Source: a virus
Virus record (IMG/VR): IMGVR_UViG_3300042294_002495
Location: 1-38,971 of that record
DNA: 38,971 bases
Reading direction: 5' to 3' (one strand)
Position 1 is the first letter of the stretch. Each line of letters begins with the position of its first letter. The notes beneath the pieces were generated by a model. That model searched no databases and had not been told where the DNA came from. It saw only the letters and a list, made by a program, of their open reading frames with translations. Positions 1 to 38,971 of this stretch are shown here, piece by piece. The position numbers were made by a program, and so were the translations under genes.

Positions 1-1967
1 AGATGCGCGTCCTGCGCGGCGAAACAGTGCTGACCCCGACCTTTTCGATTGCGGCCAAGACGCCGAACACCAGCTGGATCAGCATCGACAGCAGCGGGAA
101 TTACACCGTCACCGATCCGGGCGTTGACCTCGCGACGGCCACGCTGCGGGCGGTGAATGTTGGCGTGAATTACGACCGCACCTATACGCTGGCACGGTCG
201 AAGCAGGGCGTGACCGGCCCGAGGCTGCAACTGACGGTCGATAATCAGGCGTTTACCTTTACCGATGGCGCGGCCAACCCCGGCTCGCAGACGATTACGC
301 TTGAGGCGCTGCTGAATAACCTGAGCGGCACGGCCACATGGTCAACCTCGCCTTCGGTGACGCTGGGCGGCTCGGGCAACACGCGCACGCTTTCGGTCGC
401 CAACTTCGGCGCGAACCGGCAGGTGACGGTTACGGCCACGCTGGGCGGCATCACCGACAAGATCACGCTGGTGCGGGTGGATCGGGATGCTTTTGGGGGC
501 AACGCAAACCGCCTGCCCTTTACCCGGCTTGAAGGCGGGCGCGGTTGGCTCACCCTTGGCAACTTCACACCGACGCCGTTCCCGATTGCCTTTGACGGCC
601 TGACATTCATTGTTGCCGAGTGGACGGCAACAGCGGCAAACCAAGATGTGTACCTTTACAGCGCGCCGTCGATTTCAGTCACGGCGGGCGAGAGGCTTTC
701 GATTTCGTCGGTGATTGAAGTGCAATCGCTACTGGGTGCGCCCGCCCCTGCGGCGTGGCAGCTTTATGTGCAGTTTTTCGACAGTGCGCTTGGCTCGGCA
801 GGAAGCCCGCAGATTGCATCGGGCACCGGGAACGAGACTTCCTATGTGCGTCGTTCTGCTTTCATCACAGTGCCTGCAACGGCACGGGCCGCATCGCTGG
901 TTTTGCTGGTGCGCAGCGCAGGTGCTGGCGCGGTCAAGGGCAGCATTCTTCAGCCAATGGTCGCCAGCGCCACGGCTGACCAGACCACGCACCCTGCCTA
1001 TGTCCCCGGCCCGAATGCCAGCGACGGGGCTGACCCGAACAACATCATCACCATCGACGGAAGCGGCGTCATCAACGGCATCGGGACTGCGAGTATCAGC
1101 GTCGATAACCGCCGCAGCGCGCTTCAGGGGCTGCTTTCTGCGCGGCCTGCCTCGGGCCAGTTCATCGGGCAGGAATACCACGCAACCGACACGCGCGAGA
1201 TTTACCAGTGGGACGGCTCCAACTGGCGCACCTCGGCTGACATTACCGCCACCGCCCAGCGCAGCATTGAGCCGCAGTTCCCGAGCATCGAAATCAAGCA
1301 GGGCGAGGCAGGCCACACCGGCAACCGCACCGTGACGCATGTCGCCAAGCGCGGCACCGCTACGCTGACGGGCGGGACTTGGTCGCTGCCATCGTCGAAC
1401 CTTGGCGCAGGTTCGGCAAGCATCAGTTCCAGCACCGGCACGGTGACGCTTTCGGGCATCGTCCAGTCGGGTGCCTATGCCGTGCGCTACACGCACACCG
1501 ATAGCCTCGCGACCGACCTGGCGGTGAATGTCACCTACGTCCCGACGCCGGCTAGCGGGGTGGTTTCCGCCAAGACTGGCAACACGACTTCCAGTTCTGG
1601 TGTCGGCAACACGGGTGCATGGACGAACGTTATCACCTTGACGCTGACAGGCTGCCCCACTGGTCGATTGTTCTTCAACAACATTGGCCTGTCAGGTGGA
1701 AACCGGATTGATGTTTCGTCTGGGACTGGAACTTGTGACCATCAGGCCCGCGTCCAGATTAATGGCACAACGGTGGATACGTCTGCCTCGCAGAACACGG
1801 TTTCAGGCGGTGTCATTCAGTTGGTGGACTACTCAGACCTGTTCGATGCAGTTCATAGCGTTTCGTCTGGGACGGTCACGGTGACTGTGGACTTACAGAG
1901 AACGTCGGGCACCGGCACCATCAGCACCATGTCCAACTCGCTTGATGTCACCGTCATCGCAACCTGA
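1..1967 (+). CDS. Tail-tip/host-specificity protein, C-terminal half (continues from the gene at 36981)
   Basis: This is the C-terminal part (about residues 622-1276) of a J-like tail-tip protein. The reading frame at base 1 continues without a stop from the gene beginning at 36981 once the 127-base overlap is merged, so the ATG at position 3 is internal. The segment consists of beta-rich, Thr/Ser/Gly-rich modules. A short FIGQEYHATDTREIYQWDG-like patch (about nt 1160-1210) resembles the head-fibre and tail-fibre modules that often come before receptor-binding domains. The last ~250 residues have the composition of a receptor-binding tip. By family analogy it contacts the host surface. The lysis genes begin 10 bp downstream. 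The fold of the C-terminus is not recognised. Confidence 0.85.
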   Translation, partial: MRVLRGETVLTPTFSIAAKTPNTSWISIDSSGNYTVTDPGVDLATATLRAVNVGVNYDRTYTLARSKQGVTGPRLQLTVDNQAFTFTDGAANPGSQTITLEALLNNLSGTATWSTSPSVTLGGSGNTRTLSVANFGANRQVTVTATLGGITDKITLVRVDRDAFGGNANRLPFTRLEGGRGWLTLGNFTPTPFPIAFDGLTFIVAEWTATAANQDVYLYSAPSISVTAGERLSISSVIEVQSLLGAPAPAAWQLYVQFFDSALGSAGSPQIASGTGNETSYVRRSAFITVPATARAASLVLLVRSAGAGAVKGSILQPMVASATADQTTHPAYVPGPNASDGADPNNIITIDGSGVINGIGTASISVDNRRSALQGLLSARPASGQFIGQEYHATDTREIYQWDGSNWRTSADITATAQRSIEPQFPSIEIKQGEAGHTGNRTVTHVAKRGTATLTGGTWSLPSSNLGAGSASISSSTGTVTLSGIVQSGAYAVRYTHTDSLATDLAVNVTYVPTPASGVVSAKTGNTTSSSGVGNTGAWTNVITLTLTGCPTGRLFFNNIGLSGGNRIDVSSGTGTCDHQARVQINGTTVDTSASQNTVSGGVIQLVDYSDLFDAVHSVSSGTVTVTVDLQRTSGTGTISTMSNSLDVTVIAT

Positions 1968-1977
1968 GGCGACAAGC

Positions 1978-2100
1978 ATGACAAAAGAACAGGCAATTGC
2001 CGCCGTGGAGAACGGCGCGGCGGAGCGCATCTGCGCGCCCGGTGAATGGGTGGTCTGGCGCGAGAACGAAATTGTTATGAGCAAGGACTTGCCGGCATGA
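1978..2100 (+). CDS. Small hypothetical protein, 40 aa
   Basis: The ORF runs from ATG to TGA with a purine-rich GAGGCGACAAG stretch upstream and an ATGA overlap with the next gene, which suggests translational coupling. The product is hydrophilic with two Trp residues (GEWVVWRENE). Small proteins of this type often follow tail-tip genes in siphophages, but no family is recognised. It opens the lysis cluster. Its reality rests on the tight coupling on both sides. Confidence 0.6.
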   Translation: MTKEQAIAAVENGAAERICAPGEWVVWRENEIVMSKDLPA

Positions 2101-2294
2101 ACGACCCCTTCCACGACCTGCCCGAAAACCTGAAAATGGCGGGGGATGTGCTGTCGATAGCTACCCTGCTCGGTTCGCTTGCCAGCATTCTTCCCGCAGT
2201 CGCGGCGATCCTGACCATCATTTGGACGACAATCCGCATCTACGAAACCGACACCGTTCAAGGGCTGTTTGGCAAGGAAAGGGACGACCTATGA
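2097..2294 (+). CDS. Holin-like membrane protein, 65 aa
   Basis: The start at 2097 overlaps the previous stop (ATGA); an in-frame upstream ATG at 2046 lies inside the previous gene and is less likely. A short polar N-terminus is followed by a hydrophobic stretch at about residues 16-43 that ends in IIWTTIRIYE, then a charged tail ending KERDDL. This resembles the small class II/T7-like holins of alphaproteobacterial phages, which permeabilise the inner membrane at lysis. Position supports the role: it directly precedes another small membrane protein and the endolysin. Which of the neighbouring membrane proteins is holin or antiholin cannot be told from sequence. Confidence 0.65.
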   Translation: MNDPFHDLPENLKMAGDVLSIATLLGSLASILPAVAAILTIIWTTIRIYETDTVQGLFGKERDDL

Positions 2295-2557
2295 TTGACT
2301 GGCTCGACAAGCATTTGATCCCCGAGTGGCGCAAGGCGTGGCGGTTTTCGAGCGTGCAGCTTGCCGCGCTGATTGGCGCTGTGGTCACGGCGTTCGCGTC
2401 CAATCCGCAACTGCTGCTTGGCATCATCAACTTCATGCCGACTGATCCGACACAGCGCGCGGTTGCTGCCGTGGCTGTGGGTGCAGTGGCGTTTTTCGGC
2501 CCGACCGTTCTGAGACTGTGGCAGCAAGGGATCAAGCCTGATGGCACAGCAGCCTAG
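2291..2557 (+). CDS. DUF7940-like small membrane protein (second holin candidate), 88 aa
   Basis: The start at 2291 overlaps the previous stop (ATGA). The N-terminal IPEWRKAWRFSSVQLA motif followed by two hydrophobic segments (about residues 22-48 and 55-75) fits the family annotated DUF7940 in phages, which regularly sits next to endolysin genes. It probably acts in the inner membrane with the upstream holin-like protein, as holin/antiholin or a second pore component. That role is inferred from position. It overlaps the endolysin gene by 17 bp. Confidence 0.65.
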   Translation: MIDWLDKHLIPEWRKAWRFSSVQLAALIGAVVTAFASNPQLLLGIINFMPTDPTQRAVAAVAVGAVAFFGPTVLRLWQQGIKPDGTAA

Positions 2558-3137
2558 CCCGGACGTTTCGCCCAAGAGCGCGATTGTAGTTGCCGTCGCC
2601 GCGATCCTTGCCGCTGTAGTGGCCTTGGAGGGCGGATACGTTGACCACCCGTCCGACCCCGGCGGCGCTACCAATTGGGGCATCACCGAAAGCGTGGCCC
2701 GCCAGAACGGCTTCACCGGCGACATGCGCAACCTCACCAAAGCGCAGGCCAAGGACATCTACCGCCGCCAGTATATCGAGCGCCCCGGCTTTCTGCCTCT
2801 GGTTGCGATTGACGCGGCTGTGGCCGAGGAAGTGATCGACACGGGCGTGAACATGGGGCCAGCGCGCCCGACGCGGTTCTTTCGCCGCGCCGTGAACGAA
2901 GTCTGCGGCACCACCCTGCCAATCGCGCCGAACATGGACGCGGTGACGGTCAAGGCATGGAACGACTGCCGCGCCAACATCGGGGCGCGTTCCTGCGTGG
3001 CGATGCTGGATAGTCTCGATGGGCAACAGCGCGCCGAATACGACCGCCTCGTTCGCGTCAACCCTCGCCTGCGCGTGTTCTACCGTGGGTGGATCAATCA
3101 CCGCATCGGCAACGTCAAACGGAGCCGGTGCGCATGA
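2541..3137 (+). CDS. Endolysin: GH108 N-acetylmuramidase with signal-anchor N-terminus, 198 aa
   Basis: The protein cleaves peptidoglycan at the end of infection. The GH108 signature is clear: E30-GGYVDHP-SD39-PGG-AT44-NWGITE, with the E-8-D-5-T spacing of muramidase active sites. The C-terminal ~90 residues match the helical wall-binding region usual in this family (VIDTGVNMGP motif). A weakly hydrophobic Ala/Val segment at residues 14-29 ends directly at catalytic E30, as in signal-arrest-release endolysins, which are exported tethered and inactive and released when holins depolarise the membrane. Family length is normal. The gene is coupled to membrane proteins on both sides. Confidence 0.9.
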   Translation: MAQQPSPDVSPKSAIVVAVAAILAAVVALEGGYVDHPSDPGGATNWGITESVARQNGFTGDMRNLTKAQAKDIYRRQYIERPGFLPLVAIDAAVAEEVIDTGVNMGPARPTRFFRRAVNEVCGTTLPIAPNMDAVTVKAWNDCRANIGARSCVAMLDSLDGQQRAEYDRLVRVNPRLRVFYRGWINHRIGNVKRSRCA

Positions 3138-3280
3138 ACCTGCCCAGCCCCGACGATGAGCGCAAGGCCATCGTGGCCTTCACCGCGTTCGCCGTGCTGT
3201 CGCTGCTTGGCGCGGGTGCATTGCTGTTCGCCATCGCAACCGTGCTGGTGAAAGCCGCGCAATGGGTTTGGAGTTTCTGA
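3134..3280 (+). CDS. Small single-pass membrane protein in lysis cluster, 48 aa
   Basis: The start overlaps the endolysin stop by ATGA and the stop overlaps the next start by TGATG. An acidic/basic N-terminus (SPDDERK) is followed by one hydrophobic segment at about residues 12-42. Its place between endolysin and spanins suggests an auxiliary lysis membrane protein (antiholin or regulator), but no family is recognised. Confidence 0.6.
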   Translation: MNLPSPDDERKAIVAFTAFAVLSLLGAGALLFAIATVLVKAAQWVWSF

Positions 3281-3915
3281 TGCTGCCGCCTCTCCCGCCG
3301 TGGCTCGCGCCGCGATACGCCCTGACCGGCATCAAGCTGGGGCTGTCGGCTCTGTTACTGCTTGTCGCCGTTGTCGGGTGCAGCACCCAGACCGTGCGGC
3401 TTGAAGGCTTTCGGATCCAGCTTCCGCTGATCGGCACCATCGGCCCGCAGGGATGGAAGCCCTACGCCAAGGAACTTGAAGGCGAGGTTCGCTCGATCCG
3501 CATTGACCTGGAGCTTTCCGAAGCCCGCCACGTCGCCACCAAGCGCGCTTACGAGGACGCGCAGGCCGAAGCCGCCCGCATGGAAGCCGAACGATTGGCC
3601 CGCGTTGTCGCCCGCCAAGAGGAGATCACCGATGAAGTCCGCCAAGATTACAGCCGCCGCATTGCTGACCTGCGCGCTCGCGCTGCCCGCCTGCAAGCCG
3701 AAGCCCGAGCCGGTGATCGAGGTGCGTCCGGTGGTTTGTCAGTGCCCGAAACCGGCGACCCCGCCGCCCGAACTGATGCAGCGCCCGACTGTCGAGCACT
3801 TCCTGCCCCAGACCTGACCACTGAAATCCACTGCCGCGAGATCGCAGAACAGCAGGCGACCCAACTGGGCGCGCTGATCGAATGGGTCGAGCGGCAGTTT
3901 CACATCAAGCCCTGA
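3280..3915 (+). CDS. Inner-membrane spanin (Rz-like), 211 aa
   Basis: The N-terminus has one hydrophobic segment (about residues 17-35) followed by a long charged region, residues ~65-145, with the heptad-like Ala/Glu/Arg pattern of a periplasmic coiled coil, as in Rz i-spanins. A second lysis gene is nested in the +1 frame (3632-3817), the classic Rz/Rz1 architecture. With the o-spanin it would fuse inner and outer membranes at the end of lysis. One oddity is that the hydrophobic segment ends VAVVGC-STQ, which also reads as a lipobox, so the protein could be lipidated instead of simply anchored. The start at 3280 is chosen for its TGATG coupling. Confidence 0.8.
   Translation: MLPPLPPWLAPRYALTGIKLGLSALLLLVAVVGCSTQTVRLEGFRIQLPLIGTIGPQGWKPYAKELEGEVRSIRIDLELSEARHVATKRAYEDAQAEAARMEAERLARVVARQEEITDEVRQDYSRRIADLRARAARLQAEARAGDRGASGGLSVPETGDPAARTDAAPDCRALPAPDLTTEIHCREIAEQQATQLGALIEWVERQFHIKP
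3632..3817 (+). CDS. Outer-membrane spanin (Rz1-like lipoprotein), nested inside Rz, 61 aa
   Basis: It lies wholly inside the i-spanin gene in another frame. ATG 3632 has an AAGAGGAG ribosome-binding site at 3617-3624. The product starts MKSAKITAAALLTCALALPAC, a lipoprotein signal peptide with lipobox LPAC (Cys21), followed by a short mature part rich in Pro (PKPEP, PKPATPPPE). These are the defining features of Rz1. It would sit in the outer membrane and bind the Rz coiled coil across the periplasm. Confidence 0.85.
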   Translation: MKSAKITAAALLTCALALPACKPKPEPVIEVRPVVCQCPKPATPPPELMQRPTVEHFLPQT

Positions 3916-3937
3916 TTTTCACGAAAGGAATTACCCC

Positions 3938-4375
3938 ATGGGAACTTTTGCTTCTGCCTCGCGCACCACTGGCGCGAACGCTGCCCGCGATGCGGCGCTT
4001 AATGCCATCACTGCTACCGTCAACAACGGAAGCCTGCGCATTTACTCGGGCACCGCACCGGCGAATGCTGACGGCGCGCTTTCGGGCAACACGCTTCTGG
4101 CTCAGTTGACCCTCGGCGCAACCGCGTTCGGCGCGGCGGCTTCGGGCGTTGCCACGGCCAACGCTATCTCGGCTGACACCAGCGCGGACGCGACCGGCAC
4201 GCCGACCTTCTTCCGGCTGCTGGCATCGAACGGCACCACCGTTGTCTATCAGGGCACGGCGGGCGCATCGGGTCAGGAACTGAACCTCTCGAACCTGTCT
4301 GGCGGTCAGATCGTGGCGGGCGGCTCGGTTTCCGTCACCTCGCTCACCGTCACCCAGACCGCCTCTTACGCCTAA
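3938..4375 (+). CDS. Virion-associated hypothetical protein, 145 aa
   Basis: An AAGGA ribosome-binding site precedes the ATG. The protein is Ala/Thr/Gly-rich, non-hydrophobic and beta-rich, with an N-terminal helix (ARDAALNAITATVNNG) and SLRIYSGTAP near residue 32. This 'LRIYDGT'-type protein is common among structural genes of siphophages and is usually annotated hypothetical. Its place at the start of the fibre/decoration cluster suggests a virion component. No enzymatic motif is visible. Confidence 0.65.
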   Translation: MGTFASASRTTGANAARDAALNAITATVNNGSLRIYSGTAPANADGALSGNTLLAQLTLGATAFGAAASGVATANAISADTSADATGTPTFFRLLASNGTTVVYQGTAGASGQELNLSNLSGGQIVAGGSVSVTSLTVTQTASYA

Positions 4376-4387
4376 TAGGAGGGTTCC

Positions 4388-5599
4388 ATGAGCGAACTAT
4401 CTGAACGCATGGCGAAGGCACGCCTAGAGGTCAACGCGCTGCGCAACACAGCAAACCGCGCCCTCTGCGCCATCGACAGGGCCATCGAGGCGCTGCCTGA
4501 TGACGTTCCGCCTGACTGCCGATGTCGGCCAGCGCCGGAGCCAGCGCCGGAGCCAGCGCCGGAGCCTACGCCGGAGCCAGCGCCGGAGCCTACGCCCGCA
4601 CCAACACCGGCCCCCACACCTACCCCGCCGCCGACGCCTGACCCCGGCCACCATCACCCGCCTGCAACTGCCGGTTGGGTGCGCGCGGACAGCATCACGC
4701 CGATCGAATCCGACTTCGACGTTAACGACTTCCTGCGCCCTGCGCCGATCCCGCCGCGCGTGGACAATGGCAACTTCCGCCTGATCGCCAATTCAAGCCA
4801 CCTGTCCTATGACGATCCGGTGGTGTTCCCCGGCCAACCCGGCGCGGCGCATTTGCATCACTTCTTCGGCAACCGCAGCACCGATGCGTTCTCGACCTAT
4901 GAAAGCCTGCGCGCCAACCCGCACGGCACCACCAATTCGGACATGATTAACGGCTCCGCCTATTGGGTGCCAGCCATGCTCGACGGGCGCGGCAATGCGG
5001 TGATGTTCCCGAACGTGTCGGTCTACTACAAGCAGTGGGATCACCCGCGCCGCGTCGGCCTTCCCGCTGGCATCCGCTTCCTGATGCGCGGCGAGAAACG
5101 CTTCTGGCTGGAAAACTCACGGGGCCTGAATCTCGATAGCAACGGCGAAGGCGCGAACCTTGAAGCGATCCTTGCCGCAGCGCAACCGGGCGACAAGATC
5201 GGCATTAGCATCGCTGCGGGCGGCTTTTGGGACGGGGTGCATATCGACAGCCCGGATCACGTTTCGCACATCTCCGAAGACCAGTCGGCCACTCACCCCT
5301 TCCACATTCCGATCCTCACCTATTCCTATGGTTACGAGGTGCGCGCGGGTGACGATCCGACGCTTTGGCGCTTGTCCAGCGACGGCGATGCGCCTGCTGG
5401 CTCGACACTGCACGGCGATTACTTTGAAGCTTGGGAGCCGCGCTTGCGCGAACTGTGGCAGCGCAACGTCATGGACGGCAACCTTGACGCCAACGGGGCC
5501 AACCTTGGCGATGGCCGTTCGGGTGTTGAATGGTCTGGCTTCACTTACGACCAGCGCGAGCCGCACCTAATCCCTGTTCCGCCTCACGCTCATCATTAA
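4388..5599 (+). CDS. DUF1996-like protein with Pro-Glu/Ala linker, 403 aa
   Basis: The ATG follows a strong AGGAGG site. There are three parts: a helical N-terminus (residues 1-40), a low-complexity PEPAPEPT linker (about 48-90) encoded by 12-bp tandem repeats, and a domain from about residue 95. The domain carries HLHHFFGNRSTDAFSTYESL, then NSDMINGSAYWVPAM and later VSVYYK. This 'H-HHFFGN ... STY-SLR ... SAYW-PA' pattern is the one I associate with DUF1996, best known from secreted fungal and actinobacterial proteins of unclear activity. There is no signal peptide. The phage-structural neighbourhood and helix-linker-domain plan suggest a virion-displayed surface-binding or surface-degrading protein (inference). 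Confidence 0.7.
   Translation: MSELSERMAKARLEVNALRNTANRALCAIDRAIEALPDDVPPDCRCRPAPEPAPEPAPEPTPEPAPEPTPAPTPAPTPTPPPTPDPGHHHPPATAGWVRADSITPIESDFDVNDFLRPAPIPPRVDNGNFRLIANSSHLSYDDPVVFPGQPGAAHLHHFFGNRSTDAFSTYESLRANPHGTTNSDMINGSAYWVPAMLDGRGNAVMFPNVSVYYKQWDHPRRVGLPAGIRFLMRGEKRFWLENSRGLNLDSNGEGANLEAILAAAQPGDKIGISIAAGGFWDGVHIDSPDHVSHISEDQSATHPFHIPILTYSYGYEVRAGDDPTLWRLSSDGDAPAGSTLHGDYFEAWEPRLRELWQRNVMDGNLDANGANLGDGRSGVEWSGFTYDQREPHLIPVPPHAHH
4529..4620 (+). repeat. 12-bp tandem repeat encoding the PEPA/PEPT linker
   Basis: Units of CCAGCGCCGGAG or CCTACGCCGGAG repeat five times cleanly from 4529 to 4588, then decay into PTPAPTP-coding copies to about 4620. The tract encodes an extended Pro-rich linker inside the DUF1996-like gene. 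Such tracts expand and contract by slippage. Confidence 0.9.
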
Positions 5600-5630
5600 G
5601 CAAGGATAACGAACAAATGGAGTTTAGAAC

Positions 5631-6098
5631 ATGGCTGACAATGTAGGCTACACAGCAGGATCGGGAACGCAGATTGCATCTCGCGAAATCACTTATTCCG
5701 GTGATCTCGCAAAGATGCAGGTCGTGGGTTTGGCGACCCTTTCGGGGGCTGACGATGCCAAGGTGCCAACAGACATTTCCCCGACTGCACCGATGCCGGT
5801 GGCGGCTTACGGCGAACTGATCGAAGCCATCGAGGCCATGCGGATGGCGGTCAACGCGCTGACAAAGAGCATTGGCTATGCGCTGCCGAACACACAGGGC
5901 TTTCCGATTATGGAGGTGCGGCAGGCAACGCAAAGTAACTTGAACGTCAATGCCAGCCAGACCGGCACATGGAACCTTGGCACTGTTGCCTCGATCACGA
6001 ACCAAGCGCAGATCGGGGGCTTTGCGGCCAACGACCAAATCCCTGCTCTTATGCACCTTCAGGCGGACAATCTCCGCCGCAACATCGGAGTAAGCTGA
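5631..6098 (+). CDS. Hypothetical phage structural-region protein, 155 aa
   Basis: A GGAG motif about 8 bases upstream supports the ATG. The N-terminus (MADNVGYTAGSGTQIASREI) matches a recurring phage protein type found beside tail-fibre genes. There is a helical segment at residues 60-82 and a C-terminal patch ending DNLRRNIGVS. No catalytic motif or membrane segment is seen. A role as a virion or fibre-associated protein is inferred from context only. The next gene starts one base after its stop. Confidence 0.6.
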   Translation: MADNVGYTAGSGTQIASREITYSGDLAKMQVVGLATLSGADDAKVPTDISPTAPMPVAAYGELIEAIEAMRMAVNALTKSIGYALPNTQGFPIMEVRQATQSNLNVNASQTGTWNLGTVASITNQAQIGGFAANDQIPALMHLQADNLRRNIGVS

Positions 6099-6099
6099 C

Positions 6100-7530
6100 A
6101 TGCCGACGACCAACGGAAACCGGAAACTTCTTGACCTTAAGCGTTGGGAGTTCTGCGCACCATCACCGCACGTTTCGGCGGCGGGGTCGTTCATCGTATC
6201 CTCGCGGCACTTCCGCCAGCAGCAGCTTTTCATCGTCTCCAGCTCGGTTGCGGCGATCTACAATCCGGCAGAGGATGGCTGGATCAACATCCCTACCCCC
6301 GGCCTCGCTGGCACGTTTGGCGCGGGTGCAAGCGGGACTGCGGGCGGATGGTCAACCGGCGCGACCGTTGGCGCAGGTTCGCTGACGGCGACCGCTGGCA
6401 CCGTTTCCTCAATCACGACGAACCAGAACCTTCAGCGCGATCTGCGGGGCTACAAGGTGCATATCCTTTCCGGCCCGAACAACGGCGCGGTTTTGGACAT
6501 CGTGCGCAACACGACCGGCACGAACTCGGTCATCACGGTGGCTACGCAAGGCACTGCCTTCAGCGCGTCGACGGTCTATCGCCTGCTGACCCCGCGCCAT
6601 TATGTGGTCGGCGCAGGCACGCTTACGACTGCCAGCTTCCGCGTCTATGATTTTGCCACGAACACTTGGACGACGCTTTCGCAGACCGGCTTGCCCGCAT
6701 CGCTTGCAACCGACGGAAAACTGATCTCCACCCCTTCGATTGTCGATGGCGACTTCAAGACGTTCGCCACCGGCACCGCAACCAGCGCAACCGCCACGAC
6801 GCTGGTCAACAGCGCCAAGACTTGGACGGCCTCGCAGTGGATCAACTCGCAGGTTCGCATCACGGGCGGAACGGGCGCAGGCCAAATCCGCACCATCACC
6901 GCGAACACTGCCGACACGCTGACCGTAGCAACGTGGACGACCACCCCTGACGCGACCTCGACCTATGCCATCGAGGGGAACGACAACTTCCTCTATTACA
7001 TGGGCAACAACGCGGTCACGATGTATCGCTATGACATTACCGCGAATACATGGTCAACGCTCTCGCCGGGTGTCGCTCGCGGCGGCGCGCCCGGTGTCGG
7101 GATGTCGGGCCATTGGGTTCACTCAGCCACTGAAGCGGATTGGACAAACGAAAGCGCGATCCAGAATGGGCGCTATCTCTATTCCTTTCGTGGCGTTGGT
7201 GGCGCTCTGCTCGACCGTTACGACATTGCAGGCAACACTTGGGCAGCGGTCGCTTACGGCCCCGCGACCGAGACGTTTGCACAAGGCACCAAGTATGCTC
7301 TGCTCGGCGGCACGCTCTACATTCAAAAGGAAGTGACGGGCCGCTGGTTCGCCTACGACTTCGCGCGTTCTGAAATGTTCCCGTGGGGGACGATGCTTTA
7401 CCCGCAGGGCGCGGCGGTGCTGGGCGATACGGCTTTCGACGCGATTTACAAGGATGGCGCGACCCAGATCAACTACGTTTACATGCTGCTCAACACCTCC
7501 AACATCCTCCTGCGGCAAATGGTGATCTGA
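6100..7530 (+). CDS. Kelch-like virion protein, 476 aa
   Basis: The protein has repeated motifs of the Kelch type: VYDFATNTWTTLSQTGLP, RYDITANTWSTLSPG and DRYDIAGNTWAAVAYG, each a 'Y-D--TNTW--L' blade edge, at roughly residues 180, 310 and 375. Thr/Gly-rich inserts separate them (TGAGQIRTI-type loops). This suggests a beta-propeller-like or blade-containing structural protein, possibly a surface-exposed head or tail protein that binds host or environmental glycans. Its neighbours are fibre and decoration genes. Three recognisable blades are too few for a full propeller unless others have diverged. Confidence 0.65.
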   Translation: MPTTNGNRKLLDLKRWEFCAPSPHVSAAGSFIVSSRHFRQQQLFIVSSSVAAIYNPAEDGWINIPTPGLAGTFGAGASGTAGGWSTGATVGAGSLTATAGTVSSITTNQNLQRDLRGYKVHILSGPNNGAVLDIVRNTTGTNSVITVATQGTAFSASTVYRLLTPRHYVVGAGTLTTASFRVYDFATNTWTTLSQTGLPASLATDGKLISTPSIVDGDFKTFATGTATSATATTLVNSAKTWTASQWINSQVRITGGTGAGQIRTITANTADTLTVATWTTTPDATSTYAIEGNDNFLYYMGNNAVTMYRYDITANTWSTLSPGVARGGAPGVGMSGHWVHSATEADWTNESAIQNGRYLYSFRGVGGALLDRYDIAGNTWAAVAYGPATETFAQGTKYALLGGTLYIQKEVTGRWFAYDFARSEMFPWGTMLYPQGAAVLGDTAFDAIYKDGATQINYVYMLLNTSNILLRQMVI

Positions 7531-7697
7531 TGGACATCCCCGAACTCATCGCAATGTGTGAGCGGCGGCTTGCACATCTACACACTCTGCGCGGTTCGGC
7601 TGTTGCGCTTGGGGACGTTCCCCAAGTTGCGCAGATCGACGCCGCTATGACTGTGACCCAGACAACGCTGAACCAACTCCGAACCCTAGGGGGCTAA
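7530..7697 (+). CDS. Small hypothetical protein, 55 aa
   Basis: The ATG overlaps the previous stop (TGATG). The product is helical with an MDIPELIAMCERRLAHLHTL start and a C-terminal AAMTVTQTTLNQLRTLGG. Small two-helix proteins of this kind recur between fibre genes in phages. Function unknown. It precedes the glycine-rich fibre gene by three bases. Confidence 0.6.
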   Translation: MDIPELIAMCERRLAHLHTLRGSAVALGDVPQVAQIDAAMTVTQTTLNQLRTLGG

Positions 7698-7700
7698 GCC

Positions 7701-9521
7701 ATGCTCCTAACGCTGCTCTCGCAGCAGGGCGCGTCTGGCGCTGTTACTGTCCAGCACCTGATCGTCGCTGGCGGTGGGGCGGGTGGCCGGGGTGACTTCG
7801 GGCTTGCGTCCGGCGGTGGCGGGGCGGGTGGCTTACTCACCGGCACTTCATCCATCACGGCGACGGGTTCTTACACCGTCACGGTCGGCGCTGGCGGCGT
7901 TCCTGCAAGTTCGGGCTACACTGACCGTGGCGGCAACGGCGGCAACTCGTCGTTCAATAGCCTGATCGCTATTGGCGGTGGCGGCGGTAACGCACTGGAT
8001 ACGCCTGACGGCGCTTCGGGCGGTTCGGGCGGCGGCGGGGGGCGCACAACCGGCGTTGGCGGTTCCGGCACATCTGGGCAAGGCAACGCGGGCGGCGATC
8101 TTGGCACCGGAGATGAAAACTTCATCGCTGGTGGCGGGGGCGGCGCGGGGGCGGTTGGCGGCGACGGTATCGCGGGAACCATTGCGCCTATCGGCGGTGA
8201 TGGCGGCGCGGGTGTTAGCTCATCAATCAGTGGTTCGGCTGTTACCTATGCAGGCGGGGGCGGCGCTGGGCGTTCTGGCCTAGGTGGCAGCGGCGGTGGC
8301 GGTGCTGGCGCGGACAACGCAACTGGTGGCGCTGGCACAGCCAACACGGGCGGGGGTGGCGGCGGCGCAAGACAAGGGTTTGGCGGCGCAGGCGGCTCTG
8401 GCGTAGTCATCCTCCGCTACGCCACGGCTGCTATGACCGCCACGGGCGGGACGGTCACGACCGTTGGCTCTGACACGGTTCACACGTTCAACAGCAGTGG
8501 CACGTTTACGGTTACGGCGATTGGCGGCGCGGGTGTAACTGGCACGGGTGCAGCGGTTGCGCCGAACCTGACGCTTGCCGCGCCTATCGCATCGGCTTCC
8601 GGTGCTTATGCGGTTGATGCTGTCACTGGCACGGGCGATGCTGTTGCGCCTGCCCTGACGCTTGATGCGCCTACCGCAGCGGGCGACGGTGCATATACGG
8701 TTGCCGGTGTCACTGGCACCGCCGAGGCTATCGCCCCTGCGATCACGCTTGATGCGCCTACCGCAGCGGGCGACGGTGCATATACGGTTGCCGGTGTCAC
8801 TGGCACCGCCGAGGCTATCGCCCCTGCGATCACGCTTGATGCGCCTACCGCAGCGGCTTCCGGCGAGTATGTCGTATCCGGTGTCACCGGCACAGGCGTG
8901 GCGGTTGCGCCGAACCTGACGCTTGACGCGCCGACCGCATCAGCCTCGGGCACGTTTGGCGCTGCCGTTACCGGCACTGCCGAAGCCATCGCTCCGGCTC
9001 TGACGCTCGACGCTCCGGTGGCCTCGGCGGCGGGTGCCTATTCCGTCGATCCCGTCACCGGCACCGCCGAGGCCACGGCCCCCGCGCTGACGCTATCCGC
9101 CACGGCTGACGGCGCGGCAGCACATATCGCGCCCGTCACCGGCACGGCTGATGCTGTCGCCCCTGCACTTACCCTCGACGCTCCGGTTGCATCCGCGTCC
9201 GGTGAGTATGTCGTCTCCGGTGTCACTGGCACTGGTGCAGCCGTTGCCCCCGCGCTGTCTCTATCGCAGCCGGTTGCATCGGGCGACGGTTCCGCTGCGG
9301 CCCAGCCTGTCGAGGGTTCCGGCGCGGCGGTCGCTCCTGCCCTAACGCTGGTCGCAACGGCAAGCGCGCTTGGCAGCTACAGCGATTTCGTCGTCTTCGC
9401 TCCGAGCCTCACCTTCACTGTCGAGCCCGAGCAGACTGTCTTCACTGTCGAGCCCGAGCAGACTGTCTTCACTGTCGAGCCCGAGCAGACCGTTTTCATC
9501 GTCATACAAGAGGCCGCTTGA
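7701..9521 (+). CDS. Glycine-rich repeat tail-fibre protein, 606 aa
   Basis: Residues ~15-245 form a glycine-rich domain (GGGGAGG blocks separated by short beta strands, e.g. YTVTVGAGG and VVILRY), the type found at phage fibre tips that bind receptors. Residues ~270-560 are imperfect ~29-residue repeats containing VTGTAEAIAPAITLDAP, likely a beta-helical or extended stalk. The last 40 residues hold three FTVEPEQTV copies. It has no signal peptide. The next gene encodes a fibre-tail adaptor, supporting a role as a receptor-binding fibre. Near-identical repeat copies imply recent expansion. Confidence 0.75.
   Translation: MLLTLLSQQGASGAVTVQHLIVAGGGAGGRGDFGLASGGGGAGGLLTGTSSITATGSYTVTVGAGGVPASSGYTDRGGNGGNSSFNSLIAIGGGGGNALDTPDGASGGSGGGGGRTTGVGGSGTSGQGNAGGDLGTGDENFIAGGGGGAGAVGGDGIAGTIAPIGGDGGAGVSSSISGSAVTYAGGGGAGRSGLGGSGGGGAGADNATGGAGTANTGGGGGGARQGFGGAGGSGVVILRYATAAMTATGGTVTTVGSDTVHTFNSSGTFTVTAIGGAGVTGTGAAVAPNLTLAAPIASASGAYAVDAVTGTGDAVAPALTLDAPTAAGDGAYTVAGVTGTAEAIAPAITLDAPTAAGDGAYTVAGVTGTAEAIAPAITLDAPTAAASGEYVVSGVTGTGVAVAPNLTLDAPTASASGTFGAAVTGTAEAIAPALTLDAPVASAAGAYSVDPVTGTAEATAPALTLSATADGAAAHIAPVTGTADAVAPALTLDAPVASASGEYVVSGVTGTGAAVAPALSLSQPVASGDGSAAAQPVEGSGAAVAPALTLVATASALGSYSDFVVFAPSLTFTVEPEQTVFTVEPEQTVFTVEPEQTVFIVIQEAA
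8658..8856 (+). repeat. 87-bp near-perfect tandem repeat (about 2.3 copies)
   Basis: The sequence starting at 8661 (CTTGATGCGCCTACCGCAGC) recurs at 8748 and 8835, a period of 87 bp or 29 codons, with no visible differences between the first two copies. More diverged copies of the protein repeat lie on both sides. The repeat encodes the fibre stalk. Confidence 0.9.
9414..9494 (+). repeat. 27-bp tandem repeat, three copies
   Basis: TTCACTGTCGAGCCCGAGCA begins at 9414, 9441 and 9468 (period 27 bp, 9 codons), encoding three FTVEPEQTV units at the C-terminus of the glycine-rich fibre. The third copy differs by one base near its end. There is no spacer, so it is not a CRISPR. Confidence 0.92.
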
Positions 9522-9802
9522 TGAGCTACACATTCACCGCACCGCCGAAAGACCCGCAGGCCACTTTGCGCCACGGGATCAACTGGGCAGATTGGCTTCA
9601 AAACGGCGAGACGATCACCGCGCAATCAATAACCGCCACGGTCGGCATCACGGTCGACCAAGTGACGCAAGCAACCGGCGTGGTTTCCTATCGCATCAGC
9701 GGCGGGACTGCGGGCGCGGATTATGTCGTCACCTGTCAGATCACGACCAGCCAAGGCCGGATTGACGAGCGCAGCGTCCGCTACCGGGTGCGCAACAGGT
9801 AA
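9521..9802 (+). CDS. Phage fibre-tail adaptor-like protein, 93 aa
   Basis: The ATG overlaps the previous stop (TGATG). The sequence matches the small family annotated 'phage fiber-tail adaptor': an N-terminal KDP-A-L--GINWADWL-NGETI motif, alternating strands, a central SGGTAGADYVVTCQITTS and a C-terminal GRIDERSVRYRVR. These proteins form a compact beta domain joining fibre to tail. Its place directly after the fibre gene fits. Short length is normal for the family. Confidence 0.75.
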   Translation: MSYTFTAPPKDPQATLRHGINWADWLQNGETITAQSITATVGITVDQVTQATGVVSYRISGGTAGADYVVTCQITTSQGRIDERSVRYRVRNR

Positions 9803-9841
9803 CCTGATCAGCCTATCCCAGAAACAACGCGAGTAAGCCAT

Positions 9842-10900
9842 GTGCCAACACCACCACTCAGCGAAGAGACCCTGATTGAAACCGTCAACGCCTATCAGGC
9901 AAATGAGGCAAACCAGCGGGCAGCATCGGAGGCTCTAGGCATTTCGCGCAGCGCCCTGCAAGACAGGCTGCGCATGGCCAAAGCGCGGGGGATGATCCAC
10001 GAGGCACCCGCGCCCGAGGTTCCGCAGGCCGCGCCACTGCCCGACCCAGACCTGCCGATTGAGCAGCTTGTCACCTACAAGAAGAGCGCCTTTGAGCGCA
10101 AGCACGCGAACGTCTTGGCCAAACGCTGGCGGCGGTTCAACGTGCCGACGCATGGCCCTTACGCGCTGATGTTCGTGGGCGATCCGCACCTCGATGATGA
10201 CGGCTGCAACCTTCCGCTATGGGAAGATCACTGCGAGCTTATGGCTGGCACCGAACACCTTTACGCGGTCAATATCGGAGATTCGACTAACAACTGGGCT
10301 GGCAGACTTGCGCGCCTATGGGCCAACCAGGACACAAGCGCCCACACCGCCAAGCGCCTTGTGAAGCACTATCTGGCAGAGCGCGGCATCCCGTGGTTCC
10401 TCTGGTTACACGGCAACCATGACATGTGGGACGGGCCGGTTGGCCGCGATGTGTTCGAGCGCCATTCGCCTGAATATGTCGTGATGGAGGACTGGCAGGC
10501 CAAGATTACGCTCGCCAGCCCGAACGGTCGGGAGATCAGGCTCTGGGCCGCGCACAACTTCAAGGGCAACTCGATCTGGAATAACATGCACGGGTTGGAG
10601 CGCGCCGCGCAGATGCAGGATTGGGCGCACCTTTACGTCGCAGGCCATCACCATGACAGCGGATACCGGCAGGGCGAAAACCCGCATCGTGGCTTCGTCT
10701 ATAACCTGCTGCGCGTTCGCGGTTATAAATTCATCGATGAATATGCGGACGTTCACGGCTTCGGGAACCATGCCTATGGGGCTTCGGGTCTAGCAGTCAT
10801 TGACCCAGACGGCGACAAGCTCAACGCGGTGACTTGTTTCCTCGATCCGCACGAGGGCGCAGACTTCCTCGCGTGGAAGCGCCGCAAAGCCGCAGCATGA
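9842..10900 (+). CDS. Metallophosphoesterase with N-terminal HTH, 352 aa
   Basis: The start is GTG 9842, which keeps the natural MPTPPLSEETLIE N-terminus. Residues ~8-50 form a Fis/PSQ-like helix-turn-helix (AASEALGISRSALQDRLRMA). Residues ~105-330 carry the calcineurin-like phosphoesterase motifs in order: GDPHLDD (D114, H116), NIGDSTNN (D147), GNHD (N192, H193) and AGHHHDSG (H269-H271). It should be a two-metal phosphodiesterase acting on nucleic acid or nucleotides. It is the last long gene of the rightward unit before attP, in accessory position, and could be a DNA-repair or host-takeover function. The substrate cannot be read from sequence. Confidence 0.85.
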   Translation: MPTPPLSEETLIETVNAYQANEANQRAASEALGISRSALQDRLRMAKARGMIHEAPAPEVPQAAPLPDPDLPIEQLVTYKKSAFERKHANVLAKRWRRFNVPTHGPYALMFVGDPHLDDDGCNLPLWEDHCELMAGTEHLYAVNIGDSTNNWAGRLARLWANQDTSAHTAKRLVKHYLAERGIPWFLWLHGNHDMWDGPVGRDVFERHSPEYVVMEDWQAKITLASPNGREIRLWAAHNFKGNSIWNNMHGLERAAQMQDWAHLYVAGHHHDSGYRQGENPHRGFVYNLLRVRGYKFIDEYADVHGFGNHAYGASGLAVIDPDGDKLNAVTCFLDPHEGADFLAWKRRKAAA

Positions 10901-11067
10901 GCAACGCCGCCCTAGCCCGCCGCCTAGCCGATCTTCTAGACGATTGCGTCATTCCCAGCGATAACGAAAAGCCCTTGCGCCTGATGCTACTTCACGCGCT
11001 TAGGGTGTGCGGCGATCCGGCGTTTGCGGAGGAGGCTAGGCTTTTGTGCGATCTGTTGCGGGATTAG
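10897..11067 (+). CDS. Small helical hypothetical protein, 56 aa
   Basis: The ATG overlaps the phosphoesterase stop (ATGA). The product is predicted all-helical (ALARRLADLLDDCV, LRLMLLHALRVCGD, AEEARLLCDLLRD). It is the last gene before the attachment site, so it lies at the prophage right end after integration. No family recognised. Confidence 0.55.
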   Translation: MSNAALARRLADLLDDCVIPSDNEKPLRLMLLHALRVCGDPAFAEEARLLCDLLRD

Positions 11068-11070
11068 GGC

Positions 11071-11088
11071 TGTGTACCTGTGTACGTC
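11071..11088 (+). repeat. Left copy of an 18-bp direct repeat flanking attP (putative integrase arm site)
   Basis: TGTGTACCTGTGTACGTC matches 15 of 18 bases of 11266-11283. Each copy itself contains two GTAC half units. Direct repeats on both sides of a core attachment site next to an integrase gene are typical arm-type binding sites. The role is inferred. Confidence 0.6.
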
Positions 11089-11182
11089 GTCGCGGATTCA
11101 AACGCGAACAAAATTGGGCCATATTGGGAAAACCGTAGGATTACTGGACGAAAAAACCTAGCGTTGTCAGAGACACCCCTAG

Positions 11183-11228
11183 TTTACACCGAGAGGGTCA
11201 GCGGTTCGAGCCCGTTACCGCCCACCAT
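11183..11228 (+). other. attP core: 3' half of tRNA-Val(TAC)
   Basis: The sequence reads as a tRNA from the anticodon loop (TTTACAC, anticodon TAC at 11185-11187) through the 3' anticodon stem, variable loop GGGTC, T arm (AGCGG-TTCGAGC-CCGTT), 3' acceptor strand ACCGCCC, discriminator A and CCA (11226-11228). No 5' half is present upstream: bases 11178-11182 do not pair properly with 11190-11194. This is the usual form of a phage attP that rebuilds the host tRNA gene on integration. The integrase gene ends 54 bp away. The 214 bp between 11068 and 11281 holds this core, its flanking repeats and A/T-rich spacer, and no gene. Confidence 0.88.
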
Positions 11229-11265
11229 TAAAACAAATACTTAGCGGCATTTCCTCACTTTGGCT

Positions 11266-11283
11266 TGTGTACTTGCGTACATC
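11266..11283 (+). repeat. Right copy of the 18-bp repeat flanking attP
   Basis: TGTGTACTTGCGTACATC, the partner of 11071-11088. It overlaps the last codons and stop of the integrase gene, as integrase arm sites commonly do. Confidence 0.6.
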
Positions 11284-12250
11284 AGAAGACGGTTGCGGCG
11301 CTGGCGTCGCGCATGAAGCTGGGGCTGTACCGGGCATAAACCTGCTCGGTCACGCGGGTCGAGGTGTGGCCCAGGTATTGCGAGATCATCTGCATCGGCA
11401 CGTTGTCCTGCGCCATCCAGACCGCGCAGGTGTGGCGCAGGACGTGAGGCGAGAAGGTGATGCCGGTGCGCTCGGCGAGGCGCTGGGTGGCCTTCTTCAC
11501 GCTGCCGACCGGCTTGCCCCCATACTCCACGACATGATCGCTTAAACGGGCCTTGTACGCCTCGGAAAGCGCCTCTCTGGCAACGGCATTCATCGGCACC
11601 ACTGTGCGCCGCTTGTTCGTCTGGTTGCGTCCTGTGGGCCTGTAATCGACCGACCCCGCTGCGAAGTCCACCCGATCCCATGTGAGGTCTAGGATTGCTC
11701 CCGCCCGCGCGCCCGTGGACAGGCCGAGGATCAGGAATAGCCTGATGTGCGGGGTGGTGGCTGCATCGACCAACTGGCGGGCCTGCTCCTTCGTCAGCCA
11801 GTGATCTCGCGGCTTTGATGCTGGCGGTATCCATAGCGACGGGGCGGCGCTGCCATAATGCTTGCGGATGCAGGCGCGCAACAGTTCGAGGTCAGTGCGG
11901 ATCGTGCTGTCGCTGTAACCCTTGGCGTTACGCTCTCGATAATAGGCGCGGCAATCTTCGCGGGTGATCGCGCTGCCGACGCGGTTGCCAAAGGTGGGGG
12001 CCAGCGCCGTCCAGTGGGCTTTGAACCTGTCTGCCCGCGCGCCGTCTTGTACGCGATCCCGTACATACTCGGGCCATAGATCGATCAACCGTTCGCTTCG
12101 CGCCGCGGTGAGGCGCTGCCAGATGGCGCGGGCGATCTGCTGGGCGTCCCGCTCATCATCCGTGCCAGTCGAGATTCGGCGGCGACGTTCACCGTCTGCG
12201 AAGGTGAGAGCCCATTTTCCCCTGTGTCTGGTGAGGGTGTAGTCTGACAC
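11282..12250 (-). CDS. int: Tyrosine recombinase integrase, 322 aa
   Basis: It catalyses site-specific integration at the tRNA-Val site. The catalytic set is visible: R182 in STGARAGA, H269-x-x-R272 in SPHVLRHT, H295 in QYLGH and nucleophile Y305 in TEQVYARY. Residues ~55-140 resemble the SAM-like core-binding domain and 1-45 an arm-binding N-terminus. The start is GTG 12250, giving MSDYTLTRHRGKW. The gene overlaps the 3' end of the excisionase-like gene by 166 bp, an unusually long overlap. Its stop lies inside the right arm repeat, 54 bp from the tRNA-like core. Confidence 0.93.
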   Translation of the reverse strand: MSDYTLTRHRGKWALTFADGERRRRISTGTDDERDAQQIARAIWQRLTAARSERLIDLWPEYVRDRVQDGARADRFKAHWTALAPTFGNRVGSAITREDCRAYYRERNAKGYSDSTIRTDLELLRACIRKHYGSAAPSLWIPPASKPRDHWLTKEQARQLVDAATTPHIRLFLILGLSTGARAGAILDLTWDRVDFAAGSVDYRPTGRNQTNKRRTVVPMNAVAREALSEAYKARLSDHVVEYGGKPVGSVKKATQRLAERTGITFSPHVLRHTCAVWMAQDNVPMQMISQYLGHTSTRVTEQVYARYSPSFMRDASAATVF

Positions 12251-12408
12251 TCGTACCGCTCGACCTCATGCGCTGGAATGCGAATCAGCTTGCCGAGCGT
12301 AAAGCTCGCCAGTTCGCCGTTCTTGCACATGCACCGGATTTTCTCGGCGCTGCAACCCCAACGGTCGGCCAGGGTCTGCGGGCTGAATGGGCGAGCGGCA
12401 TCACTCAT
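12085..12408 (-). CDS. Excisionase-like helix-turn-helix protein, 107 aa
   Basis: The N-terminal ~55 residues form a MerR/excisionase-type winged HTH: FSPQTLADRWGCSAEKIRCM, then SFTLGKLIRIPAHEVERYE. By position next to int it is probably the directionality factor for excision. It may start at 12411 or 12408; AAGGGG upstream fits both. The C-terminal ~50 residues (Ser/Pro/Arg-rich) lie entirely in the overlap with int and look like a by-product of the other frame, so the functional part may be only the first half. Confidence 0.75.
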   Translation of the reverse strand: MSDAARPFSPQTLADRWGCSAEKIRCMCKNGELASFTLGKLIRIPAHEVERYECQTTPSPDTGENGLSPSQTVNVAAESRLARMMSGTPSRSPAPSGSASPRREANG

Positions 12409-12628
12409 CATCCATCCCCTTGCATTCGAGCTTCCACTCCCAGCCAAGCGGGTCGCCGTCCATTACTTCTACGCCCTGCGCCGCGAGTTCGTCGCGGATC
12501 GCGTCTGCGGTCGCGAAGTCCTTTGTGGCACGGGCTGCATTGCGGCGGGCGACCATGGCTTCCACTTCCTCTTCGGTTAGGGACGCGGACTTGGGTCGGA
12601 TGCGCAGATCGGCACGGGTCAAGGTCAT
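12401..12628 (-). CDS. CysRS C-terminal-domain-like mini protein, 75 aa
   Basis: Residues ~18-72 read like the C-terminal helical domain of bacterial cysteinyl-tRNA synthetases: ARRNAARATKDFATADAIRD, ELAAQGVEVMDGDP, then a Trp-rich end GWEWKLE. In CysRS this part contacts the tRNA. No catalytic synthetase domain is present and there is no broken remainder nearby, so this is a free-standing small gene. The start overlaps the upstream stop (ATGA), and the end overlaps the excisionase-like gene. Function unknown; it could bind tRNA or protein. The similarity is from memory of the family motif. Confidence 0.7.
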   Translation of the reverse strand: MTLTRADLRIRPKSASLTEEEVEAMVARRNAARATKDFATADAIRDELAAQGVEVMDGDPLGWEWKLECKGMDDE

Positions 12629-12918
12629 TGGATACTCCTGCGGGTCTTTCGGCGGTGCGCTTGAAGCTCGTTCGTCAGGCGACGGACTTCGGCCCGCAGC
12701 CCTTCAATCTCCCGCCGCTGCACACACGGCAGGCGCGGGCAGTCAGCGTGGCAAGTGTGGATGCTGTCGAAGGTCAACCGCTCGACCTCGGCTTGCAGGG
12801 CTTCTATGCGATCAGCGGCTTCGGGGCCATCGGGGTTGTGCAGGCGCGGCTTTAGGCTAACAGGATCAAACACGAACGCATCTCTGCGCCGCAGCCGCTT
12901 AACCAGTTCCTCGGTCAC
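12625..12918 (-). CDS. Coiled-coil hypothetical protein with Cys cluster, 97 aa
   Basis: The start is GTG 12918 (GTGA overlap with the upstream stop). Two helical heptad stretches (EAADRIEALQAEVERL and REIEGLRAEVRRLTNEL) flank a HTCHADCPRLPC motif that could bind metal. Phage early operons often carry such small coiled-coil proteins of unknown role. Confidence 0.6.
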   Translation of the reverse strand: MTEELVKRLRRRDAFVFDPVSLKPRLHNPDGPEAADRIEALQAEVERLTFDSIHTCHADCPRLPCVQRREIEGLRAEVRRLTNELQAHRRKTRRSIQ

Positions 12919-13049
12919 GCCCGTTTCTCCCGTTCGCGCTCAGCCATAGGCCGCTCGTAAAGCTTTGTCCCGTCAGCGCGGCGTAGTGGCCATGCGCTGT
13001 CCTGTGATGTGCGCCGCGTCGGGTGCGGCTTGCTGATCTGGGCGATCAT
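12915..13049 (-). CDS. Small basic hypothetical protein, 44 aa
   Basis: The ORF is coupled at both ends: ATGA at its start with the upstream gene and GTGA at its end. The product is rich in Arg/Lys and Pro (MIAQISKPHPTRRTSQ, then PLRRADGTKLYERP). No family is recognised. It fills what would otherwise be a gap in a tightly packed operon, which is the main support. Confidence 0.5.
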   Translation of the reverse strand: MIAQISKPHPTRRTSQDSAWPLRRADGTKLYERPMAEREREKRA

Positions 13050-13318
13050 GGCTGTTGTCCCTCTGTCTCTGCGATTGCGGGCGGAACGGGCAGTCCTTCA
13101 CCGTGCCAGCGCTCCAAGAATGTCTCTGGCCCGTCATCGTCAGACACAAGCCAATCGACGCGCTGGATCATCTTTCCGGCCAAGCGCACGGTGTCTGCCG
13201 CAAGCTGGAAACGGTTCGCAATGGCAGGCTCATATTCGCCGGTTGCAATCTGCAATTCGATGCTGCTTGCGACATCATCAAAATGATATTGGATGTAGTC
13301 AAAATGCCCGCCGCTCAT
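13046..13318 (-). CDS. Conserved phage hypothetical protein (SGGHFDY type), 90 aa
   Basis: The N-terminus MSGGHFDYIQYHFDDVASSI is a recurrent motif of a small phage protein family of unknown function. The body is acidic and helical. The C-terminus is AETEGQQP, encoding the Shine-Dalgarno sequence (GAGGGA) for the next gene. ATGA overlaps on both sides. Confidence 0.65.
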   Translation of the reverse strand: MSGGHFDYIQYHFDDVASSIELQIATGEYEPAIANRFQLAADTVRLAGKMIQRVDWLVSDDDGPETFLERWHGEGLPVPPAIAETEGQQP

Positions 13319-13695
13319 GGCTGTTGTCCCTCAATCTTGGCGATGGCGCGAAGTGCGGCGGCTGTCATGGCTAGCGCGGGGGTGGCTGCGCGTCCCCGAA
13401 ACAGTCGGTCGCCATCATCGTCCATGAAGATCGCGCGGCTTGCTCTATTCGGGTAATCCCATCCGTGGACACTAACCCACCCCTCCGGCACCAGCGACAT
13501 GGCCGCGTCGAGTGAGGCGGTGTAGGGCTTTGGTTCTTTCCGCGTATCCCCATCGCAATGCGACCGAAACGGATGCGCAGGCTCAAAGCGGGCAAGCCCC
13601 AAATGGTTTTCGATCCAAATATCAACTCCACTATCCGGCCCCGTCAGCGCCTCGACGCGCTCTGCCAGCGCAATCAGTTCATCCTTGCCGCTCAT
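13315..13695 (-). CDS. Phage ABA-sandwich-like hypothetical protein, 126 aa
   Basis: The sequence has the layout of small phage proteins with an alpha-beta-alpha sandwich: N-terminal helix (ELIALAERVEALTG), then YTASLDAAMSLVPEGW, beta strands ending RAIFMDDDGD, and a C-terminal helix ATPALAMTAAALRAIAKI. The YT-SLDAA---VP motif is the best clue. Function unknown. The C-terminal KIEGQQP doubles as the ribosome-binding site of the next gene. Confidence 0.6.
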   Translation of the reverse strand: MSGKDELIALAERVEALTGPDSGVDIWIENHLGLARFEPAHPFRSHCDGDTRKEPKPYTASLDAAMSLVPEGWVSVHGWDYPNRASRAIFMDDDGDRLFRGRAATPALAMTAAALRAIAKIEGQQP

Positions 13696-13952
13696 GGCTG
13701 TTCTCCCTCAATCTTGGCGATGGCGGCGGTGAGGCGGGTGTTCCATGCGGCGATCAGTGCGGCCTTTGGTTTGTAGGGCCAAACAATCGAAAAGCCGCCA
13801 GCACAATCGTGGTGACTGAGCGTAAACAGATAGTGATCGTCTGTCGCCATCTCGCCTAATGCCAACATCTTATTCTGGTGGGCGCGATGAAGGTTCGCCT
13901 CACTCCCACAAAACGGACACGGCAGCAGTTGCACCTTCTCTTGTTCGGTCAT
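13692..13952 (-). CDS. Lar-like restriction-alleviation zinc-motif protein, 86 aa
   Basis: The N-terminal LLPCPFCGSEA and late ALIAAWNTR are the two hallmarks of the Lar family, whose Rac-prophage member relieves type I restriction. The second metal half is unusual: HRAHQNK and SHHDCAGG stand where CxxC is normally seen. Many phage proteins with this motif are only Lar-like, so an anti-restriction role is a guess. The start overlaps the upstream tiny gene by ATGA. Confidence 0.7.
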   Translation of the reverse strand: MTEQEKVQLLPCPFCGSEANLHRAHQNKMLALGEMATDDHYLFTLSHHDCAGGFSIVWPYKPKAALIAAWNTRLTAAIAKIEGEQP

Positions 13953-14026
13953 GCTTCGTCTCCCTCACAATGGAAGCATCGTGTTACGTAAACCGCAGAT
14001 AGCGGAAAGCGATGTTGCCGCGTCAC
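13949..14026 (-). CDS. Putative micro-protein, 25 aa
   Basis: The GTG start overlaps the stop of the upstream membrane gene (GTGA) and the stop overlaps the next start (ATGA). The product MTRQHRFPLSAVYVTRCFHC has a CxxC motif and ends EGDEA, encoding a GAGGGA ribosome-binding site. A longer 80-aa reading frame with the same stop exists, but it would bury the upstream membrane gene. Support is the coupling only. Confidence 0.4.
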   Translation of the reverse strand: MTRQHRFPLSAVYVTRCFHCEGDEA

Positions 14027-14121
14027 CGTGCAATCTCCATAATCAAGGCCATCACGATCAGGCCGGATGAAAGCAGCAGGGTGCCGCCGAATATGCGGGC
14101 GAGGTTGTAGGCTGCGGTCAT
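14023..14121 (-). CDS. Putative single-pass membrane micro-protein, 32 aa
   Basis: The start overlaps the upstream stop (ATGA) and the stop overlaps a GTG start (GTGA). The product MTAAYNLARIFGGTLLLSSG continues with a hydrophobic LIVMALIM segment, giving one membrane helix over residues ~9-29. Its MTAA start resembles MTAARAIGIW in the protein of the gene at 14279-14446, which also ends in a membrane helix, so the two may be related. Function unknown. Confidence 0.5.
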   Translation of the reverse strand: MTAAYNLARIFGGTLLLSSGLIVMALIMEIAR

Positions 14122-14279
14122 GCGGTTTCCCTTTCCAAATCGTCGGCCTTTTCCAAAAGGCGCTCGGCGGTGTCTGCCCAATCTTTCGCATGTTTCAGGG
14201 CCATCAACGCTGACTTGCGGAGCCTTTCGGGCGTAGGGTTGTCATCCTTCCGAACACCGGGGCGCCAATCAGGGGTCAT
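14118..14279 (-). CDS. Small helical hypothetical protein, 53 aa
   Basis: The start at 14279 overlaps the upstream stop by one base. The product MTPDWRPGVRKDDNPTPERL is followed by a long amphipathic helix (ALKHAKDWADTAERLLEKAD). No family recognised. Confidence 0.5.
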   Translation of the reverse strand: MTPDWRPGVRKDDNPTPERLRKSALMALKHAKDWADTAERLLEKADDLERETA

Positions 14280-14446
14280 CACATCACCCCCTTCGCCCAA
14301 GCCCAGACGCCGCCGCCAATTGCCAGCCAGATGCACCCGCTGATGCAGAGCCAAATGCCGATGGCGCGGGCAGCGGTCATCTCGTCATCCTCGGGCGGTT
14401 CCGGCTCCATCAGGTCAAGCATGTGTTCAAACTCTTGGGGGGTCAT
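14279..14446 (-). CDS. Small membrane protein, 55 aa
   Basis: The start at 14446 overlaps the upstream stop (ATGA). An acidic helical N-terminus (MTPQEFEHMLDLMEPEPPED) is followed by one membrane segment IGIWLCISGCIWLAIGGGVW. An internal ATG would give a 33-aa product starting MTAARAIGIW, like the neighbouring 32-aa membrane protein. Function unknown. Confidence 0.5.
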   Translation of the reverse strand: MTPQEFEHMLDLMEPEPPEDDEMTAARAIGIWLCISGCIWLAIGGGVWAWAKGVM

Positions 14447-14853
14447 GCGTCCCACTCCCCTTGCACCTGCTCCGGCTCCATGCAGGTCACGCCGACGATT
14501 TCGCCGATGATCGTCGAGGGGGTAGCAAACTGCCATTCAGTGCCGCCGTGTGAGGTCGACTTGCCGCGTAGATCGAAGCGCTGTGTCTGGACTAAGCGAT
14601 AACCCTCGGCGGGGCAGTTGATCTCTAGCAGGATCATCTCGTGCGAGATGGTGCGGCTACGCTTGTGATCCACCCAGACCCAGACAAGTGCGCTGGTGCT
14701 GTCGGGGCGACCTGCCATCCAGTCTTTGTCACGAATCCAGTGGTCAAGCTCGGCGCTTTCGTCGATGCGGCTCCACCCTTCGGCGGGCGGTGCCTTGGCG
14801 GTGAGCGGCGCGGCAAGAGCTAGGGCGGCAGCGGCGGCGATGTAACGGATCAT
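14443..14853 (-). CDS. Secreted surface-adhesin-E-like protein, 136 aa
   Basis: The start at 14853 has a strong AGGAAGGGAA site and opens a signal peptide MIRYIAAAAALALAAPLTAK-A. An in-frame ATG at 14898, coupled to the upstream stop, would add 15 residues before it. The mature part has the spacing of the surface-adhesin protein E family: ALVWVWVDHKRSR, LLEINCPAEGYR and a final IGEIVGVTC, with two Cys likely disulphide-bonded. It should be periplasmic or outer-membrane associated. In a leftward prophage operon it may alter the host envelope, for example in superinfection exclusion (inference). Confidence 0.65.
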   Translation of the reverse strand: MIRYIAAAAALALAAPLTAKAPPAEGWSRIDESAELDHWIRDKDWMAGRPDSTSALVWVWVDHKRSRTISHEMILLEINCPAEGYRLVQTQRFDLRGKSTSHGGTEWQFATPSTIIGEIVGVTCMEPEQVQGEWDA

Positions 14854-14894
14854 CTTACTTCCCTTCCTGAAGGCGTCGGGTTCCATGGGGTCGG

Positions 14895-15314
14895 TCATGC
14901 TGCGGTCCTTTCGGGTTGCTCCGGCAGGCGAAAGGTTTCGGGGGTTGGCGGCCGTGCGCCGAAGGCTTCGGCAAGGCCCTGCAGATCCCAGGCGCGTTGC
15001 TGGCGGGCCAGATCGTCCGGGTGAGCGATGCTGCTGGCCAGCGCGATGTCGCGGGCGCGGGCCAGTTCGGCAAGCAGCTCGGGCGCGTCGGCGATGTCGA
15101 ACCACTGGATCAGCGTCTTGCCGCCGAGTGGGAAGATGGTCTGCAATTCGAGCTCAGGCAGGATCGCCCCGGCCTTAGCGGCGATGGCGAGCCAGAGGCG
15201 GGCGTTATCGTTCGCCGCGGCGGCCGAGACCGCCCCACCCTCGACCGCGCGGGCAAGCGCGGCGCGGCGGCGGGTGAGTTCGGCCTCTGCGATTTTGGCA
15301 AGGGTGGTGCTCAT
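14895..15314 (-). CDS. Hypothetical protein, 139 aa
   Basis: The protein is Ala-rich and helical (MSTTLAKIAEAELTRRRAAL, LLAELARARDIALASS) with a central ELQTIFPLGGKTLIQWFDIA patch. No family is recognised. ATGA overlaps with genes on both sides place it in the same operon. Confidence 0.6.
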   Translation of the reverse strand: MSTTLAKIAEAELTRRRAALARAVEGGAVSAAAANDNARLWLAIAAKAGAILPELELQTIFPLGGKTLIQWFDIADAPELLAELARARDIALASSIAHPDDLARQQRAWDLQGLAEAFGARPPTPETFRLPEQPERTAA

Positions 15315-15553
15315 TGGACCGGCCCCGGCTCCATCGCGCCGCGGACCTTGCCGAGCAGATCTTCGATACCTTCTTGCAGCTCGCAGCCATCGAAACCCGC
15401 AATAAATCTCTCGGCGGCAGTCAGCGCAGCCTGCATCAAGGCAATGTCGCGCCGCGCATCTTCAAGCACCGACTGAATGTGGCGCTGGCTGCACTGGGCA
15501 ATGACCTCGGGCGCGATCTGATCCCAAGCGACGTGCGATCGGGCGGCAATCAT
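15311..15553 (-). CDS. Hypothetical helical protein, 80 aa
   Basis: Starts MIAARSHVAWDQIAPEVIAQ and contains helical SVLEDARRDIALMQAALTAA. Coupled by ATGA at both ends. No recognised domain. Confidence 0.55.
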   Translation of the reverse strand: MIAARSHVAWDQIAPEVIAQCSQRHIQSVLEDARRDIALMQAALTAAERFIAGFDGCELQEGIEDLLGKVRGAMEPGPVQ

Positions 15554-15975
15554 TCCGCCGCCTCCGCTGCTTCGGATTGGCGGGCGGCGTAGCCCATGAC
15601 GTAGGCGTGAATCTCGCCCGGCCAGTCGCGCAGGCTGGGCTGGAAGTGGCCATCGGTCAGATCGACGTGGAGCGCGGTCAGCGCGTCGAACAGGCCTTCT
15701 TCGGTGATAAGGGCGCCGCCGGTGGGGATCAGACCGGCGGCGCCGCCCGCCGCGCCAGGGGAGCGGGGCGCGGGCGGGGTTTCGGGATTGGGATCAAAAA
15801 GCGCAGGTTCCTGCTCGCGCTTCCACGCCTCGAGCATTTCGGGGCGGGCCAGCGCGATCAGCTTGTCGAGGGTATCTTCGTAACGGCTGTGCCAGCCCGG
15901 CAGGCCATCGCGGATGAAGCAATCGAACACGGCACGCACCAGTTCGAGTTCGGCAACTGTGATTGTTCGCGCCAT
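15550..15975 (-). CDS. Hypothetical protein, first gene of the operator-controlled leftward operon, 141 aa
   Basis: The start at ATG 15975 is chosen for its GGAGG site; an in-frame ATG at 16017 lies inside operator O1 and is unlikely. The N-terminal half is helical (ELELVRAVFDCFIRDGLPGW), followed by a Pro/Gly linker and a C-terminal HVDLTDGHFQPSLRDWPGEI region. No family recognised. It opens the accessory operon that runs to int. Confidence 0.6.
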   Translation of the reverse strand: MARTITVAELELVRAVFDCFIRDGLPGWHSRYEDTLDKLIALARPEMLEAWKREQEPALFDPNPETPPAPRSPGAAGGAAGLIPTGGALITEEGLFDALTALHVDLTDGHFQPSLRDWPGEIHAYVMGYAARQSEAAEAAE

Positions 15976-16002
15976 TTCGGCCTCCGTTGTTGAACGGAAG
16001 CG

Positions 16003-16019
16003 GTTTGCATCATGCAAAC
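16003..16019. promoter_or_regulatory. Operator O1: perfect 17-bp palindrome
   Basis: GTTTGCAT-C-ATGCAAAC, a perfect 8+1+8 inverted repeat, 28 bp upstream of the 15975 start. Its centre is 35 bp from the centre of O2. It probably binds the phage repressor or Cro and controls the leftward operon. No clear -10/-35 pair could be assigned here. Confidence 0.8.
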
Positions 16020-16037
16020 TATGTGGTCAAGCAAAAA

Positions 16038-16054
16038 GTTTGCCTGATGCAAAC
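16038..16054. promoter_or_regulatory. Operator O2
   Basis: GTTTGCCT-G-ATGCAAAC, 15 of 16 positions of the O1 consensus, in the 92-bp gap between the leftward operon start (15975) and the end of the HIRAN gene (16068). Confidence 0.78.
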
Positions 16055-16067
16055 CAGCCTTGCCCCT

Positions 16068-16574
16068 TTACTGTTCGCCCTCATCAGCTGCGAGCGGCGA
16101 TAGACCGCCTGATCCAGCAGGTGTTTCAGTATCAGCCGGGCCGATCACAGACCCGAGCAGGGCCAGTCCGACGAGCACCGCCATCCCGATCACAGCTACC
16201 TTGAGGCATCCTTCGGACTGCTGCTTCGGCGGGTGCGGGCGGGCGCCGTTTGGCGGCCTGTTGGGGGATCTCGCATCGGCAGCGGTGAGGACGGTAAGCA
16301 CGACACCGCGGCTCGGCTTTCCGGGTTTGCCGCCGATGATCGCCTCGATCTCGGCGCGAATCGCTGTCTTGCGATCGATCATAGCGGTGGCCAGCCAGCT
16401 ATCACGCTCGATGTAGCCGATGGTCGCGCCGCTTACGTCGGTGCAGCGCAGGGCGCGCGGATCATGGGGGTTGTCAGGTTCGTGCTGGATGGTGACAGGG
16501 TCGCCAGATGAGAGATTGGCGATGGCCGCCTGATAGTTTGACTCGCCGACCAGGTGGACCGTGTATCGCCCCAT
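16068..16574 (-). CDS. HIRAN-domain protein with C-terminal membrane anchor, 168 aa
   Basis: Residues 5-60 match the HIRAN fold by motif: HLVGESNYQAAI, SGDPVTIQHEPDNPHDPRAL and ATIGYIERD. HIRAN domains bind DNA ends or stalled-fork DNA in eukaryotic HLTF and occur alone or fused in bacteria and phages. A Pro-rich linker leads to one membrane helix at residues ~124-145 and a short acidic tail. It starts 6 bp after the repressor stop, so it should be expressed with the repressor in the lysogen. That, plus the membrane anchor, suggests an immunity or exclusion function (inference). Confidence 0.75.
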   Translation of the reverse strand: MGRYTVHLVGESNYQAAIANLSSGDPVTIQHEPDNPHDPRALRCTDVSGATIGYIERDSWLATAMIDRKTAIRAEIEAIIGGKPGKPSRGVVLTVLTAADARSPNRPPNGARPHPPKQQSEGCLKVAVIGMAVLVGLALLGSVIGPADTETPAGSGGLSPLAADEGEQ

Positions 16575-16580
16575 TCGCCC

Positions 16581-16946
16581 TTATCCCTTGCCAACCTTTG
16601 TCTGTTGGAAGGGTGGTAAGTCGTCCTCGTCTTGCTTGCCAGCAAATTTTGCTTGCCCATCAGAGACAAGGCGCAGGGCCTCGCGCTCGATCTCCTGCCG
16701 GTGGCGGATGATCTGGAAGGCGTCTTCGGGTGGCATCAGCAATTCGTAAGGTTGGCGCTTCAACGCGACGGCGGCCGATTTCAGCAGATCGACATTCATG
16801 TCCTGCTGGCAATTGTAAAGCAGGCTGGCGGTGGTTTTGGACCAGCCCGCCTCGCGCACCATGTCGGCCTGACGGACGCCAAGCGCATCCATCCATTCCT
16901 TGAGGAACCACGTCACTTGCATCGTGGGGCGGGATCGCTTTGCCAT
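16581..16946 (-). CDS. CI-like lysogeny repressor, short HTH type, 121 aa
   Basis: Residues ~15-70 form an XRE-type HTH: VRQADMVREAGWSKTTASLL with the following VDLLKSAAVALKRQPYELL. The C-terminus is charged, with no S24/LexA-type peptidase region, so RecA-stimulated self-cleavage is not expected. Start ATG 16946 is chosen because operator O3 begins at the next base; longer frames upstream would run through all operators. A TATTCT -10-like box ends 6 bp before the ATG, suggesting a leaderless mRNA. It is divergent from the Cro-like gene, the usual genetic-switch layout. Confidence 0.8.
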   Translation of the reverse strand: MAKRSRPTMQVTWFLKEWMDALGVRQADMVREAGWSKTTASLLYNCQQDMNVDLLKSAAVALKRQPYELLMPPEDAFQIIRHRQEIEREALRLVSDGQAKFAGKQDEDDLPPFQQTKVGKG

Positions 16947-16963
16947 GTTTGCAGAATACAAAC
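16947..16963. promoter_or_regulatory. Operator O3
   Basis: GTTTGCAG-A-ATACAAAC, 14 of 16 positions of the O1 consensus, touching the repressor start codon and covering its -10-like box. Binding here should block the repressor promoter. Centre-to-centre distance to O4 is 34 bp. Confidence 0.7.
16953..16958 (-). promoter_or_regulatory. Putative -10 box of the repressor promoter
   Basis: TATTCT on the minus strand, ending 6 bp before the repressor ATG. A transcription start would fall at or next to the A of the ATG, as for leaderless repressor messages. No convincing -35 hexamer is visible, so an activator may be needed. Confidence 0.45.
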
Positions 16964-16980
16964 GGCGCGCGCGCAAGTCG

Positions 16981-16997
16981 TTACGCACCTTGCAAAC
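16981..16997. promoter_or_regulatory. Operator O4 (degenerate)
   Basis: TTACGCAC-C-TTGCAAAC: one good half site (7 of 8) and one poor half. It is listed because it falls midway between O3 and O5 with 34-35 bp centre spacing. Confidence 0.5.
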
Positions 16998-17015
16998 TAG
17001 GGGGGTTGTCAAATA

Positions 17016-17032
17016 GTTTGCAATGTGCAAAC
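17016..17032. promoter_or_regulatory. Operator O5 at the Cro-like promoter
   Basis: GTTTGCAA-T-GTGCAAAC, 14 of 16 consensus positions. A TTGTCA -35-like hexamer (17006-17011) precedes it, and the -10 region would overlap its right half, 8 bp before the ATG at 17041. Binding should repress the rightward unit. Confidence 0.7.
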
Positions 17033-17040
17033 TAGGCTGC

Positions 17041-17325
17041 ATGGAAGCCCCACTCACCATTGAAGCGCTGCGCCGCGAACTTGGCCTTAACCAGGCCGAA
17101 TTTGCGTTGCGCATCGGCCTTGCCAATAAGGCGTCGGTTTCGCTGCTCGAGCGCGGCGGGCCTTGCTCGCTCCCGGTCGCGCTGGCGATCGAGGCGCTTT
17201 CCAACGGTCGCATCGATGCGTGCGCGTTGAACGAGGATGTTAGGGCAGCGCGTCATGGAGTGGTGATTACCTCGGCGATGCCTGCCCCGTCTGCGGGAAA
17301 GATCGACGGGGTTTCCCGCGCATGA
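17041..17325 (+). CDS. Cro-like HTH regulator, 94 aa
   Basis: The N-terminal 55 residues form an XRE-like HTH: LTIEALRRELGLNQAEFALR, IGLANKASVSLLERGG, then LPVALAIEALSNGRID. First gene of the rightward unit, divergent from the repressor. Start 17041 is chosen (MEAPLTIEAL); an in-frame ATG at 17023 lies inside operator O5. There is no clear ribosome-binding site, so the mRNA may be leaderless. The stop overlaps the next start (ATGA). By position it is Cro-like; the DNA-binding target is inferred. Confidence 0.75.
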   Translation: MEAPLTIEALRRELGLNQAEFALRIGLANKASVSLLERGGPCSLPVALAIEALSNGRIDACALNEDVRAARHGVVITSAMPAPSAGKIDGVSRA

Positions 17326-17798
17326 TCCGGCGCGGCTTTATCAAGCTCGCCGTGATCCGCGCGATTAAGCATGTCGGCGGGATTGACCGCGCGGCGCGGG
17401 TTGCGGGAGTTTCGACTTCGCAGGCCGGGCGCTGGAACAATCGTAACGACATCGATCTGCCGACGCTCGAACACATGGTCGAACTGGACGAGGCCGCGCT
17501 GGCTTGCGGTGGTTCGGCAGAAATTCTGGCGACTTTCGCGGCCGAGCTGGGGCACGTCGCGATTCCGCTGCCCGATGTGGCCGGATCGCAGGCCAACCTC
17601 GCGTTGCAGTGGGCCGGGGTCACTGCCGAGTTTGGTGACGTGGCGCGGACGCTGATGGCGGCGCTGGCTGACGACCGGATCGACAATCGCGAGGCTGGCG
17701 CGCTGGCGCACGACATCGATCAGGCGGTGGCCGCACTGGTGACGATGCGCGCTTTGGTGATCGAGGAAGAGCGCGACGCTGTTCGCGCGGTGAAATAG
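17322..17798 (+). CDS. CII-like phage regulatory protein, 158 aa
   Basis: The N-terminal HTH-like region (RAIKHVGGIDRAARVAGVST, then SQAGRWNN) is followed by helical repeats with the ending FGDVARTLMAALADDRIDNR, EAGALAHDIDQAVAALVTM. This is the pattern of the 'phage regulatory CII' family of alphaproteobacterial and P2-like phages. It probably activates lysogeny promoters. Second in the rightward early unit, coupled to the Cro-like gene. Confidence 0.7.
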   Translation: MIRRGFIKLAVIRAIKHVGGIDRAARVAGVSTSQAGRWNNRNDIDLPTLEHMVELDEAALACGGSAEILATFAAELGHVAIPLPDVAGSQANLALQWAGVTAEFGDVARTLMAALADDRIDNREAGALAHDIDQAVAALVTMRALVIEEERDAVRAVK

Positions 17799-17813
17799 GC
17801 GGAGGCTTAGGGG

Positions 17814-18416
17814 ATGCTGGCGCAAGCGAAATTGGCGAGTGAGACCTTCACCATCCAGCTTGGCGTGGCTGCGCCAGAGAGTGAGTTGGTGGCGTGGTTT
17901 CAGGATGCCCGTCCGGGCGAGAGCGCGATCTATGCCAGCGGCTTCACCCTCCCGCGCGAGGCGGCAGGCGTCAAGCTGGTGGCGGCGTGGCAGGCGGAAG
18001 GCTGGGCGCACCTCAAGCAGCGGCGCGATCCTGATGATGCGCGCCGCTGGCAGTTCCTGGTCGAGCGGTCTTCGCGGATCGCTGCCGGTGAGCGCAAGCC
18101 CCGGCCCAAGAACGAAGAGATTACTCGGATCCAGATGGGCAAGCTGTTGCAGACCTTGCGGCGGGTGGCCGATCGCGGGGAGGCTTTGCCTTCCTATCGC
18201 TCGCTGGCGCGCGATCTCACCACCGACAATTCGCGGACCTGCAAGAAGGGCATCGAGCGGGTGCGGCATTTGCTGCGGCGGCTGCACGACGAGCGGCGGA
18301 TCGAGTTGCTCCCCGCCCCCAACGGCGCGCGGCACGGCCCGCAAGTGACGATCCTCGCCAAGGGGCGCGGATGTGGGCGGACGACTGCGTGCGCCAGTGG
18401 CAAGGGGAAGGTTTGA
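17814..18416 (+). CDS. Hypothetical protein with probable winged-helix C-terminus, 200 aa
   Basis: A GGAGG site supports ATG 17814. Residues ~10-80 are a mixed domain (AWFQDARPGESAIYASGFTL, WQFLVERSS). Residues ~105-170 look like a winged helix: GKLLQTLRRVADRGEALPSY, SLARDLTTDN, HLLRRLHDERRIEL. It may be a DNA-binding early protein or replication accessory. No family recognised. The last codons overlap the next start (TGATG). Confidence 0.55.
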   Translation: MLAQAKLASETFTIQLGVAAPESELVAWFQDARPGESAIYASGFTLPREAAGVKLVAAWQAEGWAHLKQRRDPDDARRWQFLVERSSRIAAGERKPRPKNEEITRIQMGKLLQTLRRVADRGEALPSYRSLARDLTTDNSRTCKKGIERVRHLLRRLHDERRIELLPAPNGARHGPQVTILAKGRGCGRTTACASGKGKV

Positions 18417-19240
18417 TGGCGTTTGAGAAGGTTCAAACCGGCCCGATGGTCGGTAATCCGCCCAGCCTCGAATGGCTGGCGCTTGGGCAGCTGCAGGTCG
18501 ATCCGGCCTATCAGCGCGCCACTGATGGCCATCTTTCGCGGCGCATCATCGTCGGCATGGTGAAGTTCTGGGACTGGAAGCTGTGCCAACCGCTGGTGGT
18601 GACGCGGCGGGCGGACAATTCGCTGTTTGTGCTCGACGGCCAGCACCGGCTTGCCGGCGCTCGCGAGCGCGGCGACATTCCGCACCTGCCCTGCGTGGTG
18701 ATCCCCGCAATCTCGGCAGAGGAGGAGGCGGCGGCTTTTGTCAGCCTCAACACCGCGCGCCAGAAGCTTAGCCAAGCCGACATCTTTGTCGGGATGCTGG
18801 CGGCGGGTAACGCCGAGGCGGTGCTGGTCGAACAGATCATGCGCGAGACGGGCTGGAGGATGGTGCGGCACGCTAACACGGCGGCTTACAAGGCGGGCGA
18901 TCTGGCCTGCGCGCCGAAGCTGGCCAAGCTGGTGAAGTCTAGCGGCGAGGCTTCGGTGCGGAACGCTCTGGCTGCTTTGCGTGAGGCCTATCCTGAAACG
19001 CCGGTGCGCAATTCATCGCGCACGATCGAGGCGCTGCTGCGGATTTATGCGCGCGGGTTGCTGTTGGGAATTGATCCCGATTGTCTGATTGCGGCGCTGG
19101 CGGCTTTTGAAACGCCCGAGGATATCATGATGGCTGCGCATGACCTTTGCGCAGGTCGCGCCGATCTTTCGTGGATCGATGCAATGATCGAGGTGATTAT
19201 CGCCGAAACGCGCGAGCAGGCGCTGGAGGTGGCCGCGTGA
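18416..19240 (+). CDS. ParB-N-domain (DUF6551-like) protein, 274 aa
   Basis: The start at 18416 is coupled to the previous stop (TGATG). Residues ~15-100 have the ParB/sulfiredoxin fold signature: WLALGQLQVDPAYQRAT near residue 20, VLDGQHRLAGARERGDI near 70-85 and FVSLNTARQKLSQADIF. The remainder is helical. Phage members of this family sit in replication modules and may bind or nick DNA or hydrolyse nucleotides. No CTPase/partition partner (ParA) or parS is seen, so a partition role is not supported. Confidence 0.7.
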   Translation: MAFEKVQTGPMVGNPPSLEWLALGQLQVDPAYQRATDGHLSRRIIVGMVKFWDWKLCQPLVVTRRADNSLFVLDGQHRLAGARERGDIPHLPCVVIPAISAEEEAAAFVSLNTARQKLSQADIFVGMLAAGNAEAVLVEQIMRETGWRMVRHANTAAYKAGDLACAPKLAKLVKSSGEASVRNALAALREAYPETPVRNSSRTIEALLRIYARGLLLGIDPDCLIAALAAFETPEDIMMAAHDLCAGRADLSWIDAMIEVIIAETREQALEVAA

Positions 19241-19971
19241 GTCGCAAGCACGACTGGGCGGCGATTGATCCGCAGCTGACTGCCTTGCACGAATTGGGCC
19301 TCACCGGGACGGTGATCGCGCAGCGGCTTGGGATGTCGCAATGGACTGTTCGCAACCGCCTGCGCGAGATCGGTCTGCGCGGCAATTTCTTTGACAGCGC
19401 GAATGATGCGCTCGCGCCTGCCCAGCAGCGGCTCGGCGTTCCTGTCTGCCCGAAGCGGGCGACACGGCGGATGTGCGCGCAGGCCTTTGGGGTCGATGAG
19501 GCCTATCTGATCGGGCCCCGCCGATGGCGTTCGCTCAGCATCCCGCGGCAGGCGACCTTCTACGTCTTGCGCAAGCGGTTTTTGACGATGTCTTACCCAA
19601 TGATCGCGCGGATGTTTGCCGGGCGCGATCATTCGACGATCATTCACGGCGTCCGCCAGACCGAGGCGCGGATGGCGCGCGATCCGGCGTTCCGCGCGGT
19701 TGTCATGGCGCTGGTGGAGGGCCGCCTGCCCGAGCAGCACGACGCGCACGTCCGCGCCTGGTTGATGCGCGGGGCGACAGCGGTGGCCTTTGCGCCTGCC
19801 GCGCCGAAGCCGCTCTGGCGGGCCAAACCGGCCGAGGACGCCGAGGACAGGGCGCCGGTGCGCCAGTGGTGCGACCAGTGTCAGAGCAATGTGACCGAGG
19901 CGACGGCTGCGCGGTGCGGGCAGCGGTTTTGCTCGCTGGCGAAGGCGCGGGTGCGGGCGGTGTTTGCGTGA
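19237..19971 (+). CDS. HTH - DnaA domain IV - zinc-cluster fusion protein, 244 aa
   Basis: GTG 19237 overlaps the previous stop (GTGA). There are three modules: an N-terminal HTH (ALHELGLTGTVIAQRLGMSQ), a central segment at about residues 100-150 with RQATFYVLRKRFLTMSYPMI, ARMFAGRDHSTIIHGVRQTE, which is the DnaA box-binding helix-turn-helix including the GRDHST-I-H-V signature, and a C-terminal metal cluster (WCDQCQSN ... RCGQRFCSL). The AAA+ part of DnaA is absent. It could bind DnaA boxes in the host or phage origin, recruiting or titrating replication. Confidence 0.8.
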   Translation: MSRKHDWAAIDPQLTALHELGLTGTVIAQRLGMSQWTVRNRLREIGLRGNFFDSANDALAPAQQRLGVPVCPKRATRRMCAQAFGVDEAYLIGPRRWRSLSIPRQATFYVLRKRFLTMSYPMIARMFAGRDHSTIIHGVRQTEARMARDPAFRAVVMALVEGRLPEQHDAHVRAWLMRGATAVAFAPAAPKPLWRAKPAEDAEDRAPVRQWCDQCQSNVTEATAARCGQRFCSLAKARVRAVFA

Positions 19972-20165
19972 GAGGCGCGCACCGCATCAATCTGGGCGGC
20001 GATCCGTTTCCGCGCGCGACGGTGGAGCAGGCGCTGGGTCGCATGCTGCTGCTGCGCTGCGAGCGGTTGGAGCCGATTGACCGGATTACGCGCTCGCGCC
20101 TCGAGTGGGAGTTTACGGTCAACGGCGTGCGCTATCGCTGCGATGTGCGGGTGGTGGCGCGATGA
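19968..20165 (+). CDS. Small hypothetical protein, 65 aa
   Basis: GTG start overlapping the previous stop (GTGA); the stop overlaps the primase start (ATGA). Starts MRGAHRINLGGDPFPRATVE and ends in beta strands WEFTVNGVRYRCDVRVVAR. No family recognised. Reality is supported by coupling on both sides. Confidence 0.6.
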   Translation: MRGAHRINLGGDPFPRATVEQALGRMLLLRCERLEPIDRITRSRLEWEFTVNGVRYRCDVRVVAR

Positions 20166-21175
20166 GCGGCGACGTTAACGATTTCATCAGCGCGATGCGG
20201 GCTTCGGGGGTTGATCCGGTGGAGCCGATCGCGGGGGCCTTGATGGGTGGGAGGGTGATCCGGTTCCGGTGCCAGGGCGATGGGCGCAAGCGCAATGGCT
20301 GGGCCTTGTTCTTCCCTGCCGAGGGCGCCGCTGGCCGCGCGGGCGGGGTGTTCGGCAATCACAAGCAGAACACCGGCACGATTAAATGGCAGGCCGACCG
20401 GGCGATGGCGCCGCTTTCGGCGGCCGAGCGCGAGGCGATGCGCCGTCAGTGGCGCGAGGACGCGGCGCGCCGCGCGCGCGATCTGGAAGCGGCGCAGGTG
20501 GCCGCCAGGGCCGAGGCTTTGCGGATCTGGGATTCTGCTCAGGCGGCGAGCCCTGCGCATGAATATGCCGCGAAGAAGAAGATGCGGGTGGGCGGATTGC
20601 GGCGGGCCAGCGGTGCGCTGCTGGTGCCGATGCGCGACATCGACGGCACAATCTGGAATCTGCAGCGCATTTACCCCGACGGCACCAAGCGCTTTCTGAA
20701 GGGCGGGCGGATCATCGGGCTATGCGCGGTGATCGGGATGCGGCCGGGCTTTCGGCGCGGGGTGTTCGCGGAGGGCTATGCCACCGGCGACGCGATTTCG
20801 CAGGCGCTGGGTGGGTCCGCTCCGGTGGTGGTGGCATTTAACACCGCCAACCTCGATCCGGTGGTGGCCGCGTGGACCAAGCGGCATCCGCTGGTCGATT
20901 GGATTATCGCGGCGGATGATGATCATGCGACGGGCCTCAAGATGGTCGAGCGCGGCGAGGCTTACCAGAATCCGGGGATCGACAAGGCCCGAGCGGTCGC
21001 GGCGGCGCACAAGTGCCGGGTGGCGCTGCCGTCTTGGTCGGCCAATTCAAATGTGGATTTTAGCGACTTGCTGCTGGCGGGAAGCGTGTCGGCGATTGCC
21101 GAGGCGATCAAGGGCGCAGGGCGCAAGCGGCCTGCCGCCAGCGCGCTTGCCTGGCATGATGCAGGGGGGAACTGA
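20162..21175 (+). CDS. Toprim-domain DNA primase, 337 aa
   Basis: The start at 20162 overlaps the previous stop. The N-terminal ~75 residues contain FRCQGDGRKRNGWALFFPAE, a small domain lacking a clear Cys4 zinc motif. Residues ~105-150 are helical with HEYAAKKKM. The Toprim core follows, with VFAEGYATGDA (E204) and IIAADDDHATG (D252, D254) as acidic metal ligands. The protein should prime phage DNA synthesis together with the primase-helicase encoded directly after it (TGATG coupling). Short Toprim primases of this type are common in alphaproteobacterial phages. Confidence 0.85.
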   Translation: MSGDVNDFISAMRASGVDPVEPIAGALMGGRVIRFRCQGDGRKRNGWALFFPAEGAAGRAGGVFGNHKQNTGTIKWQADRAMAPLSAAEREAMRRQWREDAARRARDLEAAQVAARAEALRIWDSAQAASPAHEYAAKKKMRVGGLRRASGALLVPMRDIDGTIWNLQRIYPDGTKRFLKGGRIIGLCAVIGMRPGFRRGVFAEGYATGDAISQALGGSAPVVVAFNTANLDPVVAAWTKRHPLVDWIIAADDDHATGLKMVERGEAYQNPGIDKARAVAAAHKCRVALPSWSANSNVDFSDLLLAGSVSAIAEAIKGAGRKRPAASALAWHDAGGN

Positions 21176-22989
21176 TGTCTTCGTCTGCTGGGGACACCCC
21201 CGACCCCGCTTTGGGGAATGATAGCGCGCCTCCGGGTGGAGCAGGTGGTCACCAGAAAGTGGTGGCTTTGCGTCCGCTGGCTGATGATGCGCTCGATCGC
21301 GTCTGCGCGCGCTTTCCGATGACCGATCTCGGCAATGCCGAGCGCTTTGTTCATCGGTTTGGGCAGGATTTCCGCTTTTGCGCGGAGCTGGGCTGGTTCC
21401 GCTGGGATGGCCGGCGCTGGCTGCTGCTGGGTGAGGAGCTGCGCGCGCTGCCGCCCGAGGTGATGCAGGCGATCTTCGTTACGATTCGAGCGATCAAGAA
21501 CGAGGCGAAGCTGGTGCGCGCGAGCGGGGAGCGCATCGATCCGCATCCCGGCCTTGTCGGCGAGGCGCTGGAGGCGTTTGAGCGCGAGCAGGCGTCGAAG
21601 ATGGACTTCGTCATCGACATGCGCCGCAACGTGCCGGTGATGTATTCGGACAAGCTGGCCGAGTGGGCGCGCACCTCGGAAGCCGCGGGCAAGATCGCTG
21701 CGGCCGGCGCTCTCGCCAAGAGCATGGGCCAGCTGGTGGCCAACGTCACCGATTTCGACCGCGAGCGATTGGCGATCAATGTGCTCAACGGCACGCTCCG
21801 CTTGGAGCAGCGGCGAAGGCGGCGCCCGCCCGAGGACGTCGCGGCCGGAAAATCCGAGTGGCACACCCCTTGGGTGCTGCATCTGCATCCGCACAATCGC
21901 GACGACTTCATTAGCAAGCTCGCCGATGTGGAATATCACCCCACCGCGACGAGCACGGCGCACGATGATTTCCTTGCTGTGGTGCAGCCGAAGCCCGAGA
22001 TGCGGCGTTTCCTTGCCCAGTGGGGCGGGTTGTCGCTGACGGGCTTCACCGGCGAGCAGAAGCTGGCGTTCTTTTATGGCGGCGGCTCGAACGGCAAGGG
22101 CACCTGGGTGGAGACGATCGCGCGGATCGCGGGCGATTATGCTGGGACGATCAAGATTCAATCGCTGCTCGACCAGGGCAAGAAGTCCGGCGACCAGGCG
22201 ACGCCTGCAATTGCCAAGCTCCCCGGTGTGCGGTTTCTGCGCGTTTCGGAGCCGAGCAAGGGCGCGGTGCTGGATGAGGGCCTTGTGAAGGAACTGACCG
22301 GCGAGGATCCGGTGGATGCGCGGCATCTGAACAAGAGCTTCTTCACCTTCTTCCCTGAGTTCAAGATCACCATTAGCGGCAATAATAAGCCGGTCATCAA
22401 GGACACCAGCGACGGCATCTGGCGGCGGATGCAGCTGGTGCCGTGGCAGGCGGATATTCCGGCCTCTCAGCGCGACAAGGGCCTGAAGGACAAGCTTCTG
22501 AAAGAGCGCGATGGCATCTTTGCCTGGCTGATGCGCGGCCTGCTCGACTGGAAGAAACACGGGCTGATCGAGCCCGAGGACGTGCGGCTTGCGACAAGCG
22601 AATATCGCGATGATTCGGACACGATCGGGCGGTTCCTGCGCCAGACCTGCGAGGTGGGCGAGGATACCCGCGCAAGGCCGCTCCGGGTGCGCAAGGGCGA
22701 TCTCTTCGAGCTCTATCAGGCGTGGTGTCACCAGACCGGCAGCTATGAAATGGCCGAGCGGGCTTTCTCGAAGGAGATGAGCGCCAAGCGGTTTAAGGAC
22801 AAGCACTCCAACGGGGCGTGGTGGATCGGCCTGCAGCCGACCGTGAACCTGTTCGATCTGAAGGAAGGGACGTGGACCGCGGCTGATGAGGGCGCGGTGC
22901 AGGATGCGGCTGATAGGCGGGATGGCGGGGCCTCGGGCAGCGCTTGGCCGACTGGTGACAGCGCGGATTGGATGCCCGGGGATGACTGA
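21175..22989 (+). CDS. P4-type primase-helicase (SF3, D5-like), 604 aa
   Basis: The C-terminal half is a superfamily 3 helicase: Walker A YGGGSNGKGT (residues 301-310), a Walker B-like RFLRVSEPS, and motif C FKITISGNNKP, followed by the DGIWRRMQLVPW arginine-finger region. The N-terminal half holds the D5-type domain, including VMYSDKLAEW and FDRERLAINVLNGTL. It unwinds DNA at the phage origin. The iteron cluster starting 35 bp downstream is a candidate origin. Length is normal for the family. Confidence 0.92.
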   Translation: MSSSAGDTPDPALGNDSAPPGGAGGHQKVVALRPLADDALDRVCARFPMTDLGNAERFVHRFGQDFRFCAELGWFRWDGRRWLLLGEELRALPPEVMQAIFVTIRAIKNEAKLVRASGERIDPHPGLVGEALEAFEREQASKMDFVIDMRRNVPVMYSDKLAEWARTSEAAGKIAAAGALAKSMGQLVANVTDFDRERLAINVLNGTLRLEQRRRRRPPEDVAAGKSEWHTPWVLHLHPHNRDDFISKLADVEYHPTATSTAHDDFLAVVQPKPEMRRFLAQWGGLSLTGFTGEQKLAFFYGGGSNGKGTWVETIARIAGDYAGTIKIQSLLDQGKKSGDQATPAIAKLPGVRFLRVSEPSKGAVLDEGLVKELTGEDPVDARHLNKSFFTFFPEFKITISGNNKPVIKDTSDGIWRRMQLVPWQADIPASQRDKGLKDKLLKERDGIFAWLMRGLLDWKKHGLIEPEDVRLATSEYRDDSDTIGRFLRQTCEVGEDTRARPLRVRKGDLFELYQAWCHQTGSYEMAERAFSKEMSAKRFKDKHSNGAWWIGLQPTVNLFDLKEGTWTAADEGAVQDAADRRDGGASGSAWPTGDSADWMPGDD

Positions 22990-23023
22990 TCGACCTCTGT
23001 TTCGGCGGAAAATACCCCCGTTT

Positions 23024-23285
23024 GCCTCCAATGGAGGCTCAAATGGAGGCAATTCTAGAGCGTTTGGAGCCGGTTTTTGGCGGATTTCTGCGCGTCTGGA
23101 GCAATGGAGGCAAATTTCCAGTCCTCCCGTATGTGCGGGCGCGGGCGCGCAGGGGTGGTGCAATATTATGCTCCATTCCTCCATTTCATCCATTAGAAGA
23201 AGGGGTTTGTGATGTATAATCTTGAATTGATTGTGCTTTCGCGGGTTTTGGCGAATGGAGGTTGGCTCCATTTGATGCTCCATTC
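23024..23285. repeat. AATGGAG iteron cluster, eight copies
   Basis: Forward copies (AATGGAGG) end at about 23038, 23050, 23111 and 23261. Reverse copies (CTCCATT) start at about 23171, 23179, 23266 and 23278. The first forms a palindrome GCCTCCA-A-TGGAGGC (23024-23038). Reverse copies cluster on the A/T-rich side. The density is far above chance for a 7-mer. Confidence 0.85.
23215..23220 (+). promoter_or_regulatory. TATAAT -10 box, putative promoter into 23298
   Basis: A perfect TATAAT in an A/T-rich pocket, about 78 bp before the next gene. No good -35 hexamer stands 16-18 bp upstream. It could start the message for the packaging and head genes, or simply be origin DNA. Confidence 0.4.
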
Positions 23286-23297
23286 GGGTGTTTCGCT

Positions 23298-23909
23298 GTG
23301 AGCGGGCTTCCGTTGACGGTGCCGGCGCTGGAGGAGCGGTTGGTGGCGGTGCATTCGCTCTGGCGGCGGACGCCTGGTGGCGGGGCTTCGCCGTTCGCCA
23401 AGGATATTCCGGCGCATCTGATGCTTCGCGAGGTGGGCGACATCCTTGGCCAGTATTCGGAGACGCTGCTGGTCAATGAGGCGGGCAAGGAGCTGCTGGT
23501 GCGCAAGATTGATCAGCGGGCGCCCAGAGCGGCGCTTTCAACCGCCGATGTGGCTGAGCGCGATCTTCTCATGGATTGGATCGGGCTGGTTCCGGGTATT
23601 GTGGAGCGAGCCTTGGTCTGGCGTGTGACGGTCTTGCTCGATCGCGGTGAGGAGTTGGTGCCTTGGCGGCGGGTGGTTCGGCCTGAGATTATTGCGCTGG
23701 CTCGTCGGCTGACCTCGGTTCTGGGAGATGATGGGGAGCCGATCCTGTCGAAGGAGCAGGCTTTGGACTGGGAGCGGCATGAGAGCACCATCGCGTGGCG
23801 TTACAAGATGCAGTTATCTGGGCTGCTGTGCCGCTTCCACGGGCTTCATCAGCGCAACGCAAAACTGATCGCGCAGCGCGGTGTGTCGGTGATGTGGCTC
23901 GCGGCGTGA
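23298..23909 (+). CDS. Hypothetical protein, possible late regulator (DUF6362-like), 203 aa
   Basis: GTG 23298 is preferred; an in-frame TTG at 23262 falls inside the repeat cluster. The protein is helical with an N-terminal LTVPALEERLVAVHSLWRRT, a central LMDWIGLVPGIVERALVWRV and a C-terminal YKMQLSGLLCRFHGLHQRNA, LIAQRGVSVMWLA. The layout (ALEERL start, ---ERALVW- middle, final HTH-like helices) recalls phage DUF6362-type proteins that precede terminase genes. Two different short-repeat families flank this gene on its 5' and 3' sides. A transcriptional or replication role is possible; confidence in any function is low. Confidence 0.55.
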   Translation: MSGLPLTVPALEERLVAVHSLWRRTPGGGASPFAKDIPAHLMLREVGDILGQYSETLLVNEAGKELLVRKIDQRAPRAALSTADVAERDLLMDWIGLVPGIVERALVWRVTVLLDRGEELVPWRRVVRPEIIALARRLTSVLGDDGEPILSKEQALDWERHESTIAWRYKMQLSGLLCRFHGLHQRNAKLIAQRGVSVMWLAA

Positions 23910-23912
23910 TCG

Positions 23913-24005
23913 CTCCACCCTCAAGAGGTGCGGAAATGCTGGCTTTTGCTAATGTCAAGGGTGGGGTTTTGTTCCACCCTAAATATAGCGTTTCGCCTCC
24001 ACCCT
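23913..24005. repeat. CTCCACCCT repeat cluster, four copies
   Basis: Copies are CTCCACCCT (23913-23921), reverse AGGGTGG (23958-23964), TTCCACCCT (23972-23980) and CTCCACCCT (23997-24005), all in the 220-bp gap between the 23298 gene and the HNH gene (23910-24129). The remainder of the gap shows no gene. The motif shares TGGAG with the upstream cluster but is a distinct consensus. Likely protein-binding sites; the protein is unknown. Confidence 0.7.
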
Positions 24006-24129
24006 CTGCGGCGGGTAATCAGGGATCACTCTGGGCGCGGGCGTTCGGAGTTCTGGTCCTCCCCTTGACCGGCAGGCCCGATGTGCTGGGTGTTCCTGGT
24101 GCGTCGGGCCTCTTTGGTTGGAGGTGACG

Positions 24130-24444
24130 GTGCCAAAACGGATCAAGACGACGCGGGCGGTTGGGGCTGGTCTGGCGCGTGGCTACGATGCCGAGCGCCA
24201 GAGGGTCAAGGCTTCGCGCAAGTGGTATGCCAGCAAGGCATGGCGCCAAAGGCGGGCGATGCAGCTGGCCTCGGACCCGCTGTGCGCGATGCACCTGACG
24301 CGCGGCGAGGTGGTGGCGGCGACTGTCGCGGACCATGTCCAGCCTCATCGTGAGGACTGGTCGCGGTTCTGGGATGGTGCGCTGCAGAGCCTGTGCGCGG
24401 GGTGTCACTCGCGGGATAAGCAGAGGGAAGAGGCGCGACGGTAG
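24130..24444 (+). CDS. HNH endonuclease, 104 aa
   Basis: GTG 24130 has GGAGG five bases upstream. After a basic N-terminus the HNH motif appears: ATVADHVQPHREDWSRFW, then ALQSLCAGCHSRDKQ, giving D-H, a central loop and CxxC-H/K. Cys in LCAMHL is probably the first zinc ligand. HNH proteins directly before terminase genes assist terminase cleavage in HK97-like cos phages. The 100 bp between it and the small terminase gene could hold the cos site. Confidence 0.85.
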   Translation: MPKRIKTTRAVGAGLARGYDAERQRVKASRKWYASKAWRQRRAMQLASDPLCAMHLTRGEVVAATVADHVQPHREDWSRFWDGALQSLCAGCHSRDKQREEARR

Positions 24445-24533
24445 GGGGGTGGGTCAATCACTGGGGTGCTCGGCCAGCCAACCGGCGGGTAACTCAAAAA
24501 AAGTGGGCGCGTTATTCTCGAAATCTTTTTTCT

Positions 24534-24539
24534 AGGAGG
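24534..24539 (+). promoter_or_regulatory. Strong ribosome-binding site that fixes a TTG start
   Basis: AGGAGG five bases before TTG 24545. There is no ATG or GTG in better register, so the small terminase is read from TTG. The upstream stretch is A/T-rich and ends in TCTTTTTTCT. Confidence 0.75.
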
Positions 24540-24544
24540 TTGCT

Positions 24545-25159
24545 TTGGCGCGGAGGCCCGAACGTAACGAGGTCAAGCGCGCCAAGGGTAACCCGGGCCG
24601 CCGCCCGATTGTTGATTCCGCGCCTGCTGGCGCGGTGGCGAGTGAGGCTGCTGCCGAAGGCTCGCTGCCCGACTGGGTCAATACCGCCAAGATGGTCGCC
24701 AAGCGGCGTCCGGCGAACGCGAAGCAGCGCGCCGAGTTTATGACGGCGCTGACGCGCCAGGTGTGGGATTTTGCCCGGCCGGAGCTGGTCAAGATGAACC
24801 TGGTCAAGCGGATCGATGAGCCTGCCCTGGCGATCTGGTGCCGAGCGATGGCGGAATACATCGCTGCGATCATCGAGCTCGACCGCGATGGAACGACTTA
24901 CACGACCACCAGCGCCCATAGTGGCCTGCTGCACCGGCTTCACCCGGCGACGCGGATGCGCAAGGACGCGCTGCAGACGATGAAGGAAATCGGCGACACG
25001 CTCGGCATCACGCCGATGAGCCGCCAGCGCCTGTTCCAGATGATGGCGGATGCCGGTCGCGGCGCTCTGCCGCTTGACCGGATCGACGATGACAGCCTCG
25101 CGGCGCCGGCCAGTCCGGTCGGCCTGTTGGGTAAGGCGAGCGCCAGCTCGCTCAACTGA
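24545..25159 (+). CDS. terS: Terminase small subunit, P27 family, 204 aa
   Basis: The protein recognises phage DNA for packaging. It has the P27 layout: a basic N-terminus with KGNPGRRPI (the family's typical 'GNPG'), a segment LPDWVNTAKMVA, then helices WDFARPELVKMNLVKRIDEP and MAEYIAAIIELDRDG, and a C-terminal TMKEIGDTLGITPMSRQRLF. The TTG start is supported by AGGAGG. The stop overlaps the large subunit start (TGATG). Slightly longer than the common ~150 aa because of its N- and C-terminal extensions. Confidence 0.85.
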   Translation: MARRPERNEVKRAKGNPGRRPIVDSAPAGAVASEAAAEGSLPDWVNTAKMVAKRRPANAKQRAEFMTALTRQVWDFARPELVKMNLVKRIDEPALAIWCRAMAEYIAAIIELDRDGTTYTTTSAHSGLLHRLHPATRMRKDALQTMKEIGDTLGITPMSRQRLFQMMADAGRGALPLDRIDDDSLAAPASPVGLLGKASASSLN

Positions 25160-26775
25160 TGGGCGGCGTGCCGGAAACGGCGGTCCGCTCGGACTGCGGA
25201 AAGTATTGGTTCGACGAGGCGACCGCCAATGCAGCGGTGCGGTTCTTCGAGGACCACCTGCGGCTGACCAAGGGCGAGTGGGCGGGCAGACCGTTTAAGC
25301 TCGAGCCATGGCAGGCAAACAGCATCATCCGCCCGGCGTTCGGATGGAAGCGGCCGGACGGGACGCGGCGTTATCGACGCATCGTCGTTTGGGTGCCGCG
25401 CAAGAATGGCAAGACTGAGATCGCCGCTGGCGTGTCGCTGATCGCCCTGGTGGCGGATGGCGAGGCAGGGGCCGAGGTCTATGCCATCGCCAAGGATAAA
25501 GACCAGGCGAGCATCGTGTTCAACTCGGCGGCACTGATGGCCGCCAATTCGGCGACCTTGTCGCCTAGCCTCGAGCTGCTCAAGACCGCGATTTATTGCC
25601 CCGAACTGGGGTCAAGCTTCAAGCCGCTGACCGGACGGGCAGCGGGCAAGCACGGGCTTAACCCGCACGGCATCATCGGCGACGAGGTCCACGAATGGCC
25701 CGACGCTGATCTTTACACCTTCGTCCACCAGGGGACGGCGGCGCGGCGGCAGCCGATCGAGTTTCTGATTAGCACCGCGGGAGTGCGGCAAGGTTATGGC
25801 TGGGAGTTGTGGCAGGAGTGCCAGCAGATACTGAACGGCGAACGGCAGGATGACGAGACGCTGGTGGTGATCTTCGCCGCTGAAGCTGATGATGATTGGA
25901 CCGACCCAAAGGTCTGGGCGAAAGCGAACCCGAACCTCGGAATCTCGGTTAAGCTCGAGTATTTGCAGACCGAATGCGAGCGCGCGCAGGAATCGCCGCG
26001 GCTTGAAAACGACTTTCGTCGGTATCACCTTAACCAGTGGACCGAGCAGCTGGTGCGCTGGCTGCCAATGGAGAAGTGGGGGCCGGTCGGCGAAGACTGG
26101 GCCGAGGCCGCGTTCGAGGACGAAATGGTCGGCCAGACCGCATTCGGCGGGCTTGACCTTTCGACCACGACCGACCTTACCGCCTGGTGCATCTGGTTTC
26201 CGCCAAGCGGTGATCGGACGCGCTGGCGCAAACTGACGCGGGTGTTCATGCCGGCGGATAGTGTGAACATTGCCGAGAAGCGGGACCGGGCGCCCTATTC
26301 GCAGTGGTTGCGCAGTGGCGCGCTGCTGACGACGCCGGGGAACGTGGTCGATTATGATTTCATCGCGGCGCAGGTGCGGCGTGATTGCGAGCGGTTCGAG
26401 ATCGAGCGGATCGGGCTTGACCCCTTCAATGCCACCCAGTTCGCGCTGGGGATGCAGGCCGAGGGCATCCCGATCGAGTTTGTGCGGCAGGGGTTCCTGT
26501 CGCTTAACGCGCCGAGCAAGGAACTCGAAAAGCTGGTGCTGAGCGAGGCCATCGAGCACGGCGGGCATCCCGTCGCGCGCTGGTGTGCTGGCAATGCGGT
26601 GGTGGTGACCGATCCTGCCGGATCGATCAAGCCGACGAAAGACCCGAAGCGGATGACGGGCCGGATCGATGCGATCGCGGCTGACGTCAACGCTCTGGCG
26701 GTGTGGATGGACACGCAGTTCGGCACGGCCGTGAGCCCGTGGGATGACCCTGATTTCAGTCTGGTGGCGCAATAA
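25159..26775 (+). CDS. terL: Terminase large subunit, 538 aa
   Basis: ATP-driven packaging motor and nuclease of the Terminase_1/HK97 type. Walker A is VPRKNGKT (residues 79-86), Walker B GIIGDEVHEW (D175, E176), and a coupling motif ISTAGVRQG follows. The nuclease domain begins FGGLDLSTTTDLTAWC and ends GRIDAIAADVNA, supplying the acidic metal ligands. Normal length. Starts on the small-subunit stop (TGATG) and ends on the portal start (TAATG). Confidence 0.95.
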   Translation: MGGVPETAVRSDCGKYWFDEATANAAVRFFEDHLRLTKGEWAGRPFKLEPWQANSIIRPAFGWKRPDGTRRYRRIVVWVPRKNGKTEIAAGVSLIALVADGEAGAEVYAIAKDKDQASIVFNSAALMAANSATLSPSLELLKTAIYCPELGSSFKPLTGRAAGKHGLNPHGIIGDEVHEWPDADLYTFVHQGTAARRQPIEFLISTAGVRQGYGWELWQECQQILNGERQDDETLVVIFAAEADDDWTDPKVWAKANPNLGISVKLEYLQTECERAQESPRLENDFRRYHLNQWTEQLVRWLPMEKWGPVGEDWAEAAFEDEMVGQTAFGGLDLSTTTDLTAWCIWFPPSGDRTRWRKLTRVFMPADSVNIAEKRDRAPYSQWLRSGALLTTPGNVVDYDFIAAQVRRDCERFEIERIGLDPFNATQFALGMQAEGIPIEFVRQGFLSLNAPSKELEKLVLSEAIEHGGHPVARWCAGNAVVVTDPAGSIKPTKDPKRMTGRIDAIAADVNALAVWMDTQFGTAVSPWDDPDFSLVAQ

Positions 26776-28004
26776 TGGCAACCTCTTATCCCCTTGGGCT
26801 GCGGCAGGAAGCCGCGCCCGAGGTGCGCCAGATTTCATCGATTCCGGGGATCGAGCGCCCCAACTTCGATTGGGCGGCTATCGGCAACCTCGCCAATGTG
26901 CAGATGCCGCCGGTCACAATTGACAGCGCGCTGACGGTGCCCGCGGTTCTGGCGGCTGTGAGCTTCCTGCCGCGTTCGCTGGCCGCCTTGCCGCTGCACG
27001 CCTATCGGGCGACAGCGGAAGGTTCGCAAAAGATCAGCGGCGGGATCGAGACGCTGGTGCATGAGGCTCCGAATGCCGAATGGACCGCTTTCAAGCTGCG
27101 GCAGTATTTCTGGCAGCAGGTGTTCCTGGGCGGGCGCGGCCTGCTTTACATCGAGCGCAGCGGCACTTCGGTGGTCGGGCTTTATCCGATCAACCCGACG
27201 AAGACGACGATCAAGCGCGACGGCATGGGCCGAACGACTTACGAAGTTGACGGCAAGACCTATCCGGCTGCGGACGTGATCGACGTGCCGTTCATGCTGA
27301 AGAGCGACGGCCTTGGGCATTACGGGCCGGTCCAGCTTGGCGGCGCAGCCATCCAGGCGGCGCTGGCGATGCAGAAGTATGGCGCGCAGTTCTTTGCCGG
27401 TGGCGGGGTTCCTCCGCTGGCGCTAACCGGGCCAATGCCTGCCGGCGCGCAAGCGCAGAAGCGCGCTCTGGATGACATGCACCGGGCTATCGATCAGGCG
27501 CGGGCCAGCGAAAAGCCGATGTTCCCGATCCCGCCGGGTTACGAGCTGAAACCGGTCGGCTTTGACCCCGACAAGGGGCAGATGACCGACGCACGGCGCT
27601 TTGCAGTCGAAGAAATCGCGCGAGTGTTCGGCCTACCGCCGGTGTTTCTGCAGGATCTGACGCACGGCAGCTACAGCAACACCGAACAGCAGGACTTGCA
27701 CCTGGTCAAGCACACGCTTTCGCAGTGGTGCCAGGCGCTGGAAGAGGAAATGAACCTCAAGCTGTTCGGCCAGCGCAACGGGCGGCGGTTTGTCGAGCAC
27801 AATGTCGATGGCCTGCTGCGCGGTGACTTCAAAACCCGGATGGATGGCCTTGCCAAGGCAGTGCAAGCAGCGATCCTGACACCCGACGAGGCGCGCGGGC
27901 TGGAAAATCTGCCCCAGAAGGGCGGCAAAGCGGGCGATCTGTTCATGCAAGGGGCGACGGTCCCGATCGAAAGCGTTCCGGAGGATGGAAATGCAGCAGT
28001 TTGA
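26775..28004 (+). CDS. HK97-family portal protein, 409 aa
   Basis: Forms the dodecameric DNA channel at one capsid vertex. Recognisable segments: VPAVLAAVSFLPRSLAALPL, FWQQVFLGGRGLLYIERSG and VFGLPPVFLQDLTHGSYSNT-EQQ, the last being the most typical of the family. Length fits HK97 gp3-like portals. Its last codons overlap the protease start. Confidence 0.93.
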   Translation: MATSYPLGLRQEAAPEVRQISSIPGIERPNFDWAAIGNLANVQMPPVTIDSALTVPAVLAAVSFLPRSLAALPLHAYRATAEGSQKISGGIETLVHEAPNAEWTAFKLRQYFWQQVFLGGRGLLYIERSGTSVVGLYPINPTKTTIKRDGMGRTTYEVDGKTYPAADVIDVPFMLKSDGLGHYGPVQLGGAAIQAALAMQKYGAQFFAGGGVPPLALTGPMPAGAQAQKRALDDMHRAIDQARASEKPMFPIPPGYELKPVGFDPDKGQMTDARRFAVEEIARVFGLPPVFLQDLTHGSYSNTEQQDLHLVKHTLSQWCQALEEEMNLKLFGQRNGRRFVEHNVDGLLRGDFKTRMDGLAKAVQAAILTPDEARGLENLPQKGGKAGDLFMQGATVPIESVPEDGNAAV

Positions 28005-28599
28005 GACGCGGTCCGGGCTTCCGGTCGAGGTTCGCGAGGGCGAAACCGGGCTGGTGGTCGAGGGCTATGCCGCCCTTTTCGACACGCCGACCAATATCGG
28101 CGACGCGTTCATCGAGCAGATTGCCCGCGGCGCCTTCAAAAGTGCGCTGGAGCGCGGCGACGATGTCGAGTTCCTGATCAATCACGGCGGTCTGCCGATC
28201 GCGCGCTCGACCGCAGGGAACCTCTATCTGGAGGAGGACGACAAAGGCCTCAAGATGCGGGCGGTGCTTGATCGGAGCGATCCTGATGTGATGCGGATTG
28301 TGCCGAAGATGCGCGCCGGGATGCTCGACCAGATGAGTTTCGCCTTTCAAGCGACCGGCCAGCGCTGGGACACGCCTGCCGAGGGCATGGACGTCCGCAC
28401 GATCACCGATGTGATGCTTTACGACGTCTCGGTGGTGAACCGCGGCGCCTATCCCGACACCAGCATCGCTCTGCGCTCGCGTGAGGAAGCCGGCAAGGGC
28501 GATGATGCCGAGCGCCGCGAGGCCTGGAGCCGCCGCAAGGCGATAGAGGACGCGCGCCGTGCTGCCGAGCAGGAACAGAAGTTCCGCCAGATCGACTGA
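27991..28599 (+). CDS. HK97-family prohead protease, 202 aa
   Basis: Serine protease (U35 type) that matures the capsid. Start 27991 (MQQFETRSGL) has GGAGG six bases upstream; the ATG at 27985 lies directly against that site and is less likely. Family signatures: GYAALFDTP, GAFKSAL, catalytic H65 in FLINHGGLPI, S116 in MLDQMSFAF, and DVSVVNRGAYPDTSIALRS. The charged C-terminus (residues ~165-202) may act in scaffolding. It overlaps the portal gene by 14 bp. Confidence 0.93.
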   Translation: MQQFETRSGLPVEVREGETGLVVEGYAALFDTPTNIGDAFIEQIARGAFKSALERGDDVEFLINHGGLPIARSTAGNLYLEEDDKGLKMRAVLDRSDPDVMRIVPKMRAGMLDQMSFAFQATGQRWDTPAEGMDVRTITDVMLYDVSVVNRGAYPDTSIALRSREEAGKGDDAERREAWSRRKAIEDARRAAEQEQKFRQID

Positions 28600-28625
28600 A
28601 TTACCCGGCGCCGCGCCGGAGGCCC

Positions 28626-28676
28626 GCAGGAGCTTCCTTCCTGCTTGTCAGCCCCGCCAATTCCGGCGGGGTTTTT
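28626..28676 (+). terminator. Tandem hairpins ending in a Rho-independent terminator before the capsid gene
   Basis: GCAGGA-gcttcct-TCCTGC (28626-28644) is followed by CCCCGCC-aattcc-GGCGGGG (28652-28671) and TTTTT. The second hairpin has a 7-bp all-GC stem and a U tract, a textbook terminator. It lies between the protease stop and the capsid ATG (28692), so readthrough or a processing site must feed the capsid message. Confidence 0.82.
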
Positions 28677-28691
28677 CTTTGGAGAAATGGA

Positions 28692-29957
28692 ATGTCTCTG
28701 ACCCAATTGCAGGATCAGCGCGGTCGCCTCGTCACCCAGGCCCGCGAAGCTCTCGACGAGATCCGGTCGAACACCGACGAAGCCCGCGCCGCCGAGCTCG
28801 AGCAGCGTCACGATGCGATCATGGCTGATTTCGACAAGGTCGAAGCCAACATCGCCCGCGAAGAGCGCCAGGCTGTGATCGAAGCGCGCCTCGAAGAAGT
28901 CCGGGCCCAGCGCCGTCCCGACATGGGCGGCAGCGAAGCTCCCGGCGCTGACGAGGGCAAGGCGCTCGACTATCGCGCTGCATTCATCGAACTGGCCCGC
29001 AACGGCTTTGATCCGGCGGAAGTCTCGCCCGAAGCGCGCGCTGTGCTGAAGGCCGGCATCGTGTCGAAGATCGAAGGCCGCGCCCAGACCGCCGGCACCA
29101 CCACCGCGGGCGGCTTCACCGTGCCGACCGAGCTGGCCGCTGTCGTTGACAAGACGATGGCGATCTGGGGCCCGATGTACGACAGCGACATCTGCACCGT
29201 CATCAATACCTCGGGCGGCAACCCGCTCGACTTCCCGACCACCAACGACATCAGCCGCGTCGTGGCCCAGCACACTGAAGCTGCCGCCATGACCGACGAT
29301 GCCGGTGAGGATGCGGTGTTCGGCAAGATGACGCTGAACGCCTTCGCCTACGACACCGAATGGGTGCGGATTTCGATGGAGCTGCTGCAGGATTCGGCAG
29401 TCAACATCGAGGCTTTCATCGGCGAATTGCTCGGCGAGCGTCTGGCCCGCCGCGTCAACCGCGAACTGACCGTGGGCGACGGCACCGGCGATCCGACCGG
29501 CATCGTCGTGGGCTCCACGCTCGGCCGCACCGCCGCTTCGACCACCGCGATCACGGCGGACGAAATCATCGACCTGCAGCACTCGGTCGATGCCGCCTAT
29601 CGCAGCTCGCCCAAGGCGCGGTTCATGTTCCACGACCTGGTGCTCGGCGCGATCCGCAAGCTCAAGGACGGCCAGGGCAATTACCTCTGGCAGATGGGCG
29701 ACGTCCGCGTCGGCGCTCCGGCGACCCTGCTGGGCCAGAACTACAGCGTGAACAACGCGATGGCCTCGGCCATCACAACCGGCCAGCGCGTCGTCGTCTT
29801 CGGGGATTTCTCGAAGTATTACGTCCGCAAGGTCGGCTCGCCGGTGATCGGCGTGCGCCGCGAAGTCTACTGGCCCGACATCGGCCTCGCCGGTGTGGTC
29901 CGCCTGGACGGCAAGCTGATCCAGACCGGCGCCGTGAAGCACCTCATCACCGCCTAA
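28692..29957 (+). CDS. HK97-family major capsid protein, 421 aa
   Basis: Forms the icosahedral head. The N-terminal ~95 residues are a charged coiled coil (EARAAELEQRHDAIMADFDK), the delta/scaffolding domain removed by the protease. The capsid fold then starts near TAGTTTAGGFTVPTELAAVV, with LLQDSAVNIEAFIGELLGER, NRELTVGDGTGDPTGIV, and a late VVFGDFSKYYVRKVGSPVI. A GGAGA site lies upstream. Probable cleavage lies around residues 95-115 (inference). Confidence 0.95.
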   Translation: MSLTQLQDQRGRLVTQAREALDEIRSNTDEARAAELEQRHDAIMADFDKVEANIAREERQAVIEARLEEVRAQRRPDMGGSEAPGADEGKALDYRAAFIELARNGFDPAEVSPEARAVLKAGIVSKIEGRAQTAGTTTAGGFTVPTELAAVVDKTMAIWGPMYDSDICTVINTSGGNPLDFPTTNDISRVVAQHTEAAAMTDDAGEDAVFGKMTLNAFAYDTEWVRISMELLQDSAVNIEAFIGELLGERLARRVNRELTVGDGTGDPTGIVVGSTLGRTAASTTAITADEIIDLQHSVDAAYRSSPKARFMFHDLVLGAIRKLKDGQGNYLWQMGDVRVGAPATLLGQNYSVNNAMASAITTGQRVVVFGDFSKYYVRKVGSPVIGVRREVYWPDIGLAGVVRLDGKLIQTGAVKHLITA

Positions 29958-29985
29958 TCGGGCGGCTGATCTGAAACCAAATGCG

Positions 29986-30014
29986 GGGGCGGGCTTCGGC
30001 TCGCCCCTGTTTCT
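29986..30014 (+). terminator. UUCG-capped hairpin after the capsid gene
   Basis: GGGGCGGGC-TTCG-GCTCGCCCC, a 9-bp stem with one G-T pair and a very stable TTCG tetraloop, followed by TGTTTCT. The U tract is weak, so it may be a partial terminator or an mRNA-stabilising hairpin that raises capsid output relative to later genes. Confidence 0.65.
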
Positions 30015-30028
30015 GCAAGGTGCTCCCC

Positions 30029-30223
30029 ATGAAAATCAAGATGACGGTCAGCTTGGCCGGGACCGACTTCGTTCTCAGCCCTGGCGAAGAGACCAAGCGC
30101 TTCGACGCCGCCGAGGCGCATCGCCTGATCGAGGCCGGTTACGCCGTGCCGGTCGCGGATGCTCCGGCTGATGTTGCCAAGCGCGATGCCAAGGCCCGCA
30201 AGCCGAAGCTCGAAACCCGCTGA
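30029..30223 (+). CDS. Small head-region hypothetical protein, 64 aa
   Basis: Starts MKIKMTVSLAGTDFVLSPGE with AAGG upstream. The FDAAEAHRLIEAGYAVPV segment is typical of small proteins placed right after HK97-like capsid genes. The C-terminus is a Lys/Arg-rich tail. Function unknown; possibly a head-completion or connector accessory. Confidence 0.6.
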   Translation: MKIKMTVSLAGTDFVLSPGEETKRFDAAEAHRLIEAGYAVPVADAPADVAKRDAKARKPKLETR

Positions 30224-30255
30224 CGCCCTGCCCGCGCTGATCGAGGTAAATTGAC

Positions 30256-30813
30256 ATGGGATTGAAGCGAACGGTCGAACCGTCCGACATGCCTGTCACC
30301 CTCGTGGAAGCGAAGGCCCAGTGCCGGGTGCAATTCGCCGACGAGGACCAGTTGATCGAAGATCTGATCGCGGCCGCTACGTCGATGGTCGAACACTACA
30401 TCGGCCGCTCGCTGACGACGCAGACCTGGCGGCTGACGCTTGACAAGTTTACCGATCGCATCGTGTTGCCGCGCGGCCCGGTGCAATCGATCTCTGCCTT
30501 CACCTATCTCGACGCGGCCGGCGTAAGCCAGACGGTACCGGGAACGACCTACGCCTTCGATGATGATGCAGACCCGCAGATGGTGGTGCGCCAGCCTTCG
30601 GCCTCTTGGCCTTCGGTCGGCAACCTGATCAACCCGGTGTCGATCACCTATGTCGCGGGCTATTCGGCCCTCGAGCGCGATATCAAGCAGGCGATCCTGA
30701 TGCTGGTGGCCAACTGGTTCGAGAATCGCGAGACGCTGTTGACCGGGACGATCGTCGCCCAAATGCCGTTTGGCACGATGGCGCTGCTCGAAAATCACCG
30801 GAGCTTTGCCTGA
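30256..30813 (+). CDS. Head-tail connector protein (gp6-like), 185 aa
   Basis: Family pattern of phage gp6-like adaptors: MPVTLVEAKAQCRVQFADED, LIEDLIAAATSMVEHYIGRS, LTTQTWRLTLDKF, and a C-terminal ITYVAGYSALERDIKQAILM, LVANWFENRE. These helical proteins dock on the portal. The stop overlaps the next start (TGATG). Confidence 0.88.
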   Translation: MGLKRTVEPSDMPVTLVEAKAQCRVQFADEDQLIEDLIAAATSMVEHYIGRSLTTQTWRLTLDKFTDRIVLPRGPVQSISAFTYLDAAGVSQTVPGTTYAFDDDADPQMVVRQPSASWPSVGNLINPVSITYVAGYSALERDIKQAILMLVANWFENRETLLTGTIVAQMPFGTMALLENHRSFA

Positions 30814-31166
30814 TGGGTGCCGGTGATCAGATGGCTATTCCTGCCGGCAGCCTCGACCACTTCGTTCAATTCCAGAGAAAGGTTCTGGTGTCCGACGGAT
30901 TGGGGCACGCTGAAGCCTGGGAAAATAGCGGCGCGCCGCAGCCTGCCAGCAAGCGCGACATCAGCGATGGCGAGCGCTGGCGCGCAGGTGAAGTCCAGGC
31001 GCATGTCACGACCCGTTTTGTAATCAGGTCGAGCACCTTTGCTCGGACAGTCAATCCCGGTTGGCGGCTAATGTGCGATGGCCGCATGTATGATATTTTC
31101 GGCATCAAGGAGCTTGGGCGCAACCGCTGGATCGAGATTACGGCAGCGGCGCGGAACGATGGCTAA
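30813..31166 (+). CDS. Head closure / head-tail adaptor protein, 117 aa
   Basis: Beta-rich protein of the SPP1 gp16-like type: AGSLDHFVQFQRKVLVSDGL, GERWRAGEVQAHVTTRFVIR, a DIFGIKELGRNRWIEITA ending. It closes the connector after packaging. It may start at 30813 (coupled, TGATG) or 30831. Overlaps the next gene by 8 bp. Confidence 0.85.
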   Translation: MGAGDQMAIPAGSLDHFVQFQRKVLVSDGLGHAEAWENSGAPQPASKRDISDGERWRAGEVQAHVTTRFVIRSSTFARTVNPGWRLMCDGRMYDIFGIKELGRNRWIEITAAARNDG

Positions 31167-31671
31167 GTTTCAGATCGAGGGCCTCAAGGATTTAGAGGCG
31201 GCTTTCAAGGAATTGGAAAACGTCAACCAGCGCAAGGCCTCGGCCCGGCGCGCGATGAAGAAGGCTGCGCAGCCGATCGCCGATGATGCGGCGAGGCTGG
31301 CCCCGCGCGAGTTCGGGACGCTGAGCGAAAGCATCAAGGTCGGCACGGTGTTGTCAAAGCGACAGCGCGCCCTGCACCGCAAGATGTTTCGGGACGACCG
31401 CGCGGCGGTGGAAATGTTCGTCGGCCCCGGGCCCTTGTCGAGCGCGCACAATCAGGAGTTCGGGAACGAGCATAACCCGCCGCAGCCTTTCATGCGGCCG
31501 GCGCTGGATAGCAACGCGCAGCGCTACCTAGAGACGATCGGCAAGGAACTATGGGCGGACATCGATAAGACGGCCAAGCGCGCGGCGAACAAGGCAACGC
31601 GGTTGGCATCGCGCGGCGCGGCGCTGGATAGCAACGCTGATCTGCTGCGGTCAGGGCTCGGGGGTGAGTGA
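31159..31671 (+). CDS. Tail completion protein (HK97 gp10-like), 170 aa
   Basis: Family motifs: IEGLKDLEAAFKELENVNQR, KKAAQPIADDAARLAPREFG-TL, and the late FVGPGPLSSAHNQEFGNEHN followed by PQPFMRPALDSN, the usual 'PFMRPA' signature. It joins the tail tube to the head. Start 31159 is chosen; the frame overlaps the adaptor gene by 8 bp. Confidence 0.88.
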   Translation: MAKFQIEGLKDLEAAFKELENVNQRKASARRAMKKAAQPIADDAARLAPREFGTLSESIKVGTVLSKRQRALHRKMFRDDRAAVEMFVGPGPLSSAHNQEFGNEHNPPQPFMRPALDSNAQRYLETIGKELWADIDKTAKRAANKATRLASRGAALDSNADLLRSGLGGE

Positions 31672-32048
31672 TGGAAGAGGAACTGCAAATCCTCCTCACT
31701 GGCGGACTGTCTGTTCCTGATGCTCAAATTGGGTGGTTTACCGCGCCGCAAGGCGTTGCCCGCCCGCACGTTGTCATGAACGTCATCACCGCCGCTGAAG
31801 GCTTAGTGATGAACGGCCCGAACGGCCTCGAGGAAGGCATCGTGCAGATCGACGTTTATTCGCTGAACCGCGCCGAGGTCAAAACCGTGGCCCGCGCGAT
31901 CCGCGATCTTTTGCATGGATACCGTGGCGGCGGGTTTCGAATGATCCGCCACGACCGGATGCGCGACACGCGCGAGGGCGGCAGCAATGAAGCCGAGCGG
32001 CCCTACCGCGTGAGCATGGATTTCACCTTTGGATGGAGTGCTGAATAA
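31671..32048 (+). CDS. Tail terminator-like protein (DUF3168/gp17-like), 125 aa
   Basis: Starts on the previous stop (TGATG). Contains PHVVMNVITAAEGLVMNGPN, IVQIDVYSLNRAEVKTVARA-IRDLL and a closing YRVSMDFTFGW, the layout of DUF3168 proteins that cap the tail tube. The stop overlaps the tail tube start (TAATG). Confidence 0.82.
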   Translation: MEEELQILLTGGLSVPDAQIGWFTAPQGVARPHVVMNVITAAEGLVMNGPNGLEEGIVQIDVYSLNRAEVKTVARAIRDLLHGYRGGGFRMIRHDRMRDTREGGSNEAERPYRVSMDFTFGWSAE

Positions 32049-32806
32049 TGCCCCAAGCTGCGAGTCAGGCCGATCTGGCCTATGATTGGGAACTGTGGAT
32101 CGGGCGCGGGACTTCTCCTGTCGTCTGGACGCAGATCTATGGCTTCGAAAGCCTGCCGTTCCCCGATCAGGTGCCCGAAGACATCGATGTGACGCACATC
32201 AACTCCCCTGGCCGCACCCGCGAAACCATCCCCGGTCTGATCCCGGTGGTGGACTGGTCGCAGGATAAGCAGCTGTGGAGCGATGCGGGTGACACGCTGC
32301 TTGAGACCTTGTCTGCGCTCACAGCGGAAGGCAACCGTGAGATTGTGCAGTTCGAGTTCAATCTTGACCCTGCTGGCCTCGGCCTGCGCCGCACTTATCG
32401 CGGCTATGTGAACAGCTTCAATCCGACCGCATCGGTTGGCGAGAAGGCAATGGCTTCGGTAGCAATCAAAATTCTTGATCGCCAAGCCACCAATCCGCGC
32501 ACGATCGCGGGCGTGGTAATCCCGAGCAACACCTTCCTGCCTGCCATTTCCGGCACGGCGCAGGTCGGCCAAACCCTGTTTGCCTTCCAGGGCGTGTGGG
32601 CGAATGGCACCACCGGCTTCGCCTATCAGTGGCAGGAAAACATCTCGAGCACGTGGACCAACATCAGCGGCGCCACCAACCAGACCCTTGTGGTCCCCGG
32701 TGGTAGCACGGTTGGGCGGCCCCTGCGTGTTCAGGTGCGCGCCAGCAACTCGGCAGGCCAGTCCGCTTTCGTGAACAGCCCCCAAACCGCTAACGTGATT
32801 TCGTGA
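32048..32806 (+). CDS. Major tail (tube) protein with C-terminal Ig-like domain, 252 aa
   Basis: Residues 1-160 follow the GTA/siphovirus tube fold: DWELWIGRGTSPVVWTQIYG, FPDQVPEDIDVTHINSPGRT, RETIPGLIPVVDWS. Residues ~165-252 form a separate beta domain, with LPAISGTAQVGQTLFAFQGV, FAYQWQENI and RVQVRASNSAGQSAF, typical of Ig-like surface decorations on tail tubes. It polymerises to form the tail tube. GTGA coupling to the chaperone gene. Confidence 0.88.
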   Translation: MPQAASQADLAYDWELWIGRGTSPVVWTQIYGFESLPFPDQVPEDIDVTHINSPGRTRETIPGLIPVVDWSQDKQLWSDAGDTLLETLSALTAEGNREIVQFEFNLDPAGLGLRRTYRGYVNSFNPTASVGEKAMASVAIKILDRQATNPRTIAGVVIPSNTFLPAISGTAQVGQTLFAFQGVWANGTTGFAYQWQENISSTWTNISGATNQTLVVPGGSTVGRPLRVQVRASNSAGQSAFVNSPQTANVIS

Positions 32807-33144
32807 CAATGATCGATCCGACTGGCGCTGTTGAAATCCAGTTCGGCGGGAAGACCTACGCGATGCGCCTCACCATGCGGGGAATCGCCCGCCTTCAAGC
32901 CAAGCACGGGCGCACGCTCGCGGGGTTGCTTGACGACACGCAAGGCGATTTCCCCGACATGGGCGTCGTGCTCGATCTCGTCTCCGAGGCTTTGCAGCGG
33001 GGCGAAGGGCTGGACGCGGCAGCTGCCGATGATCTGGCCGACGAGATCGCCACGGCTGACGCATCGGTCGTAGGGCGCATTATGGCTTCGGCCTTCCCCG
33101 ATGCCGAGGGAAACGCGCAGAGGAAAAAGGCGGCGGGGGGTTAG
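32803..33144 (+). CDS. Tail assembly chaperone, short (unshifted) form, 113 aa
   Basis: Matches the GTA-type chaperone family: GAVEIQFGGKTYAMRLTMRG, IARLQAKHGRTLAGLLDD, then an acidic helical region. GTG 32803 is coupled to the tube stop; ATG 32809 is an alternative. The last codons read GCG GGG GGT TAG, with a -1 slippery site directly before the stop, so a longer fusion is expected. It would coat the tape measure during tail assembly. Confidence 0.85.
   Translation: MTMIDPTGAVEIQFGGKTYAMRLTMRGIARLQAKHGRTLAGLLDDTQGDFPDMGVVLDLVSEALQRGEGLDAAAADDLADEIATADASVVGRIMASAFPDAEGNAQRKKAAGG
33135..33141 (+). promoter_or_regulatory. Programmed -1 frameshift site G GGG GGT
   Basis: A canonical X XXY YYZ heptamer in the chaperone reading frame, immediately before its TAG (33142-33144). 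After slipping, reading continues in the -1 frame to 33431. This is the equivalent of the lambda G/GT shift. Confidence 0.78.
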
Positions 33145-33431
33145 ACCTCCCGCAGCTGTGTAAGACCTACATCGCGGCAGGGCTTGATCCCGCGCGCTTT
33201 TGGGAACTGACCCCGCGCCTGTTTGCGCTGGAAATGGAAGGCGCGGGCGAACGCTGGAAAGCGGCCCGCGCCTTGACCTGGTGGGGCGCAATGATGCCGC
33301 ACCTTAAAGACCCGCCCGATCTCGAAAAATTCTCCGGTTACGAGCCGGACAAGCGAGAGAAAGTGCGCCGCTGGCTTGCGGCGTGGGATCGGGTTGACGC
33401 TGGATTGGGACGAAACCGGAAAGGCTTGTGA
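33141..33431 (+). CDS. Tail assembly chaperone, frameshifted C-terminal extension (96 codons)
   Basis: The frame has no start codon before ATG 33234, while upstream sequence already encodes the family motif: LDLPQLCKTYIAAGLDPARF, WELTPRLFALEMEGAGERWK, the usual 'FW-LTPR-----M-G---R' of second chaperone genes in alphaproteobacterial phages and GTAs. It should be made as a -1 fusion to the upstream gene (about 209 aa in all). Its TGA overlaps the tape measure start. Confidence 0.78.
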   Translation, partial: LDLPQLCKTYIAAGLDPARFWELTPRLFALEMEGAGERWKAARALTWWGAMMPHLKDPPDLEKFSGYEPDKREKVRRWLAAWDRVDAGLGRNRKGL

Positions 33432-35326
33432 TGGCAGGATCGGTGATCGGCGCACTCCGCGTGAATCTCGGGCTTGATAGCGCCGAGTTCATCAGGGGCA
33501 CAAAGCAGGCGCAGTCCGGCATGGACAAGATGTCGGCGCACATGAAGGCTGTGGGGATCGGCCTGGCCGCGTCTCTGAGCGCGGCATTCGTCTCGATCGG
33601 CAAGGCGGCAGTCGAAGGCGCAGTTGCCCAGCGCCAGGCCGTGGCGCAGGTCGAAGCGGCGCTGGCCAGCATGGGCGGCGCGGCAGGCCGGACGGCCGAG
33701 CAGCTTGTCGCCGCAGCCGACGCGATGGAATTGCGCTCGCTGTTTGATGCTGATGTGATCCTCAAGCAGGTGACCGCCAACCTGCTGACCTTTGGCAATA
33801 TTGCTGGTGAGCAGTTTGACCGCGCGCAGCAGGCAGCGATTGACATGGCGACCCGCCTCGGCGGCGAGCCGCAAGCGGCGGCGATTGCCCTGGGCAAGGC
33901 GTTGAATGATCCGATCAAGGGGATCACGGCGCTGACCCGCGTTGGTGTGCAGTTTACCGAGCAGCAGAAGCAGCAGATCGCGGCGATGGTCGAAGCTGGC
34001 GATGTGGCCGGCGCGCAAAGCGTGATCCTGGCGGAACTCGAGCGGCAATTCAGCGGCGCGGCGGAGGCGGCGGCGGATGCCTCGCCCTATCGCGCTTTTC
34101 AGGTCATCCTCGGCCAGATCGGCGACGTGATCGGCGAAGCGCTGCTGCCCAGCCTGTTCCGTTTCAGCGAATGGCTGCTGGCCAATCGCGCCGAAATCCT
34201 CGAAAACGCGAACCGCATCGGCGATTTCATTTCGGCGGTGATCGATCTCGGCGTGCGCGTGGCATCTGTCGCGTCCTGGGTCGAGGAGCGCTTCGGCGCC
34301 ATCGCAAGGGCGATCAATTTCATCATCAACCCGCTGCAGACCGCGCTCCACCTGTTGCGCGGCTTCGGGATTATCGGCGGCGCGCGTGGCGGCGGGATGG
34401 TCGGCGATAACCCCGCAGCCAATGCGCTGCGCGGGCTGACGGCCCAGTCCGAGGGCGCAACCCGATCGCTTGCATCGCTTGGTGCCTCGGCTGCGGGCTC
34501 GGGCGACAGGCTTGGCCGGTCGCTGGGCGGCGGGGCGCGCGCGGCGAGCGCGGCGATCAGGCCACTGCGCGATGAGGTGCGCGACCTGGTCGAGCGGCTG
34601 TTCCCCGAATTGGGGACGCGCTCAAAGATGGCCGAGCTGGCGCTGCTCGATCAGGCGGCGGCGCAGGGCAAGATCACCGAACAGATCCGCCAGCAAGGGC
34701 GGCTGCGCATTCTGGGTGTAAGCGGCGAGCGCGATGTTTCTGGCGTGACCAATGAAGGCCCGCTCGACGCGGCCAAGCGGGTCGCGGCAAGCGCGGACAT
34801 CGTCAACCAAAGCCTCGACGAGCTGAGCGGCAAAACCAAGGTGCAGACGGTCGCCGTGGCGGACAACTTCGCCCAGATGTCGCAGCGCATCACGGGCGCG
34901 CTTCAGGGCCTCACCAACAGCATCAGGTCGGGCGATTTCCTCGGCATCCTTGGCGGGGTGCTGGATATCTTCACCCAGCTGGGGAGCAGCGGCATCTTCG
35001 GCCAGGGCTTGGCCTCGCGTATCAATGCCCCGCGCTCTTTTAACGGCGGTGGCTTCACCGGCATGGGTGCACGCTCTGGCGGGCTGGATGGCAAGGGCGG
35101 GTTTCTCGCCATGCTTCACCCGCGCGAGTCTGTCACTGATCACACCAAGGGTGGCTTCGGCGGCGGCGCGAACATCAACGTCACGGTTGGCGTTGATCCG
35201 GCCACCGGCAACCTGACCGCCTTTGTCGATAACCGCTTTGCGCGGATGGCCCCGGCTGTGGGCGCTGCGGCATCAGCGGACGCGGTTGGCCGCATCCAGC
35301 GGATGCAGTCGCGGAGGCTTGCCTGA
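33431..35326 (+). CDS. Tape measure protein, 631 aa
   Basis: Long helical protein that sets tail length. ATG 33431 overlaps the previous stop (TGATG). The N-terminus contains GALRVNLGLDSAEFIRGTKQ, followed by Ala-rich helices, LLTFGNIAGEQFDRAQQAAI and KALNDPIKGITALTRVGVQF (tape-measure family motifs), a hydrophobic region near residues 255-320, and a Gly-rich C-terminus with NGGGFTGMGARSGGLDGKGG. From the usual ~0.15 nm per residue the tail would be about 95 nm (inference). No lytic domain is seen. Confidence 0.92.
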   Translation: MAGSVIGALRVNLGLDSAEFIRGTKQAQSGMDKMSAHMKAVGIGLAASLSAAFVSIGKAAVEGAVAQRQAVAQVEAALASMGGAAGRTAEQLVAAADAMELRSLFDADVILKQVTANLLTFGNIAGEQFDRAQQAAIDMATRLGGEPQAAAIALGKALNDPIKGITALTRVGVQFTEQQKQQIAAMVEAGDVAGAQSVILAELERQFSGAAEAAADASPYRAFQVILGQIGDVIGEALLPSLFRFSEWLLANRAEILENANRIGDFISAVIDLGVRVASVASWVEERFGAIARAINFIINPLQTALHLLRGFGIIGGARGGGMVGDNPAANALRGLTAQSEGATRSLASLGASAAGSGDRLGRSLGGGARAASAAIRPLRDEVRDLVERLFPELGTRSKMAELALLDQAAAQGKITEQIRQQGRLRILGVSGERDVSGVTNEGPLDAAKRVAASADIVNQSLDELSGKTKVQTVAVADNFAQMSQRITGALQGLTNSIRSGDFLGILGGVLDIFTQLGSSGIFGQGLASRINAPRSFNGGGFTGMGARSGGLDGKGGFLAMLHPRESVTDHTKGGFGGGANINVTVGVDPATGNLTAFVDNRFARMAPAVGAAASADAVGRIQRMQSRRLA

Positions 35327-35922
35327 TGGCCGCGATTGTTTTGCCGACCACCCCCAGTCCGCTTGCCCTCGCGTGGCAGCTTCTCGACTTTGGCAACACT
35401 CAAAAGGGCGCGCTTGGCGGGGCAACGCAGCGCATCAACCGGCTTGGCAATCGCTGGTCGGTCAATGTTACGATGCCGCCGCTGACGGCGCTGCAGGCGC
35501 GCAACTGGTCTGCTGGCCTGACCGCCGCACTGCAAAACGGCGTGCGCCTGGCAATTGTCCAACCCGATTTCGTGATAGGCGCGCCGGGGACGGTGCTGGT
35601 CAATGGCGCCGGGCAGGCTGGCCCTTCGCTGGTCTGTAATGGGGCCACCCCCGGCTATATCGCGCGCATCGGGCAATGGGCTTCGGTGACGACCGGCGGG
35701 GTGCGCTATCTTTACCAGATCGCGGCGGATGCCACGGCGTCGGGCGGCGGGGCGCTGAGCTTGACGCTGACCACCCCGCTGCGCGTCGCGCACGCTAACA
35801 ATGATCCGGTAAACCTCGCAACGCCCGAGATTGAAGGGCTGATTGTCAGTTTGCCCGCTTGGGGAATTGACGTTGACCGGCTGACGCGGGGATTCAGCTT
35901 TACCATCGAGGAAGCCCGATGA
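35326..35922 (+). CDS. Distal/minor tail protein, 198 aa
   Basis: Coupled to the tape measure stop (TGATG). Beta-rich, with GATQRINRLGNRWSVNVTMP and PPLTALQARNWSAGLTAA, a pattern seen in distal-tail-like proteins of phages with GTA-like tips. Ends WGIDVDRLTRGFSFTIEEAR. It likely forms the ring at the end of the tube. Assignment rests on position and layout. Confidence 0.72.
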   Translation: MAAIVLPTTPSPLALAWQLLDFGNTQKGALGGATQRINRLGNRWSVNVTMPPLTALQARNWSAGLTAALQNGVRLAIVQPDFVIGAPGTVLVNGAGQAGPSLVCNGATPGYIARIGQWASVTTGGVRYLYQIAADATASGGGALSLTLTTPLRVAHANNDPVNLATPEIEGLIVSLPAWGIDVDRLTRGFSFTIEEAR

Positions 35923-36539
35923 GCGCGCTTGATCCGGTTGTCACGATCATCGGCCTGGTCAAGTTCGAGCCGCCGAGCGGTGCTGTGCGCCTGTGCGATG
36001 GCGGCTTTTGCGACTTTGCCAGCGAGCGTTACGAAAATGCGCATCCGATCTTCGGCACGCTGGCCGAACCTGATGAATTTGCCGCGGCATTTGGAGACAT
36101 GGCAGAAAGCGGCACGCTAGCGCTAATCCCCGCACCGGGGGCAACGGGTTGGTTCAACCCGAACCTCCGCAACAGCCGCGTGCGCTTCTGGCTGGGCGAG
36201 CTGGACACAGACGGCAAGACGGTGATCAGCGCCGAACTCATGGCGGACATGCTAGTCGATACGATCGACCGCGTGATTGGCGCTGATGGTTCGGTAACGC
36301 TCGAGCTTGGCCTGATCGGGCGCGCTGAAAAGCTGTTCCTGGTGAACGAAGGCAATGTCTGCTCTGAGCGCCATCATAAGAGCGTCTGGGTTGGCGAAAA
36401 CGGCTTCAACAATTGCACCGACACGGTGCAGCCGATTGCCTGGGGCGTTGCCTCTGCGCCCTCTGGCACTTTCGGTGGCGGAAGCGGCGGCGGTGGTGGT
36501 GGCGGATTGGACAACCTGTTCGAGCAGTTTCAGCGATGA
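35919..36539 (+). CDS. Minor tail / tail hub protein, 206 aa
   Basis: Follows the distal tail gene with ATGA coupling. Typical features: VRLCDGGFCDFASERYENAH, LADMLVDTIDRV-like helix, and SERHHKSVWVGENGFNNCTD near the C-terminus, which recurs in hub proteins of this tail type. A Gly-rich linker (GGGSGGGGGGG) precedes the end. Four Cys residues might bind metal or an Fe-S cluster as described for some tail hubs; this is a guess. Confidence 0.72.
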   Translation: MSALDPVVTIIGLVKFEPPSGAVRLCDGGFCDFASERYENAHPIFGTLAEPDEFAAAFGDMAESGTLALIPAPGATGWFNPNLRNSRVRFWLGELDTDGKTVISAELMADMLVDTIDRVIGADGSVTLELGLIGRAEKLFLVNEGNVCSERHHKSVWVGENGFNNCTDTVQPIAWGVASAPSGTFGGGSGGGGGGGLDNLFEQFQR

Positions 36540-36979
36540 AGGTTGAACTGGCCTTGCGCGGCGCTGTCACCGACAGCGTGATCGGGCTGCTGCGCGACAA
36601 GCCGTTTTCGTGGAACGGCGCGAATTGCATTGTCCTCGCCCGCGCGCAAGCGGTGGCGATGGGCCATGACGTTCCCAAGGTGCCGGCGTTCAAGACGGCT
36701 GTGGGCGCGATGAAGGCGCTGAAGCGGCAAGGCGTGAGCAGCACGAGGGAATTGCTCGACAAGTGGTTCGAGCGCCACCCCGCCCCAGCTTTCGCGCGCG
36801 TAGGCGATCTGGTTTTGCTTCCCGGTGAGAATGACGAAGGCGAGCGGGATGACACCTTGGCCGCCGTGTGCATCGCAGACGGGCGCGGCAACCTGTTCGG
36901 ATGGCACCCTGACAAGCCGGACGGGCTGGCGGTGATTAAGTCGGCGCAGACGGCGGCAATTGCCGCGTGGAGGCTCTAG
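36536..36979 (+). CDS. DUF6950 / NlpC-P60-like tail protein, 147 aa
   Basis: Start 36536 is coupled to the previous stop (ATGA). The N-terminal PFSWNGANCIVLARAQAVAM contains Cys31 in the place of the NlpC/P60 nucleophile, followed by helices and then VGDLVLLPGE and NLFGWHPDKPDG, with a candidate His. In GTA-like clusters this slot encodes a cell-wall peptidase used during DNA entry. The family (DUF6950) is NlpC/P60-related by layout; activity is unproven. Confidence 0.75.
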   Translation: MKVELALRGAVTDSVIGLLRDKPFSWNGANCIVLARAQAVAMGHDVPKVPAFKTAVGAMKALKRQGVSSTRELLDKWFERHPAPAFARVGDLVLLPGENDEGERDDTLAAVCIADGRGNLFGWHPDKPDGLAVIKSAQTAAIAAWRL

Positions 36980-36980
36980 C

Positions 36981-38971
36981 ATGGCTAAGGTTCTGCGCGT
37001 CGTCGGGCAGGTCGCGGGCGTTGTCGCCACCATCGCGGCCTTCATTCCCGGCGGGCAAGGCGTCGCGGCGATTGCCTCTGCGGTGGCGGTTGTCAGCAGC
37101 GTCGGCGCGCAGGCTGTCGCGAAGCCTCCCGTGGCTCGAGGCCAGATCACCGAGCGCATCATCGGTGCGAACAACCCCCTGCCCTATCTGATGGGGCGAA
37201 GTTACAGCGGCGGCGTTCAGGTCCACGATGTCGGCTATGGCGGCGAGGTCAGCGATGTTGACAATCCGTATCGCTTCGTCGCGGTTGTCCATTCGTGTGC
37301 GGGGCCGGTCGATGCGATCGAGAGCACGCAGGCCAACTTCGCCACCGTGTCATTCTCTGGATCGGCGGCGGTTGGATACTACAACGACTACTGGTGGCGC
37401 GACACCCAGCTGGGCGCGCGGCCGGAGAGCGATGCGCTGACCCCGCAATTCTCCGGCACGCCGCGCTGGGGCACGTCTTTCAAGCTCTCGGGCTTTTGCG
37501 CGGTTGGCCATAGTTTCAAGTGGTCGAAGAAGGGCAAGCGGTTCGCTGGCGGGCAGTTGCCGATCCTTGGCGAAATCGTTCGCGGGGTGAAGGTTTATGA
37601 TCCGCGGCTCGACAGCACCTATCCCGGCGGATCGGGCGCGCACCGCATCAATAACGAGGCGACCTGGACGTATTCGCGCAACCCTGCCCTTCACGCGCTG
37701 ACCTATTCCTACGGCCGCTATGTCAACGGCGTGAAGGTGTTCGGCGTTGATCTGGGCGCGGCCTCGATTGACATTTCCAGCGCGGTTGCGTGGGCGAACG
37801 TCTGCGATGCGAATGGCTGGAATTGCGACGGCACGATCTACGAGCCGGGGAACAAGTGGGAAAACCTGAAGCGGATCTGTCAGGCCGGCGGCGCGCAGCC
37901 GGTGCTGGTTGGCGGGGTGCTGCGGTTCGATTATCAGGCACCGCGCACCGCGCTGGCGACGATCACCCGCGACGATCTTGGCAGCGGGCCCTTGCGTGAC
38001 AGCCTGGGGCGTGGCTGGAAAGAGCGGCACAATACCATCGTGCCGCGCTATCGCTCGGCCAATCACCAGTGGGAGTTCGTGCAAAGCGAAGCGGTGACCG
38101 TGACAGATTTTGTCACCGAGGACGGCGAAATCAAGCGCGACGAAATCCAGTATGATCTTGTCACCGACAAGGATCAGGCGGCCGAGCTGGCGGTCTATGA
38201 GTTGTATCAGCGCCGCGAATTGGGGCCGATCAGCCTTCCTTTGAAGCCGCATTTCCGCGGCTATGATCCCGGCGACTGCTTCACGCTTTCCTCCGACCTT
38301 TCGCCCACTGGCTCTTCGATCAAAGTCGTGATGCGCTCGCGCTCGATCGAACTCTCCTCGGGCGTAGTCAACTGCACTTTCGAGACCGAAAACGACACCA
38401 AGCACGTCGATGCTTTGGGGACGCTTGGCACCGAGCCGACATCGTTCACCTTTCCGACTGCCGAGGAACTGGACGACACGGCCGCGATAAACACCAGCGC
38501 GGCGAATACGATCTACTCCGATGGCGTGACCTCTGTTGAGGAACTGCGCCCCGGTGAGGCAGGCTCGACCCGCAACGTCCCGCGCGGCACCTATGCGGCA
38601 GGCACGACCTATGTGCGCGGCGATAGCGTTATCTTCTCGGGTTCGTCCTATCAGTTGATTGTGGCGAGCAGCACCGGCAATGCGCCGCCTGATGTGGCGC
38701 GGTGGGCCTTGCTGGCGAATGCGGGCAGCGGGCCTGCGGGCGCGGACGGGTTGCCCGGTCTGACCGTGATTGTGAGCAACGAAGCGCACGTTGTCGCCAC
38801 GGCTGCGGACGGCTCGGGCGGCGATTACACTGGCGCGGGCGGGCAGATGCGCGTCCTGCGCGGCGAAACAGTGCTGACCCCGACCTTTTCGATTGCGGCC
38901 AAGACGCCGAACACCAGCTGGATCAGCATCGACAGCAGCGGGAATTACACCGTCACCGATCCGGGCGTTGA
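36981..38971 (+). CDS. Tail-tip/host-specificity protein (J-like), N-terminal part; continues at position 1
   Basis: No stop occurs through the window end and the frame matches position 1-1967, giving one 1276-residue protein. A hydrophobic N-terminus (VVGQVAGVVATIAAFIPGGQ) is followed by GRGQIT-like VARGQITERIIGANNPLPYL. The phage tip domain includes VKVYDPRLDSTYPGG and TWTYSRNPALHALTYSYGRY, typical of J-like proteins. Residues ~535-575 form a CBM5/12-like module (YAAGTTYVRGDSVIFSGSSY, W at the end), then a short collagen-like GPAGADGLPG hinge before the C-terminal receptor region. It determines host range. Confidence 0.9.
   Translation, partial: MAKVLRVVGQVAGVVATIAAFIPGGQGVAAIASAVAVVSSVGAQAVAKPPVARGQITERIIGANNPLPYLMGRSYSGGVQVHDVGYGGEVSDVDNPYRFVAVVHSCAGPVDAIESTQANFATVSFSGSAAVGYYNDYWWRDTQLGARPESDALTPQFSGTPRWGTSFKLSGFCAVGHSFKWSKKGKRFAGGQLPILGEIVRGVKVYDPRLDSTYPGGSGAHRINNEATWTYSRNPALHALTYSYGRYVNGVKVFGVDLGAASIDISSAVAWANVCDANGWNCDGTIYEPGNKWENLKRICQAGGAQPVLVGGVLRFDYQAPRTALATITRDDLGSGPLRDSLGRGWKERHNTIVPRYRSANHQWEFVQSEAVTVTDFVTEDGEIKRDEIQYDLVTDKDQAAELAVYELYQRRELGPISLPLKPHFRGYDPGDCFTLSSDLSPTGSSIKVVMRSRSIELSSGVVNCTFETENDTKHVDALGTLGTEPTSFTFPTAEELDDTAAINTSAANTIYSDGVTSVEELRPGEAGSTRNVPRGTYAAGTTYVRGDSVIFSGSSYQLIVASSTGNAPPDVARWALLANAGSGPAGADGLPGLTVIVSNEAHVVATAADGSGGDYTGAGGQMRVLRGETVLTPTFSIAAKTPNTSWISIDSSGNYTVTDPGV
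38845..38971 (+). repeat. 127-bp repeat of bases 1-127 (circular assembly overlap)
   Basis: Bases 38845-38971 are identical to 1-127. The repeat lies inside one gene and keeps its frame. 127 is a common maximal k-mer size in short-read assembly, so it is most likely the overlap left by an assembler that closed a circle, not a biological terminal repeat. The non-redundant genome is 38,844 bp. Confidence 0.92.

What the first reader, a model, noticed from the sequence alone, without database searches (positions are those of the whole stretch)
16068..16946. Repressor operon with a membrane-anchored HIRAN protein: candidate prophage defence or exclusion pair
HIRAN domains recognise DNA ends or unusual DNA. 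Here the domain is tethered by a Pro-rich linker to one C-terminal membrane helix and expressed six bases after the repressor. A DNA-end sensor placed at the inner membrane of a lysogen could act on incoming phage DNA. I know of no described system with this architecture, but I cannot search.
Basis: partly seen in the sequence, partly recalled or inferred. Interest (0 to 1): 0.72.

Follow-up and report, generated by a model that had tools for sequence, protein, structure and literature searches.

The report
Membrane-tied DNA-end protein beside prophage repressor
A bacterial virus carries, directly behind the gene that keeps it dormant, a gene for a protein that joins a DNA-end-binding (HIRAN) domain to a membrane anchor; similar pairs recur in unrelated phages of several bacterial groups, sit where known phage-exclusion genes sit, and have a name in one case but no tested function.

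Summary
ORF 16068-16574(-) encodes a HIRAN domain (Pfam 40 bits; AlphaFold model pLDDT ~92 over residues 1-80; the top 17 PDB fold matches are all HIRAN), a Pro-rich linker and one predicted membrane helix. It starts 6 nt after a small CI-like repressor.

The pair sits in a lambda-like immunity region. Palindromic operators flank the two genes on both sides, so HIRAN occupies the rexAB position and is expected to be made in the lysogen. Two related phages keep the pair under purifying selection, but their protein also has a periplasmic C-terminal domain that the window's protein lacks. That domain is homologous to phage 186 Orf97, annotated 'expression from plasmid blocks 186 infection'.

Repressor-HIRAN pairs, often membrane-anchored, recur in unrelated temperate phages (Streptococcus, Staphylococcus, several IMG/VR families). 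[quoted passage not shown]

Best explanation: a lysogen-expressed exclusion or abortive-infection factor, working like RexAB, PdpSau or AbiP (0.5). Main rival: a modulator of prophage induction (0.27). Novelty: new variant of a known kind. No function has been shown experimentally here.

The parts
16068..16574 (-). HIRAN-linker-TM protein gene, 168 aa
   Evidence: PF08797 39.8 bits; AF2 and Foldseek HIRAN fold; dN/dS 0.17-0.24 over the shared length
16275..16574 (-). HIRAN domain, residues 1-100, predicted cytoplasmic
16200..16274 (-). Pro-rich, basic linker, residues 101-125
   Evidence: sequence; low pLDDT
16143..16199 (-). predicted transmembrane helix, residues 126-144, followed by a short acidic tail; relatives carry a further ~90-aa Orf97-like domain here
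   Evidence: hydropathy, charge asymmetry, conserved in relatives
16581..16946 (-). CI-like repressor, 121 aa, no S24 autocleavage domain found
   Evidence: HTH_26 E 0.0037, below cut-off; Pam1 CI 48%; start conserved in relatives
16003..16019 (.). left operator palindrome GTTTGCATCATGCAAAC
16038..16054 (.). left operator palindrome GTTTGCCTGATGCAAAC; overlaps a terminator-like hairpin (minus strand) after the HIRAN stop
   Evidence: conserved in L012, L013
16947..16963 (.). right operator palindrome abutting the repressor ATG
16981..16997 (.). weaker middle right-operator site (2 mismatches)
17016..17032 (.). right operator palindrome GTTTGCAATGTGCAAAC before the cro-like gene
17041..17325 (+). 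cro-like small HTH gene (divergent)
   Evidence: HTH_3 E 0.0011, below cut-off; PHROG 8
17322..17798 (+). CII-like regulator
   Evidence: PF06892 53.7 bits; PHROG 101
11282..12250 (-). integrase
   Evidence: PHROG 1 E 2.5e-49

Best explanation
The pair is the lysogen-expressed immunity unit of a lambda-like temperate phage whose host is probably a sphingomonad. The repressor gene and the HIRAN-TM gene are co-transcribed from the maintenance promoter. HIRAN-TM is an accessory exclusion or abortive-infection factor in the rexAB position. Its HIRAN domain is held on the cytoplasmic face of the inner membrane and binds exposed DNA ends or ssDNA of an infecting phage, or its replication intermediates. 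Through the membrane helix this blocks entry or replication, or disturbs the membrane, as RexA/RexB or the one-protein TM plus DNA-binding systems PdpSau and AbiP are reported to do. Shown by computation: HIRAN fold, conserved operon, operators on both sides, purifying selection, recurrence in unrelated phages. Predicted only: membrane anchoring and topology. Inferred: expression in the lysogen, DNA-end binding, action on incoming phage DNA, effector mechanism, host.
For: Lambda-like immunity layout with operators enclosing only the repressor and HIRAN genes, conserved in two related phages. The lambda rexA and rexB genes are transcribed with cI from PRM; RexA binds DNA and RexB is an inner-membrane protein (PMC11077077). 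In both relatives the same protein continues into a domain homologous to phage 186 Orf97 (E 5e-5), VHML ORF47 (2e-6) and Aeromonas phage LPM4 (2e-8). The 186 record states that Orf97 'expression from plasmid blocks 186 infection'. Repressor-HIRAN adjacency recurs: of 26 HIRAN clusters in IMG/VR, 7 lie directly behind a repressor-type gene (5 with HTH_3 or Arc over Pfam cut-off, 2 of the repressor family of this phage), with 1-2 weaker cases. Named phages with CI-HIRAN-integrase: 315.3, 11865, P954, and IPP28 with repressor-ImmA-HIRAN-TM-integrase. In S. thermophilus phages the comparable place holds the proven exclusion lipoprotein Ltp (PMC3952083). PdpSau, a prophage protein with one TM helix and an OB-like DNA-binding domain, causes abortive infection with membrane effects; AbiP has the same plan (PMC10127798). 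HIRAN sensing of invading phage DNA ends was already proposed for HipL and HipN (PMC8262856).
Against: No experiment exists for this protein or a close homologue. The window's copy lacks the Orf97-like domain, the only part with an infection phenotype in any homologue, and that phenotype is a one-line database note. The two aromatic residues that stack on DNA in HLTF (Y72, Y93; PMC4666394) align to N13 and H37, although N35 and D38 are invariant, so end binding is uncertain. PADLOC gives only domain-level hits to an unproven candidate (PDC-M03B). Many phage HIRAN proteins have no TM or no repressor neighbour.
Confidence: 0.5

Rival explanations
1. Switch modulator: HIRAN-TM senses DNA damage, ssDNA or replication state of the host and tunes repressor activity or prophage induction, independently of other phages.
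For: The repressor has no S24 autocleavage domain, so another input for induction is needed. In pneumococcal prophages the accessory lysogeny-module genes szaL and spaL modulate activation (PMC12637031), and thaL is named in the same kind of module. RexA biases the lambda switch (PMC11077077). 186 orf97 lies in the LexA-controlled operon with the anti-repressor tum.
Against: HIRAN partners also follow repressors that carry an S24 domain (L136, phage 11865) or have an ImmA-type protease (L116, IPP28), so it is not a general substitute for cleavage. A membrane anchor is not needed to sense damage of host DNA.
Confidence: 0.27
2. Guard against incoming single-stranded DNA: a membrane-tethered 3'-end binder captures transforming or conjugating ssDNA and so protects the prophage from curing by recombination.
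For: HLTF's HIRAN binds 3' DNA ends (title of a reference listed in PMC8262856). Membrane HIRAN genes are found in prophages of naturally transformable pneumococci, whose prophages are under selection against curing by transformation (PMC12637031).
Against: No effect of thaL on transformation was found in the passages read. Recurrence outside competent hosts is unexplained, and sphingomonad competence is not established.
Confidence: 0.08
3. Lysogenic-conversion gene with a host-directed role (stress, envelope, DNA repair) unrelated to phage competition.
For: TM-HIRAN proteins also occur in bacterial genomes, for example Sandarakinorhabdus (between metabolic genes) and Ancylobacter. The slot behind this repressor family carries varied cargo, including bPH-SHOCT, BRCT and WYL/TerB proteins.
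Against: Recurrent direct coupling to repressors across unrelated phages suggests a phage-centred role.
Confidence: 0.12
4. Decaying remnant: loss of the C-terminal effector domain left a non-functional stub in this phage.
For: The window's protein ends exactly where relatives enter the Orf97-like domain, and no relic of that domain is found elsewhere in the window.
Against: The HIRAN domain is under purifying selection (dN/dS 0.08 against L002) and the TM helix is conserved. HIRAN-TM proteins without that domain occur in other phages.
Confidence: 0.03

Closest known systems
[quoted passage not shown]
   Same: HIRAN domain plus transmembrane segment, encoded in the lysogeny module with a C1-type repressor
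   Different: Gram-positive host; not shown to be a homologue beyond HIRAN; no Orf97-like domain reported in the text read
HIRAN genes of S. pyogenes phage 315.3, S. pneumoniae 11865 and IPP28, S. aureus P954
   Same: Directly or nearly directly downstream of CI (or CI-ImmA), before the integrase; IPP28 has HIRAN followed by a C-terminal TM segment as here
   Different: 315.3 and P954 proteins have no clear TM; sequence similarity limited to HIRAN; different hosts
Lambda RexA/RexB
   Same: Same genetic position and operon; a DNA-binding function and a membrane function
   Different: Two proteins, unrelated folds, RexB has four predicted TM helices; here one chain with one TM
PdpSau (S. aureus prophages) and AbiP (Lactococcus)
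   Same: One TM helix plus a cytoplasmic DNA-binding-type domain in a single prophage or accessory protein
   Different: OB-like fold, N-terminal TM; pdpSau lies in the lysis region, not the immunity operon
Phage 186 Orf97
   Same: Homologous C-terminal domain in the two close relatives of this protein; hydrophobic N-terminal anchor; plasmid expression noted to block 186 infection
   Different: No HIRAN; in the SOS operon with tum; the window's own protein lacks this domain
HipL/HipN HIRAN proteins (PMC8262856)
   Same: HIRAN in mobile-element conflict genes; proposed to sense phage DNA ends
   Different: Coupled to a kinase toxin, not to a repressor; no membrane anchor described in the passages read

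Membership tests
HIRAN domain (PF08797) | Profile score above the curated cut-off | tested here: met
   39.8 bits against 24.7
HIRAN domain (PF08797) | HIRAN fold | tested here: met
   AF2 pLDDT ~92 over residues 1-80; 17 top PDB matches are HIRAN, TM-score on target up to 0.71
HIRAN domain (PF08797) | DNA-stacking residues known from HLTF (Y72, Y93) | tested here: inconclusive
   Align to N13 and H37; neighbouring N91 and D94 kept as N35 and D38
HIRAN domain (PF08797) | Binding of DNA ends | not testable with these tools
   Needs purified protein
ThaL-type transmembrane HIRAN lysogeny genes | HIRAN plus transmembrane segment in one protein | tested here: met
   TM from hydropathy only
ThaL-type transmembrane HIRAN lysogeny genes | Located in the lysogeny/immunity module beside the repressor | tested here: met
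   6 nt after the repressor, enclosed by operators
ThaL-type transmembrane HIRAN lysogeny genes | Common descent of the whole protein | not tested
   The phiRMV8 ThaL sequence itself was not compared; the Gram-positive proteins examined share only the HIRAN domain
RexAB exclusion system | Same transcript as the repressor, downstream of it, lambda-like order | tested here: met
   Layout and operators; the transcript itself is inferred
RexAB exclusion system | RexA/RexB homologues (two proteins; four-TM RexB) | tested here: not met
   Single HIRAN-TM chain; no RexA/RexB family matched. It may work like Rex but is not a member
Orf97-like exclusion proteins | C-terminal DPDSF...NGFGG domain | tested here: not met
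   Present in L002 and L013, absent from the window
PADLOC PDC-M03 candidate defence system | PDC-M03A partner and full-length PDC-M03B | tested here: not met
   Only the HIRAN part of PDC-M03B matches, E 6e-7; no partner matched among the six proteins scanned

The most novel reading that the evidence does not exclude
Temperate phages of several bacterial phyla have repeatedly coupled their repressor gene to a membrane-tethered DNA-end or damage-recognition domain, forming a convergent class of single-chain, Rex-like guards at the inner membrane. The variants are HIRAN with C-terminal TM (window, L104, IPP28), N-terminal TM with HIRAN (L106, L133, phage 11865), and TM with BRCT behind the same repressor family (L072). 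Some carry a periplasmic Orf97-type effector domain.
Probability: 0.28. Interest if true: 0.8.

Novelty: new variant of a known kind. Interest (0 to 1): 0.52.

Why it matters
If the membrane HIRAN protein excludes phages, it would be a one-gene counterpart of RexAB and would give a role to bacterial HIRAN domains, which so far are mostly annotated by analogy to eukaryotic fork-remodelling proteins. The survey gives a ready set of natural variants (TM at either end, HIRAN or BRCT, with or without the Orf97-like domain) for direct tests. It also links HIRAN-TM to phage 186 Orf97, whose reported block on infection appears as a one-line database note.

Tried and rejected
Close homologues in GenBank phages: none beyond the HIRAN domain. 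Plasmid HIRAN hits in sphingomonads (L005-L007) are HIRAN-only or fused to other regions, and none is directly repressor-coupled on the same strand. One genome-contig scan gave four HIRAN relatives, among them N-terminal TM-HIRAN proteins, but no full-length relative. A sample of 385 alphaproteobacterial genomes gave TM-HIRAN and TM-Orf97-domain proteins separately but no fusion. The first AlphaFold job (L013 full length, 3 rows) was too uncertain to say anything about the C-terminal domain; that domain has no sequence match in the PDB and no Pfam family. The idea that HIRAN replaces repressor autocleavage was weakened by HIRAN partners of S24 repressors. A link between TM and repressor adjacency is not robust (Fisher p 0.16 strict, 0.02 lenient). 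The background rate for genes behind a repressor was assumed (3-10%), not measured; at 5% seven of 26 gives p 2e-4, at 10% p 0.01. A search for papers on orf97 of phage 186 found none.

Full report
What is in the sequence. The window is a 38,971-base IMG/VR virus record whose first and last 127 bases are identical, as expected of a complete, circularly assembled phage genome. It encodes an integrase, large terminase, primase, major head protein and tape-measure protein. At 16581-16946(-) lies a 121-aa CI-like repressor, and 6 nt further at 16068-16574(-) a 168-aa protein. Pfam assigns residues 2-82 of the latter to HIRAN (PF08797, 39.8 bits, cut-off 24.7). An AlphaFold2 model built on 25 HIRAN sequences from the window and fetched loci has pLDDT around 92 over residues 1-80 and drops to ~55 beyond residue 100. 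Foldseek's 17 best PDB matches are all HIRAN structures: HLTF with and without DNA, and Lactobacillus lp_0118. Residues 101-125 are Pro-rich and basic. Residues 126-144 form one hydrophobic stretch (Kyte-Doolittle 2.66) with 5 K/R before it and none after it, predicting HIRAN inside and the tail outside. The helix is not confirmed by the structure model.

Regulatory setting. A palindrome TTTGCA-N3-TGCAAA occurs at 16003-16019 and 16038-16054 on one side of the pair and at 16947-16963, ~16981-16997 (weak) and 17016-17032 on the other, about 35 nt apart within each group. With up to two mismatches the window has six matches, five of them here, against 1.4 expected. Most of these sites recur at the same places in two related phages. 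Divergent to the repressor lie a cro-like gene (HTH_3 below cut-off) and a CII-like gene (PF06892). A terminator-like hairpin overlapping the left operator follows the HIRAN stop. This is the lambda immunity layout, with the HIRAN gene where lambda has rexA and rexB. I infer, but did not show, that repressor and HIRAN share the maintenance transcript and are the genes expressed in the lysogen.

Relatives. Two other IMG/VR phages (L002/L012 = 3300034072_001363; L013 = 3300035703_000226) carry the same pair 5-6 nt apart. dN/dS is 0.08-0.18 for HIRAN and 0.13-0.20 for the repressor, so the gene is real and constrained. In both relatives the protein is ~90 aa longer and ends in a domain with DPDSFEH...YRARNGFGG. 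The window's copy stops exactly where that domain would begin, and no relic is found elsewhere in the window. The domain has no Pfam family but matches Aeromonas phage LPM4 (E 2e-8), Vibrio phage VHML ORF47 (2e-6) and phage 186 Orf97 (5e-5). These proteins have hydrophobic N-terminal segments, one behind a zinc-ribbon-like N terminus. The GenBank record of phage 186 annotates Orf97 with 'expression from plasmid blocks 186 infection'. That links the longer relatives to exclusion; for the window's shorter protein the link is indirect.

The slot behind this repressor. A scan with the repressor profile found 43 relatives in IMG/VR. Behind the repressor they carry varied cargo: an independent HIRAN protein overlapping the repressor gene (L074, repressor ~40% identical; its HIRAN is slightly below Pfam's cut-off); an N-terminal TM plus BRCT protein 7 nt behind the repressor (L072; PF12738 28 bits, cut-off 22); bPH-SHOCT proteins (L063, L081); WYL/TerB (L061); lipoprotein-like and small TM proteins. 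Pam1 has an unrelated protein with an N-terminal hydrophobic segment overlapping the repressor gene. The slot is an accessory-gene site, and HIRAN has entered it more than once.

Recurrence elsewhere. A scan for HIRAN in IMG/VR (pattern EPDN[PK]HD, confirmed by tblastn) gave 58 loci in 26 clusters. Directly upstream on the same strand, L123, L124, L133 and L136 have HTH_3 repressors over Pfam's cut-off (L136 with Peptidase_S24), L151 an Arc-type protein, and L140 and L150 repressors of this phage's family. L115 has a sub-threshold HTH and L116 an ImmA-like M78 protease. Nine clusters have a hydrophobic anchor, at the C-terminal side of HIRAN (L115, L117, L161, L150) or the N-terminal side (L123, L133, L143, L151, L139); HIRAN is over cut-off in all of them (and L150). 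L143 combines TM, HIRAN and BRCT. Seven of 26 is unlikely at an assumed 5% background (p 2e-4; 10% gives 0.01); the background itself was not measured. In named phages the order CI-HIRAN-integrase is annotated for S. pyogenes 315.3 and S. pneumoniae 11865, CI-orf-HIRAN-...-integrase for S. aureus P954, and repressor-ImmA-like-HIRAN with C-terminal TM-integrase for IPP28. N-terminal TM-HIRAN proteins also occur in bacterial genomes (Sandarakinorhabdus, Ancylobacter and others).

What is already known. [quoted passage not shown] it is mentioned once and I found no test of it. The same paper shows that other accessory genes of such modules, szaL and spaL, modulate prophage activation. PMC8262856 proposed that HIRAN domains of Hip kinase systems sense invading phage DNA ends. 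RexA is a DNA-binding protein and RexB an inner-membrane protein, both made from the repressor transcript; together they exclude T4rII, and RexA also biases the lambda switch (PMC11077077). A RexAB-type system downstream of a CI-like repressor protects P. putida (PMC12894663). Ltp of S. thermophilus TP-J34 is a lysogeny-module lipoprotein that blocks DNA injection (PMC3952083). PdpSau, one TM helix plus an OB-like DNA-binding domain, causes abortive infection with membrane effects and resembles AbiP (PMC10127798).

Interpretation. The best-supported mechanism is a lysogen-expressed exclusion or abortive-infection factor that senses DNA ends at the inner membrane (0.5). The strongest rival is a modulator of induction (0.27), motivated by the repressor's lack of a cleavage domain and by SzaL/SpaL. 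It is weakened by HIRAN partners of repressors that already have S24 or ImmA. Whether this HIRAN domain binds DNA ends is open: the HLTF stacking residues Y72 and Y93 (PMC4666394) align to N13 and H37, while N35 and D38 of the EPDNPHD motif are invariant among 25 sequences. It may work like RexAB but is not a member, since it has neither RexA nor RexB homology. It fits the ThaL kind by architecture and position, but common descent beyond HIRAN was not tested. The sphingomonad host is an inference from the best cellular matches.

Verdict. Observation confirmed; interpretation partly supported; novelty claim reduced because the architecture has a name in one prophage. What is new is the alphaproteobacterial lambda-like example with mapped operators, the HIRAN-TM-Orf97-domain fusion in its relatives, and the recurrence of repressor-coupled, membrane-anchored HIRAN (and BRCT) proteins in unrelated phages.

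Noticed in passing
L072 5344-6036 (IMGVR_UViG_3300036790_000525): Seven nt behind a repressor of the same family lies a 231-aa protein with an N-terminal TM helix and a C-terminal BRCT domain: a second DNA-end/damage-type domain tethered to the membrane in the same slot.
   Followed up: partly
L143 2551-3621 / L109 4542-5612 (IMGVR_UViG_2834949002_000003): One protein combines an N-terminal TM helix, HIRAN and BRCT (both over Pfam cut-off); the neighbour upstream is a secreted-looking protein, not a repressor.
   Followed up: partly
L060 5376-5795 (IMGVR_UViG_3300011526_000008): Behind a related repressor lies a lipoprotein-like 140-aa protein with a DPDSAKF...NAKNSFGGY stretch that resembles the Orf97-type domain of L002/L013.
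   Followed up: partly
L063 5305-5826 and L081 5312-5770: Bacterial PH-like (bPH_3 / DUF4429) plus SHOCT proteins overlap the repressor gene in two related phages: another recurrent cargo type of this slot.
   Followed up: no
L031 1309-2040 (phage 186 orf97): The GenBank note says plasmid expression of Orf97 blocks 186 infection; a paper search for it found nothing. Homologous domains occur in several P2-like phages and on plasmids.
   Followed up: partly
L154-L170, L172: Sixteen near-identical 110-aa HIRAN genes, mostly in isolate-derived prophages, often near one contig end and without a repressor neighbour; role unknown.
   Followed up: no
L149 1540-3204: 554-aa phage-encoded HipA-like protein with a HIRAN match, preceded by an exonuclease-like gene: resembles the HipL type (judged by eye).
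   Followed up: no
window 14443-14898 (-): 151-aa protein with a signal-peptide-like stretch near its N terminus in the leftward early operon; no PHROG or PADLOC match.
   Followed up: no
window 1-127 and 38845-38971: Identical 127-base terminal repeat, consistent with a complete circularly assembled phage genome.
   Followed up: yes
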